From Ochrobactrum sp. Marseille-Q0166 (lineage in GTDB: Bacteria; Pseudomonadota; Alphaproteobacteria; Rhizobiales; Rhizobiaceae), in assembly GCF_014397025.1 (NCBI RefSeq), contig NZ_JACJUO010000001.1, positions 186,001-250,000 of the forward strand: a stretch of 64,000 bases of DNA, written 5' to 3'. Position numbers and translations under genes: made by a program. Shown here piece after piece: positions 1-64,000 of this stretch; position 1 is the first letter of the stretch, and every line of letters begins with the position of its first letter. The notes beneath the pieces were generated by a model, which did no database searches, was not told the DNA's origin, and saw nothing but the letters and a program-made list of their open reading frames with translations.

Positions 1-280
1 TATCCTTACCGCCTGTTTTGAGCGCGACGACAAGTTCGACCTCATGATGTACGTCTTCGCTCTTCGGTGGGTAAGGAAAATCACCACCTTCAATCACAAG
101 GTTATCCGGATTTTTCTGGAAAAAGAAAGGCGGATTGCGCGTTGGATCACCACCCATTTCAATGGCATGATCGGCATAATTCTGACCGACACAGTAGATG
201 CGGTGCACGGGAAAAAGCGCTTCAGTTCCCTTAACCGGCACGAATGGCTGCGGCAAAGGTGCGAAAACATAATTTGTCAT
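1..280 (-). CDS. Fumarylacetoacetate hydrolase family protein (5' part only)
   Basis: Reading the minus strand from the ATG at 280 gives a 93-residue N-terminal fragment that runs off the left edge. It begins [16 protein letters not shown] and contains the segment [18 protein letters not shown] followed by [13 protein letters not shown] and [10 protein letters not shown]. These are the N-terminal signatures of the FAH family (the YcgM/FAHD1-like acylpyruvate hydrolase branch), where the HHEVEL stretch supplies metal-binding residues. Family members hydrolyse C-C bonds in acylpyruvates, fumarylpyruvate or related ring-cleavage products, using Mg or Mn in the cytosol. The exact substrate cannot be told from this fragment. 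The next gene on the same strand (kinase, 377-1012) ends 97 bases upstream, so the two may be co-transcribed. Confidence 0.85.
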
Positions 281-376
281 GAACGGCTGATCCCGTGAGA
301 ATATAACTGGTATTGAATATCATGCAGGCAGGAATCATCTGCCGCAAGCCTTGGCTTTGCAATTTTCTGACATGCT

Positions 377-1012
377 TTATGCTGTTGTAACAACGTAATT
401 TGCATTGCGTGACGTTGAAACCACGAGTTCAGCATTGGGAATATCATTGGAAAATGCACGTTCGCGTGCTGCAACTTCTGTATGCCCATGATCAAGCCAA
501 CGCTGGATAAGGCGACGTTCAAGCTCGGCAAACGGAACTTCGAGAAAGATCGTCATATCAAAGAACGGCGTGAGCTTTGTCCATGGCTGCTGATCAAGCA
601 ACAGATAATTGCCTTCGACCAGCAAAATCCGATGATCGGCATGCACAATTGCTGCGCCAGCACGTGCAAGATCAAGCGTACGGTCAAAGACGGGAATGAC
701 GACGTCTTCCGAAGCATTTTTCAAACGCCCCAGCAAGTCTGCAAAGCCCGCGCAATCAAAAGTGGGCGGCGAACCTTTGCGGCTCCGAAGACCGCGCTCA
801 TCAAGGATTGCATTATCCAGATGAAAACCATCCATCGGCACTATAACCGCAGGTTCCGTCCCACCTTTATTGATCGCATCTCGCAAATACTCAGAAAAGG
901 TGGACTTTCCTGCTCCGGGAGGACCAGCGATTGCAACAATCAAACGACCATCGCTATTCGAGAGCTTTGTGAGGATTTCTTCCGGCAGGCTTTCCGGTGG
1001 GCATGGTTTCAT
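377..1012 (-). CDS. P-loop nucleoside/sugar kinase-like protein
   Basis: A 211-residue cytosolic protein of the uridine kinase/phosphoribulokinase/pantothenate kinase fold. A Walker A motif GPPGAGKST lies at residues 30-38 after the strand LIVAIA. It is followed by VPMDGFHLDN, typical of this kinase group (the acid binds the acceptor and Mg), and a Walker B-like strand ILLVEGNYLLL. The segment ERRLIQRWLDHGH is the lid region. The closest known namesakes in Rhizobiales are FrcK-type kinases linked to sugar transport; the true phosphoacceptor is unknown. I chose the ATG at 1012, the start of MKPCPPES; an in-frame start at 1117 would add 35 residues unlike the family. It is divergent from pgm, with about 150 bases between them that should hold both promoters. 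Confidence 0.8.
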   Translation of the reverse strand: MKPCPPESLPEEILTKLSNSDGRLIVAIAGPPGAGKSTFSEYLRDAINKGGTEPAVIVPMDGFHLDNAILDERGLRSRKGSPPTFDCAGFADLLGRLKNASEDVVIPVFDRTLDLARAGAAIVHADHRILLVEGNYLLLDQQPWTKLTPFFDMTIFLEVPFAELERRLIQRWLDHGHTEVAARERAFSNDIPNAELVVSTSRNANYVVTTA

Positions 1013-1038
1013 ATGAGTTAACCTGAAATGAGAAATAG

Positions 1039-2796
<1,758 letters not shown>

Positions 2797-2797
2797 T

Positions 2798-2823
2798 AAA
2801 AAGGGCCCGTACGGGCCCTTTTC
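2798..2823. terminator. Bidirectional Rho-independent terminator between pgm and mrp
   Basis: A perfect inverted repeat AAGGGCCCGTACGGGCCCTT (2801-2820) is flanked by A on the left and T on the right, so it can stop transcription from both convergent genes (pgm on plus, mrp on minus). It starts one base after the pgm stop codon and ends about ten bases before the mrp stop. Confidence 0.9.
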
Positions 2824-2831
2824 TTTGGGTT

Positions 2832-4001
2832 TTATTCAAACACAATGGCCGGGGCAGGCTTTCCAGCCCCGGCGCCTGACTTCATGTTTGCCCAAACCTT
2901 GGCTGCGATATCACGATAGATTTTCGCGTGTTCGCTGTCCGGTTCAACGACCGTTATCGGCGTACCGTTATCGGAATGCGCGCGCACATCCATGTGCAAC
3001 GGCACTTCACCAAGAAATGGTACATTGAGGCGTTCCGCTTCCTTGCGTGCACCGCCGTGGCCGAAAATGTCATAGCGCTTTCCGGTATCGGGCGCGATGA
3101 AATAGCTCATATTCTCGACAATACCCAAAAGCGGTACATCGACCTTTCGGAACATCGCGAGGCCCTTGCGTGCGTCTATCAGCGCCAGATCCTGTGGCGT
3201 TGAAACGACCACTGCACCAGCCAAGGGCACCTGCTGCGCCATGGTGAGCTGGGCGTCACCCGTACCGGGAGGCATATCGACGACCAGAACGTCGAGATTG
3301 CCCCATGCCACTTCGCGCAGCATCTGTGTCAGCGCCGACATAACCATCGGTCCGCGCCAGATCATCGGTGTGTCTTCATCCACCATAAAACCCATCGACA
3401 TCACTTTGATGCCGTAGTTTTCCATTGGCTTGAGAATGCGGCCTTCAACCGTTTCCGGGCGACCGGACAGACCAAGCAGCCTTGGCATGGATGGGCCATA
3501 AATATCGGCATCAAGAATGCCGACCTTCAGGCCATTTGCGGCCATACCAAGTGCCAGATTAACGGCGGTGGTGGATTTACCGACGCCGCCCTTGCCGGAT
3601 GCAACAGCAATGATTGCACCAACGCCGGGAATCCCAGGCTTGGCCGCCGGGCGCGGTTGTGGTGGCTGGCGATGCGGCGCTCCCGCAGTCTGTGCGGGAC
3701 GCGGCTGTGGTTTTGGTGGCGGGGGCGCATCATCACTTGTGCGCCCGCCCTTCTTTTCCGCAGTCAGCGTGACAAGCGCACCGGACACACCCGGGATTTC
3801 CTTGACCGCCTTTTCAGCAGCCAATCGCATTGGTTCAAGCCCGTTTGCGCGATCCGCAGGAACCGTGATGGAAAAGAAGACCTTGCCGTCGGCAATGAAA
3901 ATATCCGACACCAGACCGAGCGATACGACATCGCTTTCGAAATCTGGCCCTGTCACAGCTTTCAGCCGTTCGAGAACCTGTTCACGCGTTACGCCTGACA
4001 T
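2832..4001 (-). CDS. mrp: Mrp/ApbC-type P-loop ATPase, Fe-S cluster carrier
   Basis: A 389-residue cytosolic protein of the Mrp/NBP35/ApbC family, which binds and transfers Fe-S clusters to apoproteins in an ATP-dependent manner. Residues 1-80 form a DUF59/MIP18-like domain. Residues 85-125 are a Pro-rich linker (DDAPPPPKPQP onward). The deviant Walker A SGKGGVGKSTT is at 135-145, followed by the DADIYGPSMP and VDMPPGTGDAQL signatures. The usual C-terminal CxxC pair that bridges a cluster between subunits is not visible: the ENMSY motif is followed by FIAPDTGKRYDIFGHGG, with no cysteine. This seems typical of the rhizobial branch, but it means cluster binding cannot be assumed. Start at the ATG at 4001. 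Confidence 0.92.
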   Translation of the reverse strand: MSGVTREQVLERLKAVTGPDFESDVVSLGLVSDIFIADGKVFFSITVPADRANGLEPMRLAAEKAVKEIPGVSGALVTLTAEKKGGRTSDDAPPPPKPQPRPAQTAGAPHRQPPQPRPAAKPGIPGVGAIIAVASGKGGVGKSTTAVNLALGMAANGLKVGILDADIYGPSMPRLLGLSGRPETVEGRILKPMENYGIKVMSMGFMVDEDTPMIWRGPMVMSALTQMLREVAWGNLDVLVVDMPPGTGDAQLTMAQQVPLAGAVVVSTPQDLALIDARKGLAMFRKVDVPLLGIVENMSYFIAPDTGKRYDIFGHGGARKEAERLNVPFLGEVPLHMDVRAHSDNGTPITVVEPDSEHAKIYRDIAAKVWANMKSGAGAGKPAPAIVFE

Positions 4002-4122
4002 TATTCCAACCTCGTCTGCGGCAAGCTCTCCGCTTGCCCGCTTTACATGTCTTGAGATAATCCAGTTTTAGCCAAAAGGCCAATAGAACCAAGCAAAGAG
4101 TTTTTGAGAGACAGGTGAAAAA

Positions 4123-4518
4123 ATGGCCAAAGCCATCCACACGATGATACGCGTTCTTGATGAGGAAAAGTCGGTTTCTTTCTACGATCAGGCTTTCGGT
4201 CTGAAAATCGCAGAGCGCATCGATTTCGAGAGCTTTACACTGGTCTATCTGCGCAATGGCGAAGCGGACTTCGAGGTGGAGCTGACCATTAACAAGGGAC
4301 GTACAGAACCATATAACCTTGGCGACGGCTATGGCCATGTGGCTTTTGTGGTCGATGATCTGGATGCAGAATATGCCCGTTTCACGCAGCTGGGTTTCAA
4401 GGTGGGCAAGCTGGTAGACTTTAAGAATGGTGACGTACAGGTCGCACGTTTCTTCTTTGTTGAAGATCCGGACGGTTATAAGATCGAAGTCATTCAGCAC
4501 GGCGGACGCTATCAGTAA
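4123..4518 (+). CDS. gloA: Glyoxalase I (lactoylglutathione lyase), VOC family
   Basis: A 131-residue single-domain vicinal-oxygen-chelate protein, the size of Escherichia coli GloA. It converts the hemithioacetal of methylglyoxal and glutathione into S-lactoylglutathione. Four metal-ligand positions of GloA are conserved: His6 (IHTMIRV), Glu53 (EVELT), His72 (GYGHVAF) and Glu122 (GYKIEVI). The EDPDGYKIE motif near the C terminus is diagnostic. It is preceded by GAGAGACAGGTGAAAAA, which gives a purine-rich ribosome-binding region. It is a monocistronic plus-strand gene divergent from mrp. Confidence 0.92.
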   Translation: MAKAIHTMIRVLDEEKSVSFYDQAFGLKIAERIDFESFTLVYLRNGEADFEVELTINKGRTEPYNLGDGYGHVAFVVDDLDAEYARFTQLGFKVGKLVDFKNGDVQVARFFFVEDPDGYKIEVIQHGGRYQ

Positions 4519-4651
4519 GATTACTCAGGCGTGCGCGCGCATAAAATTGCCGCTCGCCTGAACATCTTCCCATGAACAAGTTTCTATTTGACGCTTGGCA
4601 AAGACAGCCGCCCTGGAATAGATAAGGTCTATCCTGAAGGAGATTTTTGGG

Positions 4652-5053
4652 TTGAACACGTGCGCAGTCCAGTTTCGGGCAACACTGGCAATACGCATTT
4701 TGAGCGTATTTGCATTGATGCTCGTCGCTTTCGCGCACAAGCCGGTCGTCCTTGCTTCTCCTGAACAATTGCTGCTCGCAGAATATGTTTTGCCTGATGG
4801 CAGCTATCCGGTGCTGTGCATCACCGATCATGCGATCAATGATGAGGGCCATGATCAAAATCAGCATCTGCACGACAGCAATATCTGCGATGCTTGCCGA
4901 ATTTCATCGGCCTTTCTATGCCCTGCACCTGCTGCATCAACGGGTGCCGCACCCCATATAACCGTGGCATTTGTTCCTCAACCGTCAGAACCTGTGCTCT
5001 GGCGCGATATCTATCCACCATCAGCCCCGCCACAAGCGCCTCCCTTCGCCTGA
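4652..5053 (+). CDS. DUF2946-like secreted/membrane protein, probably copper-related
   Basis: A 133-residue protein starting at a TTG (4652) placed 7-9 bases after the strong ribosome-binding site AAGGAGAT. Residues about 10-35 are a hydrophobic signal or anchor (LAIRILSVFALMLVAFA). The middle is His/Asp-rich (CITDHAINDEGHDQNQHLHDS) and is followed by CDACRISS, a CxxC pair, then a Pro-rich tail ending PPSAPPQAPPFA. Such short Cys/His proteins (DUF2946) commonly sit beside copper-handling genes. The gene directly downstream (68 bases away) is a YcnI-PCuAC fusion, so a periplasmic copper role is a reasonable inference. No catalytic function can be read. Confidence 0.7.
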   Translation: MNTCAVQFRATLAIRILSVFALMLVAFAHKPVVLASPEQLLLAEYVLPDGSYPVLCITDHAINDEGHDQNQHLHDSNICDACRISSAFLCPAPAASTGAAPHITVAFVPQPSEPVLWRDIYPPSAPPQAPPFA

Positions 5054-5120
5054 AATCAGTCTTTCCATGATCGCGGGTAACTCGCCGCGTCCCGAAATAT
5101 GATTATTCAGGTTTGAAACA

Positions 5121-6116
5121 ATGAAAAACGCTCGACTTTTTACATCCGCTATTTCGCTTTTTGCCCTTTGCGCCTCGGTTGGCATGGCCTATGCACATTC
5201 ATCGCTGGATCAGAGTGAGGCAACAGCGGGAAGCCGTTATAAGGCAGTTATCCGCATTCCACATGGCTGCGATGGCAAGGCCACAACGTCTGTCAAAATT
5301 GAACTGCCCGAAGGTTTCGTATCAGCCCAGCCACAAGCCAAAGCCGGCTGGAAAATTGAAACAGCCAAAGGTGACTATGCACAAAGCTACAAAGTGCATG
5401 GGAAAGACGTGACGTCTGGCGTTAAGCAAATCACGTTCAGCGAAGGCGAACTGCCAAGCGACTTCTATGATGAGTTTGTCGTAGTTGGCCAGCTTGCCAA
5501 GTTCGATAAGGACACGACCCTCTCCTTCCCGGTCACGCAGTTCTGCGGCACAGATGATTCCGTCGCGTGGACCGAAATTGCAGCCGAAGGCCAAAACCCG
5601 CATGATCTCGAGCATCCTGCACCGCAGCTGCGCGTATTGGCAGCGTCGGCTTCCGATGATCATTCCGGCCATGGATCGCACGGCGATCATGCCACTCATA
5701 TGATGGCACCAACCAAAGCAGGCGATCTCAGCATCAGTGGACCTTCGATCCGGGCTATGGTTCCGGGAGCAAAGGTTGCTGGCGGCTTCCTCACCATCAA
5801 AAATGATGGCAAGGACGCAGACAAGTTGACCGGTGTGACGACAACAGGCGTTAAGCGCGTTGAAATCCATGAAATGAGCATGGAAAATCAGGTCATGAAG
5901 ATGCGCAAGCTCGACGGCGGTCTCGACATCCCTGCAGGCGAAACCGTCGAGCTGAAATCGGGCGGTTATCACCTGATGTTCATCCAGCCAGACCATCCTT
6001 ACAAGGAAGGTGACAAGGTCTCTGTAACACTGGAATTTTCAAAGGCCGGCAAGGTTGACCTGGAATTTCCTGTAACTTCGCAAAGTGGCAAGCCGGAAGA
6101 TCACTCGAACCATTAA
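5121..6116 (+). CDS. YcnI (DUF1775)-PCuAC fusion, periplasmic copper chaperone
   Basis: A 331-residue secreted protein with two copper-binding modules. A signal peptide ends at AYA25, so the mature N terminus would be His26 (HSSLD), as in YcnI proteins, which bind copper through the free N-terminal histidine. Residues 26-175 form the YcnI domain, including the conserved FYDEFVVVGQL stretch and Trp150. Residues 178-196 are a His/Met-rich linker (DDHSGHGSHGDHATHMM). Residues 200-331 are a PCuAC domain in which His250, Met261, His284 and Met286 fit the H-X10-M-X(21-22)-H-X-M copper(I) motif. PCuAC proteins deliver Cu to cytochrome oxidase CuA sites or buffer periplasmic copper. The fused form suggests Cu transfer between the two modules. 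It is likely in an operon with the DUF2946-like gene. Confidence 0.92.
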   Translation: MKNARLFTSAISLFALCASVGMAYAHSSLDQSEATAGSRYKAVIRIPHGCDGKATTSVKIELPEGFVSAQPQAKAGWKIETAKGDYAQSYKVHGKDVTSGVKQITFSEGELPSDFYDEFVVVGQLAKFDKDTTLSFPVTQFCGTDDSVAWTEIAAEGQNPHDLEHPAPQLRVLAASASDDHSGHGSHGDHATHMMAPTKAGDLSISGPSIRAMVPGAKVAGGFLTIKNDGKDADKLTGVTTTGVKRVEIHEMSMENQVMKMRKLDGGLDIPAGETVELKSGGYHLMFIQPDHPYKEGDKVSVTLEFSKAGKVDLEFPVTSQSGKPEDHSNH

Positions 6117-6230
6117 TTGATCGCTTAGGGCGGTAACGCGCCTCTCTCCGTGCATTATGCGCCCGTTTGCCGCAACCGCTACCCCGTTGTAGCGGTTGCG
6201 TTCTTCGTTTATAGCTATAAACATGACTTT

Positions 6231-6257
6231 AATAGTCTAGAATAATTCTACACTATT
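6231..6257. promoter_or_regulatory. Palindromic operator resembling the Irr iron-control element (ICE)
   Basis: AATAGTCTAGAAT-A-ATTCTACACTATT is a 27-bp inverted repeat with one mismatch between arms. Its core TCTAGAATAATTCTACA differs at only two symmetrical positions from the rhizobial ICE consensus TTTAGAA-N3-TTCTAAA bound by Irr. A possible -10 (TACACT, 6249-6254) lies inside it. It is 126 bases upstream of the 55-residue ORF at 6383. The family match is from memory of the consensus; binding is inferred. Confidence 0.55.
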
Positions 6258-6273
6258 GAAATAATTCACTTTT

Positions 6274-6317
6274 ATAAAAGCTGAGTAATTGACTCCAGAT
6301 CAATTTACAGCTTTTAT
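6274..6317. repeat. Inverted repeat ATAAAAGCTG/CAGCTTTTAT
   Basis: Two perfect 10-base arms (6274-6283 and 6308-6317) are separated by 24 bases. They lie in the leader between the ICE-like palindrome and the 6383 ORF, so this could be a second operator or an mRNA hairpin. It has no T-run after it and is not a clear terminator. Confidence 0.4.
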
Positions 6318-6382
6318 GCAGCAGAGTTATTTTGTGCAGCCTTTGATGTTTGGGCCTTGAACCCGTTCGATTGGAGGACCTT

Positions 6383-6550
6383 ATGATCGGTCTGAGTGAG
6401 TGCCGGTCCGCAAATGTGGATGGATTGCCGTGGCAACTTCATCTTATGCCGACCGGATATTGCAATGCGCGCGGGGAAACAGAACGCCTCGCAAAGCAAA
6501 AGCAGCTATGCTGCGCGTCAGTTCGTACCTCTGAATGGAGGCGAGCATGA
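6383..6550 (+). CDS. Possible 55-residue small protein, translationally coupled to the next gene
   Basis: The ATG at 6383 follows a good ribosome-binding site (TTGGAGGACC, 8-10 bases upstream). The frame runs 55 codons (MIGLSECRSANVDG ... SVRTSEWRRA) and ends in the ATGA that contains the start of the next gene at 6547. It holds four cysteines (C7, C27, C43, C44) and no hydrophobic segment. No family is recognised. The Shine-Dalgarno site plus the stop-start overlap support it as a real gene or a regulatory leader peptide. Against this, it is short and codon bias is not decisive. Confidence 0.45.
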   Translation: MIGLSECRSANVDGLPWQLHLMPTGYCNARGETERLAKQKQLCCASVRTSEWRRA

Positions 6551-7056
6551 ATATGCGTATAACAGAGCTGAACGGTGTCAACAGTGTGGGCTATTACGAT
6601 CGCCTGCCTGAGAAGCTGGTGCTGGAAGGCTATCGCCGCTGGACAGCCGGTTTTGAAACCGGATCGATCATTCCCTGGGAAATGACCTGGGGCCTCTATT
6701 CGGAATTGCTTGGAGCATCGGAAGCAAAACGCGCTGTGAGTGAGCTTTCCCAGTTCATCCGTGTGCTGCGCCATTGTGCAAGCTGCCAGTTGCGCGCCTT
6801 TCCATTCGATTCGCACCATGTTTGCCGGGAAGAATGCCTGACGCTCGGGTTGATATCCGGCATCCAAAATCAGGATGGCTTGCTGCTCGATACATGCCTT
6901 GAAGCAATTGCCTGTAAACGCCGCAATCATGATGTAGCCGATGCGGCCCGCAGTTTTGCCGATACTTTGGCGGATTTCGGACAGACTTTGCTGCCAATAC
7001 CCATTCATGCCATCGACAGTGCTTTGAATATAACCCGTCGCGCGACTTTTCACTGA
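6547..7056 (+). CDS. Uncharacterised cytosolic protein (169 aa), putatively iron-regulated
   Basis: I do not recognise this family. The ATG at 6547 is chosen because TGGAGG (6535-6540) is spaced correctly before it; the in-frame ATG at 6535 would lie within that site. The 169-residue product (MNMRITELNG ... NITRRATFH) is soluble, with no signal peptide or membrane segment. It has a central Cys/His cluster HCASCQLRAFPFDSHHVCREEC that contains CxxC and CxxxxC, which could bind a metal or cluster. A GSIIPWEMTWGLYSELLGASE segment looks amphipathic. It overlaps the 6383 ORF by four bases and is followed after 66 bases by another small secreted protein. The cluster sits behind an ICE-like palindrome, so iron control is an inference. 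Confidence 0.7.
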   Translation: MNMRITELNGVNSVGYYDRLPEKLVLEGYRRWTAGFETGSIIPWEMTWGLYSELLGASEAKRAVSELSQFIRVLRHCASCQLRAFPFDSHHVCREECLTLGLISGIQNQDGLLLDTCLEAIACKRRNHDVADAARSFADTLADFGQTLLPIPIHAIDSALNITRRATFH

Positions 7057-7122
7057 TCTGGAAACGCTGCACGGAAACCAATTTGGATTGAGGCCGCGAA
7101 AAGCGGCACGAGGAGAACAAAA

Positions 7123-7332
7123 ATGCAAGCCAGAACCGAAAGACGCCTCGGCTTTGTAGCAGCGATTGCACTTACGGCATCAGCCTTCGCCATGCCAGCC
7201 ATATCCACACAGGTGGCACAAGATACCACTGCCCCTGCTACGCTTCATGCATCGGTCGACACCATGAAGTTTGAGCTTTCCCGCCTTGTCGCCTTTGCCG
7301 ACAGTGCGGCCAAGCCTGTTCATTACGAATAA
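7123..7332 (+). CDS. Small secreted protein (69 aa), unknown function
   Basis: Starts at ATG 7123 behind the ribosome-binding site GAGGAGAAC. Residues 1-32 look like a Sec signal peptide: basic MQARTERR, hydrophobic LGFVAAIALTASAFAMPA, then a likely cut near ISTQVAQ. The mature part is only about 37 residues (DTTAPATLHASVDTMKFELSRLVAFADSAAKPVHYE). No family is recognised. It is 66 bases downstream of the 169-residue unknown gene, in the same orientation, and is followed by a strong terminator, so it is probably the last gene of that transcript. Confidence 0.65.
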   Translation: MQARTERRLGFVAAIALTASAFAMPAISTQVAQDTTAPATLHASVDTMKFELSRLVAFADSAAKPVHYE

Positions 7333-7384
7333 GCAGAAACATCAAACAACCGGGCTAATACCTCCAGTCAGCACGGTAAAAATG

Positions 7385-7425
7385 AGAGCGCGTACATTGT
7401 GGAATGTACGCGCTCTAATTTTTTT
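7385..7425. terminator. Rho-independent terminator after the 7123 gene
   Basis: A 14-bp perfect stem, AGAGCGCGTACATT (7385-7398) and its complement (7403-7416), with a 4-base GTGG loop, is followed by AATTTTTTT on plus. On minus it is followed by CATTTTTA, so it may also stop transcription of the convergent L,D-transpeptidase gene. Confidence 0.9.
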
Positions 7426-7442
7426 AACCGTGAGCTAACCGA

Positions 7443-8168
7443 TCATCCAACGATGATCGGTGCCTGTCCCTGAACACGATTATAGAGATCGATGATGTCC
7501 TGATTCATCAGGCGGATACAGCCCGACGACATCGATTGACCAATCGACCACCATTCCGGTGAGCCATGAATGCGATAGCCTGTGTCACGACCATTCTGGA
7601 AAATATAGAGCGCACGTGCGCCTAGCGGGTTCTGTGGCCCGGGCTCCTGACCGTTGCGGTATTTTTCGAGATCAGGCCTGCGCTGAATCATTTCCGGAGG
7701 AGGGGTCCAGCGAGGCCACTGCTTCTTGTACTGGACATTTGCACGCCCTGACCATTCAAAGCCTGCCTTGCCGATACCAACACCATAACGCAACGCCTCG
7801 CCACCTGGCAGCACATAATAGAGGAAATGATCCTTGGTGCTGACAACGATGGTTCCCGGTGCCTGCCCGGTCGGATCAGGCACGATCTGGCGCCGGAATT
7901 GCTTTGGCACCTTCTGGTAAGGGATGGCCGGAAGCGAATACTGACCTTCCTGCACCGCAGCATACATCACATCCGGTGTCGTGATGTTCTTATCGACGCT
8001 GATTTGCGGACGCATCGGCGTGATGCCACCCGTCGACATCGGATCAATATTCATCTGAAATGCCGACATGTCCATGGTCTGCGAACAGCCTGCAACACCG
8101 CCAAGCATAGCAGCGCCTGTGCCAAGCAGAAAATGACGACGGCTTAATTTCTCAGTCAACTTAGACAT
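7443..8168 (-). CDS. L,D-transpeptidase (YkuD domain), Tat-type lipoprotein
   Basis: A 241-residue envelope enzyme. The N terminus has a twin-arginine-like signal SRRHFLLGTGAAMLGGVAGC with a lipobox ending at Cys28, so it is probably an exported lipoprotein. The C-terminal half is a YkuD (ErfK/YbiS) domain with catalytic His201 (HGSPEWW) and Cys217 in SMSSGCIRL, matching the HX(14-17)S(S/T)GCIR signature. Such enzymes make 3-3 peptidoglycan crosslinks or attach outer-membrane proteins to peptidoglycan, an abundant linkage in Rhizobiales. I chose the ATG at 8168 (MSKLTEKLSRR); the in-frame start at 8198 adds ten residues before the signal. It is monocistronic between two terminators. Confidence 0.92.
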   Translation of the reverse strand: MSKLTEKLSRRHFLLGTGAAMLGGVAGCSQTMDMSAFQMNIDPMSTGGITPMRPQISVDKNITTPDVMYAAVQEGQYSLPAIPYQKVPKQFRRQIVPDPTGQAPGTIVVSTKDHFLYYVLPGGEALRYGVGIGKAGFEWSGRANVQYKKQWPRWTPPPEMIQRRPDLEKYRNGQEPGPQNPLGARALYIFQNGRDTGYRIHGSPEWWSIGQSMSSGCIRLMNQDIIDLYNRVQGQAPIIVG

Positions 8169-8301
8169 ACAAATCGCCCAACTCAAAACAACCGGCAAAA
8201 ATGCCCTGTGATCATTCTGACAATTTGCGTCCTTATGGTTGAGGAAGGGTTAAACGACTCGCGCAAACGTTAAGAAAAAATAGTTACCACGTGCGAGATA
8301 A

Positions 8302-8331
8302 AAAGAAGGCCGGGCAAATACCCGGCCTTTC
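8302..8331 (-). terminator. Rho-independent terminator of tamAB
   Basis: On the minus strand AAAGGCCGGG-TATTTG-CCCGGCCTT is followed by CTTTTT. It lies 20 bases after the tamB stop codon. Confidence 0.88.
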
Positions 8332-8350
8332 AATATCATTTACGGATAGA

Positions 8351-11300
8351 TCAATAGTCCTTTTCGTAGAAAATACCGGCACTGGAATCGCCATCGGAAC
8401 CAACAGCACCCTTGATCTTTAGGTTTCGCGAAATATCGAGATTAACAGTCCCCTTTGTCGCTCCGGCAGATCCCGCTTCCACACCCAGGTAGATGTTATC
8501 GCGAATATAGCGCCCCGCACGCACGGCAGTCTGACCTTTGCTATCGGTTACGACATCGATGTCATCCAAGCCCGTACCCTGACGCAGCTTGCTCATCAGA
8601 GAGTTATTGGAACCACCAGCCAGTTCTGCGGCGGCAGCTGCAAGCTGTGCTATCTGGAAGGCCGACAATTCGCCGATCGAGCGCTTGAAGATAAGCTGCG
8701 CCAGAACTTCATCCTGCGGGAGTTCCGGCGAAGACGAGAAGACGATATTGAGGTTATCAACTGTCCCTGTAACCGTCACAATCGCGGTGATATTATCACC
8801 CTCGCTGCGCGCGACAAAATTGATCTGCGGATTAAGATCGCCGACCAGCGTGACACTGCCTTCATCAAACGTAATTCGCTGGCCAAGGATACTGATACGT
8901 CCGCGTATCAGGTCGAAAGAACCTACTGGCTGGATATTCGTGACCGGGCCAGTCAGACGCACACGCCCGCCCAGTTCTGTGTCAAGGCCGCGACCGCGTA
9001 CAAAAATCTGATTTGGCGCATTGACCAGGACATCAAGGCGCGGAACGCTTGGGCGAGAGGTCGGTACAGGCACTTTGCTTTTGCGCGTTTCAACCTTGGC
9101 GCGATCAAGCGTTATCTGAACGTTCTTTGGCGTATTTATATGCCGCACTGGAACATAGGTCGCGCCGCCACCCAGATTTTCTGGAACGGTGATTTCAGCG
9201 CGTTCAACATCGATACGGCCAGCAATCAATGGATCGCGCATCAGCGGACCAGTGATCGAAATGCCGCCATTGACTGTCGCCACGACAAGCTTGCCATCCG
9301 CATAGCGTGCATTGTTGAGCTTGATATCGATATTAGCCGGGAAGTTTGCAGTCGCGTTCGTAGAAATGGTGCCTGTCGCAGACACAGATCCGCCGCCGCC
9401 CAAAGCTGCGTTGACCTGACGAAGCGTGATGGTTTCCCCCTCCATCGCACCCATGACATTGATATTGTTGAGGCGGAGATTGGTCTCAGGGTCGACGAAC
9501 TGGGCACCGGCTGTCGAGAACATGCCGCGCAGCTGCGGCTTGTCAAAGCCACCTGAAACACTTGCGGTCACCGAAAGCGTACCACTTGCCTGCGAGCCAC
9601 GATCAGCGAGGAACCGGTTGGCAAGCGCCAGTGGCACGCTGCCGGAAACATTGACGCCAAGTCCCTGTCCGGAAAATGGCACCTTGCCGTTGGCAGTGAC
9701 ATTGAGTCCCTGTGGCCCCTCAAGCGTCAGAGACGAAATATCGACAGCCTTTGCAGCATAGTTGCCTGCCGCCTGTAAGCTTATTGGTACGAGGCCATTT
9801 TCACGCAAAGGCTTTGCCGCGAGACCCGTTCCACGCAGATTAAACTGGGCCGCCGGATTGGTTAGAGGGCCGGTCACCCGCGCAGTACCGGTAACGTTGC
9901 CAGCCAGATCCTGCCCTTTGGCAGCGCCGTTAAGCAATGTCAGAGGCAGATTGGCGAGATTAACATCCACAGCAAGATCGCCCTTGCCAAGTGGCACGCC
10001 GCCCTTGGCGGTCACATCAATGCCATTTCCATTGCTGGCACCACCGGTGACATGCGCATCGATGTTGAGACGATTATTGTCAGAACTGCCCTTTGCTTCT
10101 GCATCCAGCGGCGCAATACCCTGCTTCTTAAGCTCGGCAGCAGTCACGCCACGCGCAACAATATCAAATGCAGCGTTCGGATTGTCTTTTGTACCCGTAA
10201 CCCGAGCGGTACCATTGACTAAACCGCCCAGTCCAAGTTCAGGTTTAAACGTGTTGGCGAGAGCCAAAGGCAAGTTGGACAACGCGACCGAGAGATCAAG
10301 CTTCTCGCCAACAATGCCGTTGACCTTAACCTGTCCATCCCCCGTATTGACGATAACATCGCCAAAGGAAATGTTACTGCCTTTCATAGCAATATTTGCT
10401 GGAGCCGCCAGTGTTGCAGCAAGAGAGCCCTGCTTCACATCGGCAGATGTGAGCGCCAATTCAAAACCGCCATCCTTTGGCTCAAGCGAACCTGATGCAT
10501 TGGCCGAGGTTCCGATTTTGAGCTTGGTACTGGCCGTGAAATCGGTTTTTGTACCGGTCGCATTTGCTTTGGCGTCAAAATTATCGATACCGAAAGTGCC
10601 TACCAGAATATCGCGTGCGCTTGCCGTACCATCAACAACCGGGACGCCTAACAGATCCTGCGCAGAGAGAGCGATATCTGCGGATTTAATGTGGTTATCG
10701 TTGATTTTAAGACCATTGGCCTTGGCGTTGACGGTTGCGTTCTGGCGTTCGCCGTTGGCATCGAGTGTAATATCCGCATTCACCGCACCCGTAGCATTGG
10801 CAAGAAAAAGCGCTGCCGCTGTCGAAATATCCGGTGCATCAACCTTTAACTGCCCTGCGAACAGACCTTTGGAATTTTGCGAAACATTTCCCGAAAGATG
10901 GGCGCCACCCGCGTTAAAAACCAGATCTGTCAGACGTTTCTCATCGTTAACAATGTCGATGACAGTGCCGAGATCAATCTTCTGGCCATTCAGGAATGCG
11001 TTACCGGCAAGTTTACCTGACAACGACGCGCCAGTCGTTGCATTGCCATCAAGCAGCGCATTGAAATCGATCACGCCTTCTGTGAGCTTTCGATCCGCCA
11101 GCGTTCCCTGCGGCGCATCAGCACGCAGCGCCAATGCAATCAGCTTGTCGTCACCACGCGCACTGCCCTTGATCGTCATACGACCGGAAGCTTTGTCCGA
11201 CAAAAGCCTGAGGTCCGAGAGCATGACGCCGAAATCAAAGTCGGCCTTATCGGACGCGAAGGAACCATTGGCGGTTATTTCGCTCAGTTCGTTGCCAATG

Positions 11301-12988
11301 CGGAAATTACGCGCTGCAAAGCCCTGCGTACTACGGACAATCCCGCCGCTCAGCTTCACATCACCATCAAGGATATTATCTACCGCTTCTGTGCCGGTGC
11401 GCATGTTCTGCGCATCGCCATCAAGATTAAGGTCGAATGCGCCACTGATCGGTTTAACGGTACCCGATGCCTTGACATCAATGCTGCCTGCGAGATCACG
11501 GCCGGCGAGTGCCGCATAGGGCGCCAGGCTTGCAATCTTCGCTGCAATATCGCCGTTGAACGCGAATTCATCGATCTTGCCGTTAAGTTCCAGACTGAGG
11601 CCATTGCCCTCAATTGCAGCCTTTGCAAGATCGACAGCAGTGCCAGCCCGCCAGCCACCGGAAATTGCCAGATCAATTTTATCGCCCAACGCTTCCGCAA
11701 CTTTCGCATCGGTCGCATCGATGCCGCTGACGCCGCCATTCACGTTGAAAGTGACGCGGCGGTTCGAAGCGTCATTTAGATTTTCTGCTACACCGCCCAT
11801 ATCAACCACGATATTGGAAGCAGAAACGGTAGCATTCTTGAAGCCTTCAACAGCAAGCTTGCCGGTCCAGTCATTGGTCGGGCGATCGCCATAGGAAATC
11901 TGCAAGGTTGCGTTGTTGATCGATGTTTCACCGCCTTTTACTGGCAAAAGCACCTGGCCCTTGCTGTCATCGCGAATATTCGCATCAACGCGCAGCTTGT
12001 TCAGAAAGCCATCACTACCGGACTCAGCTGAGGCTTTGACGTTCAGTGCAGCACTGTTAAGTGCCAGATCATCAAGACGGAAGCCGCCACCATCTTTGAG
12101 TAAGCCATTTGCAACGAGTGCAGTCTCCGCTCCAAAGAAGTCGCGGAATGCCGGTGGTACCAGAACGGCGATAGGCCCATTGATCTGCGTCGCAAATATG
12201 CGGCCATCAGCCCGACGTACCAGCGTGAAGCCACCGGTGAGTGTGCGGCGGCCATTTGTATCAAGCGCCAAATCGATCTTAAGGTCATCCAGCGTGCCCT
12301 TGCCGGTCAAAGTCAGATCAACCGGCGGACGACCATCGATATTAAGCACGTTGGCAACAATACCGTTGGCCGGTTCAGTCACTTTCAAATCAAGATCGAG
12401 CTTCTGATCAGCATTGGCATAGGCTGCGCGCAAAGCAAAATTGCCCCCCGGCCCATCAAGGCGCTTAATGTCAAAAGCAGAGGTAAGTGACCCATCGGCG
12501 AGCGACAGATTTCCGTTCAACGATACTTCCGACTGGAGCCCAAAAATATCCTGACCAAATTTCAGGCGCGCCACATCAAGGCTATCGATATTGATTGAAA
12601 GCGGCAGTTCGGGCAGGCTGAAACTTGTTGCTTCAGGGGATGGCAGACTGTTATCCGGCAATGGCTTGCGGATTAGGTCAATACGCTCAGCAACGAGTGA
12701 CTGAATACTCAGGCGACCCGTAAACAGCGCTGTCCTGCTCCAGTTAAGTTTCGCATTTTCAATGCGCAGCCACACGCCTTCACGGTCGGCAATGGTGATC
12801 TGGGCAACACTTGCCTCAGACGACAAAAGCCCGCTCAAGCCAGAAAACTGGATGCGGCGGTTGGGCGCGGAAAGTTTGCTTTCCACGAAGGAGATAAAAT
12901 ACGACTTTTCCTCTTCCTGCTGCTGCTCCTGAGCAACGACAGGCACTGCGAAAAGGATAAAGGCGAGAAGTGCGAGAAATCTGGTCAA
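8351..12988 (-). CDS. tamB: TamB-like translocation/assembly module protein (DUF490)
   Basis: A very large protein of 1545 residues with a signal peptide or N-terminal anchor (MTRFLALLAFILFAVPVVAQ). Most of the chain is a long repetitive beta-rich region of alternating short strands (LDL, VNADITLDANG, GTARVTG repeated), typical of AsmA/TamB proteins that form a hydrophobic groove across the periplasm. The C-terminal 350 residues carry the conserved DUF490/TamB domain (LNPQINFVARSEGDNITAIV, PELPQDEVLAQLIFKRS, FYEKDY end). TamB works with the outer-membrane protein TamA in outer-membrane protein assembly and phospholipid transport. It overlaps tamA by four bases (ATGA), so translation is coupled. 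The motif GTARVTG recurs several times, showing internal duplication. Confidence 0.94.
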   Translation of the reverse strand: MTRFLALLAFILFAVPVVAQEQQQEEEKSYFISFVESKLSAPNRRIQFSGLSGLLSSEASVAQITIADREGVWLRIENAKLNWSRTALFTGRLSIQSLVAERIDLIRKPLPDNSLPSPEATSFSLPELPLSINIDSLDVARLKFGQDIFGLQSEVSLNGNLSLADGSLTSAFDIKRLDGPGGNFALRAAYANADQKLDLDLKVTEPANGIVANVLNIDGRPPVDLTLTGKGTLDDLKIDLALDTNGRRTLTGGFTLVRRADGRIFATQINGPIAVLVPPAFRDFFGAETALVANGLLKDGGGFRLDDLALNSAALNVKASAESGSDGFLNKLRVDANIRDDSKGQVLLPVKGGETSINNATLQISYGDRPTNDWTGKLAVEGFKNATVSASNIVVDMGGVAENLNDASNRRVTFNVNGGVSGIDATDAKVAEALGDKIDLAISGGWRAGTAVDLAKAAIEGNGLSLELNGKIDEFAFNGDIAAKIASLAPYAALAGRDLAGSIDVKASGTVKPISGAFDLNLDGDAQNMRTGTEAVDNILDGDVKLSGGIVRSTQGFAARNFRIGNELSEITANGSFASDKADFDFGVMLSDLRLLSDKASGRMTIKGSARGDDKLIALALRADAPQGTLADRKLTEGVIDFNALLDGNATTGASLSGKLAGNAFLNGQKIDLGTVIDIVNDEKRLTDLVFNAGGAHLSGNVSQNSKGLFAGQLKVDAPDISTAAALFLANATGAVNADITLDANGERQNATVNAKANGLKINDNHIKSADIALSAQDLLGVPVVDGTASARDILVGTFGIDNFDAKANATGTKTDFTASTKLKIGTSANASGSLEPKDGGFELALTSADVKQGSLAATLAAPANIAMKGSNISFGDVIVNTGDGQVKVNGIVGEKLDLSVALSNLPLALANTFKPELGLGGLVNGTARVTGTKDNPNAAFDIVARGVTAAELKKQGIAPLDAEAKGSSDNNRLNIDAHVTGGASNGNGIDVTAKGGVPLGKGDLAVDVNLANLPLTLLNGAAKGQDLAGNVTGTARVTGPLTNPAAQFNLRGTGLAAKPLRENGLVPISLQAAGNYAAKAVDISSLTLEGPQGLNVTANGKVPFSGQGLGVNVSGSVPLALANRFLADRGSQASGTLSVTASVSGGFDKPQLRGMFSTAGAQFVDPETNLRLNNINVMGAMEGETITLRQVNAALGGGGSVSATGTISTNATANFPANIDIKLNNARYADGKLVVATVNGGISITGPLMRDPLIAGRIDVERAEITVPENLGGGATYVPVRHINTPKNVQITLDRAKVETRKSKVPVPTSRPSVPRLDVLVNAPNQIFVRGRGLDTELGGRVRLTGPVTNIQPVGSFDLIRGRISILGQRITFDEGSVTLVGDLNPQINFVARSEGDNITAIVTVTGTVDNLNIVFSSSPELPQDEVLAQLIFKRSIGELSAFQIAQLAAAAAELAGGSNNSLMSKLRQGTGLDDIDVVTDSKGQTAVRAGRYIRDNIYLGVEAGSAGATKGTVNLDISRNLKIKGAVGSDGDSSAGIFYEKDY

Positions 12989-14946
12989 AACGCCTGTCCT
13001 ATGCCCACGTAGAATGCATAGCTCGGATCGCCCGAGCGGCGGTTAAGTGGAAGAGCAACGTCAAAGCGGATCGGCCCAAGCCCTGTCAGGTAGCGCAGAC
13101 CAAGACCGGCACCAACACGCATTTCTTCCGAAAAGTCTGGATAGGATTGTTCGCCGACATAGCCTGCATCGACAAAGCCTACGACACCTATGGAATCGGT
13201 TACGCGCGTGCGCACTTCCCCCGAGGTCTCCACCAGTGAACGCCCGCCAATCGTTTCGCCGGTCGATGTTTCGACACCAATGCTACGATAGGAATAACCG
13301 CGAATGGAGCCGCCACCACCTGCGAGGAACAACTGGTTGGGCGGCAAGTCTGCAATGTCAGCACCGACAACGGAACCCAATTTCACGCGGCCTGCGAGCA
13401 CAACCCGGTCTGTCGAACCAAAGCCGTAATAAGCTCTGCCCTCAGCAGTGAAGCGCGTCGCAAAATTACCGCGCTGGAACTCGTAGAAGGGCTGTATATT
13501 GGCTTCGGCATAAAGGCCGGAAGTTGGATCGGGCTTGTTGTTACGGCCATCATAGAGAAGATTGCCTTCCAGCCCACCGACCGTGAACTCCCGCTTGCCG
13601 AAATAATCATCATCGAAGCGACCATGGCTGGTCTTTGCGTAGAGCGCACCAGAAAGCTCGTCGCTAAAAATCTGCGTGAAGCCTGTTTTCGCATTGATCG
13701 ATGTTTCGGTATAAGCGTCAAGGACCTCCCGCTTAGCATCAAGTGCAGCCACAAAATCCGTATCCGGCGTATAAATACCCGGTTTCGCGAAGCTCGTTCC
13801 GAGCGTGTAGGTGAAATTTTTCGGGTCGAACGAATTGTCCTGTGAACCGCCAACACCACTGACCTTGGCATCGAAGCGCAGTCGCTCACCACGGCCAAAC
13901 AGGTTGCGATGCATCCAGTAACCGGTAACACCAAAGCCATCAAGCGTCGAATATTCCGCACCAAAGCCAAAGCGGCGCGGCTTACGCTCCTGGACATTGA
14001 GTGTCATTGGCAGACTCCCATCCGGCTCGATCTTATCAGCTTCTTCAAAATTCATCGCACGGAAGACTTCCATCCGGCCGAGGCGCTTCTTCGCATCTTC
14101 AATGTCTTTGGGACTATATTGTTCGCCCGGTTTCAGTCCAGTCATCCACGCGACAAATTGTGGATCCATGCGCGCAGTACCCACGACACTCACTGGCCCG
14201 TAATGCGCCTTGCGGCCCGGATCGAGCGAAATATCTGCGGCAACAGTATCCCCGTCGTGATCCGCAACAATGTCCTCGGCGGTGATTTTCGCTTTCGCAT
14301 AGCCCTGCTGGCGCCATGCTTCTACGGCCAGACGCTCGGCTCTCAGAATAGTGGTTGAGCGGGCAAGCTGACCGGGTGCGAAGCCAGCCTCTTCAGGTGT
14401 CTGAATCTTGTTGCGCTTATCAGTCGAAGGCGGCGCGATATTTGAAATGGCTGTTCGTGAGAACAAAAACTTCGGACCGGGATCGACAGAAATATCGATC
14501 TTTGCATTGTTGGGAATGTCGGTATCGGCAGGAATATCGGCTGCTTCACGCCCATTCACTTTGATGGAAATCGTGCCACCGTAGCGGCCTTCACCATAAA
14601 GTGCTGCCAGAATACGCCGATAATCGCCACGCGCTTTGGCCAAAAGGCCTGCTGAGCCTGAGGCTGGCGTTTGCTCATCAGTGACGAGCCCGGAAGCAGC
14701 ATCAATCACCGGCTTCAAGTCGGCATCACTGCCGTCCGCATTTTTGCGGGCGCCGGAAGTTGTAACTTCAACAGTATAACTCTTTGGATCGATAATATCG
14801 GGATCGGCTTCTTTCTTCTCACCCCAAAGGTGAATGCCGAAAATCTCGAAAGCCATAGCAGGAGAAACAGTCATAGAAGCAAACTGCACAGCAAGTGCGA
14901 GTGCTATAAGACCTCTTCCCTGTATCGTCCTGTTACTCAAAGTCAT
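12985..14946 (-). CDS. tamA: TamA/BamA-family outer-membrane protein
   Basis: A 653-residue Omp85-superfamily protein. A signal peptide (MTLSNRTIQGRGLIALALAVQFASMTVSPAMA) is followed by POTRA-type domains (GPKFLFSRTAI, GRKAHYGPVSVVG segments) and, from about residue 330, a 16-strand Bac_surface_Ag barrel. The barrel includes FLAGGGGSIRGYSYRS (the conserved RGY/F loop motif) and a C-terminal aromatic residue (GIGQAF) as needed for outer-membrane insertion. It partners TamB, whose gene overlaps by four bases. I prefer the ATG at 14946 because it begins a clean signal peptide; an in-frame TTG at 15006 would add twenty residues. The start is therefore uncertain. Confidence 0.93.
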   Translation of the reverse strand: MTLSNRTIQGRGLIALALAVQFASMTVSPAMAFEIFGIHLWGEKKEADPDIIDPKSYTVEVTTSGARKNADGSDADLKPVIDAASGLVTDEQTPASGSAGLLAKARGDYRRILAALYGEGRYGGTISIKVNGREAADIPADTDIPNNAKIDISVDPGPKFLFSRTAISNIAPPSTDKRNKIQTPEEAGFAPGQLARSTTILRAERLAVEAWRQQGYAKAKITAEDIVADHDGDTVAADISLDPGRKAHYGPVSVVGTARMDPQFVAWMTGLKPGEQYSPKDIEDAKKRLGRMEVFRAMNFEEADKIEPDGSLPMTLNVQERKPRRFGFGAEYSTLDGFGVTGYWMHRNLFGRGERLRFDAKVSGVGGSQDNSFDPKNFTYTLGTSFAKPGIYTPDTDFVAALDAKREVLDAYTETSINAKTGFTQIFSDELSGALYAKTSHGRFDDDYFGKREFTVGGLEGNLLYDGRNNKPDPTSGLYAEANIQPFYEFQRGNFATRFTAEGRAYYGFGSTDRVVLAGRVKLGSVVGADIADLPPNQLFLAGGGGSIRGYSYRSIGVETSTGETIGGRSLVETSGEVRTRVTDSIGVVGFVDAGYVGEQSYPDFSEEMRVGAGLGLRYLTGLGPIRFDVALPLNRRSGDPSYAFYVGIGQAF

Positions 14947-15231
14947 ACGCGCAACTGTCCGGTTTTCGTTAAACGGCCGCTTGAGAAGCGCCCCGCCCTC
15001 CCCCAATCCCAGGACGATTCAGGGATTACCATAGAGCAGACAGAAGGCTAAATTACAACCCAAGAGCCATTCGACTATCAGAATACAGCTGTCACAATGC
15101 CTTTTTTGGTAGCGTAGCCGCCCTAACTGCGCAGGATTGGCACGTAGACAAAAGCAATTGGGTCTGCATCCGATTCTGATTGTCAATCATCCCCTATTTT
15201 GAGCTGATTGAGTCAATGGAGCGTTAATTTT

Positions 15232-15345
15232 AAAAAAACAATGCGGCCCGCTGGACGGAGGAAATCCAGCAGGCCGCCAATCAGGTCATCGGGAGGGGAG
15301 AGAATGACCTGATAATTCAGTTTTCAATGAAAGAGGTTGCAAAAC
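15232..15345 (-). ncRNA. Structured small RNA with anti-Shine-Dalgarno loops, alpha-r14/CcsR-like (copy 1)
   Basis: Read on the minus strand. A perfect 9-bp hairpin (arms 15281-15289 and 15304-15312) displays the loop TCTCTCCCCTCCCG. It is followed by a GC-rich hairpin (15243-15277, stem GCGGCC..GGCCGC) with loop TTTCCTCCG and then ATTGTTTTTTT as a Rho-independent end. A weaker 5' hairpin (TGCAA..TTGCA) lies near 15338-15359. C/U-rich loops complementary to GGAGG on a series of hairpins are the hallmark of the alpha-r14 (NfeR1) and CcsR small RNA families of alphaproteobacteria. The 5' end is a guess from the usual 115-125 nt size. The 3' hairpin could instead be read as the terminator of the SH3 gene. 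Confidence 0.55.
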
Positions 15346-15372
15346 CAGACGGCGTTGCACACCACTCCGACA

Positions 15373-15996
15373 TTACCTTCCAGAGTTATACGGGCGTGTA
15401 TTTCCGATGAGACCTGAAGCGTAGGGTCCACGGGGTTGCCAGTCGGAAGACGTTGTCGGCCTTACCCCTTCGCCAATCCTTGGCGCAGGCGTGGGCAGTG
15501 GAGGTGCAACATTGGGTTCGCGATAAGGATCATATCCCGGAGCCCAACCTGGACCCGATGGAGTTCTTGGGCGAGGATTGTATCTAGGCCACCAATTCGT
15601 ACGCCTGTGATAATGCCATCGCGGTATCCAGTACGGATTAGGATCTTCGTTCCATTGTTCCGCTAAGCCGCCAGCAATAATGACAGTTGTAGAAGATCTG
15701 GGATAGACTGGGCCTCGCGTAGAACCACGGAAATTTAGCAAACGAGATGCAACCCAGCCAATATTGCGACCCACCCTGATCTGACACCAGGTACCGCGGC
15801 ATGGGCCAGCATCGACTCTAATCCCAGCCGGCAACGTGGCTAAACGCATATAATTAACACCCGGCCCACTGCGAACATTGACGTTAGAGGTAACAATCGC
15901 CGGTGCAGCAAACGCGTATGTCGGCAATAAAATTGCTGACACCAAAGCGCTCGCCTTTATAAAATTGTATTTAAGAAATCCGTTAAATAATTTCAC
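15373..15996 (-). CDS. Secreted bacterial SH3-domain protein
   Basis: A 207-residue exported protein. I chose the GTG at 15996 because GGAG lies 9-10 bases upstream and it opens a normal signal peptide (VKLFNGFLKYNFIKASALVSAILLPTYAFA). Upstream in-frame ATGs at 16065 and 16032 would add AT-rich, poorly supported residues. Mature residues about 31-90 are an SH3b domain (VNVRSGPGVNYMRLATLP ... GWVASRLL), which in this family binds cell-wall peptides. The rest is Pro/Trp/Arg-rich and low complexity (PYWIPRWHYHRRTNWWPRYN). A periplasmic wall-binding role is likely; no enzymatic domain is present. It is flanked on both sides by putative anti-SD small RNAs on the same strand. Confidence 0.85.
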   Translation of the reverse strand: MKLFNGFLKYNFIKASALVSAILLPTYAFAAPAIVTSNVNVRSGPGVNYMRLATLPAGIRVDAGPCRGTWCQIRVGRNIGWVASRLLNFRGSTRGPVYPRSSTTVIIAGGLAEQWNEDPNPYWIPRWHYHRRTNWWPRYNPRPRTPSGPGWAPGYDPYREPNVAPPLPTPAPRIGEGVRPTTSSDWQPRGPYASGLIGNTRPYNSGR

Positions 15997-16233
15997 CGCT
16001 AATACTCCAAATAAAAACAAAATAATTGACATATAAAGCGATATACAATTGGCAATATACATCATAAAAAATAAAATATCAAATACACCGTAAAATTGTC
16101 AATTATCTTTAAAATATATCGTCTAATATTACTACAATTCTAACTATTATAATCGACAAGATATTTGAAGTAAAATTTTATTAAATATTTATATTAAATA
16201 AAAACTTCTCTAAACCATTAGATACTTCCAAAT
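15997..16233. other. AT-rich intergenic segment upstream of the SH3 gene
   Basis: Very AT-rich DNA with stretches such as TAAAATATCAAATACACC and ATTAAATATTTATATTAAAT. It should hold the SH3-gene promoter on the minus strand. I see no convincing gene in it. Confidence 0.5.
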
Positions 16234-16350
16234 AAAAAAAGCGCCCTGGAGGGAACCAGGGCGCCACGCGGCTTTTAAGGGGGAGAGGGAGGAAAAAGCC
16301 GCGCAACCGGGCCGTCAGACCTGGTTAGAGCGATCAGCGGACGGGAACTT
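16234..16350 (-). ncRNA. Structured small RNA with anti-Shine-Dalgarno loops, alpha-r14/CcsR-like (copy 2)
   Basis: Read on the minus strand, three hairpins follow one another. The first, arms 16305-16311 and 16320-16326, is imperfect. The second is a perfect 10-bp stem (arms 16267-16276 and 16294-16303) with the loop TCCTCCCTCTCCCCCTT. The third is a perfect 9-bp stem GCGCCCTGG..CCAGGGCGC (16241-16264) with loop TTCCCT, directly followed by TTTTTTT. This repeats the design of the element at 15232-15345 with a different sequence in the stems and the same CCTCC-type loops. The 5' end is estimated. It lies between cyoD and the SH3 gene, both on the same strand. Confidence 0.6.
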
Positions 16351-16386
16351 AGCCCGCCCTACTGAAATTCACTAAGAGAGTCTTTG

Positions 16387-16419
16387 TCTGAAAACCGTTT
16401 TACGGTTTTCGGGATCGCT
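16387..16419. repeat. Dispersed palindromic repeat (RIME-like), after cyoD
   Basis: GAAAACCGT-TTT-ACGGTTTTC followed by GGGATCGCTCTAA, starting right at the cyoD stop codon. The GAGCGATCCCGAAAACCG end matches the intergenic palindromes seen at 46727-46766 and in the liuD 3' end. Confidence 0.6.
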
Positions 16420-16785
16420 CTAAGGCAGATTACGCGCATCATCCGGCGTCATATACATCGGCATCATATTGGTATCGAGGTGATGCATGACCCAGATGGA
16501 ACCAGCAAGCACGATCGCCAGAATGATAACCGTGAAAATGAGCGCCATAATATTCCACCCATTTTCCGACTTCGGATCAAGGTGCAGGAAATAAACCAGA
16601 TGCACCACGATCTGAACGGCAGCCATACCGACAACAATTGCTGCGGTCGTCGCTGGCGTAAAGTATCCGTTCATCGCCAACATGAATGGAACGATGGTGA
16701 GAATGATCGCGAGAGCCAGACCAATCAGGTAGGACTTCAGGCTGCCATGTGCGGCTTGATCGTGTGTTTCGTGTCCAGAGCTCAT
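16420..16785 (-). CDS. cyoD: Cytochrome o ubiquinol oxidase subunit IV
   Basis: A 121-residue membrane protein with three helices (YLIGLALAIILTIVPFMLA; TAAIVVGMAAVQIVVHLVYFLHL; NIMALIFTVIILAIVLAGSIWVM) in the pattern of CyoD. A His-rich cytosolic N terminus (SSGHETHDQAAHG) precedes them. Subunit IV helps assemble the bo3-type quinol oxidase. I chose the ATG at 16785, which overlaps the cyoC stop by one base (TGATG), over an in-frame start at 16866 that would lie inside cyoC. It is the last gene of cyoABCD; the gene for heme O synthase (cyoE) is not next to it. Confidence 0.93.
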   Translation of the reverse strand: MSSGHETHDQAAHGSLKSYLIGLALAIILTIVPFMLAMNGYFTPATTAAIVVGMAAVQIVVHLVYFLHLDPKSENGWNIMALIFTVIILAIVLAGSIWVMHHLDTNMMPMYMTPDDARNLP

Positions 16786-17414
16786 CACAATACACCCAGC
16801 AGATAGACAAGGGTAAAGACGCCAATCCAGATGATGTCCAGGAAGTGCCAGAAGAGGCTCAAGCACATCACGCGCGTCCGGTTCTTTTCGGTCAGGCCAT
16901 CACGCAGAAGCTGGGCGGAAAGCACCAGAATCCAAATGAGGCCAGAGGTAATATGCAGACCGTGTGTTCCAACCAGCGCAAAGAACGCCGAGAGGAATGC
17001 GCTGCGGCTTGGCCCTGCACCTTCAGCGATCAGATGATTGAATTCATAGATTTCCATCGCGAGGAACGCGAAGCCGAGCAGAAAAGTCACGGCCAACCAG
17101 AACAGAACACCTGCACGATTGTTCCTGAACATCGAGAGCGTCGCCAGACCATAAGTCAGCGACGACGCCAGCAGGATCATCGTTTCGGTCAAGACAAACT
17201 GTAGATCAAACAGTTCACGACCGGTCGGGCCACCTGCGAATTGATGTGCCAGAACAGCATAGGTTGCAAACAATCCCGAGAAGAGAACGCAATCGCTCAT
17301 CAGGTAGATCCAGAAGCCGACCAGTGTGGTCGACCCGGAATCATGATGGTCTTCGTGAGCTGGGTGCTCGTTGCCGCCCTTGAAAGGGCCAACTTTATAA
17401 TAAGTAGCGCTCAT
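16785..17414 (-). CDS. cyoC: Cytochrome o ubiquinol oxidase subunit III
   Basis: A 209-residue membrane protein with five predicted helices, including [23 protein letters not shown] and [18 protein letters not shown]. The conserved E/H residues of subunit III of heme-copper oxidases are present ([31 protein letters not shown]). It supports oxygen and proton channel function of the quinol oxidase. The start lies three bases after the cyoB stop codon, so the genes are tightly coupled. Confidence 0.95.
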
Positions 17415-17417
17415 GGA

Positions 17418-19397
17418 TCAGGCCTCCTGAGCATTCAGTTGCCGAGTATAAGCGTCTTCGACGCGTTGTACTTCATCGGCCGAGACATAATAGTCTCTGT
17501 CATTGTTAAAGGAATGAGCAATTGCGACAGCAAGAACGCCAACAGATGCAGCAATTGCCAGCCACCAGATGTGCCACACCAACGCAAAGCCCAGAGGAAT
17601 GCAGAGCATACCAATGATGAAGCCTGTACCCGTATTCTTCGGCATGTGAATGCGGGCGAACTTTTCAGTACGACGAACATAGCCGTTCTGCTTCATATCC
17701 CACCAGCTGTCGTGATCACGAACATGTGGAACTTCTGCGAAGTTATAGAATGGTGGAGGCGAAGAAATCGACCATTCCAGCGTACGTCCCGAACCCCAGG
17801 AATCGCCATCAACGACGCGCAATTTCTCGCGATCACGAATGGAAATCATAATCTGGAGAACCTGGAAGATGATACCAAGCAGAATGATTGCAACACCAAT
17901 AGCTGCAACGATCAGATAGATGTGCCAAGCTGGATTTTCTGTGTGGTTGAGACGACGGGTCATGCCCATCAGGCCGAGCACGTAGAGCGGCATGAATGCG
18001 AGAATGAAACCAACGAGCCAGCACCAGAATGCCTTACGACCGAGACCTTCATGCAGCTTGAAGCCGAATGCTTTTGGCCACCAGTAAATGAGACCGGCAA
18101 AGCAGCCGAACAACACGCCGGAGATGATCACGTTATGGAAGTGTGCGATCAGGAATACCGAGTTGTGCAGTACGAAGTCCGCAGGCGGAACGGCAAGCAG
18201 AACACCCGTCATACCACCGACAACGAAGGTACACATGAAGCCAATGGTCCAGTACATGGGTGTCGTGAACTGGATGCGGCCCTTATACATGGTGAACAGC
18301 CAGTTGAAGACCTTGGCCCCCGTCGGGATCGAGATGATCATGGTTGCGACACCGAAGAAGGCGTTGACACTTGCACCGCCACCCATGGTGAAGAAGTGGT
18401 GCACCCAGACGAGGAAGGAGAGAATGGTGATCGCAACGGTTGCGTAAACCATCGACTTATAGCCGAAGAGACGCTTCCCGGTGAAAGTTGCAACAACTTC
18501 AGAGAACACACCAAAGCATGGGAGAACCAGAATATAGACTTCCGGGTGTCCCCAGATCCAGATGAGGTTCACATACATCATCGGATTGCCACCAGCATCA
18601 TTGGTGAAGAAGTGGAAATCCAGATAACGGTCAAGCGAGAGCAGAGCGAGCGTGACGGTCAGGATCGGGAACGCAGCCACGATCAGAACGTTCGAGCAAA
18701 GGGCCGTCCATGTGAAGACAGGAACTTCCATCATCGTCATGCCCGGTGCGCGCATCTTGATGATGGTGGTGATAAGGTTAACGCCCGACAAAAGCGTACC
18801 CATACCAGAAATCTGCAAAGCCCAGATATAGTAATCGACACCGACATCGGGGCTGAACTCAATACCTGAAAGCGGCGGATAAGCCAGCCAGCCAGTTTTT
18901 GCGAATTCACCGATACCGAGCGAAACGTTAATCAGAATTGCACCAGCAACAGTCAGCCAGAAGCTCAACGAATTGAGGTAAGGGAAAGCAACGTCGCGTG
19001 CGCCGATCTGAAGCGGTACAGCGAAGTTCATGAGGCCGACAATAAACGGCATCGCCACGAAGAAAATCATGATCACGCCGTGAGCCGTGAAAATCTGGTC
19101 GTAGTGATGTGGGGGCAGAAAGCCTTCATTGGCACCGGAGGCAATAGCCTGCTGAGCGCGCATCATTACAGCATCCGAAAAGCCGCGGAACAGCATCACG
19201 AAAGCCAAAATAATGTACATCACGCCGATGCGTTTATGATCGACAGACGTCAGCCAATCATTCCAGAGGGGACCCCACTTTTTATAGTAGGTAATGGCTG
19301 CGAGAATAGCGAGCGCCCCACCAGCCACCGCGGTCAGCGTGACCATGATGATAGGCTCGTGATAGGGTATCGCTTCGAGCGTCAGTTTTCCGAACAT
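17418..19397 (-). CDS. cyoB: Cytochrome o ubiquinol oxidase subunit I
   Basis: A 659-residue heme-copper oxidase core subunit, the usual CyoB length. It holds the low-spin heme, the high-spin heme and CuB. Visible signatures include the first heme ligand region ([18 protein letters not shown]), the CuB/Tyr region [22 protein letters not shown], the CuB His pair WVHHFFTMG, the K-channel segment [16 protein letters not shown], and the heme ligands [16 protein letters not shown]. It has about fifteen membrane helices. It couples quinol oxidation and O2 reduction to proton pumping in the inner membrane. Confidence 0.97.
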
Positions 19398-19478
19398 TTC
19401 TATTCTTACTTCGATTGGAGTGCGATCAGCAATTCAAGCCCCGGGAACTACGTCCGGGACCGGAATTGCATCGGCATA

Positions 19479-20480
19479 TCAGTTTTCAAGCTGCGACATG
19501 CGCTGTGGCTGAGTGAGGCAAAGAATGTCATTTGCCCACTGGCTGAAATCAACCGGTGAAGACTTGCGCAGGTCTGCACGCGCCTCACGCACCATCTGTT
19601 CCTGATGCATCATATCATCGATACAGACTGATTTTCCGTCCCAGCAGCGATTTACGATGTTGTGGAACAACGCTTTGTCATTATAGGCGAAATACTGAAC
19701 AGGGGCCTTTTCACTTGGCTGAACCAGCGAAGCATAGCGTTCACGCGACAGCTCCTGACCGGAAGCCTTTGCGTCAGCAATCCACTTGTCAAAATCAGCC
19801 TGATTAAGCGAATGCGCCTTGAAGCGCATCTGAGCGAAACCCTGACCACTATAATTGGCGGAAATACCGTCAAAAACGCCTTCCTGATTGGCAACAAGAT
19901 GAAGCTTGGTCTGCATGCTAGGCATAGAATAGACCTGACTTCCAAGCGCCGGAATGAAGAAGGAATTCATAATGCTACTGGAGGTCAACTTGAAGTTGAC
20001 AGGAACATTAACCGGCATCGCCATTTCATTGACCGATGCCACACCAAGATCCGGATAAATGAACAACCACTTCCAGTCGAGAGCAACAACCTCGACTGTG
20101 ATCGGCTTCGCATCGGAAACAAGCGGACGATAAGGATCAAGCTTGTGCGTTGATATCCACGTCACTGTGCCGAGAACGACAATAATGACGACAGGAATCA
20201 GCCAGACCGCAGCTTCAATCTTGTTTGAATGATGCCAGTCAGGCAAATATTCTGCCTTTTCATTGGTGGCACGATACTTCCATGCGAAGTAAAGCGTCAT
20301 GCCAATGACCGGGAGCACGACCAGCAACATAAGACCGGTCGCAAATAAAATTAGATCGCGCTCTGCCACACCGACCTCTCCTTTCGGAGAGAGCAGGACC
20401 TGGTTCTCGCAGCCGGCGAGAAACGCCGTGAGGGCCAAGACGGCGAACGAAACAATCGTCCGGGGGGTGCCGTTTTTCAT
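19479..20480 (-). CDS. cyoA: Cytochrome o ubiquinol oxidase subunit II, lipoprotein
   Basis: A 333-residue membrane-anchored subunit. The N terminus is a lipoprotein signal with lipobox LAGC (Cys24), followed by two membrane helices (LILFATGLMLLVVLPVIGMTLYF; AAVWLIPVVIIVVLGTVTWI) and a periplasmic cupredoxin domain. That domain lacks the CuA cysteines, as expected for quinol rather than cytochrome c oxidases (segments VVALDWKWLFIYPD and FFIPALGSQVYSMPSMQTKL are typical). I chose the ATG at 20480, which has GGAAAG a few bases upstream; earlier in-frame starts at 20501 and 20492 are possible. First gene of cyoABCD, 81 bases before cyoB. Confidence 0.95.
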   Translation of the reverse strand: MKNGTPRTIVSFAVLALTAFLAGCENQVLLSPKGEVGVAERDLILFATGLMLLVVLPVIGMTLYFAWKYRATNEKAEYLPDWHHSNKIEAAVWLIPVVIIVVLGTVTWISTHKLDPYRPLVSDAKPITVEVVALDWKWLFIYPDLGVASVNEMAMPVNVPVNFKLTSSSIMNSFFIPALGSQVYSMPSMQTKLHLVANQEGVFDGISANYSGQGFAQMRFKAHSLNQADFDKWIADAKASGQELSRERYASLVQPSEKAPVQYFAYNDKALFHNIVNRCWDGKSVCIDDMMHQEQMVREARADLRKSSPVDFSQWANDILCLTQPQRMSQLEN

Positions 20481-21001
20481 TTGTCTTTCCATCCTGCGCA
20501 CGAAACGTTAATTCCAGCGCATGCGTCATTTTCTAGATTTCGGTAAATTCTGAAAATTTCAAAAGTACCGATATAACGAATAATCCCGTTTGTCACGCGC
20601 CAGACCAAAAATGTATTGGATCGAAATGTCGCGGCTACATGGGATTGATGAGTCATAATGGACCCATTCAGAATCATATTGGGCAAGCCAATGGCGATTG
20701 ACGGTGCTCTACAAGTTCAATTAAAAATTTTCAAGACGATATTCAGCGATAAACTGGCTGTGATTAAACCGAAACGTAAAACTTCAAAGAAGAATACATC
20801 CAGATTAACAAATGCGAATAATGATTTATATATATATATTAAGAGTTAATCATGCCAATATCACAGACATACACCAATGCACATAATTAGATGATGAAAA
20901 TAATTGTATGAAATGTACCCCAAATTGGACTCAGAACGATTCCAGTCCGCATTCAGATGCTGTAGTTTCAACTTAAAGGAATTAAAACACATGAGATATG
21001 C
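20481..21001. other. Intergenic region between cyoA and the molybdopterin-binding gene
   Basis: About 520 bases of AT-rich DNA upstream of two divergent genes. It should contain the cyo promoter on minus and the promoter of the 21002 gene on plus. There is a short TA run (TATATATATAT) near 20829. I see no gene with a good start and codon pattern, and no clear FNR-type TTGAT-N4-ATCAA site. Confidence 0.4.
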
Positions 21002-21967
21002 ATGATTTTTGGTAACTGGCCAATTGAGGAAGCTGAGGGTACAGTACTTGGCTATGCAATTGCCGCTGGCACTCACAGCTTTCGTAAAGGCACGCTGCTC
21101 ACATCGGATCACTTGGCAATTTTGGGACAAGAGGGCGTCACCCATCTTTTTGCTGCGCGTCTCGAAAAAGGCGACATCAGCGAAAACGATGCAGCACTCA
21201 GCGTAGGAAAATCACTCATCTCAGAAAATCTTGACGATGGTCCGCCTGTTGCAGGGCGCGTCAATCTTTTCGCCCGTCATGATGGTTTATTTCAAGCCAA
21301 TGCCGCAGATATTGATGCAATCAACCTGCTTGATCCGCGCATTTCAATTGCCACATTGCGCAATGGCTGCCGCGTTGAGCGCGGTCAGATGGTGGCAACG
21401 GTCAAGATCATACCTTTTGCGGTTCCGGAAAACTTGATCAAAAGGCTGCACGCCACGCAAAGCAAAGCGAAAGCGCTTGATGTCAGAGCGTTCAAAGCTA
21501 TGCGGATTGGCCTCATACAATCGCGGCTACCGTCGATACGCGAAACGGTGTTCGAAAAAACCAAAGAGCTGATTTCCAATCGAGTTAATAGAAATCACGG
21601 TACAGTTGTTATTGAGCACCGCATTATACATGAACAGGCGGCACTGTCGCACTCGATCAGTGAAATTGCGGGGCATTGTGATCTGATCATCATATTTAGC
21701 GCCTCTTCAATTGCCGATGAAGCTGACATTGTTCCTCGCGCAATCCTCGATTGCGGTGGTGAAATCTTGCGCATAGGTGTTCCGATTGATCCGGGAAATC
21801 TTCTCGTTCTAGCCAGCCTTAACGGCAAATCTATTGTTGTCGCGCCGGGCTCAGCACGAAGCGCACGCGGCAATAGCCTCGACTGGATACTTGATCGCCT
21901 CATGGCGGGCTTGGAACTGAGCGCGGACGATCTGGGGAGAATGGGCGTTGGCGGGCTTCTACTATAG
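21002..21967 (+). CDS. MoeA-like molybdopterin-binding domain protein
   Basis: A 321-residue cytosolic protein resembling the N-terminal part of the rhizobial molybdopterin-binding/MobA-like (NTP transferase) fusion proteins. Residues 10-150 look like the MoeA entry region (EEAEGTVLGYAIAAGTHSFRKGTLLT). Residues about 165-310 form the MoaB/MogA-like MPT-binding domain (MRIGLIQSRLPSIRETVFEKT; DLIIIFSASSIADEADIVPRAI; GVPIDPGNLLVLASLNGKSIVVAPGSARS). It ends at GVGGLLL, about where the linker to a nucleotidyltransferase domain would begin in the longer fusions. It may act in molybdenum cofactor handling, perhaps for CO-dehydrogenase-type enzymes; partner genes are not in this window. The ribosome-binding site is weak and distant. 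Confidence 0.75.
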   Translation: MIFGNWPIEEAEGTVLGYAIAAGTHSFRKGTLLTSDHLAILGQEGVTHLFAARLEKGDISENDAALSVGKSLISENLDDGPPVAGRVNLFARHDGLFQANAADIDAINLLDPRISIATLRNGCRVERGQMVATVKIIPFAVPENLIKRLHATQSKAKALDVRAFKAMRIGLIQSRLPSIRETVFEKTKELISNRVNRNHGTVVIEHRIIHEQAALSHSISEIAGHCDLIIIFSASSIADEADIVPRAILDCGGEILRIGVPIDPGNLLVLASLNGKSIVVAPGSARSARGNSLDWILDRLMAGLELSADDLGRMGVGGLLL

Positions 21968-21974
21968 AACCAGC

Positions 21975-22283
21975 TTAGCAATTATAATCGAAGACGAGAA
22001 TGCCATTGATCCCACCCTCTGCGAGTTCGACCAGCTTACCGCCAGCGACCACATGATCGGGATGTGGAAGATAAAGATCGCGTGCAGCTTCATCGATGAA
22101 GTCAACAACAAAGCCGTGACGAAAACCTTTTTCCAGGGCTTCTGGGCTAATATTGCTTCCGAGAGTTATGGCAATAATACCGTCAATTTTTTCACGCAAT
22201 GCAGCAACCTGACTGAGCACTGCATCAATTGCAGCAGCCGAAACATCTGACCTGAATTTCACAAGAACGATATGGCGCAGCAT
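21975..22283 (-). CDS. Dabb-family (stress-responsive alpha/beta barrel) protein
   Basis: A 102-residue single-domain protein opening with MLRHIVLVKFRSDVS, the standard start of the Dabb ferredoxin-like fold, and carrying the conserved FRHGFVVDFIDEAARDLYLPHPDHV segment (the HP-H region lies in the dimer pocket). Such proteins form dimeric barrels; functions range from stress response to small cyclase-like activity, so no precise reaction can be given. It is convergent with the molybdopterin gene, only seven bases separating the stops. Confidence 0.85.
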   Translation of the reverse strand: MLRHIVLVKFRSDVSAAAIDAVLSQVAALREKIDGIIAITLGSNISPEALEKGFRHGFVVDFIDEAARDLYLPHPDHVVAGGKLVELAEGGINGILVFDYNC

Positions 22284-22400
22284 TTAATGTCTCCCCGCAG
22301 CATACCGCCAAACATTAAGGCTTATAAGATGAGCAGAAAAGATATTTTTTAACAACCAAAGCAAATGATCAAAGGCTGAAACAGCAATTAGTTTTAAAAC

Positions 22401-22429
22401 GGAAAAGGCCGGGCTAAACCCGACCTTCC
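22401..22429 (-). terminator. Rho-independent terminator after the 66-residue gene
   Basis: On the minus strand AAGGTCGGG-TTTAG-CCCGGCCTT, with one mismatch in the stem, is followed by TTCCGTTTT. It lies about 125 bases after the stop of the gene at 22555-22755. Confidence 0.65.
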
Positions 22430-22554
22430 GCTTTCATTCTGATTTTGCGCCAGTACATCCGTGGACACATTATCGAACGAATTCCCGATACATGAGCAGA
22501 TTTAGCATCCGTCCATTTCAGGTTTATGACATTGCCGGTCAATCTGCCGAGAGA

Positions 22555-22755
22555 TCAAGCAGCCAATGGCGTTTCAATCGATGGCGGATAATTATAATTC
22601 CAGACTTCTATTAAGCACTGCCGCATCAGATCAAGGTCAACCGGACCGATCCTGCTCAATACCTGATCAAGTTCATCGGGTTCGACTCCTCGATTGAGAA
22701 GCTCAACAATTGCCTCGATCAGAACTCTTTTGTCGTCAAATCTATAGCGCTGCAT
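22555..22755 (-). CDS. Small conserved-looking protein (66 aa), unknown
   Basis: I do not recognise this family. The 66-residue product (MQRYRFDDKRVLIEAIVELLNRGVE...) is soluble and probably mostly helical, acidic in the middle (PDELDQVLSRIGPVDLDLM). A purine-rich AGCAGGATT lies just before the ATG. Codon use resembles neighbouring genes, and the reading frame has a start, a ribosome-binding site and a downstream terminator, so it is likely real. There is no evidence for a specific function. Confidence 0.6.
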   Translation of the reverse strand: MQRYRFDDKRVLIEAIVELLNRGVEPDELDQVLSRIGPVDLDLMRQCLIEVWNYNYPPSIETPLAA

Positions 22756-23119
22756 AATCCTGCTCCGCTAATTGCCCCGTTTTGATACAAACAGCCTAAA
22801 CCAGCATGGTTAACCGAACCTTACGACTCTGCAACTAACCGGAATAAATCTACATGCCCTGAATTCAGCAATAACGATGACAGGGAAAACTCAGCTCACT
22901 CAAATAGGCTTTTAAATATAAAAATTATTGAATGAAAATAATAAAAAAAATATCAATACTACCATAATAATTTTTAAATGAGATTTATTTAATCTTATGA
23001 TTTATCATCAATAATAAAACGCCGGGATAAATCCCGGCACTTTATTATTTATAGCGTTACAAGTAACATCAGAAAATAAATTCTCATTACTTGCCATTTA
23101 TCAATTTTCAAATTGAAAA
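22756..23119. other. Intergenic AT-rich region
   Basis: About 360 bases; the centre (22900-23015) is extremely AT-rich. Apart from the livK terminator at 23012-23038 I see no gene or clear element. Confidence 0.5.
23012..23038 (-). terminator. Rho-independent terminator of the LivK-type gene
   Basis: Perfect stem GCCGGGAT-TT-ATCCCGGC (23021-23038) followed on the minus strand by GTTTTATTATT. It lies about 80 bases after the stop codon at 23120. Confidence 0.82.
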
Positions 23120-24226
23120 TCAGTCGAGACCAACAATCTTCCCGTCTTCCCATTTAAAGACGTCAAAGCTCGGCGAAGAAAGATCGCCCGTCTCACCATA
23201 AGTCAGCTTGCCAATGACCGTTTCGATCGGCTGGCCATCGCGAAGAACCTTTGCAACGGCTGCTGTATCTTCCGTCGTCCCAGCGCGCTCAATACCATCA
23301 GCAAGAACCTGAACGGCGGCATAGGCGTTCATGGTAAATGCTTCAACTGGAATGTTCTTTGCGGTCAGCGCATCGACTGCTTCCTTCGAAGCTGGGTTCT
23401 TCGTCGCGTCAACAGCATTGGTGAAGAGCGTGCCTTCGGCATTCTTCTGACCAATGGCCCAGAACTCAGTGTTGGAAAGACCTTCACCGCCGAGGATCAG
23501 CGCATTGAGGCCTGCATCATGAAGCTGACGAGCCAGAAGGCCGCCTTCACCATGATAACCGCCGAAATAGACAACTTCCGTTCCGGCAGCTTTCAGCTTG
23601 GATACGAGCGCACTGAAATCCTTGTCGCCGGGTGTTACAGAATCATACTGTACTTCCGTAACGCCGTCCTTGTTGATTGCAGCCTTGAAAGCGTCTGCCA
23701 GACCCTTGCCGTAGGCGCCTTTGTCATGGACGATAGCGACTTTCTTATCCTTCATGTTCTTCAGGAAGTAGTCAGCCATCACATCGGCCTGCTGGTCATC
23801 GCGACCGCAAGTACGGAACACGGTTTCGAGGCCACGAGCCGTCAAATCAGGACCAGTTGCCGTCGGAGTAATCATCAGAACGCCGTTTTCAGCGAAAACA
23901 TCGGAAACAGGAATTGCAACGCCGGTCGTGACCGGGCCAATGACAAATTTGACGCCTTCACCAACCAGCTGGTTAGCAGCCGAAACACCCTGCTTTGGTT
24001 CACCCGCATCGTCAGCAAGCTTCAGAACGATTTTTTCGCCCTTAATGCCACCATTGGCGTTGATAACTTCAACTGCAGTTTCCGCACCCTTTTTGACCTG
24101 ATCGCCGTAAGCTGCGACAGGACCGGTCAACGGTGCGACAAGGCCGACAGTGATGTCCGCATAGGCGGCGCCCGCAAAACCGAGAGTAGCAGCAAAAGCT
24201 ACACTAGAAAGAAGCTTGAGGTTCAT
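23120..24226 (-). CDS. Branched-chain amino acid ABC transporter substrate-binding protein
   Basis: A 368-residue periplasmic binding protein of the LivK/LivJ family. A signal peptide ([23 protein letters not shown], cut after residue 23) is followed by [26 protein letters not shown], the standard opening that contacts the amino-acid ligand. Two alpha/beta lobes are visible ([40 protein letters not shown]). It captures leucine, isoleucine, valine or a related amino acid for LivHMGF permeases, none of which is encoded here. The ATG at 24226 follows AAAGGAGAAAAAC, an ideal ribosome-binding site; an in-frame start at 24301 is not needed. It lies beside the leucine-degradation operon, but a terminator and separate leader suggest an independent transcript. 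Confidence 0.94.
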
Positions 24227-24554
24227 TGTTTTTCTCCTTTGTGAGGCCTCGTGTTTTCCCGATGACCCCAGACAGCCCATCCCGGTCGAATCGCAGCGCA
24301 TATACCGCCGCTTCGCCGGGCCCTCCCTTTTATTTCAATCATACGATCTTAAAGGGTAACCCAAAAGCACGCCGCACCGTCCCTTTTTATCAGTGTCAGA
24401 GTCATAATATTATTCGAAATTGCAATGTCACTTTCGGATTTATGCTCCGGGACGGCAGCGAGCTTTCATGATATAATAAGAATGCATTTCCAGCTTCCGA
24501 TTGCAAGGGGCCAAGTACCCGCAACTACAACGAAATCTGCCTCCCATAAAATGC
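24227..24554. other. Leader/promoter region between livK-type gene and liuC
   Basis: About 330 bases upstream of the minus-strand binding-protein gene and downstream of liuC. It must hold the binding-protein promoter. No gene is supported and no clear hairpin terminator for the liu operon was found in it. Confidence 0.4.
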
Positions 24555-25349
24555 CTATCCTCCTCTCTTCCATGAAGGTGATTGCTTGGCATGAAAGGCT
24601 GCAATTCCCTCCGCAGCCTCAGGTGTTTCCCATGTATCGGCGAGACGGGTGAGCGTCATTTCAATCACAGCCTCGTCAATCGGCGTCGTCAGCGCATGAA
24701 CAAGCCGCTTGGATGCGGCAACGGCGGCTGGCGCTGTTGAAAAATATGGCTCAATTTCCGCCGCAACTGCCGCATCGAGCTGATCTGCTTCCACAACCTG
24801 ATGAAGCAAACCGATATGCTTTGCCTCATCTGCACCAAACAGTCGTGCTGACGTGAACATTCTCAGAGCATGGGTCTGACCGATCCGCGCCACCACATAG
24901 GGGCTGATCGTTGCCGGGATCAGGCCGAGCTTGGTTTCTGTCAGGCCGAACCGCACATCAGAAACACCAATTGCTGCATCGCAAACGCTAATCAGCCCGA
25001 CACCACCGCCAAAAGCCTGTCCATTGATCCGCCCAATCAGAGGCTTCGGCAAATCGCGCAAGGCTTTCAGCATCAATGCCAATTTGCGCGCGGCTTCTAT
25101 GCGTTGCGAGCGGTTCGCCTGAACCTGCCCCTGCATCCAGCCAAGATCACCACCTGCGCAAAAGCTTTTGCCGCTCCCTGTGAGAACAACGATACGAACA
25201 GCTTCGTCATTTGCCAGTTGCAGCGTTGCGCTGACAAGCTCATCGATCATGAGGCCGGAAAGCGCATTGTGGTGTTCAGGCCTGTAGAGCGTCAGCGTTG
25301 CTACACCGCGCTCATCGATAGAAACGATGATCGTTTCGAAGCCGGTCAT
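24555..25349 (-). CDS. liuC: Methylglutaconyl-CoA hydratase (enoyl-CoA hydratase family)
   Basis: A 264-residue crotonase-superfamily enzyme. The oxyanion-hole segments are visible: residues SGKSFCAGGDLGWMQ and INGQAFGGGVGLISVCD, with DVRFGLTETKLGLIP following. In a liu operon it hydrates 3-methylglutaconyl-CoA to HMG-CoA, the step between methylcrotonyl-CoA carboxylase and HMG-CoA lyase. Assignment to this substrate rests on the gene order rather than on sequence alone. Its start overlaps the HMG-CoA lyase stop by four bases (ATGA). Last gene of the operon. Confidence 0.9.
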   Translation of the reverse strand: MTGFETIIVSIDERGVATLTLYRPEHHNALSGLMIDELVSATLQLANDEAVRIVVLTGSGKSFCAGGDLGWMQGQVQANRSQRIEAARKLALMLKALRDLPKPLIGRINGQAFGGGVGLISVCDAAIGVSDVRFGLTETKLGLIPATISPYVVARIGQTHALRMFTSARLFGADEAKHIGLLHQVVEADQLDAAVAAEIEPYFSTAPAAVAASKRLVHALTTPIDEAVIEMTLTRLADTWETPEAAEGIAAFHAKQSPSWKRGG

Positions 25350-26209
25350 GCAGCCTTATCCTGCGTCAATGCCTGCGCGAATGAAGCTGCTGATTGCAGC
25401 TTTTGAATATCAAGGCCGGTTTCAAAGCCAAGGCGATGCAGCATGTCTGCGACTGCCACCGTATCGACATTGCCTTTGGCTCCGGGTGCATAAGGACAGC
25501 CACCCAGACCACCCACCGATGCATCGAACACCCGAAGACCCTTTTCCAGACTGACTTGAAGATTATCAAGCGCCCGCCCGTTGGTGTCGTGATAGTGACC
25601 GGCGAGACTATGCCCTGGCGCAATATTAAGCACAGCATCGAGCATAGCGCTCACTGTTTCAGGCGTGCCCCGCCCGATCGTGTCGCCAAGACTCACCTCG
25701 TGACAGCCCAGCGAAAAGAGTTGCTCGGTGACATCGGCCACCGCCTGCGGCGCAGTTGGCCCATCATAGGGGCATTCGACAACGCAGCTGACATAGCCGC
25801 GGATGGCAAGCCCGTCATTGATGGCTGCGCCAATCACCGGTGCTAACCGCTCAATACTCTCTGCAATCGGGCAATTGATATTGGCCTGCGAAAACCCCTC
25901 CGAGGCTGAAACAAAGACGGCAATCTCATCGACACTGGCGCTAGCGGCAAGCGCATAGCCCTTCATATTCGGCACGAGAACCGAATAGCGGACGCTGCTC
26001 GCGCGGTGGATACCGCGCATCACGTCTTGCGCATCAGCTAATTGCGGCACCCATCTGGGGCTGACAAAACTGGTTGCTTCGATACGGGAATAGCCACAAG
26101 CGGACAGGCAGTCGATCAGGGCAATCTTGTCGGCTGTCGGTACAAAACGCTTCTCATTTTGCAGGCCGTCACGCGCTGCCATTTCGACGATTTCCACATG
26201 TTCAGCCAT
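25346..26209 (-). CDS. liuE: Hydroxymethylglutaryl-CoA lyase
   Basis: A 287-residue TIM-barrel enzyme of the HMGL family splitting HMG-CoA into acetyl-CoA and acetoacetate. It opens with VEIVEMAARDGLQNEKRFVPT, which holds the catalytic Arg-Asp pair, and has the metal ligands in LAGHYHDTNGRALDN and the G-rich signature loop SVGGLGGCPYAPGAKGN with the catalytic cysteine. The length fits bacterial HMG-CoA lyases (about 285-300). It is the last reaction of leucine breakdown; the released acetoacetate can be activated by the acetoacetyl-CoA synthetase encoded at 31182-33158. Confidence 0.95.
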   Translation of the reverse strand: MAEHVEIVEMAARDGLQNEKRFVPTADKIALIDCLSACGYSRIEATSFVSPRWVPQLADAQDVMRGIHRASSVRYSVLVPNMKGYALAASASVDEIAVFVSASEGFSQANINCPIAESIERLAPVIGAAINDGLAIRGYVSCVVECPYDGPTAPQAVADVTEQLFSLGCHEVSLGDTIGRGTPETVSAMLDAVLNIAPGHSLAGHYHDTNGRALDNLQVSLEKGLRVFDASVGGLGGCPYAPGAKGNVDTVAVADMLHRLGFETGLDIQKLQSAASFAQALTQDKAA

Positions 26210-26229
26210 GTTCTACCCCTTTATTATTT

Positions 26230-26279
26230 GCGCATGATCCTATCCGATAACAGGCATCCACTTTTCGGGATCATGCTCT
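26230..26279. repeat. Palindromic intergenic repeat overlapping the liuD 3' end
   Basis: Inverted repeat GCATGATCC (26232-26240) / GGATCATGC (26268-26276). On the minus strand it reads GAGCATGATCCCGAAAAGTGG, the typical end of a Rhizobiales dispersed palindrome. It covers the liuD stop codon and its last 12 codons. Confidence 0.7.
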
Positions 26280-28234
26280 TCCTCCAGTTGGACTAACAGC
26301 GCGCCTTCATTTACCTGATCACCTGCTGCAACGCTCACGGAAGCAATTTTTCCATCACGGGGCGCAGTCAGTGAAAGCTCCATCTTCATCGCTTCCATCG
26401 TCACAAGCGGATCGCCTTTAGCGACGCACAAGCCTTCAGCGACCGATACCAGCCGCACAAGGCCCGGCATGGGCGAAAGAATGCGGCTTTCGCCTGAATT
26501 CTCCTCCTCCACGCCGGCAGACTGAACATGATGAAAAAGACTGTCGCTGCCATCAAACTGCACGCTTACGTCATGACCGATGCGCGTGACCGATGCCTGT
26601 TGAATGCGATCATCTGCGGAAAAACGCACCAGACCATTTTCATGGCTGTGAATTTCGAGTGTGCCAAAGGTAAAGCCGAAAAGCCGTTCGCCCTGAATAT
26701 TGAAGCTCTGCGTATGACGTTCACCGCCATGCTCCAACAGAACCGAGCGCGATGCCTTCCCCCACATGTGGAACCCGCGCAGGCTCTGCCATGGGTCGCT
26801 CTGATGCGGAGCATCCAGCAAATCAAGTGCGCCAAGTGCTGCCAATGCAAAAGCAAATATGGACGGCTGTTCCATTTTAAAAAGCGTGGATGCTTTGCGA
26901 GCAATGAGGCCCGTATCAACATCGCCGGAGCGAAAAACTTCAAGCTTGCAAAGATCGGATAAGAACTGCCGGTTGGTAACAAGGCCCGCGATACGCGTCT
27001 TGTTCAAAGCGGCTTCGAGACGGTTCAGAGCTTCATCACGCGTTGCTCCATGCGTGATTATCTTGGCAATCATCGGGTCATAGAAAGGCGTGATGGTGTC
27101 GCCAGAGCGGACACCAGAATCAACCCGCGCAATGTCCGGCGCTGCAAACAGCGCAAGCTTGCCAGTGGCGGGCAGAAAATCGCGCGCCGGGTCTTCGGCA
27201 TAAAGCCGCGCCTCAAAGGCCCAGCCATTGATGGAAAGCTCGTCCTGACGCTTCGGCAAGGCTTCGCCGAACGCCACACGCAATTGCCACTCAACCAGAT
27301 CAAGGCCGGTTATCGCTTCCGTAACCGGATGCTCAACCTGTAGCCGCGTGTTCATTTCCATGAAGAAGAAGCGGTCAGGGTGCAGCCCTTCCGAAACATC
27401 GGCGATAAATTCCACCGTGCCTGCGCCGGAATAGCCGATGGCTTGGGCAGCCTTCACCGCTGCATCGCCCATGGCAGCGCGCATGTCGGGCGTCATGCCG
27501 GGGGCGGGGGCTTCCTCAATCACTTTTTGATGGCGGCGTTGCAGCGAGCAATCACGCTCAAACAAATGCACGGCGTGCCCAAAATTATCACCAAAGACCT
27601 GCACCTCGATATGGCGCGGCTTGGTCATGTATTTTTCAATCAGCACGGCGCTATCGCCAAACGATGCTTCTGCCTCGCGTCGCGCACTGTCGAGTGCAGT
27701 TAAAAAATCGGCGGGATCGTCAACCCGACGCATACCCTTGCCGCCACCGCCCGCGCGCGCCTTAATCAGCACAGGATACCCTATGCGACCCGCCTCGCCT
27801 TTGAGAAAGGCTACATCCTGATTATCGCCATGATAGCCGGGCACGACTGGCACGCGCGCCTTTTCCATCAGTGCCTTGGCGGCATCTTTCAGCCCCATGG
27901 CGCGGATAGCTTTTGCCGAAGGGCCTATGAAGGTGAGACCTGCGGCCTTGACAGCATCCACAAATCCCGCATTTTCAGAGAGAAAACCATAGCCGGGATG
28001 AATGGCTTCCGCGCCGGTATCCAGTGCCGCTTTGATGATGGCTTCAATGTTCAGATAGCTCTGCGAAGACTGCGCCGGTCCGACGCGCACAGCCTCATTG
28101 GCCATCTCCACATGCAAAGCATTGGCGTCTGCGTCTGAATAAATCGCGACAGTGGCAATGCCCAATTTGTTCGCCGTTCGGATAACCCGGCAGGCGATTT
28201 CTCCGCGATTGGCAATCAGTATTTTTTGAAACAT
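26240..28234 (-). CDS. liuD: Methylcrotonyl-CoA carboxylase biotin-containing alpha subunit
   Basis: A 664-residue protein with biotin carboxylase and biotin carrier parts. The first 450 residues are a biotin carboxylase: FQKILIANRGEIACRVIRTA, ATP-grasp loop KARAGGGGKGMRRV, EKYMTKPRHIEVQVFGD, and MNTRLQVEHPVTE. A BT-like middle region links to a biotinyl domain with EAMKMELSL, in which Lys617 is the biotinylation site. With LiuB it carboxylates 3-methylcrotonyl-CoA. The start at 28234 is thirteen bases after liuB. The last 12 residues (EHDPEKWMPVIG) are encoded by a dispersed palindromic repeat rather than by family sequence. Propionyl- or geranyl-CoA carboxylase is an alternative by sequence, but the operon fits MCC. 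Confidence 0.93.
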   Translation of the reverse strand: MFQKILIANRGEIACRVIRTANKLGIATVAIYSDADANALHVEMANEAVRVGPAQSSQSYLNIEAIIKAALDTGAEAIHPGYGFLSENAGFVDAVKAAGLTFIGPSAKAIRAMGLKDAAKALMEKARVPVVPGYHGDNQDVAFLKGEAGRIGYPVLIKARAGGGGKGMRRVDDPADFLTALDSARREAEASFGDSAVLIEKYMTKPRHIEVQVFGDNFGHAVHLFERDCSLQRRHQKVIEEAPAPGMTPDMRAAMGDAAVKAAQAIGYSGAGTVEFIADVSEGLHPDRFFFMEMNTRLQVEHPVTEAITGLDLVEWQLRVAFGEALPKRQDELSINGWAFEARLYAEDPARDFLPATGKLALFAAPDIARVDSGVRSGDTITPFYDPMIAKIITHGATRDEALNRLEAALNKTRIAGLVTNRQFLSDLCKLEVFRSGDVDTGLIARKASTLFKMEQPSIFAFALAALGALDLLDAPHQSDPWQSLRGFHMWGKASRSVLLEHGGERHTQSFNIQGERLFGFTFGTLEIHSHENGLVRFSADDRIQQASVTRIGHDVSVQFDGSDSLFHHVQSAGVEEENSGESRILSPMPGLVRLVSVAEGLCVAKGDPLVTMEAMKMELSLTAPRDGKIASVSVAAGDQVNEGALLVQLEEEHDPEKWMPVIG

Positions 28235-28247
28235 CTGATCGCCCTCT

Positions 28248-29855
28248 TTACATTCTAAACATGCCGAAGCGCGTCGGCTCAGTTAGCGCATTCAGCGTTG
28301 CGGAAAGCGACAGGCCAAGCACTTGGCGGCTCTTGCGCGGATCGACAATGCCGTCATCCCAAAGGCGGGCCGATGCATAAAGCGGATGGCTCTGACGTTC
28401 GAACATTTCCAGCGTCGGGCGCCTGAACTCCGCTTCCTCGTCCGCCGACCATGTACCGCCGCTGCGTTCGATCCCGTCGCGCTTAACCGTTGTCAGAACA
28501 CCCGCCGCCTGTTCGCCGCCCATCACCGCAATGCGACTGTTGGGCCATGTCCACAGGAAGCGCGGCGAATAAGCCCGCCCCGCCATGCCGTAGTTTCCCG
28601 CCCCATAGGATGCGCCAATCAGCATGGTGATCTTCGGAACATTGGCGGTTGCTACGGCCGTCACCAGCTTCGCGCCATGCTTGGCGATGCCTTCGGCTTC
28701 ATATTTGCGACCGACCATAAAGCCGGTGATATTCTGCAAAAACACCAGCGGAATATTGCGCTGACAGCAAAGTTCGATGAAATGCGCGCCTTTGAGTGCT
28801 GCTTCAGAAAACAGCACGCCATTATTGGCGATAATGCCGACCGGCATTCCATAAAGGCTGGCAAAACCACATACCAGCGTGGGGCTAAAACGCGCCTTGA
28901 ACTCATCAAACTGGGAACCATCGACTAGCCTCGCAATCAACTCGCGCACATCATAGGGAATGCGCGTATCAGCCGAGACAATGCCAAGAATTTCTTCCGC
29001 GTCATAAAGGGGTGCAGCACCATCCCCTCTTGCAATGAATGCGCGCTTTTCACTGTTGAGATTAGCGGCAATGGCACGAGCAATTTGCAGTGCATGAGCA
29101 TCGTCATTGGCGAGATGATCCGCGACACCGGATAGCCTTGTATGCGTATCGCCGCCACCAAGATCTTCCGCGCTCACCACTTCGCCGGTTGCGGCCTTCA
29201 CCAGCGGCGGACCAGCAAGAAAGATCGTGCCCTGATTGCGCACGATGACCGTCTCGTCGCTCATGGCAGGCACGTAAGCGCCGCCCGCGGTGCACGATCC
29301 CATGACGACCGCGATTTGCGGGATACCTGCCGCCGACATCTGCGCCTGATTATAAAAGATGCGCCCGAAATGATCGCGATCCGGGAACACCTCGTCCTGA
29401 TTGGGCAGGTTCGCCCCGCCGGAATCAACCAGATAAATGCAGGGCAAGCGATTCTCGCCTGCGATCTCCTGCGCGCGCAGATGCTTTTTCACGGTAATTG
29501 GATAATAAGTGCCTCCCTTCACCGTCGCATCATTGCAGACAATCATGCATTCACGACCCGACACGCGCGCGATGCCGGTGATGATACCGCCCGAAGGTGC
29601 CACACCATCATACATGCCATGCGCTGCCGTCATCCCCACTTCCAGAAACGGCGAACCCGGATCGATGAGTTGCGCAACACGATCACGCGGCAAAAGTTTT
29701 CCGCGTGCGATATGACGTTCACGCGCTTTTTCACCGCCGCCATCCATGGCAATGCGCGATGCCTCAGCGACTACATCAATTGCTGCAAGCATGGCTTTGC
29801 GGTTGGCTTTAAAAGCGGCGCTGCGCTTTGAGATTTCAGATTTCAGAACCGGCAT
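28248..29855 (-). CDS. liuB: Methylcrotonyl-CoA carboxylase carboxyltransferase (beta) subunit
   Basis: A 535-residue acyl-CoA carboxyltransferase with N- and C-terminal crotonase-like halves. Signatures seen: [20 protein letters not shown], the oxyanion region [35 protein letters not shown] split across the first half, and the second-half [16 protein letters not shown] and [18 protein letters not shown] loops typical of MCC beta. It transfers the carboxyl group from biotin on LiuD to 3-methylcrotonyl-CoA. Its start overlaps the liuA stop by one base (TGATG), which indicates a single transcript. Confidence 0.95.
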
Positions 29856-31018
29856 CAGCGGGTCTCCTGAAACAGTTCCCGTCCGATCAGCATACGGCGG
29901 ATTTCCGACGTGCCTGCACCGATTTCATAAAGCTTTGCGTCACGTAAGAGACGGCCGGTCGGATAATCATTGATATAGCCATTGCCGCCCAGCGCCTGTA
30001 TCGCCTGCAACGCCATCTGCGTCGCGTTTTCCGCAGCATAGAGAATGCAGCCCGCCGCATCCTTACGCGTCGTCTCACCGCGATCACAACTCGCCGCGAC
30101 CGCATAAACATAGGCGCGAGAAGCGTTGAACAGCACATACATATCGGCAAGCTTGCCCTGCATAAGCTGGAACTCGCCAATCGGTTGGTCAAACTGTTTG
30201 CGCTCATGCACATAAGGCATGACGACATCGAGACATGCTGCCATGATGCCAAGCGGGCCACCCGCCAGTACCACCCGCTCATAATCAAGCCCGGACATCA
30301 GCACATTGACGCCCTTGCCCACTTCACCGAGCAGATTTTCAGCCGGAACTTCACAATCCTCAAACACCAGTTCGCAGGTGTTGGAGCCGCGCATACCGAG
30401 CTTGTCTAATTTCTGCGCAGTGGAGAAACCTTTGAAAGTTTTCTCAATGATGAAAGCGCTGATGCCACGCGAACCAACAGACGGGTCAGTCTTGGCATAA
30501 ACCACCAGCACTTCGGCATCAGGACCGTTGGTGATCCACATCTTGTTGCCGTTGAGAACGTAACTCTCGCCGCGCTTTTCAGCCGTTAGTTTCATCGAAA
30601 CGACGTCGGACCCAGCCCCTGGCTCTGACATGGCAAGCGCGCCGACATGCTCGCCTGAAATAAGCTTCGGCAGATATTTTGCACGCTGTTCGGCGGAGCC
30701 ATTACGCGTAATCTGATTGACGCAGAGATTGGAATGCGCGCCATAGCTGAGGCCAATTGAGGCCGATGCGCGGCTGATTTCTTCCATAGCAACGCAATGG
30801 GCCAGATAGCCCATGCCTGCACCGCCGTAATCTTCAGATGCGGTAATGCCCAGCACACCGAGATCACCCAGTTCACGCCAAAGATGCATAGGAAATGCGT
30901 TATTGCGATCGGTATCAGCGGCAAGCGGCGCAATGCGGCTTTCCGCAAAACGGCGCACCGTATCACGAAGGGCTTCGATCTCCTCGCCAAGACCGAAATT
31001 CATGCCCGAAGCAAACAT
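29855..31018 (-). CDS. liuA: Isovaleryl-CoA dehydrogenase
   Basis: A 387-residue FAD-dependent acyl-CoA dehydrogenase, first dedicated step of leucine breakdown after the branched-chain ketoacid dehydrogenase. Family blocks include [22 protein letters not shown] (FAD/substrate loop), [20 protein letters not shown], and the C-terminal [42 protein letters not shown]. The [22 protein letters not shown] segment has the Glu position that acts as catalytic base in isovaleryl-CoA dehydrogenases. I chose the ATG at 31018, which follows GGAGGACGAGT; the in-frame TTG at 31033 sits in front of that site. First gene of the tightly packed liuABDEC run. Confidence 0.95.
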
Positions 31019-31181
31019 ACTCGTCCTCCACAAGTTCTGCCCGGCTGCTGTTTTTGAAAACAGCTATGTTCCGTTCAGAGTGTCGTGTGGAGACCAATTA
31101 GGCAATGGCTTTGCGCGACGTTCTGTGGCTATTTATTCCCCTATTGCGAAATTTTATTTCGTATTATTTTCGGGTGTGCGC

Positions 31182-33158
<1,977 letters not shown>

Positions 33159-33259
33159 CATTCCTCCCAGAAACATGCCGAGCTGGGATCACTCTCACCA
33201 TCAGCTCCAAAAACAATTTCTAAAAGAGACGCAGACATCCGTCCATGTTTTTCCAGATG

Positions 33260-34402
33260 TTACCTAGCTGATTGTTCTGAACCAAGAAAGTTTTCCGTCT
33301 CGCTGTTCTGGTTGAGCCATCGGTTTATACGATTGACAAGCCAGCGATTAATTGGATTTTCGAAAACATGCCAGGCTATAAAAGCCACAATAACGCTGGT
33401 TGTAACCCCGCCCGCAATTAGCATCACTGCGCCGATTGTGGTATCTCCCCAATGTTGCGGAAGAGCGTTGAAGAAAATCAATCCGACCAATGGATGCAGA
33501 ATGAAAATACCAAAGCTGTAGGGCGAAAGCCGCAGCAGAACTGGCAGTCGCAGGGGGGTGTAAACATCCTGCATAGAGGCGATGTAGAGAACATAAACTC
33601 CACAATAAAGGAAAGCCAGCCGCAACGGCCCTTCAAGTGTGTTGGGTTCACCCGCCATAGCTGGCGGATGATAAAATAGAAAAATCGCCACACAAACAGC
33701 AAGCGCCAGCTTAATCGCAAGGACCGGCATTTTCGGATGCACGCGGCGCGCAAGCCACATACCGAAAAGGAAAGAGGGCAACGCACGCAGCGCGCCAACA
33801 TCGGCAAGTTGAATGCGTGTCAAAGAGGGGGCGCCCAGCTTCTGTGCCAGATACTCTCCAATCGCTACAACAAAGATAACAATAACGAGAACAAAACTCC
33901 CCATCCTGCGGCAAAGAATATCAAACAAGGGAAAGCAGAGATACATCAAGAAAAGTGCGCTCAAAGACCAGCTGACGTAATTATAAGAGAGCGTTTTCCC
34001 AAGCCCCCAGTCATGAATAAGCAGCAATTGTGTGAGCCCGTCTGACAGGCTCATATTGGGTTCGGCGGAAGGGTGAAGAACACCTGTTGCCGTCAAGACT
34101 GACAAAAGGGCAAAGCAGGCAAAGGTTATCGCGTGCAGCGGATAAATCCGCGCCAGACGCTTTCCAATAAAACCAAGATATTGCCGGCGATCCCAGACAT
34201 AATTTTGCCTTTTCGCAAGAAACAGGCCAGAAACAATAAAAAACACATCGGTAAAATAAGCAAATTGTAATATAATATCTTGCAGTGGGGCGTTTTTCAC
34301 AGGGATGCGAAAAGAATAATGAAATGCTGCAATTCCAAGACAAAGTAGAAACCGCAGACCGTCGAAATCAGGAAGCCTTTTCACCCAACCGACCGCTAAC
34401 AA
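33260..34402 (-). CDS. Acyltransferase family 3 membrane protein
   Basis: A 380-residue integral membrane O-acyltransferase (Acyl_transf_3/OafA-like) with about ten helices. The opening DFDGLRFLLCLGIAAFHYSFR holds the family His and Arg; FFIVSGLFLAKR and the charged loop GFIGKRLARIYPLHAITF follow. Such enzymes O-acetylate or succinylate exported polysaccharides, lipid A or Nod factors; no substrate can be assigned. Start codon TTG at 34402 (LAVGWVKRL) or GTG at 34384 (VKRLPDFDG) are both possible, as neither has a strong ribosome-binding site. Monocistronic, with AT-rich upstream DNA. Confidence 0.85.
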   Translation of the reverse strand: MLAVGWVKRLPDFDGLRFLLCLGIAAFHYSFRIPVKNAPLQDIILQFAYFTDVFFIVSGLFLAKRQNYVWDRRQYLGFIGKRLARIYPLHAITFACFALLSVLTATGVLHPSAEPNMSLSDGLTQLLLIHDWGLGKTLSYNYVSWSLSALFLMYLCFPLFDILCRRMGSFVLVIVIFVVAIGEYLAQKLGAPSLTRIQLADVGALRALPSFLFGMWLARRVHPKMPVLAIKLALAVCVAIFLFYHPPAMAGEPNTLEGPLRLAFLYCGVYVLYIASMQDVYTPLRLPVLLRLSPYSFGIFILHPLVGLIFFNALPQHWGDTTIGAVMLIAGGVTTSVIVAFIAWHVFENPINRWLVNRINRWLNQNSETENFLGSEQSAR

Positions 34403-34523
34403 TTATTTTGATAAAGCTTCACTATCAAAATTGAGTTAAAAGTCGAGAGAAACTTAATTCTACCGAATATGAAATTGATCAACCACGCCTGACTGGGTTT
34501 CTTATTTGCAGTAGGGGAAAAAT

Positions 34524-34599
<76 letters not shown>

Positions 34600-34755
34600 A
34601 TCATGCCTCGTTCGAGGTGGGCCAGACAGAAATTTCTGTCCGGTGTGGCGGCTTCTTAAATGGCGTTTGAAAGAAGATCAAGAGCTAAATCACAACTCTC
34701 TTCGTATCGGTGGAAAATAATTTGCCCATTATCCACCCGCTGCCTGCAAAACCTC

Positions 34756-34792
34756 AAAAAGCAACAAGGCGGCTCTCTGAGCCGCCTTGTTT
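34756..34792 (-). terminator. Rho-independent terminator of the TIGR02300 gene
   Basis: Minus-strand stem AACAAGGCGGCTC-AGA-GAGCCGCCTTGTT followed by GCTTTTTG. It lies about 20 bases after the stop codon at 34814. Confidence 0.88.
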
Positions 34793-34813
34793 CAATATAA
34801 ACGAAGCTAAAGA

Positions 34814-35200
34814 TTAGACTTCTTCATCGTCATCGCCGACGCCGCCGCCGAGAATGCCCGAAACGTCATCGTCTTCATCTTCTTCTTCTTCAAGGAATGC
34901 GTCGTCATCGTCATCGCCCAGATCGACATCATCGTCGATATCCGGCAGATCGTCGCCACCCTTTGCTTCGTCATCCGCATCTTCAAGAGAAACGAATTCC
35001 GGCTTTTCGAGTGCTGTATCCAGTTCTTCCTCTTCCGATTCTTCTTCAGCCGCACGGCTTTCAGCTATGCTCGCTTCGAAATACGAACGCGGGTAAGAAA
35101 TGCCGGTGTAAGGCGAAACAATCGGGTCGCGATTGAGGTCGTAAAACTTTTTGCCCGTTTCCGGATCGATGCGCTTGGTACCAAGTTCAGCTTTTGCCAC
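34814..35200 (-). CDS. TIGR02300 family acidic protein
   Basis: A 128-residue cytosolic protein conserved in alphaproteobacteria. The first 45 residues (MAKAELGTKRIDPETGKKFYDLN ... GISYPRSYFE, split here) match the TIGR02300 N-terminal block, which has a zinc-ribbon-like look in some members but no cysteines here. The remaining two thirds is intensely acidic, with runs such as DIDDDVDLGDDDDDAF and EEEEDEDDDV, and is presumably disordered. The function of the family is unknown. It is divergent from aroA, with about 300 bases of promoter DNA between. Confidence 0.9.
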   Translation of the reverse strand: MAKAELGTKRIDPETGKKFYDLNRDPIVSPYTGISYPRSYFEASIAESRAAEEESEEEELDTALEKPEFVSLEDADDEAKGGDDLPDIDDDVDLGDDDDDAFLEEEEDEDDDVSGILGGGVGDDDEEV

Positions 35201-37490
<2,290 letters not shown>

Positions 37491-37669
37491 TATTGAGAAA
37501 ACCATACGGTTTTCTGATATGATCCGCACAGAAATTCTGGAGAATTCTGAGTTTGCTCCTATATAGGGCTCACTCAACTTTATAACCTGACTTCGTGTTC
37601 CACGCGCCGGTTGTCTCATTGAGACGGGATCGAAGGACAGGCTTAACGCAACTCTAACCCCCGGCGCCG

Positions 37670-37696
37670 CATCCGATGTTGATTTATACCGGATGC
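37670..37696 (+). promoter_or_regulatory. Hairpin in the rpsA leader next to the ribosome-binding site
   Basis: GCATCCG (37670-37676) and CGGATGC (37690-37696) can pair around a loop of 13 bases, ending about four bases before AGGAG of rpsA. Ribosomal protein S1 genes are often autoregulated through leader structure, so this could control rpsA translation. That is an inference; the pairing itself is visible. Confidence 0.4.
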
Positions 37697-37709
37697 ATCA
37701 GGAGTATTT

Positions 37710-39410
37710 ATGTCTGATTTCAATCCCTCTCTCGCAGACTTCGAATCGCTGCTGGCTGAATCCTTTGCCAACAATGATCTTGCAGAAGGTTATGTTGTAA
37801 AGGGTCGCATCGTTGCCATCGAAAAAGACATGGCAATCATCGATGCCGGCCTCAAGGTCGAAGGTCGCGTACCGCTGAAGGAATTCGGCGCGAAGGGCAA
37901 AGACGGCTCGATGAAGCCGGGCGACGAAGTTGAAGTCTACGTTGAGCGCATCGAAAACGCACTCGGCGAAGCTGTTCTGTCGCGCGAAAAAGCACGTCGT
38001 GAAGAAAGCTGGGGCAAGCTCGAGCAGAAGTTCGCAAACAGCGAACGCGTCGACGGCGTCATCTTCAACCAGGTCAAGGGTGGTTTCACCGTCGATCTGG
38101 ACGGCGCAGTTGCGTTCCTTCCACGCAGCCAAGTCGACATTCGTCCGATCCGCGACGTTACCCCGCTTATGCACGTCCCACAGCCTTTCGAAATCCTCAA
38201 GATGGACAAGCGTCGTGGCAACATCGTTGTCTCGCGTCGTACCGTTCTTGAAGAAAGCCGTGCGGAACAGCGTTCGGAAATCGTTCAGAACCTTGAAGAA
38301 GGTCAGGTTGTTGACGGCGTTGTCAAGAACATCACCGATTACGGTGCGTTCGTTGATCTCGGCGGCATTGACGGCCTCCTGCACGTGACCGACATGGCAT
38401 GGCGCCGCGTCAACCATCCATCGGAAATCCTCACCATCGGCCAGTCGGTCAAGGTGCAGATCATCCGTATCAACCAGGATACACATCGTATCTCGCTCGG
38501 CATGAAGCAGCTCGAGAACGATCCTTGGGATGGCATTGGCGCGAAGTACCCGATCGGCAAAAAGATCACCGGTACTGTAACCAACATCACCGATTACGGC
38601 GCATTTGTCGAAATCGAGCCAGGCATCGAAGGTCTGATCCACGTTTCCGAAATGTCGTGGACCAAGAAGAACGTACATCCAGGCAAGATCCTGTCGACCA
38701 CGCAGGAAGTCGAAGTCGTTGTGCTCGAAGTTGATCCGGTCAAGCGCCGCATCTCCCTCGGCCTCAAGCAGACCCTCGACAACCCATGGACGACTTTTGC
38801 TGACAAGTACCCTTCGGGCACAATCGTTGAAGGCGAAGTCAAGAACAAGACCGAATTCGGCCTGTTCATTGGTCTCGACGGCGACGTTGACGGCATGGTT
38901 CACCTTTCCGATCTCGACTGGAACCGTCCAGGCGAACAGGTCATCGAAGAATACAACAAGGGCGAAGTCGTTAAGGCTGTTGTTCTTGACGTTGACATCG
39001 AAAAGGAACGCATCTCTCTCGGCATCAAGCAGCTTTCCGGCGACAAGGTCGGTGAAGCAGCAGCTTCGGGTGAACTGCGCAAGAACGCCGTTGTAACCTG
39101 TGAAGTCACAGCTGTTACCGATGGTGGCCTTGAAGTCCGTCTCGTTGACCATGATCTCGAAAGCTTCATCAAGCGTTCCGATCTGTCGCGTGACCGTGAC
39201 GAACAGCGTCCAGAACGCTTCTCCGTTGGCCAGAAAGTTGACGCTCGCGTCATCGCCTTCGACAAGAAGACCCGCAAGCTGCAGGTCTCCATCAAGGCTC
39301 TGGAAATCGCTGAAGAAAAGGAAGCAGTCGCTCAGTACGGCTCGACCGATTCGGGTGCATCGCTCGGCGACATTCTCGCTGCAGCAATGAAGAAGTCGGA
39401 AAACAACTAA
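37710..39410 (+). CDS. rpsA: 30S ribosomal protein S1
   Basis: A 566-residue protein with six S1/OB-fold repeats, as in Gram-negative S1. Repeats are easily seen from the phrases GAFVDLGGIDGLLHVTDMAW, GAFVEIEPGIEGLIHVSEMSW and GLFIGLDGDVDGMVHLSDLDW. It binds mRNA leaders and brings them to the 30S subunit. The ATG at 37710 follows CAGGAGTATTT, a good ribosome-binding site. Codon bias is strong, as expected for a highly expressed gene. A terminator follows 27 bases after the stop. Confidence 0.98.
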   Translation: MSDFNPSLADFESLLAESFANNDLAEGYVVKGRIVAIEKDMAIIDAGLKVEGRVPLKEFGAKGKDGSMKPGDEVEVYVERIENALGEAVLSREKARREESWGKLEQKFANSERVDGVIFNQVKGGFTVDLDGAVAFLPRSQVDIRPIRDVTPLMHVPQPFEILKMDKRRGNIVVSRRTVLEESRAEQRSEIVQNLEEGQVVDGVVKNITDYGAFVDLGGIDGLLHVTDMAWRRVNHPSEILTIGQSVKVQIIRINQDTHRISLGMKQLENDPWDGIGAKYPIGKKITGTVTNITDYGAFVEIEPGIEGLIHVSEMSWTKKNVHPGKILSTTQEVEVVVLEVDPVKRRISLGLKQTLDNPWTTFADKYPSGTIVEGEVKNKTEFGLFIGLDGDVDGMVHLSDLDWNRPGEQVIEEYNKGEVVKAVVLDVDIEKERISLGIKQLSGDKVGEAAASGELRKNAVVTCEVTAVTDGGLEVRLVDHDLESFIKRSDLSRDRDEQRPERFSVGQKVDARVIAFDKKTRKLQVSIKALEIAEEKEAVAQYGSTDSGASLGDILAAAMKKSENN

Positions 39411-39436
39411 GTTTTCGCCCTTCTAAAAAATATGAG

Positions 39437-39465
39437 AAAGCCCGCCATTGGCGGGCTTTTTCTTT
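39437..39465 (+). terminator. Rho-independent terminator of rpsA
   Basis: AAAGCCCGCC-ATT-GGCGGGCTTT followed by TTCTTT on the plus strand. The opposite strand also ends in TTTCTCAT, so it may act on the convergent transglutaminase-like gene. Confidence 0.9.
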
Positions 39466-39475
39466 GAGTAAATTA

Positions 39476-40234
39476 TTATTGAGCGCCCGCCATATGACCA
39501 TGAGATTTTGCTGCTCTTGGCAACTCCGGAATCTTTCCAGACCTGATACGTTTAACCCGCGCATTCATCCAATGCCGAACGACATGTCGATAAATCAGCC
39601 CCCGTAAACGGCCAAATTTCTGCTGATGAAGGGCGTAAAAGTCATCGGGTGTGTCAAACAACCCAAGATCGGCGTTAATTCCAGTGCGTTGTATATAAGT
39701 ATTCTCACCAATCCATTCGACAGGCGGAGTGGAAAGACAATCAGTTCCAACCCCATATCCGCACAGACTCTCGCCGTCGGGACCGAACCTGTTTTGCAGC
39801 GAGAGTAAAAAGGGGCGATCCAGAATAAAACCTTCCAGGTTGATCCAGCGCCCATCATGCCAGATTTCAATCCAGCTGTGCAGAATGCTGTCTGGTGCCA
39901 GAGCATAGGCTATTTCAGGTACCACGCCCCGTTGCAGCTCCTTATGAATTGTAAAGCCATGTAAGCGGCAAGGTATTCCAAGCCCACGTAACAACGCCAT
40001 CAATAACGTGCCTTTGGTATTGCACTGGCCATACCCATCATCCAACACAGAAGACGCCGGGATAGCGTCACTGCGATTGTACCCGAAGGCAATTCGGTCA
40101 CGCACAAAGTCGTAGGCAGCTCCAACTTTTTCATAAGCAGGAAGGTTTAGCCAACCTCTAGTTGCCAAAAGGCTCTGAATGGGCGTTGAATCGAAGTCGA
40201 GAAGTTCTGTTTTTTTGAGGTAATCCGGCTTCAT
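39476..40234 (-). CDS. Transglutaminase-like domain protein
   Basis: A 252-residue cytosolic protein with a transglutaminase/protease-like core. The likely catalytic Cys71 is in DGYGQCNTKGTLLMALLRG, His119 in ILHSWIEIW and an acidic partner in WINLEGF (Glu134). These match the Cys-His-Asp/Glu arrangement of the bacterial transglutaminase-like superfamily, many of which act as peptidases or amidases rather than crosslinkers. There is no signal peptide or membrane segment. The substrate is unknown. The gene is monocistronic and convergent with rpsA. Confidence 0.85.
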   Translation of the reverse strand: MKPDYLKKTELLDFDSTPIQSLLATRGWLNLPAYEKVGAAYDFVRDRIAFGYNRSDAIPASSVLDDGYGQCNTKGTLLMALLRGLGIPCRLHGFTIHKELQRGVVPEIAYALAPDSILHSWIEIWHDGRWINLEGFILDRPFLLSLQNRFGPDGESLCGYGVGTDCLSTPPVEWIGENTYIQRTGINADLGLFDTPDDFYALHQQKFGRLRGLIYRHVVRHWMNARVKRIRSGKIPELPRAAKSHGHMAGAQ

Positions 40235-40329
40235 TTCAAGCTTCCTGTTACGCCTTTAGAATTCGTAACACCTCTAGTCACTAGAGAATCAAGCAGAAAC
40301 TTTCGATACGCATCACGCTGTCTTGGGCG

Positions 40330-41349
40330 TTATACGATACCAAGCAAGTGGATGAAGCCAAGGCTGATGGCTCCCAAAACCAGTAAGGATAAAATGGCCG
40401 TCAGGGTCACCCGCCCGCCAGCAGAAGCCACAGAACGGACATCGACGCCCAGGCCAAGCGCTGCCATGGAAATAATTGTCAGTGCGGTGGACGCAAACTG
40501 GATACCAGGAAGAATGGTTTCCGGAATCAGTTGCAGCGAACGCAATGACATCATGACCAGAAAGCCGATGATAAACCATGGAACAAGCTGTAAAAAGCCC
40601 GGCTTCGCTTCTGCTTCCTTGTTGCCAGCCAGTACCGAGAGCGCCAGAATGACAGGGCCGAGCATAAGCACGCGCACCAGCTTGACCAATGTGCCAAGTT
40701 GCACACTGATGGTGGCGATTGGGGCAGTGGCTGCCAGAACCTGCGGCACCGCATAGACCGTCAGTCCGGCAAGAATACCATATTGGGTGAAAGACAATCC
40801 CAGCAATGGCACCAGCAACGGCAGGCACAACACGACAACAACACCCAGAATGGCTGTGAATGCGATGGACGCTGCCACATCTTCACTGTCTGCACCAATT
40901 ACGGGGGCGGTTGCCGCAATCGCCGAGTTACCGCAGATGGAGTTGCCGCACGCAACCAGAACAGCCATGCGATGCGGCAGCTTCAGCAATCGCCCAATGC
41001 CGTAGCTCAATGTGATTGCAACTGCCACGACCGCGGCAATACCTGTAATCAGACCCGGCCCGGCATCAATCACCGCACTTGCGCTGATCGACGCACCAAG
41101 CAGCACCACCGCAATCTCGAGAAGCAATTTTGCCGAGAAGCTAATGCCTTTGGAAAACTTCTTGCCGGGGCGGAAAATGGTCCGAATTGCGGTACCAATC
41201 AGAATTGCCAATACCAAAGCTTCGAGCCACGCCTTGCCGGTATAATGCTCCTCGACCTTTTCCAAACCGATCGCCATCGCTGAAACAGCGAGGCTGAGTG
41301 CAAGCCCTGGGATAATGTTCTGGAATTTTGTGGCAAATGCGGGGGTCAT
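40330..41349 (-). CDS. YeiH family putative sulfate/anion exporter
   Basis: A 339-residue inner-membrane protein with about ten helices. It has the UPF0324/YeiH signatures: KLLLEIAVVLLGASISASAV, the glycine-rich CGNSICGNSAIAATAPVIGA loop and SEDVAASIAFTAILGVVVV. The family is annotated as putative sulfate exporters, with little biochemical proof. I chose the ATG at 41349 (MTPAFATKF), matching the family N terminus; in-frame starts at 41493 and 41409 are available, but the first lies inside the divergent lysR gene. A divergent LysR regulator next door is the usual setting for yeiH and fits autoregulated control. Confidence 0.88.
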   Translation of the reverse strand: MTPAFATKFQNIIPGLALSLAVSAMAIGLEKVEEHYTGKAWLEALVLAILIGTAIRTIFRPGKKFSKGISFSAKLLLEIAVVLLGASISASAVIDAGPGLITGIAAVVAVAITLSYGIGRLLKLPHRMAVLVACGNSICGNSAIAATAPVIGADSEDVAASIAFTAILGVVVVLCLPLLVPLLGLSFTQYGILAGLTVYAVPQVLAATAPIATISVQLGTLVKLVRVLMLGPVILALSVLAGNKEAEAKPGFLQLVPWFIIGFLVMMSLRSLQLIPETILPGIQFASTALTIISMAALGLGVDVRSVASAGGRVTLTAILSLLVLGAISLGFIHLLGIV

Positions 41350-41438
41350 TGGATTTGGAATTCTGACGTTGAGAAAAATTTTCCAATCTGATGCGCCTTT
41401 TCTTCTGTTCATTCCATCGCATAATATGGCACAATTCA

Positions 41439-41453
41439 TTCGATAAAATCGAA
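41439..41453. promoter_or_regulatory. LysR-type operator between yeiH and lysR
   Basis: TTCGAT-AAA-ATCGAA is a perfect 6-bp inverted repeat fitting the T-N11-A LysR box. It lies 11 bases before the lysR ATG and about 90 bases upstream of the yeiH start, as expected for an autoregulatory divergent site. Confidence 0.55.
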
Positions 41454-41464
41454 CGATCATAGCT

Positions 41465-42391
41465 ATGACACTGGAACAGTTACGTATTTTCATCGAAGTG
41501 GCCGAGCGGGAACACCTGACGCGCGCCTCAGAAGCGCTTCATCTCACGCCATCAGCGGTGAGTTCGGCCATTCGCACGCTGGAAGAACGCTATGGCGCGA
41601 TGCTTTTCAACCGGATTGGGCGGCGGATTGAGCTGACCGGTGACGGCCGCATGTTTCTGGATGAGGCACGCGCGACACTGGTCCGCGCGCAATCGGCTGA
41701 GCGAATGTTGTCAGAGCTTGGCGGCGGCAAACGCGGTATTCTCGCGATCCATGCCAGCCAAACCATCGCAAGTTATTGGCTACCGCCTTATCTGGCACAT
41801 TTTCATGCGACGCACCCGATGATCGATTTACGCCTGACGCTCGGGAACACCGAGAGTGTCACGCAGGCCACGCAAGAAGGATTGGCGGATATCGGTCTTG
41901 TGGAAGGTGCCGTGCAGGTCCCGAATCTCTCGCTGCGCAAGGTTGGTACAGATCAGCTTATCGTTGTCACTGGGCCAGCTCATCAATGGAGCAATACCGC
42001 GAAATTGACATGGGATACGTTGTTCAGCGGCCAATGGATATTGCGTGAACATGGATCAGGCACCCGCAGCGTGTTTGAGGATGCGATGCGGGTCGCAGGC
42101 TACAATCCCGCCCGTCTTAATATTGCGCTTGAGCTTCCATCAAACGAAGCGATCTGCTCGGCGGTGCTTTCCGGCAATTACGTCACGGCGATTTCGGAAC
42201 TGGTGGCAGCGCCGCATCTTGCCGCAGGCACGCTGGTCAAAGCCGATTTCACTCTCCCGCAACGCCAATTTCTGATGCTGTCGCATAAAGACCGCTATCA
42301 GACCAAGGCGCTCAAATCTTTCGCCGACATGCTGATGAGCGAACCAAACATGTCGCGCACAGAACACCTCTCCGGCGATCAACCAAGCTAG
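41465..42391 (+). CDS. LysR-family transcriptional regulator
   Basis: A 308-residue regulator. Residues 1-60 are the winged helix-turn-helix (MTLEQLRIFIEVAEREHLTRASEALHLTPSAVSSAIRTLEE, in parts), followed by a periplasmic-binding-type effector domain (ASQTIASYWLPPYLAHFHATHP; REHGSGTRSVFEDAMR). The effector-domain phrase LSLRKVGTDQLIVV and length match the CysL/YeiE-like group that is usually divergent from yeiH. It is divergent from yeiH across a short operator region and also lies upstream of the formaldehyde dehydrogenase gene on the same strand (86 bases apart), so either could be a target. Confidence 0.9.
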   Translation: MTLEQLRIFIEVAEREHLTRASEALHLTPSAVSSAIRTLEERYGAMLFNRIGRRIELTGDGRMFLDEARATLVRAQSAERMLSELGGGKRGILAIHASQTIASYWLPPYLAHFHATHPMIDLRLTLGNTESVTQATQEGLADIGLVEGAVQVPNLSLRKVGTDQLIVVTGPAHQWSNTAKLTWDTLFSGQWILREHGSGTRSVFEDAMRVAGYNPARLNIALELPSNEAICSAVLSGNYVTAISELVAAPHLAAGTLVKADFTLPQRQFLMLSHKDRYQTKALKSFADMLMSEPNMSRTEHLSGDQPS

Positions 42392-42476
42392 GCTTTCTCC
42401 ACGGGTCTATCCCGGCATATCCCGGCCCAATATACGGATCGGGAACGATCCGCACGTCAATCTGGAGGAGGTCGAC

Positions 42477-43667
42477 ATGAGCAGGAATAGAGGCGTTGTC
42501 TATATGCGCCCGGGTAAAGTCGAAGTTCGTGATATTGATGATCCGGTGCTGAGCGCTCCCGATGGGCGCAAGCTGGATCACGCCGTCATCCTGAAAGTGA
42601 TCACAACCAATATTTGCGGCTCAGACCAGCACATGGTGCGCGGTCGTACCACTGCTATGCCCGGCCTTGTGCTCGGTCATGAGATTACCGGCGAAGTGAT
42701 TGAAAAAGGCAGCGATGTCGAAATGCTGGAAGTGGGCGACATCGTCTCCGTGCCTTTCAACGTTGCCTGTGGACGGTGCCGTTGCTGCAAGTCGCAGGAC
42801 ACCGGCGTATGCCTCACCGTCAATCCATCACGTGCTGGCGGTGCTTATGGCTATGTGGATATGGGCGGTTGGATCGGCGGGCAAGCGCGCTATGTCATGG
42901 TGCCTTATGCCGACTTCAATCTGCTGAAGTTCCCGGATCGCGAACAGGCCATCGAAAAAATCCGGGATTTGACCATGTTGTCCGATATTCTGCCCACAGG
43001 GTTTCACGGGGCGGTGAAGGCAGGCGTTGGGGTTGGGTCAATCGTCTATGTGGCCGGTGCCGGTCCTGTTGGGCTTGCTGCAGCCGCATCTGCCCGAATC
43101 TTAGGTGCTGCGGTCGTCATGGTCGGCGACTTCAACAAGGAACGGTTGGAACATGCCCGCAAGGTCGGTTTCGAGCCGATTGACCTTTCAGCCAGCGACC
43201 GTCTCGGTGACATGATTGCCGAGGTGACTGGCAGCAATGAAGTGGACAGCGCAATTGACGCGGTTGGCTTTGAAGCCCGCGGTCATAGTGGCGGCGAGCA
43301 ACCGGCCATCGTACTCAATCAGATGATGGAAATCACCCGTCCAGCAGGCTCTATCGGTATTCCAGGTCTCTACGTGACCGAAGACCCGGGTGCTGTCGAT
43401 AATGCTGCCAAGCAGGGAAGCCTGTCGCTGCGGTTTGGTCTGGGCTGGGCAAAGGCACAGTCTTTCCATACCGGTCAGACGCCGGTGGTCAAATATAATC
43501 GCCAACTCATGCAGGCTATTCTGCATGGTCGTCTGAACATTGCCGAGATCGTCAATGCGCAGGTGATTTCACTGGAGGAAGCGCCGCAAGGCTATGAAAG
43601 CTTCGATCATGGGGTGGCGAAGAAATTCGTACTCGACCCGCATGATACGTTAAATCACGCTTCTTAA
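42477..43667 (+). CDS. fdhA: Glutathione-independent formaldehyde dehydrogenase
   Basis: A 396-residue zinc-dependent medium-chain dehydrogenase, close in length and motifs to Pseudomonas FdhA. The catalytic zinc ligands lie in TNICGSDQHMVRG (Cys) and VLGHEITGEV (His-Glu). The structural zinc loop is CGRCRCCKSQDTGVC with four cysteines. The NAD site is VYVAGAGPVGLAAAASA. It oxidises formaldehyde, or dismutates aldehydes, without added glutathione, with tightly bound NAD(H). Start: ATG at 42477 after CTGGAGGAGGTCGAC, a very strong ribosome-binding site. Monocistronic; the LysR gene ends 86 bases before it. Confidence 0.94.
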   Translation: MSRNRGVVYMRPGKVEVRDIDDPVLSAPDGRKLDHAVILKVITTNICGSDQHMVRGRTTAMPGLVLGHEITGEVIEKGSDVEMLEVGDIVSVPFNVACGRCRCCKSQDTGVCLTVNPSRAGGAYGYVDMGGWIGGQARYVMVPYADFNLLKFPDREQAIEKIRDLTMLSDILPTGFHGAVKAGVGVGSIVYVAGAGPVGLAAAASARILGAAVVMVGDFNKERLEHARKVGFEPIDLSASDRLGDMIAEVTGSNEVDSAIDAVGFEARGHSGGEQPAIVLNQMMEITRPAGSIGIPGLYVTEDPGAVDNAAKQGSLSLRFGLGWAKAQSFHTGQTPVVKYNRQLMQAILHGRLNIAEIVNAQVISLEEAPQGYESFDHGVAKKFVLDPHDTLNHAS

Positions 43668-43698
43668 TTCGTAAGCAGGGTCTATAGACAACAGATTT

Positions 43699-43733
43699 GG
43701 ACAGCCTAGCATTACAAAAATTTAAGGCTGTCC
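43699..43733. repeat. Inverted repeat spanning the end of the AT-rich membrane gene
   Basis: GGACAGCCT (43699-43707) and AGGCTGTCC (43725-43733) form a 9-bp perfect stem around a 17-base loop that contains the stop codon at 43712. It marks the junction between normal-GC DNA (fdhA side) and AT-rich DNA. It may be a weak terminator or an end of an inserted segment. Confidence 0.45.
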
Positions 43734-44332
43734 ATATTTAATATAGATAACCAAAATTCATCTAAATTTAAAATAATCTGCAAAAATAAAATTGAAACTG
43801 AGGCAATAATATCCCATCTCAATCTATTCATAATTATAGAAATTAATATAACAACAGCCATCAAAGATGTAAAAACAAAATTTATAATATAATAATTACT
43901 AACCTCACATATATAACAATGCAATAAATCATAAGAAATCTGATTCAATATAAAAATTCCGTAAAACCAAAATCTTATGATTTTAAAGTAATTATAGAAA
44001 TCTTTGTATTCATCATAATTATCTGGTGCAATAAGTGCCGATAAAAAATAAAAACTAAATGCATATAAAACTATAAATACATATGATGCGTAAGAATATT
44101 TTATACCGTAATTCCAATTCAGAACATCCCACCACCAATCTACGACAAATAATGAGCAAGTTATCAGCCAAACAATATGAAGAAAATTTGGCTTGTATTT
44201 CCTTTTAAACTGAATGTATCGAGTCAGCGAAGCAAGAATTCTCGACATGCACAAACTAACAAAAACACCAGTTAGAATACGAACATGTAAAAAATATTCA
44301 TTAACAACAGAACTATAGGCATACTTATCCAT
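43712..44332 (-). CDS. AT-rich six-helix membrane protein, unknown
   Basis: I do not recognise this family. The 206-residue product has six likely membrane helices (around residues 18-36, 49-70, 79-101, 116-136, 145-170 and 174-198), rich in Ile, Phe, Tyr and Trp (WLITCSLFVVDWWWDVLNW; LYAFSFYFLSALI). Its codons are strongly A/T-ending, unlike every neighbour, and the flanks (44333-44400) are also AT-rich, so horizontal acquisition is likely. No signal peptide, toxin or transporter motif is seen. The ATG at 44332 is usable but has no strong ribosome-binding site. Might be a superinfection-immunity or envelope protein; that is speculation. Confidence 0.65.
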   Translation of the reverse strand: MDKYAYSSVVNEYFLHVRILTGVFVSLCMSRILASLTRYIQFKRKYKPNFLHIVWLITCSLFVVDWWWDVLNWNYGIKYSYASYVFIVLYAFSFYFLSALIAPDNYDEYKDFYNYFKIIRFWFYGIFILNQISYDLLHCYICEVSNYYIINFVFTSLMAVVILISIIMNRLRWDIIASVSILFLQIILNLDEFWLSILNMDSLKFL

Positions 44333-44388
44333 AAAGTATCCGTACTAAAATACAAATAAAATTATAAAAAACAAAAAAAATTAATTAA

Positions 44389-45651
44389 TTACTTTATTAC
44401 TCTATCAATCAAATCATCTTTTGTAAAGCAAGTCGGATTCATAGCGTTCTTCGACTGCCAAAGACCAATCGAGCGACGGGTTTTGAAGCCCGGAAGACCG
44501 TCGGCCTTGCCAATATCATAACCATGCGCCTGCATACGCTTCTGCATCGCCAGAATGTCGGAGCGATACATGGTGCCAACATTGCTCCAAGGCGTCTGAA
44601 AGTCGCCCGCGCCATAGGCAATGCGGTCGCCAACATGGCCGATAAACAGCGCATAGAGATCGCTCATATTGTAATCTTTGATGACGTAGAAATTCGGCGT
44701 CACAATAAAGGCCGGGCCGTAGCGACCGGCAGGCATGAGCAGAAAGCCCTCGCCCCGCATTTCACTCACCGGGAATGCCTTGCCATTGGTGCGGGTAATG
44801 CCGAGCTTTGCCCATTCGGCAAATGTCTTGCCCTGATCAGGCCCTTCAAGAGAACAGGAAATATTCTGCGGCACATTGACTTCGTAGCCCCAGTCGCGCC
44901 CGGCCTGCCAGCCATGGATTTTGAGATAATTGGCGATGGAGCCAAGGGTATCTGGCACTGAATTCCAGATGTCTCGCTTGCCGTCACCATCAAAATCAAC
45001 GGCATGTTTGAGATAGGATGTCGGCATGAATTGCGGCTGTCCCAGCGCGCCTGCCCACGAGCTTTTCATCGAACCATTGGAGATGTAGCCGCGTGATGTG
45101 ATCTGGAGTGCTGCAATCAGCTCTTTGCGGAACATATCCTTGCGTGTGGCCATGAAGGCCTTGGTGCCAAGCACTTCAAAGGCATTGTAAGGAATTTTGA
45201 CTGTGCCAAAGCCCGATTCGCGCCCCCAGATGGCCACAACAATCCGCCCCGGCACGCCATATTGCTGTTCGATGCGTTTGAGCAGAGCTGCATTCTGTCC
45301 AAAGCGCGCCTTTCCGCCGCTTGTTACAGAACCAATCGTTTTGGCGTTGAAATATTTGCCCGGTGCGCCGAACTCAGCCTGCTTCTGCTCTTTCGGTGTT
45401 GTTGGCTTTTCGCCCGGAATGACAAGATCCGGCAGTTTCCAGTTGATCGTAACGCCTGCAAAAGCCTGCTCAAATATAGGGCGAGAAACACCTGCCGCCT
45501 TTGCTTCGGGCCAGAGGTCTTTTTCAATCCAGTTGCGATACTGGCTCTCAACCTGCGTTTTGGAGGGAGCCGCAAAAGAAGGCGCTACAGATAGGGACGC
45601 GGCCAGACAAAGAGCCGTGGTCAGGCCTCGTTTCCAGAATGCAGCCTTCAT
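44389..45651 (-). CDS. Lytic murein transglycosylase (MltB family) with peptidoglycan-binding domain
   Basis: A 420-residue exported protein. A signal peptide (MKAAFWKRGLTTALCLAASLSVAPSFA) precedes an SLT_2/MltB catalytic domain with Glu145 in WGRESGFGTVKIPYNAFEVLG, the usual E-S pair of the family, and GALGQPQFMPTSYLKHAVDFDGDGK. The C-terminal about 60 residues (DILAMQKRMQAHGYDIGKADGLPGFKT in parts) are a PG_binding_1 domain. It cleaves the glycan strand between MurNAc and GlcNAc to 1,6-anhydro products. The 3' end lies at the edge of the AT-rich segment at 43.7-44.4 kb. Confidence 0.94.
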   Translation of the reverse strand: MKAAFWKRGLTTALCLAASLSVAPSFAAPSKTQVESQYRNWIEKDLWPEAKAAGVSRPIFEQAFAGVTINWKLPDLVIPGEKPTTPKEQKQAEFGAPGKYFNAKTIGSVTSGGKARFGQNAALLKRIEQQYGVPGRIVVAIWGRESGFGTVKIPYNAFEVLGTKAFMATRKDMFRKELIAALQITSRGYISNGSMKSSWAGALGQPQFMPTSYLKHAVDFDGDGKRDIWNSVPDTLGSIANYLKIHGWQAGRDWGYEVNVPQNISCSLEGPDQGKTFAEWAKLGITRTNGKAFPVSEMRGEGFLLMPAGRYGPAFIVTPNFYVIKDYNMSDLYALFIGHVGDRIAYGAGDFQTPWSNVGTMYRSDILAMQKRMQAHGYDIGKADGLPGFKTRRSIGLWQSKNAMNPTCFTKDDLIDRVIK

Positions 45652-45680
45652 ATACGCCTCCCAAAACAGAACAATGAAAA

Positions 45681-46286
45681 TTAAAGTGTCGTTCGCGCTC
45701 GCAATGCAGCCGCAAGCGTGCCTTCATCAAGATAATCAAGCTCACCGCCAACAGGAACACCATGCGCAAGCCGTGTAACACGGACTTCAAAATTCGTTAG
45801 CTGATCGGTGATGTAATGCGCTGTCGTCTGGCCTTCGACTGTCGCATTCACTGCGAGAATCACTTCCTTGATGTCGCCCGTTGCAACGCGCTCGACTAGC
45901 CCTTTGATATTGAGATCATCCGGGCCGATGCCATCAAGCGGCGACAGGCGACCGCCCAGCACATGATAGCGCACATTCATGGTGCCGGCTCGTTCAAGTG
46001 CCCAAAGATCGGACACATCTTCCACGACGATCAGTGTCGCAGGATCACGACGCGCGTCAGTGCAGATGGTGCAGGGATCGGATGTATCAACATTGCCGCA
46101 ACATGAGCAGATACGCACCTTTTCGGCTGCGTCCTGCATTGCACCGCCCAGCGGCACCAGAAGCGCCTCTTTTTTCTTGATGAGATGCAATGCCGCACGA
46201 CGCGCAGAACGAGGCCCCAGTCCCGGTACGCGGGCCAGAAGCTGGATCAGTCGTTCGATTTCAGGGCCGGCGATACGTTTGGACAT
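45681..46286 (-). CDS. recR: Recombination protein RecR
   Basis: A 201-residue DNA repair protein that works with RecF and RecO to load RecA on gapped DNA. A helix-hairpin-helix opens the protein ([26 protein letters not shown]), a C4 zinc finger follows ([17 protein letters not shown]), then a Toprim domain ([17 protein letters not shown]). I chose the ATG at 46286 (MSKRIAG), which gives the standard length; an in-frame start at 46337 would read through the terminator of ybaB. Part of the widespread dnaX-ybaB-recR cluster. Confidence 0.96.
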
Positions 46287-46334
46287 GCTGTTTAAAACGT
46301 TGGCTGCTTTATAAAGTTGGGAGGCAAAAAGAAG

Positions 46335-46362
46335 CAAAAACGGGGAGCAGGGTCGCTCCCCG
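46335..46362 (-). terminator. Rho-independent terminator between ybaB and recR
   Basis: Minus-strand stem CGGGGAGC-GACCCT-GCTCCCCG followed by TTTTTGC, eight bases after the ybaB stop. It separates most dnaX-ybaB transcription from recR. Confidence 0.85.
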
Positions 46363-46369
46363 TATCGTC

Positions 46370-46693
46370 TTAAAACGGTAGCTTGAAGCCCGGAGGAATC
46401 GGCAGACCAGCGGTGAGCGACTGGGTCTTTTCAGCCATTTCAGCTTCGAGCTTAGCCTTGGCGTCGTTGTGCGCTGCGATGATCAGGTCTTCGAGGATTT
46501 CAACCTCATCTTCCTTGGCAAGAGACGGATCGATCCGCAGAGCCGACAAGGTGCCCTTGCCCGAAAGCGTGACAGTAACCAGACCGCCACCCGAAGAAGC
46601 GGTTGCTTCAAGATTGGCAATCTCGTCCTGCATAGCCTTCATTTTGGCCTGCAGTTCCTTTGCCTGTTTCATCATGCCCATCATGTCACGCAT
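46370..46693 (-). CDS. YbaB/EbfC family nucleoid-associated protein
   Basis: A 107-residue DNA-binding protein forming a tweezer-like dimer. It opens [29 protein letters not shown], the N-terminal coiled coil of YbaB, and has the conserved [22 protein letters not shown] core with the C-terminal [13 protein letters not shown] tail. It sits between dnaX and recR as in most bacteria. A dispersed palindrome lies between its start and dnaX. Confidence 0.95.
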
Positions 46694-46726
46694 GGGTTCA
46701 CTCCATCATTTTTTGAACGCGCATCT

Positions 46727-46766
46727 TACTCCGAAAACCGCTTCGCACTTTTCGGGATGCGCTCTA
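46727..46766. repeat. Dispersed palindromic repeat (RIME-like) between dnaX and ybaB
   Basis: On the minus strand it reads AGAGCGCATCCCGAAAAGTG then CGAAGCGGTTTTCGGAGTAAGATG. Inner arms CCGAAAA and TTTTCGG pair, so a hairpin would form in the dnaX-ybaB message. Same family as elements near 16387, 26230 and 56551. Confidence 0.65.
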
Positions 46767-46770
46767 AAAT

Positions 46771-48588
46771 TCAGTCATCGTCAGCAGGCGCGCCGGGCAC
46801 GTCTTCGACGATATCAAGGTCTATATCGTCATCACCGCCCTGTTCTGCAACGGCAATGCGGACATCTGTTATCTTTGCGCCCGGAAAAGCTGCAAGAATT
46901 GCAGCAACATCGGGATCGGCGCGCGCGTCGGTTACGAGATTATCGCGACGCTCGGTTTCCGCCTCTGCAACGGTCTGCCCGGAAACATCCCGCGCAACCG
47001 TAACCACCCAGCGGATGCCGGTCCAGCTCATAAGGCGCTGCGAAATATCGCTGACCAGCGATTTCGGCGCATCATCCGTCAGGCCAATTTCAAGCCGTCC
47101 GGGGGCGATCGAGGAAAGACGCACACAATTCTTGACGAGGATCTTAAACTGCATGTCGCGGAATTTATCCGCCAGCGCAACAATGTCATTGAGACTGTTG
47201 ATCGGAACCGAAGGCTGAGGTGTGCTGTCAACAAACTGCTGCAGTACAGGCGGTTGAACCGGCTGCGGCGGTGTTTCCACCAGACGCATGGCTGTCGCGG
47301 GACCACCCGATGCAGGCATCATCGTTGATGCAGCAACCGCATCAACACTACCCCGCGCTTCCGGTTGCGAACCACCATTCGACCTGGCGCTATTTGATGT
47401 TTGCGGCCGCGCAACCGAAACAGAGCCGTTTTCGAGCCCACGCAGTGCTTCATCAAGCGTTGGCAGATCAGCGGCATGGGCCAGACGGATCAACAGCATT
47501 TCTGCGGCCTGCACAGGCCGCGTCGCCGTATCGACCTCGGCAATGCCCTTGAGCAACATCTGCCAGGTCCGTGAAAGCACGCGCACCGACAGTTTTTGCG
47601 CAAACTCGCGACCGCGAACGCGCTCATCTTCCGAGAGCGACACATCTTCCGCCACATCCGGCGTAAACCGCAGGCGTGTCACCAGATGATTGAAATCAGC
47701 AAGATCAGTCAGCACGACCGACGGGTCAGCTCCGACATCATATTGCGCACGGAATTCGGTCAAAGCGCCAGCAACATCGCCACGCATGATCATCTCGAAG
47801 AGATCAATGATACGCGCACGATCAGCAAGGCCGAGCATCGAGCGTACAGCTTCTGCTGAGACATGACCCGCGCCATGTGCGATGGCCTGATCGAAAATGG
47901 AGAGCGAATCGCGTGCCGACCCCTCACCCGCGCGCGCAATCATCGCAAGCGATGTGTCATCGACTTCAATTGCTTCTGCTTCCGCGATGCGGCGCAGATG
48001 TGCAGCCAGCGTACCCGATTCGATGCGGCGCAGATCAAAACGCTGACAGCGCGACAGAACGGTGATCGGAACTTTGCGGATTTCGGTGGTGGCGAAGATG
48101 AATTTCACATGCGGCGGTGGCTCTTCAAGCGTCTTCAACAGGCCATTGAAGGCCTGATTGGACAGCATGTGCACTTCGTCGATGATATAGACTTTGTAGC
48201 GTGCTGAAACAGGGCGATAGCGCACCTGCTCGATGATTTCGCGAATATCATCGATACCTGTATGCGAGGCCGCATCCATTTCGATGACATCGACATGGCG
48301 GCCTTCCATGATCGCCTGACAATGCTCACCCATTACGGAGAGATCAATCGTCGGCTGATCGACAGAATCAGTCTTGTAATTAAGCGCGCGCGCCAGAATA
48401 CGCGCCGTTGTGGTTTTGCCCACACCGCGAACACCAGTCAGCATCCACGCCTGCGCAATGCGACCGGTCTCGAACGCATTTTTCAGCGTACGAACCATCG
48501 GCTCCTGGCCGATCAGATCATTGAAATTCTGGGGGCGATATTTGCGGGCGAGAACGCGATAAGCGCCAGTTTCGGATTTTGTGTCCAT
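46771..48588 (-). CDS. dnaX: DNA polymerase III subunit gamma/tau
   Basis: A 605-residue clamp-loader ATPase. Walker A TGVRGVGKTTTARILARAL near residue 50, Walker B VYIIDEVHMLSNQAFNGLLKTLEEPP, sensor 1 FIFATTEIRKVPITVLSRCQ are present. The zinc module that in Escherichia coli carries four cysteines between Walker A and B is replaced by KTDSVDQPTIDLSVMGEHCQA with a single cysteine, so the zinc is probably absent; this seems a rhizobial trait. Pro/Gln-rich linker near residues 400-470, then a tau-specific C-terminal domain and an acidic end. The SRP RNA gene lies upstream on the same strand. Confidence 0.96.
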   Translation of the reverse strand: MDTKSETGAYRVLARKYRPQNFNDLIGQEPMVRTLKNAFETGRIAQAWMLTGVRGVGKTTTARILARALNYKTDSVDQPTIDLSVMGEHCQAIMEGRHVDVIEMDAASHTGIDDIREIIEQVRYRPVSARYKVYIIDEVHMLSNQAFNGLLKTLEEPPPHVKFIFATTEIRKVPITVLSRCQRFDLRRIESGTLAAHLRRIAEAEAIEVDDTSLAMIARAGEGSARDSLSIFDQAIAHGAGHVSAEAVRSMLGLADRARIIDLFEMIMRGDVAGALTEFRAQYDVGADPSVVLTDLADFNHLVTRLRFTPDVAEDVSLSEDERVRGREFAQKLSVRVLSRTWQMLLKGIAEVDTATRPVQAAEMLLIRLAHAADLPTLDEALRGLENGSVSVARPQTSNSARSNGGSQPEARGSVDAVAASTMMPASGGPATAMRLVETPPQPVQPPVLQQFVDSTPQPSVPINSLNDIVALADKFRDMQFKILVKNCVRLSSIAPGRLEIGLTDDAPKSLVSDISQRLMSWTGIRWVVTVARDVSGQTVAEAETERRDNLVTDARADPDVAAILAAFPGAKITDVRIAVAEQGGDDDIDLDIVEDVPGAPADDD

Positions 48589-48716
48589 TGCGACCCTTCC
48601 GTTCCCTGTTCGCTTGTTCCGATCAACAAACTCTAAACAGTTTGGACCGCAGACGAAAGTGACTTCGACATCGGCTTATCAGCCATCAACAGCCATGATC
48701 GTCATGAAAGAAAGGT

Positions 48717-48812
48717 GGGAGGCTGGCACGATGACCCGTGCCGTGCTCGTTGGGGCTGCTTCCTTCCGGACCTGACCCGGTTGGCGAGTGGCTCGTCCAC
48801 CACCAACCTCCC
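48717..48812 (-). ncRNA. ffs: Signal recognition particle RNA (4.5S type)
   Basis: Minus strand, about 96 nt. It contains the invariant SRP domain IV core GGTCAGGTCCGGAAGGAAGC followed by AGCC, where Ffh binds, closed by long pairing of GGGAGGTTGGTGG at the 5' end with CCAGCCTCCC at the 3' end. The RNA forms the SRP with Ffh and targets nascent membrane proteins to FtsY. It lies 130 bases upstream of dnaX, the usual rhizobial position. Exact ends are estimated from the terminal stem. Confidence 0.96.
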
Positions 48813-48881
48813 ACGCTGCATATCGTCAATAAGTGCGCAAAAAGCAAGCGCCGAGACAAAAAAACTGATAAGAATTCTGAT

Positions 48882-49286
48882 ATGGAACAGTTTGAACTCG
48901 ATAAACGGCTTTCGGCCGACACTTTTTCAGTCGTCTCGCTTGGTCTTTGCGAATTGCGACTTATGAATGACAGGCGCTGGACATGGCTTATCCTCGTTCC
49001 GCGCCGTGGCTCATTGAGCGAAATTCACGACATGACGCCGCTTGATCAAACCATGCTGACCTTTGAGACGGGTATTGTCGCACAGGCGCTAAAAAAGCTG
49101 ACCAATTGCGATAAAATCAACAGCGGCGCGCTTGGCAATATCGTCCGCCAGCTGCACATCCATGTCATTGCGCGCAATGAAGGTGATGCAGGCTGGCCCG
49201 GGCCTGTGTGGGGCCACGGCACCCGCGAACCCTATAGCGATGCTGCCGCAAACAAGCTGATTGAAGAAATCCGCGAAGCACTCTGA
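48882..49286 (+). CDS. HIT family protein
   Basis: A 134-residue histidine-triad nucleotide-binding protein. The family block is NIVRQLHIHVIARNEGDAGWPGPVWG; in the H-x-H-x-H-xx motif the third His position is Ile (HIHVIAR), a pattern seen in this shorter proteobacterial group, so classical HIT hydrolase activity should not be assumed. I chose the ATG at 48882 (MEQFELDKRL), because an in-frame start at 48738 would lie inside the SRP RNA gene. It sits 30 bases upstream of nudC in the same orientation, so the two are probably co-transcribed. Confidence 0.88.
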   Translation: MEQFELDKRLSADTFSVVSLGLCELRLMNDRRWTWLILVPRRGSLSEIHDMTPLDQTMLTFETGIVAQALKKLTNCDKINSGALGNIVRQLHIHVIARNEGDAGWPGPVWGHGTREPYSDAAANKLIEEIREAL

Positions 49287-49316
49287 TTCCCTCCCAAACA
49301 TTTTCCCGAGAACATC

Positions 49317-50258
49317 ATGGCTTTTCGCCTTTACGACCTGCCGGAAACAGAACCGAGTCGTCTTGTCGGCTTTGCAGGCAACCGCATTGATCGCCTTTCC
49401 GAAAAGCGACAGGATGATTCCGCTTTTACAGCACTCGAATTGCCTGAAACTCGCGTAATGGTTCTTGGCGGCAACAAGCTGCTTCTCGATTACACGCAAG
49501 AAGACGCCCCCCGTGCCCTCCTCTCACTTGAGCAAGCACAGGCATTTTCGCCCGATCTCAACGAGCCGGTCCTGTTGGGTTTACAGGATGGGGCAGCGAT
49601 AGTGACACTCATGGCACCGCTTGATCCCGATGCCCTTGCAGAGCCATTTCGGGCGCAGGACTATCGTAGTATCTACATGGAAGGGCTTGTGCCTGCAGAT
49701 ATTGTCGGCGCTTTGGCACAAGCCGCAGCACTGACCGCATGGCACAGCAATCATCGTTTCTGCGGGCGTTGCGGCACAAAAAGCGAAATGCGTGCCGGTG
49801 GTGGCAAGCGTGTCTGCCCGAATTGCGGTGCCGAGCATTTTCCGCGCACTGATCCCGTTGCTATCATGCTGCCTGTTCGCGGTGAAAAATGCATTCTCGC
49901 TCGCAGCCCACATTTTACCGTTGGGTCTTATTCGTGCATTGCTGGTTTCATCGAGCATGGTGAAACAATTGAGGCTGCCGTTCGCCGTGAAAGCTTTGAG
50001 GAAATGGGGCTTAAAATCGGCCGCGTTGCCTACCACGCGAGCCAGCCGTGGCCATTCCCTTATTCGCTGATGATCGGCTGCCATGCTGAAGTACTGTCTG
50101 ACGATTTCACCATTGATCTCTCAGAACTGGAAGATGGTCGATGGTTCGACAAGAGGGAAGTGCGTGCCATGCTTGCAGACACCCATGAAAATGGGCTGCG
50201 CGTACCAGCATCCGGCGCTATCGCAACCCACCTGATCAGAGCTTGGGCAGATAGCTAG
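49317..50258 (+). CDS. nudC: NADH pyrophosphatase (Nudix family)
   Basis: A 313-residue Nudix hydrolase cleaving NADH to NMNH and AMP and removing NAD caps from RNA. A zinc ribbon uses Cys149, Cys152, Cys167 and Cys170. The Nudix box follows as GFIEHGETIEAAVRRESFEE and continues EMGLKIG; NudC specificity motif SQPWPFPYSLM comes about 15 residues later. Start: ATG at 49317. Convergent with pheA. Confidence 0.95.
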   Translation: MAFRLYDLPETEPSRLVGFAGNRIDRLSEKRQDDSAFTALELPETRVMVLGGNKLLLDYTQEDAPRALLSLEQAQAFSPDLNEPVLLGLQDGAAIVTLMAPLDPDALAEPFRAQDYRSIYMEGLVPADIVGALAQAAALTAWHSNHRFCGRCGTKSEMRAGGGKRVCPNCGAEHFPRTDPVAIMLPVRGEKCILARSPHFTVGSYSCIAGFIEHGETIEAAVRRESFEEMGLKIGRVAYHASQPWPFPYSLMIGCHAEVLSDDFTIDLSELEDGRWFDKREVRAMLADTHENGLRVPASGAIATHLIRAWADS

Positions 50259-50287
50259 ATCGTGCAAACCGATCCAGCTGCTTTTCT

Positions 50288-50345
50288 CTACGCATTATCT
50301 TATGTGAAACCGGCACGAAACCCGATCCCACTTTCGCGGGAAGTG
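50288..50345. repeat. Diverged palindromic repeat between nudC and pheA
   Basis: The minus strand reads GCGAAAGTGGGATCGGGTTT and later CACATAAGATAATGCGTAG, resembling degenerate ends of the dispersed palindrome family. GGCAC/GTGCC arms close it. It may work as a terminator between the two convergent genes. Confidence 0.4.
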
Positions 50346-50349
50346 CCTG

Positions 50350-51213
50350 TTACTCAGCCGCAAGCAACTGTGTCCCGCGGGTATCTGCCCCTTTATACAC
50401 ACCAAGAATGCGCACTTCCTTCGTGAAGAAGCGCAGTTCCTCCAGTGCGAGCTGGAGGTTCCGGTCTTCGGGATGACCTTCCACATCGGCGTAAAACTGT
50501 GTCGCGATGAAACGGCCGCCTATCTGATAGCTCTCCAGCTTGGTCATGTTAATGCCGTTGGTGGCGAAACCGCCGAGCGCCTTATAAAGTGCTGCTGGTA
50601 CGTTGCGAACACGGAAGACAAAAGTGGTGACGATGCGCTCGCCATTTTCCGGGCGAGGTTCCCACTGCTTGTTCTTTGACAGAACAACAAAGCGGGTTAC
50701 ATTGTCCTCTGAATCTTCAACATTCTCTTCCAGAATATCAAGGCCATAAAGCTCTGCTGCGAGGCTTGGTGCAAGCGCTGCCATCGAACGATCCTGCAAA
50801 TCTGCAACAAGACGTGCGGCGCCTGCGGTATCACCTGCGATCACCGGCTTCCAGCCATTGCTGCGAATGACATTGCGGCACTGACCAAGCGCATGAATAT
50901 GACTGTGAACTGTCTTGATTTCGTCGCGCTTGACGCCCGGAAGCACCATGAGCTGAAAGTGGATCGGCAGGAAATATTCGCCAACAATATGCATGTCAGC
51001 AAGCGGCAGCAGATAGTGAATATCTGCAACGCGGCCTGCGAGCGTATTTTCGATCGGGATCATCGCGAGATCCGCAGCACCGCTTTCGACCGCATTGAAG
51101 GCATCTTCAAAAGTTGGACACGGCAAAGGCTCCATCTCGGGAAACATGTTGCGGCAAGCCGTATCGGAATTGGCGCCTGCTTCACCCTGAAAGGAAATCC
51201 GGTTGGTCTTCAT
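50350..51213 (-). CDS. pheA: Prephenate dehydratase
   Basis: A 287-residue monofunctional enzyme converting prephenate to phenylpyruvate for phenylalanine synthesis. It opens with RISFQGEAGANSDTACRNMFP, has the IPIENTLAGRVADIHYLL catalytic loop (Thr and Ser/Ala neighbours), and DNVTRFVVLSK, the family TRF motif. An ACT domain follows (VRNVPAALYKALGGFATNGINMTKLESYQ, in parts), which senses phenylalanine. There is no chorismate mutase domain. Start ATG 51213; it follows kdsB on the same strand by 47 bases. Confidence 0.96.
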   Translation of the reverse strand: MKTNRISFQGEAGANSDTACRNMFPEMEPLPCPTFEDAFNAVESGAADLAMIPIENTLAGRVADIHYLLPLADMHIVGEYFLPIHFQLMVLPGVKRDEIKTVHSHIHALGQCRNVIRSNGWKPVIAGDTAGAARLVADLQDRSMAALAPSLAAELYGLDILEENVEDSEDNVTRFVVLSKNKQWEPRPENGERIVTTFVFRVRNVPAALYKALGGFATNGINMTKLESYQIGGRFIATQFYADVEGHPEDRNLQLALEELRFFTKEVRILGVYKGADTRGTQLLAAE

Positions 51214-51260
51214 CGTGTTCGTACTTTCTCAAATGCTCCACAACAATCAGAGCGTGTTTA

Positions 51261-52010
51261 TCACAATCCCTTTGCGATAATTTCCCGTGCCCGGTCAAGA
51301 TCAGCCTGCGTATCAACGCCAAGCGGCACCGTCTTAACGATCTCGACTTCAATGCGCATACCATCTTCAAGCGCGCGCAACTGCTCGAGCTTTTCACGTT
51401 TTTCGAGGGGCGACGGACCGATCTTCACAAAGCGTTCCAGTGCCGCACGGCGATAAGCGTAAAGGCCGATGTGATGATAAAGCGGACCATCCCCATAAGG
51501 GGCCGTAGCGCGTGTGAAATAAAGCGCACGCAGGCGTTCGCCATCTTTCATTGGCGAACCCACGATCTTGACCACATTGGGATTGATCTTTTCCTCATCA
51601 ACCGTAATTTCGACGCCAAGCGTTGCGATATCGGCAGGTCCATCGACGAGTGGCAATAATGCACGACGGATTGTTTCAGGGTCGATTGTCGGCAGATCAC
51701 CCTGAACATTGACAATCGCCTCCATCTCACCATTTGGATCGACTTTCTGCAACGCCTCATAAATACGGTCTGAACCCGACTCATGATCGCTGCGCGTCAT
51801 AATGACCTCATGCCCATGCGCCTGAACCACAGCAAAAATCTCTTCGCTGTCGGTTGCAACAACAGTGCGACCAAGCTTGGCAGCCACTGCGCGGTCGGCC
51901 ACATGAACGATCATCGGCTTACCGCAAATATCGGCAAGAGGCTTGTTCGGCAGGCGTGTAGAGGCCATTCGCGCCGGAATAAGTGTCAGTGTTTTCAAAG
52001 TCTGAAGCAT
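51261..52010 (-). CDS. kdsB: 3-deoxy-manno-octulosonate cytidylyltransferase (CMP-Kdo synthetase)
   Basis: A 249-residue nucleotidyltransferase activating Kdo with CTP for LPS inner core synthesis. Motif [25 protein letters not shown] binds [21 protein letters not shown] supplies the metal-binding Asp; [36 protein letters not shown] is the conserved Kdo-binding region (seen in parts). Start: ATG at 52010. Upstream and divergent lies the membrane cytochrome c gene. Confidence 0.96.
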
Positions 52011-52255
52011 GATCGCCTCTTTATGTTAAATGTGGCCTTACAAGGTCTTAATGCGCCTTCTCTCGACATTTATCTACCCATCCAATGCAGCAAAAGTGTC
52101 AAAAAGTCACGGGGCCAGCCCCCCTTATAAGTGTTGCATCCCCCCCTTAAACCACCTAGTTTTCGCCCGATGCCGGGGAGAGACTTGCCAGACTTACACA
52201 TAGGTTTTGCATGCCGGCCTTTGGAGGCGTTGAGTAGAGGGAGCGCTGACCGGCG

Positions 52256-52945
52256 ATGAATTCAACCCGGACTAACAAGTTTATCATGGCTTTTCTGGCC
52301 ACAGTTTTTGTTGTCATGACAACGGGCATTCTGTCCGATACACTGTTTCATGCACCCGCACCTGAAAAACCAGGTTTCATTATCGAAGCGGCTGAAGGTT
52401 CGGCTGGCGGTGGTGCAGCAGCACCAGCAAAAGAAGAAGTGTCGATTGCAGTTCTTATGCAATCCGCTGATCCTGCGCGTGGCGAAACCGTTTTCAAGCG
52501 TTGTGCGGCGTGTCACACCTCAGAAAAAGGCGGTGCCAACAAGGTTGGACCACATCTATGGGATGTTTTGGATCGCCCTGCTGCCTCCGTTGAAGGTTTC
52601 GGCTATTCGGCTGCGATGAAAGAATTTGGTGCTGCTGGCAACAAGTGGGATTATGAACATCTCAACAAGTTCCTCACCTCGCCAAAAGGCTTCATCAAAG
52701 GCACGGCCATGGGCTTTGCTGGTGACAAGAAAGACAATGAGCGCGCTGATCTGATTGCATTCCTGCGCACACTTTCCGACAATCCGGCTCCGCTTCCAAC
52801 AGCTGAAGCAGCCCCTGCCGAAGGCAGCGAAGCAAAGCCGGAAGGCGAAACAGCTCCTGCTGGTGAAACTGAAAAGCCAGTTGAACAGGCTCCAGCGGGT
52901 GGCAGTGAAACACCAGCCCCGACACAGCCTGCACCAGCAAACTAA
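52256..52945 (+). CDS. Membrane-anchored cytochrome c (CycM-like)
   Basis: A 229-residue class I cytochrome c kept in the inner membrane by an uncleaved N-terminal helix ([22 protein letters not shown]). A Gly/Ala linker leads to the heme site CAACH at 83-87 and a methionine ligand region ([13 protein letters not shown]). The tail after residue 180 is low complexity, rich in Ala, Pro and Glu ([20 protein letters not shown]). CycM-type cytochromes pass electrons from the bc1 complex to aa3-type oxidases in rhizobia. The ATG at 52256 directly follows GACCGGCG, and upstream GGAGAGAC is more distant, so the start is moderately certain. Confidence 0.9.
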
Positions 52946-52961
52946 GCTGACTACAATGTCG

Positions 52962-52990
52962 AAAAAGCCGGGTTACAACCCGGCTTTTTT
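52962..52990. terminator. Bidirectional Rho-independent terminator
   Basis: AAAAAGCCGGGTT-AC-AACCCGGCTTTTTT, with runs of A and T on both sides, between the convergent cytochrome and methyltransferase genes. Confidence 0.92.
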
Positions 52991-53032
52991 AGTTGAATGA
53001 AAAACGACTTTATCAAATTGAATTTGTATCAA

Positions 53033-54079
53033 TCATTTTTTTGCATCGAATATTTTGAATCCATTGGCGTCTTCAAGAACGGTCACATTCTTGAACAAGC
53101 TTCTTAATGTCGCTTCATAAGGCAACTGACGGTTTGCGACCATCAGCAGACGCCCACCAATCTTGAGACGGGAAGCGGCGGCAGCGATAAACGTCTGCCC
53201 AAGTGATACGTCAGTCACCCGTCCTTCATGAAATGGCGGGTTCATAATGACCGTATCATATATGCCTGCCATTTTTTCACTGGTAACATCAAACCAGTTG
53301 AATGAAACCGGCACCGAAGTGCCCAAGCGCTCCAAATTGCCGCGCGCGGCCTCGAGGGCCTCGTAATCAGCCTCAAAAAGATCAATACTCTTGATGCGCT
53401 CTGCATATTTGAGACTTTGTGCAGCAAGATATCCCCAGCCAGCACCAAGATCGGCAACACTACCAAAAACAATCTTTTGCATATGCGGAACCAGCATCGC
53501 TGATCCCTTATCGATCGCGCCATGCGAGAACATGCCGGGCTCAGTGCGGAACACATCATCAATGTCAGTCGCAAGCGGCTTTAATGCATTGATGAAATCG
53601 TCGCTGAGATCAGCAGGGCGCTGTAGCCAAAAGGCCACCGCATGATTCTTGGAGATACGATCGCTGATTTCAGCGATATTGCCGACCCATTTACGGAAAC
53701 TATCGACACCTAGCTTCTTGTCGCCACAGACAACGATCCAGCTACCCGGCTCGACACGCGCCAAAAGCTCTGCAAACCATGCCTCGTTGCGACCGCGATG
53801 TTTTCCCAGCAGCAGCAGCCCGCCGGAGAAACGCTTTTCCTCTCCCCGTCCTTCCCCCAAGGCAGGTCCCAAGTGGGAAATTGCTTTAAAGCCATCCTTG
53901 TTAAGTGCCAGCCAGTGAGGACGCCAAGGCTGAAGGAAAGTCAGCGCCTGCTTCCATTCATCTTCCAGAAGGCGGTCAGAAGACAGTCCGCAAGCGAGAA
54001 AAGTCTGCCCCTCTTCAGGCATATCCAGAATGCCCTGATAGAAAGGAAGAAAGAGTGTTTGTTGTGCTGGTGTCATCAT
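53033..54079 (-). CDS. Class I SAM-dependent methyltransferase, RsmC-like
   Basis: A 348-residue protein. The C-terminal half is a methyltransferase small (MTS) domain: VADLGAGWGYLAAQSLK binds S-adenosylmethionine and VIMNPPFHEG is the NPPF active-site motif of N-methyltransferases acting on guanine or adenine exocyclic amines. The N-terminal half is a degenerate domain as in RsmC, the 16S rRNA G1207 N2-methyltransferase. The rRNA target is likely but not proven. Start at ATG 54079. Confidence 0.88.
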   Translation of the reverse strand: MMTPAQQTLFLPFYQGILDMPEEGQTFLACGLSSDRLLEDEWKQALTFLQPWRPHWLALNKDGFKAISHLGPALGEGRGEEKRFSGGLLLLGKHRGRNEAWFAELLARVEPGSWIVVCGDKKLGVDSFRKWVGNIAEISDRISKNHAVAFWLQRPADLSDDFINALKPLATDIDDVFRTEPGMFSHGAIDKGSAMLVPHMQKIVFGSVADLGAGWGYLAAQSLKYAERIKSIDLFEADYEALEAARGNLERLGTSVPVSFNWFDVTSEKMAGIYDTVIMNPPFHEGRVTDVSLGQTFIAAAASRLKIGGRLLMVANRQLPYEATLRSLFKNVTVLEDANGFKIFDAKK

Positions 54080-54112
54080 GGCGCATCCATGGTCTTGAAT
54101 TGATTCACGTGC

Positions 54113-54145
54113 AACAAAAAAAAGCGCGCTACGAGAGCGCGCTTT
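54113..54145 (-). terminator. Rho-independent terminator of pnp
   Basis: Minus-strand stem AAAGCGCGCT-CTCGT-AGCGCGCTTT followed by TTTTTTGTTG. It lies about 78 bases after the pnp stop. Another small hairpin (CCAAAAAGTTG..) lies between. Confidence 0.85.
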
Positions 54146-54222
54146 CGATTATTTTCTAAAAGCTGAACCTTGTTGTTCGCATGACGTTATCCAAAAAGTC
54201 TGCAACTTTTTGGCATCAAGCG

Positions 54223-56364
54223 TTATTCAACGTCGGCTTCTGCCTTCTTCTCAGCAACAACTTCCTTGCCGGTTTCCTGATCGACAACCTTCATCGACAA
54301 GCGAACCTTGCCACGTTCGTCAAAGCCCATCAGCTTGACCCAGACCTTCTGGCCTTCCTTAACCACATCAGTGGTCTTGGCAACGCGGTCAGCAGCCAAC
54401 TGCGAGATGTGAACCAAACCGTCGCGCGGACCGAAGAAGTTTACGAATGCGCCGAAGTCAGCGGTCTTAACGACCGTACCTTCGTAGATTTCACCAACTT
54501 CAGGTTCAGCAACAATCGAGTGAATCCACTTTTTAGCAGCTTCGATTTCCTTGCCGTTCGACGAAGCGATCTTGACCGTACCATCGTCTTCGATGTTGAT
54601 CTTAGCTCCCGTCTTTTCGACGATTTCACGGATAACCTTGCCACCCGAACCGATAACATCACGGATCTTGTCGGTTGGAATATTCATGACTTCAATGCGT
54701 GGTGCAAACTCACCGAGTTCTGCGCGTGAAGTCGAAAGCGCCTTGCTCATTTCGCCCAGAATGTGAACACGACCGCCCTTGGCCTGTTCCAGAGCAACCT
54801 TCATGATCTCTTCGGTGATGCCGTCGATCTTGATGTCCATCTGAAGGGCGGTGATCCCGCTTTCAGTACCGGCTACCTTGAAATCCATATCGCCAAGATG
54901 ATCTTCATCACCCAGAATGTCGGAAAGAACAGCGAAACGTTCACCTTCCTTGATCAGACCCATAGCAATACCAGCCACTGGACGGATGATCGGAACACCT
55001 GCATCCATCAGAGCCAGCGAGGTACCGCAAACGGTTGCCATTGATGACGAACCATTGGATTCGGTGATCTCGGAAACGGCACGGATCGTGTAAGGGAATT
55101 GTTCAGCAGCAGGCAGCATTGGATGGATAGCGCGCCATGCGAGCTTGCCATGGCCAACTTCACGACGGCCCGGAGAACCCATACGGCCGGTTTCACCAAC
55201 CGAGTATGGTGGGAAGTTGTAGTGCAGCATGAAGGATTCTTTGTACGTACCGGTCAGAGAATCGATCATCTGTTCGTCTTCGCCAGTACCAAGCGTAGCA
55301 ACAACCATTGCCTGCGTTTCACCGCGCGTGAACAGCGCCGAACCGTGAGTGCGTGGCAGAAGGCCAACTTCCGAAACGATCGCACGAACAGTTTTCAGAT
55401 CGCGGCCATCAATACGGCTACCTGTGTCAAGAATGTTCCAGCGAACGATCTTTGCCTGCAGGTTCTTGAATACGGTTGCGAATTTTTCAGCCGAATATTC
55501 AGGCTCTTCCACACCTTCGGGGAAGAAATGTGCCTTAGCCTTTGCCTTTGCAGCGTCAACAGCTGCATAACGTGCCTGCTTTTCGGTGATCTTGTAAGCG
55601 TCACGCAGGTCATTTTCGACGACTGCGAGCATTTTTGCTTCGAGTTCCGACAGGTCTTCCGGGTGGAAATCACGTGGTTCCTTCGCGGCAACTTCAGCGA
55701 GCTTGATAATCGCATCGATGACTGGCTGGAAAGCCTTCTGACCAAAAACAACGGCGCCGAGCATGACTTCTTCGGAAAGCTCCTGCGCTTCCGATTCAAC
55801 CATCAAGACAGCGTCAGCAGTACCGGCAACCACCAGATCGAGCTTCGATTCCGGCATTTCGTCGATATTCGGATTCAGAACATATTCACCGTTGATGTAA
55901 CCAACGCGAGCGCCACCGATCGGGCCCATGAATGGAACGCCGGAAATGGTCAGTGCCGCCGATGCCGCAACCATGGACAGAATGTCCGGGTCGTTTTCAA
56001 GATCGTGCTGAACAACGGTCAGAACAACCTGCGTGTCGTTTTTATAGCCATCAACGAAAAGCGGACGGATTGGACGGTCGATCAGGCGCGAAACTAGCGT
56101 TTCGTTTTCGCTTGGACGGCCTTCACGCTTGAAGAAGCCACCTGGAATCTTACCAGCAGCGTAGGTCTTTTCCTGATAGTTGACAGTCAGCGGGAAGAAA
56201 TCCTGCCCCGGCTTTGGTTCCTTGGCAGAAACAACAGTCGCCAGAACAACGGTTTCACCATAGGTTGCAAGAACTGCACCGTCAGCCTGACGAGCGATCT
56301 TGCCGGTTTCGAGTGTAAGCGGACGGCCGCCCCATTCGATTTCAACTTTGTGTGTGTTGAACAT
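54223..56364 (-). CDS. pnp: Polyribonucleotide nucleotidyltransferase (PNPase)
   Basis: A 713-residue 3'-5' phosphorolytic exoribonuclease of the degradosome. Two RNase PH cores (residues about 10-140 and 310-550; [20 protein letters not shown] and [16 protein letters not shown]) flank an all-helical domain. A KH domain follows ([20 protein letters not shown]) and then an S1 domain ([20 protein letters not shown]). The tail ends in an acidic/Lys-rich stretch. It lies downstream of rpsO on the same strand, the standard rpsO-pnp order, with a 440-base leader that may include autoregulatory RNase III structures. Confidence 0.98.
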
Positions 56365-56550
56365 ATCTAGTCCTTATGTGGAGACGCCGCGCAAAAGCGC
56401 TGGAACATCATCCGGGTTGGCGGACACGCCACGGGCAAGACAACGGGAAGTTCGTTACGTGTCGCAACATTCATTCGAGAATGTTCGCTGGCACGAACTG
56501 CCTGCAATCCTGCCCCATGACTGGTCCAGGTCATGAGCCTTACGGCTCTT

Positions 56551-56655
56551 AGAGCGGTTCCGTTTAAGATTGAAATCTTGGAGCCGCATCTTACTATTTA
56601 TCTTACGCATTATCCGACGCAAAATCGCTTCGCACTTTTGCCGGAAATGCTTTAA
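56551..56655. repeat. Long dispersed intergenic repeat upstream of pnp
   Basis: It begins AGAGCGGTTCCGTTTAAGAT, has an internal palindrome AAGATTGAAATCTT, and ends ACGCATTATCCGACGCAAAA then TCGCTTCGCACTTTTGCCGG and AAATGCTTTAA. I recall near-identical segments repeated between genes across Brucella/Ochrobactrum genomes. It lies in the pnp leader and may affect its processing. Confidence 0.6.
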
Positions 56656-56765
56656 TCGGCATGACGGAATGCACCCGGTGCGCCGTCTCATGCCAATGGG
56701 CATTTGCCCGATACAATCGCATCCTCTTTTGGAAAGCGTCTATGCGCATCTCCTTAGGATACCCA

Positions 56766-56800
56766 AATTAAAAGGGCGACGTTTTGAGACGTCGCCCGAT
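56766..56800 (-). terminator. Rho-independent terminator of rpsO
   Basis: Minus-strand stem GGGCGACGT-CTCAAA-ACGTCGCCC (56774-56797) followed by TTTTAATTT, directly after the rpsO stop codon. Confidence 0.9.
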
Positions 56801-56807
56801 TTTACCA

Positions 56808-57077
56808 TTAACGGCGCAGACCCAGACGGGAAACCAGCGCCTGATAACGTGCCTGGTCGATGCCCTTGACATAGTCAAGAAGACGACGACGCTGCGAAAC
56901 CAGCTTCAGAAGGCCGCGACGCGAATGATTATCATTCTTGTGGCCCTTGAAATGATCCGTAAGGTTAGCAATACGCTCGGAAAGAACGGCAACCTGTACT
57001 TCAGGAGAACCGGTATCGCCTTCCTTGGTGGCGTATTCCTTGATGAGAGCTTGCTTACGCTCAGCAGTAATCGACAT
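56808..57077 (-). CDS. rpsO: 30S ribosomal protein S15
   Basis: An 89-residue primary rRNA-binding protein. [20 protein letters not shown] and [20 protein letters not shown] are the family signature, and [21 protein letters not shown] follows. The start at 57077 after AAAGGGTG gives the exact bacterial S15 length. In most relatives truB lies directly upstream; here a separate three-gene cassette lies between. Confidence 0.98.
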
Positions 57078-57232
57078 CGTACACCCTTTCTTGATGAGAG
57101 GAAAAGAGACGCCCGAGCCGGGATGTCGTCCAGCGTAGGCCATTAAAACAAAAGGCAGAACCAATTGTTGCGGCAGCCTATAAAGCAAATCCGCACAAAT
57201 TGAAAGACCTATCGCTGCAACAGCTACAACCG

Positions 57233-57757
57233 TCAAGCTGCATTCCATGGCATCCGAGAGAGTAGCAAGGCCATCCCGCACCAGCTCGTAACGCCTGCGA
57301 ATACCAACATGCAGCCGATAATACCCGCAACACCGAAACCAACAGACCAGCCTGCAAAGCCAGCGGCGACTGAAATCGCTATAAGAATTCCAACTGCAAT
57401 CTGTACCTGTCGGAAGAGCGATATCTTTGCCGTCTGACCGTTTGCGACCACTGGCAAACCAGCCTCTTTCCAATCATTGATACCACCCTCAAGATTGTAA
57501 ATCGCGCGTCCAGCTTCTGCTTGTTCAAGCAAATGACAAGCTGCTTCACCACGACGGCCGCTCAAGCACTGGAATATCACCTTGCGTTGAGGAGAAAGGT
57601 TCAGCGAGCCGAAGCTTTCTTTCAGAGAAGCCAGAGGCATCGAGGCGGCACATGCGATGTGCTCGGCGCGAAACTCGTCAGGCTCGCGAACATCGATAAG
57701 TATCGCCTCGCCATTGGAGAGCATTTGTGCTGCATCGGATGGTTTAATCATATTCAT
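57233..57757 (-). CDS. Rhodanese-DUF2892 membrane sulfurtransferase
   Basis: A 174-residue protein with an N-terminal rhodanese domain (residues 3-105; [14 protein letters not shown]). The active-site loop is CLSGRR with Cys64 as persulfide carrier. A C-terminal DUF2892 hairpin of two membrane helices follows ([44 protein letters not shown]). Such membrane rhodaneses handle thiosulfate or persulfide sulfur in sulfide detoxification. The ATG at 57757 overlaps the upstream arsR-type gene stop by four bases, which fixes the start and shows translational coupling. Confidence 0.92.
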
Positions 57758-58065
57758 GATATTGGGTCCTTTGCACAAAAATGGGCATACAGTACATCCA
57801 TGACCTCAATGACGGCCGGATGTTCGATCTTGTAAAACAGCAACCGATGTTCTCGCCGGTAGCTGAGAATGCCCTCATCCTTCAGCTTGTTAAGATGCTG
57901 TGACATCGACGTCTGTGCGATACCCGTCGCATTGATGAGGTCGGTCACGCTTTTTTCGCCATTCACCAACTCACAAAGAATGAGAAGCCGATGAGGATTC
58001 GCCAGCCCTTTGAGAAAATTCGCCACTATATCTGCCCGAGCTGGCATTTCCTGATTGATCGACAC
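57754..58065 (-). CDS. ArsR-family repressor, probably a persulfide sensor (BigR/SqrR-like)
   Basis: A 103-residue winged-helix repressor: LKGLANPHRLLILCELVNGE, then SVTDLINATGIAQTSMSQHLNKLKDEG as the helix-turn-helix and YRREHRLLFYKIEHP as the wing. Two cysteines, Cys31 and Cys97, are 66 residues apart, the same spacing as the sensor pair of BigR (42/108) and SqrR (41/107), which form a tetrasulfide bond on exposure to reactive sulfur. No metal-site CxC motif of ArsR proper is present. Coupled to the rhodanese gene; a perfect inverted repeat 17 bases upstream of its start is the likely autoregulatory operator. Confidence 0.9.
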   Translation of the reverse strand: MSINQEMPARADIVANFLKGLANPHRLLILCELVNGEKSVTDLINATGIAQTSMSQHLNKLKDEGILSYRREHRLLFYKIEHPAVIEVMDVLYAHFCAKDPIS

Positions 58066-58081
58066 AGCTACCTCTTTACGA

Positions 58082-58113
58082 TTTATATTTTTATGATATT
58101 AAAAAAATATAAA
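58082..58113. promoter_or_regulatory. Candidate ArsR/BigR-type operator in the divergent promoter
   Basis: Perfect 11-bp arms TTTATATTTTT (58082-58092) and AAAAATATAAA (58103-58113) with a 10-base spacer. It lies between the repressor start (58065) and the divergent AhpD-like gene (58142), so it can control both. BigR operators are also AT-rich dyads. Confidence 0.65.
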
Positions 58114-58141
58114 TTGATATGCAAGTCAAAAGGACTGAACC

Positions 58142-58486
58142 GTGACCAAAAACTATCGGGACATCACCAAAGACATATCGCAATATACCGGGGAGCTGCG
58201 CAAAATGGTGCCCGAAACCATGCAAGCGTTCCATGCGTTAGCTAAAAGTGCAGGCGCTTCCGGTGAACTGGATCAGAAAACGAAAGAGTTGATTGCGCTA
58301 GCAATCGGCGTGACGCAGCGTTGCGATGGTTGCATCGGCTTTCACGCAAAAGCGCTTCACAATCTCGGCGCTACTCGGCAGGAAGTGGCCGAGGTTATGG
58401 CCATGTGCGTCTATATGGGCGGCGGTCCAGCACTGATGTATGCGGCTGACGCAATTCGCGCCTTTGATCAGTTTCAAGCCGGCTAA
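58142..58486 (+). CDS. Carboxymuconolactone decarboxylase/AhpD-like protein
   Basis: A 114-residue CMD-family protein with the AhpD redox motif: Glu49-region KTKELIALAIGVTQRCDGCIGFHAK, with Cys61, Cys64 and His68 in CxxCxxxH. The motif marks an alkylhydroperoxidase-like thiol function rather than true decarboxylase. GTG start at 58142 after AAAGGACTG. It is divergent from the ArsR-type repressor and shares its operator, so it probably belongs to a reactive-sulfur or peroxide defence unit. Confidence 0.92.
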   Translation: MTKNYRDITKDISQYTGELRKMVPETMQAFHALAKSAGASGELDQKTKELIALAIGVTQRCDGCIGFHAKALHNLGATRQEVAEVMAMCVYMGGGPALMYAADAIRAFDQFQAG

Positions 58487-58527
58487 AAACAGAGCGCGCC
58501 GTGAGCCCATCTGAGCCACGGCGCGCT
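58484..58527 (-). terminator. Terminator hairpin between the AhpD-like gene and truB
   Basis: AGCGCGCCGTG (58493-58503) pairs with CACGGCGCGCT (58517-58527). On the minus strand it is followed by CTGTTTTTAG, so it fits a Rho-independent terminator for truB. Confidence 0.8.
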
Positions 58528-58553
58528 GAAAGTCTGTAAAAATCAGCAGTCGG

Positions 58554-59543
58554 CTATGCTGCAGTAAACACCCGCTTAGGCTTGAACTGACCATGTTCGA
58601 TATAGCCAATTGCAAGCAACTTGCCATGCGATGTTACGCAAGCCTCGTCCGCTTCCAAAGGCGCATCACGACCGCGGATGATGACAGGATTACCAAGTCG
58701 CACCCGCTGCGCCTGATCATCGGACAAGGCAACCTGCGGCAAACAATCAAGCGCGGCACCGGTATCTATCACAAGTGCGTCGATTGCCGAGAAATCTCGG
58801 CGCGGTGCTGGCTGCTCGATGGCTTCAGCCTCTTCCGTGCCTTCTTCCTTTTTCGGTGGCAGCGGCGGCCATGCTTCTTCAAGCTCTGCCAAGGTCACCA
58901 TATCTTCATCGGTAAAAGGAGCAACCTCAATACGGCGTAGATCGGAAATATGGCCAAAGCAGCCAAGATCACGTCCCATATCGCGAGCCAGCGAACGTAC
59001 ATAGGTTCCCTTAGAACATTCAACTTCGAACTCGGTGCGGTTTTCGTCCGGGAACTCAACAATTTCGAGACGATCGATTTCGACTTCTCGAGCCGGGATT
59101 TCTACCGTTTCGCCTTCGCGTGCCAAATCATAGGCGCGTTCACCTGCAATCTTGATGGCCGAGAACTGCGGCGGGATCTGCGAAATGACTCCGGTATAAT
59201 TCGGTAGCAGGGCTTCGACATCCGCACGTGATGGGCGGTTATCGGAATTCCTGGTGGCAACACCTTCCAGATCGTCGGTTGAACGTTCTTCACCCCAAGT
59301 GACCGTGAAACGATAAACCTTCGTTCCATCCATGACATATGGCACAGTCTTGGTGGCTTCGCCCAGAGCAATTGGCAACATGCCAGAAGCAAGCGGATCG
59401 AGTGTCCCGGCATGCCCGGCCTTTTCGGCGTTAAACAGCCACTTGATCTTCGAGACCGCCTCGGTCGATCCCATGCCCTTCGGCTTGTCAAAAATGACCC
59501 AGCCGGAAACCGGACGACCTTTTTTCTTGCCTCGTCTTGCCAT
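58554..59543 (-). CDS. truB: tRNA pseudouridine(55) synthase
   Basis: A 329-residue enzyme making pseudouridine 55 in the T loop of tRNAs. The catalytic Asp49 is in [40 protein letters not shown] and [13 protein letters not shown] are further family motifs. An extra Pro/Glu/Lys-rich insert ([20 protein letters not shown]) lies between the catalytic core and the C-terminal domain. It is separated from rbfA by three bases, in the order infB-rbfA-truB. Confidence 0.97.
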
Positions 59544-59546
59544 GCT

Positions 59547-59996
59547 TTATGCGTCTCCGTTGCGCGAGGTTACATCCTCACCGTCTTCGTCAGTGTCATG
59601 TCCAAGATCGCGCGCCACTTCAGGCGAACGCAAAAGCGCGTCAATCTTGGAAAAATTATCAAAGCTCGTATCAGGCCGGAAACGAAATTCCGGCATGTAT
59701 TTCATCTGGCTAAGACTTGGCGCCATGCGACCACGAATGAATTTCGCGTTTGCAGCCAGTGCCTTAATGACAGCCTGCACATCCGTGCTGCCAAGTGGCG
59801 TGATGAAACAGGTCGCGATCTTGAGATCAGGCGACATGCGAACTTCCGAAACGGAAATGACTGTGCGCTCGATCAGGTCATCACGGATTTCACCGCGCTG
59901 AAGTACCTGCGCCAATGCGTGACGTACCTGCTCGCCCACGCGAAGCTGGCGTTGGGAAAGACCGCCAGAGCCTTTCGGATCGGGGGAACGTGCCAT
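59547..59996 (-). CDS. rbfA: 30S ribosome-binding factor A
   Basis: A 149-residue ribosome maturation factor with a KH-like fold that binds the 16S 5' region. [42 protein letters not shown] and [24 protein letters not shown] are RbfA blocks. The C terminus is extended and acidic ([11 protein letters not shown]). I chose the ATG at 59996 ([12 protein letters not shown]), with GAGGAAGAG just upstream; an in-frame start at 60041 adds fifteen unlikely residues. Confidence 0.95.
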
Positions 59997-60125
59997 TATC
60001 TCTTCCTCGATAAACAGCCATCGACCAGCGCAATCCCCCAAGGGCTCGCTGATAAAACGACTAAAAATTGATTAGCTCAATCTACCACAATTGCGATGGG
60101 AGTCAGACCCTCGGAACCGGGTAAT

Positions 60126-60158
60126 GAAAACCGGACCGTCCAATCGAGGACAGTCCGG
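60126..60158 (-). terminator. Hairpin terminator after infB
   Basis: CCGGAC-TG-TCC and GGA-CG-GTCCGG pair on the minus strand and are followed by TTTTCAT. It lies about ten bases after the infB stop; some read-through to rbfA-truB is expected. Confidence 0.7.
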
Positions 60159-60168
60159 CATCAAGACA

Positions 60169-63156
60169 TCAGAGCGTACGGGTAATATGTTCGACGCGGA
60201 AAGCTTCGATTGTATCGCCTGCACGGATGTCGTCGTAGTTTTCGAACGCCATGCCGCATTCCTGGCCCATCGGCACTTCTGCAACTTCATCCTTGAAGCG
60301 CTTGAGTGTCTTGAGTTTGCCTTCGTGGATAACCACGTTGTCACGGATGAGGCGGACGCCTGCACCACGCTCAACCTTACCGTCAACCACACGGCAACCA
60401 GCAACCTTACCGACCTTGGTAATGTTGAAGACTTCAAGAATCTCAGCATTACCGATGAAGGTTTCACGACGCTCTGGTGAGAGAAGACCCGACATCGCCG
60501 CTTTAACATCTTCGATCAGATCGTAAATGATGTTGTAGTAGCGAATTTCGGTGCCCTGCTGATCAGCCGCGTCACGAGCCTGCTTGTTGGCACGGACGTT
60601 GAAGCCAATGATAGCGGCATTGGACGCTTCAGCCAGCGAAACGTCGCTTTCCGTGATGCCACCCGCACCCGAATGAACGATGCGCGCACGCACTTCCTCG
60701 GTGCCAAGCTTGTCGAGTGCTGCGATAATTGCTTCGACCGAACCCTGCACGTCACCTTTGATGACGAGCGGGAATTCTTTCGTGCCATTGACCTGCAACT
60801 GGCTCATCATCTGTTCAAGCGAACCGCGCTGACCCGTCTGACGGGCAACAGCCTTATCGCGAGCGAGACGCTGGCGATAATCAGCAATTTCACGTGCCTT
60901 GGCTTCGTTGGCAACAACTGCAAAGCGGTCACCGGCCTGTGGAGTGCCCTGAAGTCCGAGAACTTCAACAGGCATTGCAGGTCCAGCTTCCTTAACGTGT
61001 TCGCCACGGTCATTAACCAGAGCACGCACACGACCCCATTCGTTACCGGCAGCGATAATATCGCCCGGACGCAATGTGCCCTTCTGAACCAGAACAGTAG
61101 CAACCGAACCACGACCGCGATCAAGCTGGGCTTCGATAACGACACCTTCAGCTGTACGCGTCGCATCAGCCTTCAGATCAAGAATTTCAGCCTGCAACAG
61201 AACTGCTTCAAGCAGCTTGTCGAGGTTCAACTTCTTCTTGGCCGAAACTTCGACATCGAGCACTTCACCGCCGAGCGACTCCACGAAAACATCGTGCTGG
61301 AGCAACTGCGTGCGAACTTTCTGCGCATCAGCTTCCGGCTTGTCGATCTTGTTGATTGCAACAATGATCGGAACGCCGGCTGCCTTGGCATGGCTGATCG
61401 ATTCAATGGTCTGCGGCATGACGCTGTCATCAGCTGCAACCACCAGAATGGCAATGTCAGTTGCCTGCGCACCACGCGCACGCATCGCGGTAAACGCAGC
61501 GTGACCCGGGGTATCGATGAAGGTGATCTTATGACCGTTCTGTTCAACCTGATAAGCGCCGATATGCTGGGTGATACCACCAGCTTCGCCGGAAACCACA
61601 TTGGCTTGACGAATAGCGTCGAGCAAGGAAGTTTTACCGTGATCGACGTGACCCATGATGGTGACAACAGGAGGACGCGAAACCATTGCACCCTGATCAT
61701 CGGCAACATCGAAGATACCTTCTTCAACGTCCGACTCAGCAACACGCTTGACGGTGTGACCGAATTCTTCAGCAATGAGCTGAGCCATATCGGCATCAAT
61801 CACATCACCCGGCTTCATCATTTGTCCCTGCTTCATCAGGTACTTGATGATGTCAACCGAACGCTCGGTCATACGCTGAGCGAGTTCCTGAAGCGTAATG
61901 GTTTCAGGAATAACGACTTCACGCGAAATCTTTTCGCGTGTTTCCTGCATCTGCGAACGCTTGAACTTTTCCTGACGACGACGCATTGCCGAGAGCGAAC
62001 GTGAACGGCCTTCATCTTCCAGATTGCTGGAGATGGTCAGCTTACCACGGCGACGATCGTCTTCGCCCTTCACCACCTTTGGAGTGCGAACTTCCGGCTT
62101 TGCCGGTGTGCTGCTGCGACGGGCTCCTGCTGGACCACGACGATCATCGTCATCCACATTTCCACCTGGCTTACGCTGTTGGCTCTGCGGCAGAGGCTTG
62201 TTTGCCGTTGGGATAACGTCTGCAATCGCAGGCGATGCCGAACGCTGACCCTGTCCCTGACCGGGACGACCACCCTGCTGCGGCCGACCAGAATGCTGCG
62301 GACGGCCACCTTGTGGGGCAGAGCGCTGATCGTCGCGACGTTCCGAACGGGCTTCCGTCTGCGGAGCGCGCTTGGCAGCTTCAGCAGCGGCACGTGCCTT
62401 GGCTTCAGCTTCGGCCTTCAGACGGGCTTCTTCCTCAGCCTGACGACGAGCGGATTCTTCGCGCTCCTTGGCACGACGTGCATCTTCCTCAGCGCGACGC
62501 TTAGCTTCTTCAGCTGCGCGAACACGATCTTCTGCATCACGAACCAGCGCACCTTCCAAGGCACGGCGACGTGCATCCATTTCAGAACGGGACAGTGTGT
62601 TGAGCACCATACCAGAACGATCTGACTGGCGTGGACGCTGTGACTGCTGCCCAGGGCGCTGCTGGCCAGGACGAGACTGCTGATGGCCGGGACGCGACTG
62701 CTGCTGTGGAGCTTGCGGCCTTGCAGCAACAGGAGCTGCTGGCTTTGGCTGCTGTGGAGCAGGCTTTGGCTGTTGCGGTGCTGCCGGAGCAGATGAAACT
62801 GGCGCGGACGGCTTCGGCGCGGCTGGTGCCGACACCGGGGTGGAAGCAACTGCCGGGGCTGGCTCGGCGGCTGGCGCTGGAGCAGCCACCACCGGTGAAG
62901 GGGCTGGCGTTGGTGCGGCCACAGGTGCCGGAGCTGCTGGAGCAGGCGTCGCCGGCTTTGGTGCAAGGGCTTCCGCTTCAGGCTTCTCATCAGGCCGTGA
63001 GAATTTGCGCTTCTTCGTTTCAACGACGACAGCCTTTGTGCGACCGTGGCTGAAATTCTGGCGCACGGTGCTCTGCTCAACCCCTGGCCGCTTGATGGTC
63101 AGCGTCTTCTTGGAATTGACGCTCAGCGTCTTATCGTCGTTTGTTTTATCGCTCAT
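60169..63156 (-). CDS. infB: Translation initiation factor IF-2
   Basis: A 995-residue GTPase bringing initiator tRNA to the 30S subunit. The C-terminal half has the G domain with [15 protein letters not shown] at about residue 501, DTPGHAAF as G3 and NKIDKPEA as G4, followed by domains II-IV. The N-terminal half is unusually long and of low complexity: a Pro/Ala stretch ([20 protein letters not shown] and more), a Gln/Pro/Gly stretch, and a long charged Ala/Glu/Arg coiled coil ([15 protein letters not shown]). Internal starts making shorter IF-2 forms are possible, as in Escherichia coli. Part of the nusA-ylxR-infB operon. Confidence 0.98.
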
Positions 63157-63300
63157 TACGTTTCCGTTTCCTTCGCAGCTTCTGCTGCTTTACCCGAGCA
63201 TTATTCAACGTGATCACATCATTTTGAATAATGCTCCGGTCATCCACTTCAGCGCATAATCCGGTTTGGCCAATCAAGCCGATTATCCGGTCTATGCTCC

Positions 63301-63341
63301 AGAGCGGATCCCGTATCGTCGGGATTTAAGAGAACCGCTCT
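63301..63341. repeat. Palindromic repeat upstream of infB
   Basis: AGAGCGG (63301-63307) and CCGCTCT (63335-63341) enclose an inner dyad ATCCCG-TATCGT-CGGGAT. The ends match the repeat at 56551. It lies between ylxR and infB and could act as a processing site or attenuator. Confidence 0.6.
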
Positions 63342-63388
63342 ACTAATTTATACCACAGCAGTGTCGGACTGCCGATTTAATCTTCCAT

Positions 63389-63985
63389 TCAAACCAATGG
63401 GCTCTCGCCACGATAGTTGTGCAATAAAAGCACCCTTTGCACGACCCCGGCTGCTGCCTTTCCGTCGAGTACGGCTGCATGTATCACATTTCCACCCCCA
63501 AATGCCAAATCCATTTCCTCTCCTGTAAAAAGAGAGAAGGCGGGAATTCGAGGGCCTTCCATATGCACCACCACACGGCGGGCCTGATCAAGTTTGCGCA
63601 CTCCATCGGAGGCTGCCTCCTTGGCATGCAGTACCAGTGCTGCCGCACCAGAACGAATTGCCTGATCGACCTTCGTCGATCCAGAGACAAGAGCACCTGA
63701 CTTCCGCGCCAAGGACAGACTTCCCAAAGCAGACTTTGTCAGCAATTGGTCAACCAATGCGCCAAGATCAGCTTGCGGCTTCACATCCTCTTTTAGCCCT
63801 CGCGCAAACAACTTGCGCTTGACGGCCTCATCTACCAATCGCCGTTCCGCCTTGACCCAGCAACCCCTGCCCGGCAGGTTTCGCTTCAAATCCGGCACAA
63901 CCGAACCATCAGGCCCGGCTACAAAACGGATAAGCTCATCCGCAGAACAGCTTTCACGTGTGACGATACAGGTTCTGTCATTCAT
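63389..63985 (-). CDS. RNA-binding protein, YlxR-L7Ae type (DUF448)
   Basis: A 198-residue protein between nusA (outside the window) and infB. The first 90 residues are the YlxR domain: RTCIVTRESCSADELIRFV, then DLKRNLPGRGCWVKAERR, with the GRGCWV/A signature. The C-terminal part is L7Ae/L30e-like (LARKSGALVSGSTKVDQAIR; AALVLHAKEAASDG), the YlxQ-like half seen fused in alphaproteobacteria. It likely binds RNA during ribosome or RNase P function. I chose the ATG at 63985 (MNDRTCIV), with GGAGCAGG about six bases upstream; an in-frame GTG at 63997 lies in that site. Confidence 0.94.
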   Translation of the reverse strand: MNDRTCIVTRESCSADELIRFVAGPDGSVVPDLKRNLPGRGCWVKAERRLVDEAVKRKLFARGLKEDVKPQADLGALVDQLLTKSALGSLSLARKSGALVSGSTKVDQAIRSGAAALVLHAKEAASDGVRKLDQARRVVVHMEGPRIPAFSLFTGEEMDLAFGGGNVIHAAVLDGKAAAGVVQRVLLLHNYRGESPLV

Positions 63986-64000
63986 ATCCTGCTCCACACG

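What the first reader, a model, noticed from the sequence alone, without database searches (positions are those of the whole stretch)
15232..16350. Two tandem anti-Shine-Dalgarno small RNAs bracket an SH3-domain gene
Both copies, on the minus strand, show consecutive perfect hairpins whose loops are pyrimidine-rich with CCUCC cores (TCTCTCCCCTCCCG and TTTCCTCCG in copy 1; TCCTCCCTCTCCCCCTT and TTCCCT in copy 2), each ending in a GC-rich hairpin and U-run. Stem sequences differ completely between copies while loop class and architecture are kept, which is the pattern of selection on RNA structure. This fits the multi-copy alpha-r14 (NfeR1)/CcsR type of riboregulators, which block translation by pairing with Shine-Dalgarno sites. 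Placement directly before and after the wall-binding SH3 gene, one kilobase apart, is unusual and suggests co-regulation or local duplication.
Basis: partly seen in the sequence, partly recalled or inferred. Interest (0 to 1): 0.78.

Follow-up and report, generated by a model that had tools for sequence, protein, structure and literature searches.

The report
Two pyrimidine-loop RNAs ending neighbouring genes
Two short RNA structures with C/U-rich loops, able in principle to cover ribosome-binding sites, form the conserved tail ends of two neighbouring genes in Ochrobactrum-type bacteria; they look like new relatives of a known small-RNA class, but their release and activity are inferred, not shown.

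Summary
The structures are real and conserved. Copy 1 (15232-15313, minus) and copy 2 (16233-16303, minus) are each two adjacent hairpins with C/U-rich loops. Copy 1 is found in 28 of 35 genomes of the genus, copy 2 in 33 of 35, one site each. In 26 aligned copy-1 orthologs 13 of 22 base pairs show double changes with pairing kept. The first loop keeps an anti-Shine-Dalgarno word in 26 of 26 (copy 1) and 23 of 23 (copy 2).

The placement reading fails. Copy 2 follows cyoD, also in genomes without the SH3 gene here. Copy 1 goes with the SH3 gene (34 of 35 genomes agree). So each is the 3' end of a different gene, not a tandem duplication around SH3. Rfam membership fails: ar14 37.4 bits against a cut-off of 58.8 for copy 1, no match for copy 2; four ar14 loci over the cut-off lie elsewhere in the genome.

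Best reading: 3'UTR-derived small RNAs of the CcsR/cuckoo kind. Copy 1 is probably a divergent cuckoo RNA (exact CCUCCUCCC in 14 of 26 orthologs); copy 2 is a distinct long-pyrimidine-loop variant. Release and target binding are inferred; no expression data were available.

The parts
15280..15313 (-). Copy 1, hairpin 1: 10-bp stem, pyrimidine loop TCTCTCCCCTCCCG (anti-SD type)
   Evidence: Sequence; fold z -7.3 for the two hairpins; loop keeps an aSD word in 26 of 26 orthologs; covariation
15243..15277 (-). Copy 1, hairpin 2: 14-bp GC-rich stem, loop TTTCCTCCG as quoted; terminator-like
   Evidence: 8 of 12 counted pairs change on both sides in orthologs; loop aSD word kept in 14 of 26
15232..15238 (-). 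Copy 1 U-run
   Evidence: a run of 4 or more T after the stem in 16 of 26 orthologs (15 by the script; one more, L013, from the listing)
16310..16321 (-). Copy 2, small conserved 5' hairpin (GGTC-TGAC-GGCC), possibly the 5' boundary
   Evidence: 93.4% of cells paired in A4, one of 4 pairs with a double change; kept but moved upstream by inserts in L026, L030 and L031
16267..16303 (-). Copy 2, hairpin 1: 10-bp stem, 17-nt loop TCCTCCCTCTCCCCCTT
   Evidence: loop 97% pyrimidine and 80% identical across 23 orthologs, against 36% identity in the linker upstream
16240..16265 (-). Copy 2, hairpin 2: 10-bp GC-rich intrinsic terminator
   Evidence: all cells paired in A4, 4 of 10 pairs with changes on both sides
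16233..16239 (-). Copy 2 U-run (T6 then A)
15373..15996 (-). Host gene of copy 1: bacterial-SH3 protein, exported by the look of its N-terminus; likely start GTG 15996 (the ATG ORF begins at 16065)
   Evidence: Pfam SH3_3 and SH3_4; GTG with TTTGGAG upstream; the stop codon lies 59 nt before copy 1
16420..16785 (-). cyoD, last gene of cyoABCD and host gene of copy 2
   Evidence: COX4_pro; copy 2 follows cyoD in all 33 genus genomes that have it

Best explanation
These are two separate 3'-untranslated-region RNAs. Copy 2 is the end of the cyoABCD (cytochrome bo3 quinol oxidase) message; copy 1 is the end of the message of the SH3 protein. Each has a pyrimidine-loop hairpin followed at once by a GC-rich terminator-like hairpin. 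Shown here: structure, synteny, one strong site per genome, covariation, loop conservation, distribution. Inferred: after transcription with its host gene, RNase E or a similar enzyme frees the two-hairpin tail as a 75-100 nt small RNA, and its C/U loops pair with GGAGG-type ribosome-binding sites of other mRNAs and block translation, as CcsR and NfeR1 do. The terminator hairpin also ends and protects the host mRNA. Copy 1 is most likely a divergent relative of the cuckoo/CcsR group; copy 2 is a distinct long-pyrimidine-loop variant of the same kind.
For: Copy 1 strongly in 26 of 35 genus genomes plus two weak but positionally right matches (28 of 35), copy 2 strongly in 33 of 35, one strong site each. 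Covariation: copy 1 has 13 of 22 pairs with double changes, 0 of 500 shuffles as many; copy 2 has 6 of 23, 2 of 500. Loop 1 is 90% (copy 1) and 97% (copy 2) pyrimidine, against 54% and 50% in the upstream linkers; aSD word in 26 of 26 and 23 of 23. Exact CCUCCUCCC in 14 of 26 copy-1 orthologs, in 13 of them wholly inside loop 1. Copy 1 lies within 60 nt of the in-frame SH3 stop in 20 of 26 loci, copy 2 within 19-195 nt of the cyoD stop in 22 of 22. Cross-recognition by the copy-1 model: 37.1 bits at copy 2 in the window and 22 copy-2 sites in named relatives, with no hit in 53 cyoD loci from outside the group. Precedents: CcsR1-4 cut by RNase E from the ccaF1 3'UTR and PcrX from the puf operon 3'UTR (passages of PMC8625941); anti-SD silencing by NfeR1 (passages of PMC10746234).
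Against: No transcript, processing or target data were available. Copy 1's second loop has lost its aSD word in 12 of 26 orthologs and the run of 4 or more T is missing in 10 of 26, so not every part behaves like a standard sRNA with a terminator. Copy 2 never carries CCUCCUCCC (0 of 23), and one of five covariation measures for copy 2 is not above shuffles (92 of 500). G010 lacks copy 2 and G028 keeps only its terminator. In 6 of 26 loci copy 1 lies 128-690 nt after the stop that was found (frame breaks lengthen some of these). No dedicated target was found; the tamA lead failed its coevolution test twice.
Confidence: 0.58

Rival explanations
1. They act only in cis: 3' ends of the cyo and SH3 mRNAs whose hairpins terminate transcription and protect the mRNA from exonucleases. 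The pyrimidine loops serve a protein (for example an RNA chaperone, or Rho through its YC preference, which is recalled) or only help the fold.
For: 3'-end position behind a gene; no promoter found; GC-rich second hairpins with U-runs in the window; copy 1's second loop loses the aSD word in 12 of 26 while the hairpin stays.
Against: An ordinary terminator needs no first hairpin and no pyrimidine loop. Of 111 weak copy-2-model hits in the genus I read 10; none of the 10 has an aSD-loop hairpin of 6 or more pairs. Loop composition is kept over the 23 aligned copy-2 and 26 copy-1 sequences. The loops share aSD words with the ar14 RNAs of the same genome.
Confidence: 0.3
2. Independent small-RNA genes with their own promoters, of the alpha-r14 (NfeR1) family.
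For: Copy 1 aligns to all of ar14 at 37.4 bits, E 4.8e-5; anti-SD loops. The promoter test was weak: true ar14 loci in this genome score 3-6 mismatches in it.
Against: Below the ar14 cut-off of 58.8 bits, and no match for copy 2. The first of three ar14 hairpins is not conserved in copy-1 orthologs. No CTTAGAC-N17-CTATAT-like promoter with fewer than 4 mismatches upstream. Copy 1 is absent where the SH3 gene is absent from the locus, in 7 of 8 such genomes.
Confidence: 0.08
3. Local duplication: one RNA was copied to the other side of the SH3 gene.
For: Same two-hairpin design, 0.93 kb apart; each model recognises the other copy (37.1 and 26.6 bits).
Against: The stem sequences differ. Ranges differ: copy 2 without copy 1 in 7 of 35 genomes, copy 1 without copy 2 in two. 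Copy 2 also occurs in a sister genus behind cyoD (G111, 66.5 bits).
Confidence: 0.04

Closest known systems
CcsR1-4 / RS0680a of Rhodobacter sphaeroides (Rfam RF02791 CcsR1)
   Same: Two stem-loops with anti-SD motifs (RS0680a, PMC3927594 section 2.7), in a gene's 3'UTR (CcsR1-4, PMC8625941 passages). That RS0680a and CcsR are the same RNAs is recalled.
   Different: Host gene is the DUF1127 gene ccaF1, with four CcsR RNAs in one transcript (passages of PMC10253847); here cyoABCD and an SH3 gene, one each. Below the Rfam cut-off: best 28.7 against 65.3 bits, in one ortholog.
alpha-r14 / NfeR1 (Rfam RF02344 ar14)
   Same: Adjacent hairpins with unpaired anti-SD loops; copy 1 aligns at 37.4 bits
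   Different: ar14 has three hairpins each with CCUCCUCCC and its own promoter, six copies in S. meliloti (passages of PMC10746234 and PMC7143759). Here two conserved hairpins, no promoter found; four ar14 loci over the cut-off lie elsewhere in this genome.
Cuckoo RNA family (Reinkensmeier and Giegerich 2015; paper not held, definition recalled: 2-4 adjacent hairpins with CCUCCUCCC loops and variable stems)
   Same: Copy 1: two adjacent hairpins, motif CCUCCUCCC in 14 of 26 orthologs
   Different: The window's own copy 1 lacks the exact motif; copy 2 lacks it in 23 of 23 and has a 17-21 nt pyrimidine loop.
PcrX, 3'UTR of the pufBALMX operon of R. sphaeroides
   Same: Precedent for an RNase E-cut small RNA from the end of a bioenergetic operon (PMC8625941 passage), as proposed for copy 2 behind cyoABCD
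   Different: No sequence comparison was made; the passage seen says that PcrX targets pufX and does not mention anti-SD loops.

Membership tests
alpha-r14 / NfeR1 (RF02344) | Covariance-model score at or above the gathering score of 58.8 | tested here: not met
   Copy 1 37.4 bits; copy 2 no match up to E 10. Of 18 genus SH3 loci, seven have an ar14 match at copy 1 with E up to 0.05, best 37.8 bits.
alpha-r14 / NfeR1 (RF02344) | Three hairpins, each with CCUCCUCCC unpaired | tested here: not met
   Two conserved hairpins in each copy (copy 2 has a further small 5' hairpin without the motif); exact 9-mer absent from both window copies, present in 14 of 26 copy-1 and 0 of 23 copy-2 orthologs.
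alpha-r14 / NfeR1 (RF02344) | Own sigma-70 promoter CTTAGAC-N17-CTATAT with conserved upstream block | tested here: inconclusive
   At least 4 mismatches of 13 (spacers 16-18) upstream of both copies and in all 23 + 23 loci examined, but the four ar14 loci of this genome themselves score 3-6 mismatches, so the test discriminates poorly. The upstream block was not tested.
CcsR (RF02791) | Score at or above the gathering score of 65.3 | tested here: not met
   No CcsR1 match for either window copy; one ortholog of 18 loci 28.7 bits; own genome best 28.3 bits, at an ar14 locus.
CcsR (RF02791) | Located in the 3'UTR of a protein gene and co-transcribed with it | tested here: inconclusive
   Position fits for both copies, but the host genes are not DUF1127 genes and co-transcription was not testable.
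CcsR (RF02791) | RNase E-dependent release | not testable with these tools
   Needs RNA-end data.
Cuckoo RNA (definition recalled; two-, three- and four-hairpin forms in PMC3927594 section 2.7) | 2-4 adjacent hairpins | tested here: met
   Both copies: two adjacent hairpins with covariation.
Cuckoo RNA (definition recalled; two-, three- and four-hairpin forms in PMC3927594 section 2.7) | CCUCCUCCC in each loop | tested here: not met
   Copy 1: in 14 of 26 orthologs, never in both loops as cut, and not in the window itself. Copy 2: 0 of 23. Copy 1 is called cuckoo-like, not filed as a member.
Ordinary intrinsic terminator | Single GC-rich hairpin with U-run explains the whole conserved element | tested here: not met
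   A second, upstream pyrimidine-loop hairpin is conserved; none of 10 ordinary terminators read as controls (of 111 weak hits) has one.

The most novel reading that the evidence does not exclude
The end of the cyoABCD message is itself a regulator: each time the quinol oxidase is transcribed, an anti-Shine-Dalgarno RNA with a 17-nt pyrimidine loop is released and damps translation of other mRNAs. Beside it, the SH3 gene's 3' RNA pairs with the conserved G-rich tract at the start of the next gene's (tamA) message. In the window that site gives the strongest predicted pairing of 47 gene starts with both first loops (-21.6 and -25.5 kcal/mol), which would link respiration, cell wall and outer-membrane assembly. 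Against the tamA part: other sites in the window pair better, cognate loop-leader pairs are no better than shuffled ones (P 0.86; P 0.97 with leaders centred on the tract), and the G tract does not form a stable hairpin.
Probability: 0.14. Interest if true: 0.62.

Novelty: new member of a known kind. Interest (0 to 1): 0.42.

Why it matters
If released as small RNAs, they would tie a broad translational brake directly to expression of a respiratory oxidase and of an envelope protein, without a separate promoter. They add two covariation-supported RNA elements, conserved through most of a genus, that reached no Rfam gathering score in the loci scanned. They also suggest that anti-SD 'cuckoo'-type loops occur as gene tails beside the free-standing multi-copy genes, so screens that look only for intergenic sRNA genes can miss them.

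Tried and rejected
Rejected: local duplication (different ranges and positions); ar14 or CcsR membership; chance (and conservation); ncS54 (sub-threshold at copy 2 of 8 of the 18 genus loci, 27.6-30.5 bits), sX13, BjrC68, suhB, ctRNA and similar sub-threshold Rfam matches. The BASRCI408 match looked at closely (L024) comes from a repeat beside copy 2; the others were not looked at.

Led nowhere: tamA leader as a dedicated target (in one search the leader cut for L010 missed the tract because of an insert, so the test was repeated with all 26 loci). Search for further copies of the copy-2 design: the 10 weak genus hits read (of 111) are plain terminators; of the 5 weak family hits outside the genus, three (L126, L128, L129) show no pyrimidine run at the match and two (L125, L127) do.

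Literature: 'cyoD, sRNA, Brucella' (2 papers) and 'CcsR, Brucella' (3 papers) gave nothing relevant by listing. 'Brucella, small RNA, anti-Shine-Dalgarno, sRNA' (8 papers), 'Brucella, sRNA, RNA-seq, intergenic, Northern blot' (20 of 34 listed) and 'Ochrobactrum, small RNA, sRNA' (12 of 21 listed): no title names this locus. The main texts of PMC9751625, PMC12772402 and PMC4845025 hold none of the terms tried; the last reports 1321 sRNAs (abstract in the listing), and its supplementary lists could not be opened here, so an earlier detection of either RNA in a relative is not excluded. The cuckoo-RNA paper and the CcaF1 paper of 2021 are not held.

Not done: dating the losses on a tree; screening whole genomes for other 3'UTR pyrimidine-loop tails.
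Full report
WHAT IS THERE. On the minus strand, between cyoD (ends at 16420) and tamA (12985-15006), lie copy 2, an SH3 protein gene and copy 1, in the order of transcription. Pfam gives COX4_pro and COX3 for cyoD and cyoC, SH3_3/SH3_4 for the SH3 protein, Omp85 and POTRA for tamA. These genes and both RNAs point the same way. Copy 1 is hairpin 15313-15280, two bases, hairpin 15277-15243, then ATTG and T7. Copy 2 is hairpin 16303-16267, one base, hairpin 16265-16240, then T6. Both fold far better than shuffled sequence (z -7.3 and -5.7, 0 of 200 shuffles as good). Rfam at its curated thresholds finds neither. A consensus scan finds nine sigma-70-like sites in 14900-16900 (3.0 expected); the four on the minus strand lie at 16054-16174, in the AT-rich leader of the SH3 gene, which fits a promoter of that gene's own between the two RNAs (consensus matches only).

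THE ORGANISM. The window's genome (G000, 4.44 Mb, 3 contigs) belongs to a genus for which the database holds 35 genomes. Named relatives with the nearest cyoD are Brucella (former Ochrobactrum, as recalled), Ochrobactrum and Falsochrobactrum species (27 loci, L149-L175, two of them recorded only as Rhizobiales bacterium and one as a Hyphomicrobiales MAG).

CONSERVATION. From the SH3-anchored loci I aligned copy 1 from 26 genomes (A3; G002 and G004, found later, are not in it) and copy 2 from 23 (A4: 22 of the 33 of this genus, one of a sister genus). In A3, 96.9% of cells form standard pairs and 13 of 22 pairs show a change on both sides with the pair kept (shuffles: mean 3.6; 0 of 500 reach 13; slid controls at most 3). 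In A4, 98.8% of cells pair and 6 of 23 pairs have double changes (2 of 500 shuffles reach 6; slid controls at most 2; one measure, further pair types, is not above shuffles, 92 of 500). The structures came from the consensus of the same alignments and the rows include close relatives, so these counts lean towards the structure and are not independent events. An earlier count with a mistyped structure is void.

LOOPS. Copy 1 loop 1 is 90% pyrimidine over 26 sequences and contains CCUCC, CUCCC or CUCCU in 26 of 26; loop 2 does so in 14 of 26. Copy 2 loop 1 is 93% pyrimidine as cut (97% for the core columns), with such a word in 23 of 23; its terminator loop has none (0 of 23). Pairwise identity: copy 2 stem 1.00, loop 0.80, linker upstream 0.36; copy 1 stem 1 0.90-0.91, loop 0.59, linker 0.31; the linkers are 50% and 54% pyrimidine. 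The exact cuckoo/alpha-r14 word CCUCCUCCC occurs in 14 of 26 copy-1 orthologs (13 wholly within loop 1; not in the window's own) and in 0 of 23 copy-2 orthologs.

COPY NUMBER AND RANGE. Models built from A3 (R1) and A4 (R2) were run on the 35 genus genomes. R1: 26 genomes with E at most 4e-10; two more weak hits (G021 and G004, about 41 bits) lie at the right place, before tamA. G030's two weaker hits do not count: one coincides with an ar14 locus (C1:244872-244994) and the other was not read, while its cyoD-tamA interval (L110) holds no SH3 match and no copy 1 in the listing. That makes 28 of 35. R2: 33 of 35 with E at most 7e-16, one strong site each, plus 111 weak matches; G010 has no strong match and G028 only a 34.8-bit one, where the terminator hairpin survives without the pyrimidine hairpin (L033). 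Among 247 genomes of the family (stricter filters, which lose weak matches), R1 finds 3 (all this genus); R2 finds 11 at E 1e-4: 5 of this genus, one sister-genus genome at cyoD (G111, 66.5 bits) and 5 weak ones elsewhere. On 80 named cyoD loci, R2 finds 26 of the 27 loci of this group (not L166, Falsochrobactrum ovis) and none of the 53 others; six further weak R2 hits are copy-1 sites. R1 finds 20 copy-1 sites plus 22 copy-2 sites, again none in the 53 others. Ten of the 111 weak R2 hits inside the genus were fetched and read; none has an aSD-loop hairpin of 6 or more pairs beside its terminator.

POSITION EXPLAINS THE 'BRACKET'. In the seven genomes without copy 1 (G005, G007, G022, G023, G026, G027, G030) the fetched interval runs cyoD - copy 2 - tamA, with no SH3 match in it; five of them have a more distant SH3 relative elsewhere. 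In 27 of the 28 genomes with copy 1 the SH3 gene lies beside it; the exception G004 has no SH3 match at all and a copy-1 remnant before tamA, 17 kb from copy 2. So copy 2 travels with cyoD and copy 1 with the SH3 gene; an SH3-plus-copy-1 unit is present in or absent from the cyoD-tamA interval. Copy 1 begins 59 nt after the SH3 stop codon in the window; in 20 of 26 loci it lies within 60 nt of the in-frame stop, in the other six 128-690 nt after the stop found from the best tblastn segment, so frame breaks lengthen some of these. Copy 2 lies 19-195 nt after the cyoD stop in 22 of 22 loci measured. This is the anatomy of two 3'UTRs.

ARE THEY ALPHA-R14 OR CCSR? Copy 1 reaches 37.4 bits with ar14 (cut-off 58.8) and 28.8 with sX13 (cut-off 50); copy 2 has no ar14 match and 28.3 bits with ncS54 (cut-off 43). 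Of 18 genus SH3 loci given, seven have sub-threshold ar14 matches at copy 1, one a sub-threshold CcsR1 match there, and eight a sub-threshold ncS54 match at copy 2. The own genome has four ar14 loci over the cut-off, each with three CCUCC-type loops, and three weaker ones. That search did not list copy 1, which the direct scan had found at 37.4 bits, so its first look loses weak members. Every one of the 35 genus genomes has an ar14 match over the cut-off. The published promoter word CTTAGAC-N17-CTATAT (passage of PMC10746234) was not found with fewer than 4 mismatches upstream of either copy; the true ar14 loci score 3-6 mismatches in the same test, so it discriminates poorly. RF02791 has no match over its cut-off in the own genome.

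HOW IT MOST LIKELY WORKS. [quoted passage not shown] also passages). [quoted passage not shown] NfeR1 silences ntrB through such loops (passages). By analogy I infer release of each two-hairpin tail and pairing of its loops with SD sequences. That step is not shown here. The main rival is a cis-only role (termination and mRNA protection). It explains the second hairpins, but not the conserved pyrimidine loop of the first.

TARGETS. Simple duplex energies put tamA first of 47 window gene starts for both first loops, because of a G-rich tract upstream of tamA that is conserved in the genus. But better sites exist elsewhere in the window; cognate loop-leader pairs are not better than shuffled pairs (23 loci: mean -21.1 against -21.5, P 0.86; 26 loci with leaders centred on the tract: -21.9 against -22.5, P 0.97); and the tract shows no stable structure of its own (z between -0.4 and +0.5 for four leaders). 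This stays a lead.

VERDICT. A correct observation of conserved RNA elements, with a partly wrong reading of their family and placement. Interest is moderate: well supported as conserved structures, plausible as regulators, of a kind already known in the Alphaproteobacteria.

Noticed in passing
window 16325-16423: Palindrome-ended repeat (TTAGAGCGATC ... GATCGCTCTAA) inserted between cyoD and copy 2; it overlaps the end of cyoD and supplies its stop codon. Repeats near these loci in relatives weakly match Rfam BASRCI408.
   Followed up: partly
window 15996: The SH3 gene probably starts at GTG 15996, with TTTGGAG upstream and a signal-peptide-like N-terminus, not at the ATG at 16065; the stretch 16000-16230 is very AT-rich and holds the sigma-70-like minus-strand sites.
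   Followed up: partly
window 14985-15010 (minus): G-rich tract upstream of tamA conserved through the genus, tending to longer G runs in genomes that carry copy 1; no stable fold.
   Followed up: yes
L005:1501-1619 (G000:C2:338925-339043): A CUCCUCCC-type-loop hairpin followed by a GC-rich hairpin directly after the stop codon of an ORF and before another ORF: perhaps a third 3'-end anti-SD element in this genome.
   Followed up: no
L006:1501-1617 (G000:C1:1127468-1127584): One-hairpin anti-SD RNA candidate (loop with CCTCCTCCC) plus a strong terminator.
   Followed up: no
L128:1980-2360 (minus), genome G186: Two three-hairpin CUCCUCC-type units in a row, about 285 nt apart: by the letters a real tandem pair of ar14-like RNAs.
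   Followed up: no
L125:1500-1600 (minus) and L127:1490-1590: The same design as copy 2 (long pyrimidine loop, then GC-rich terminator) beside other genes in two other genera, one of them a 1.4 Mb genome; judged by reading the letters.
   Followed up: partly
L033:1255-1330 (G028): Copy 2 reduced to its terminator: the pyrimidine hairpin is not recognisable while the GC-rich hairpin stays.
   Followed up: partly
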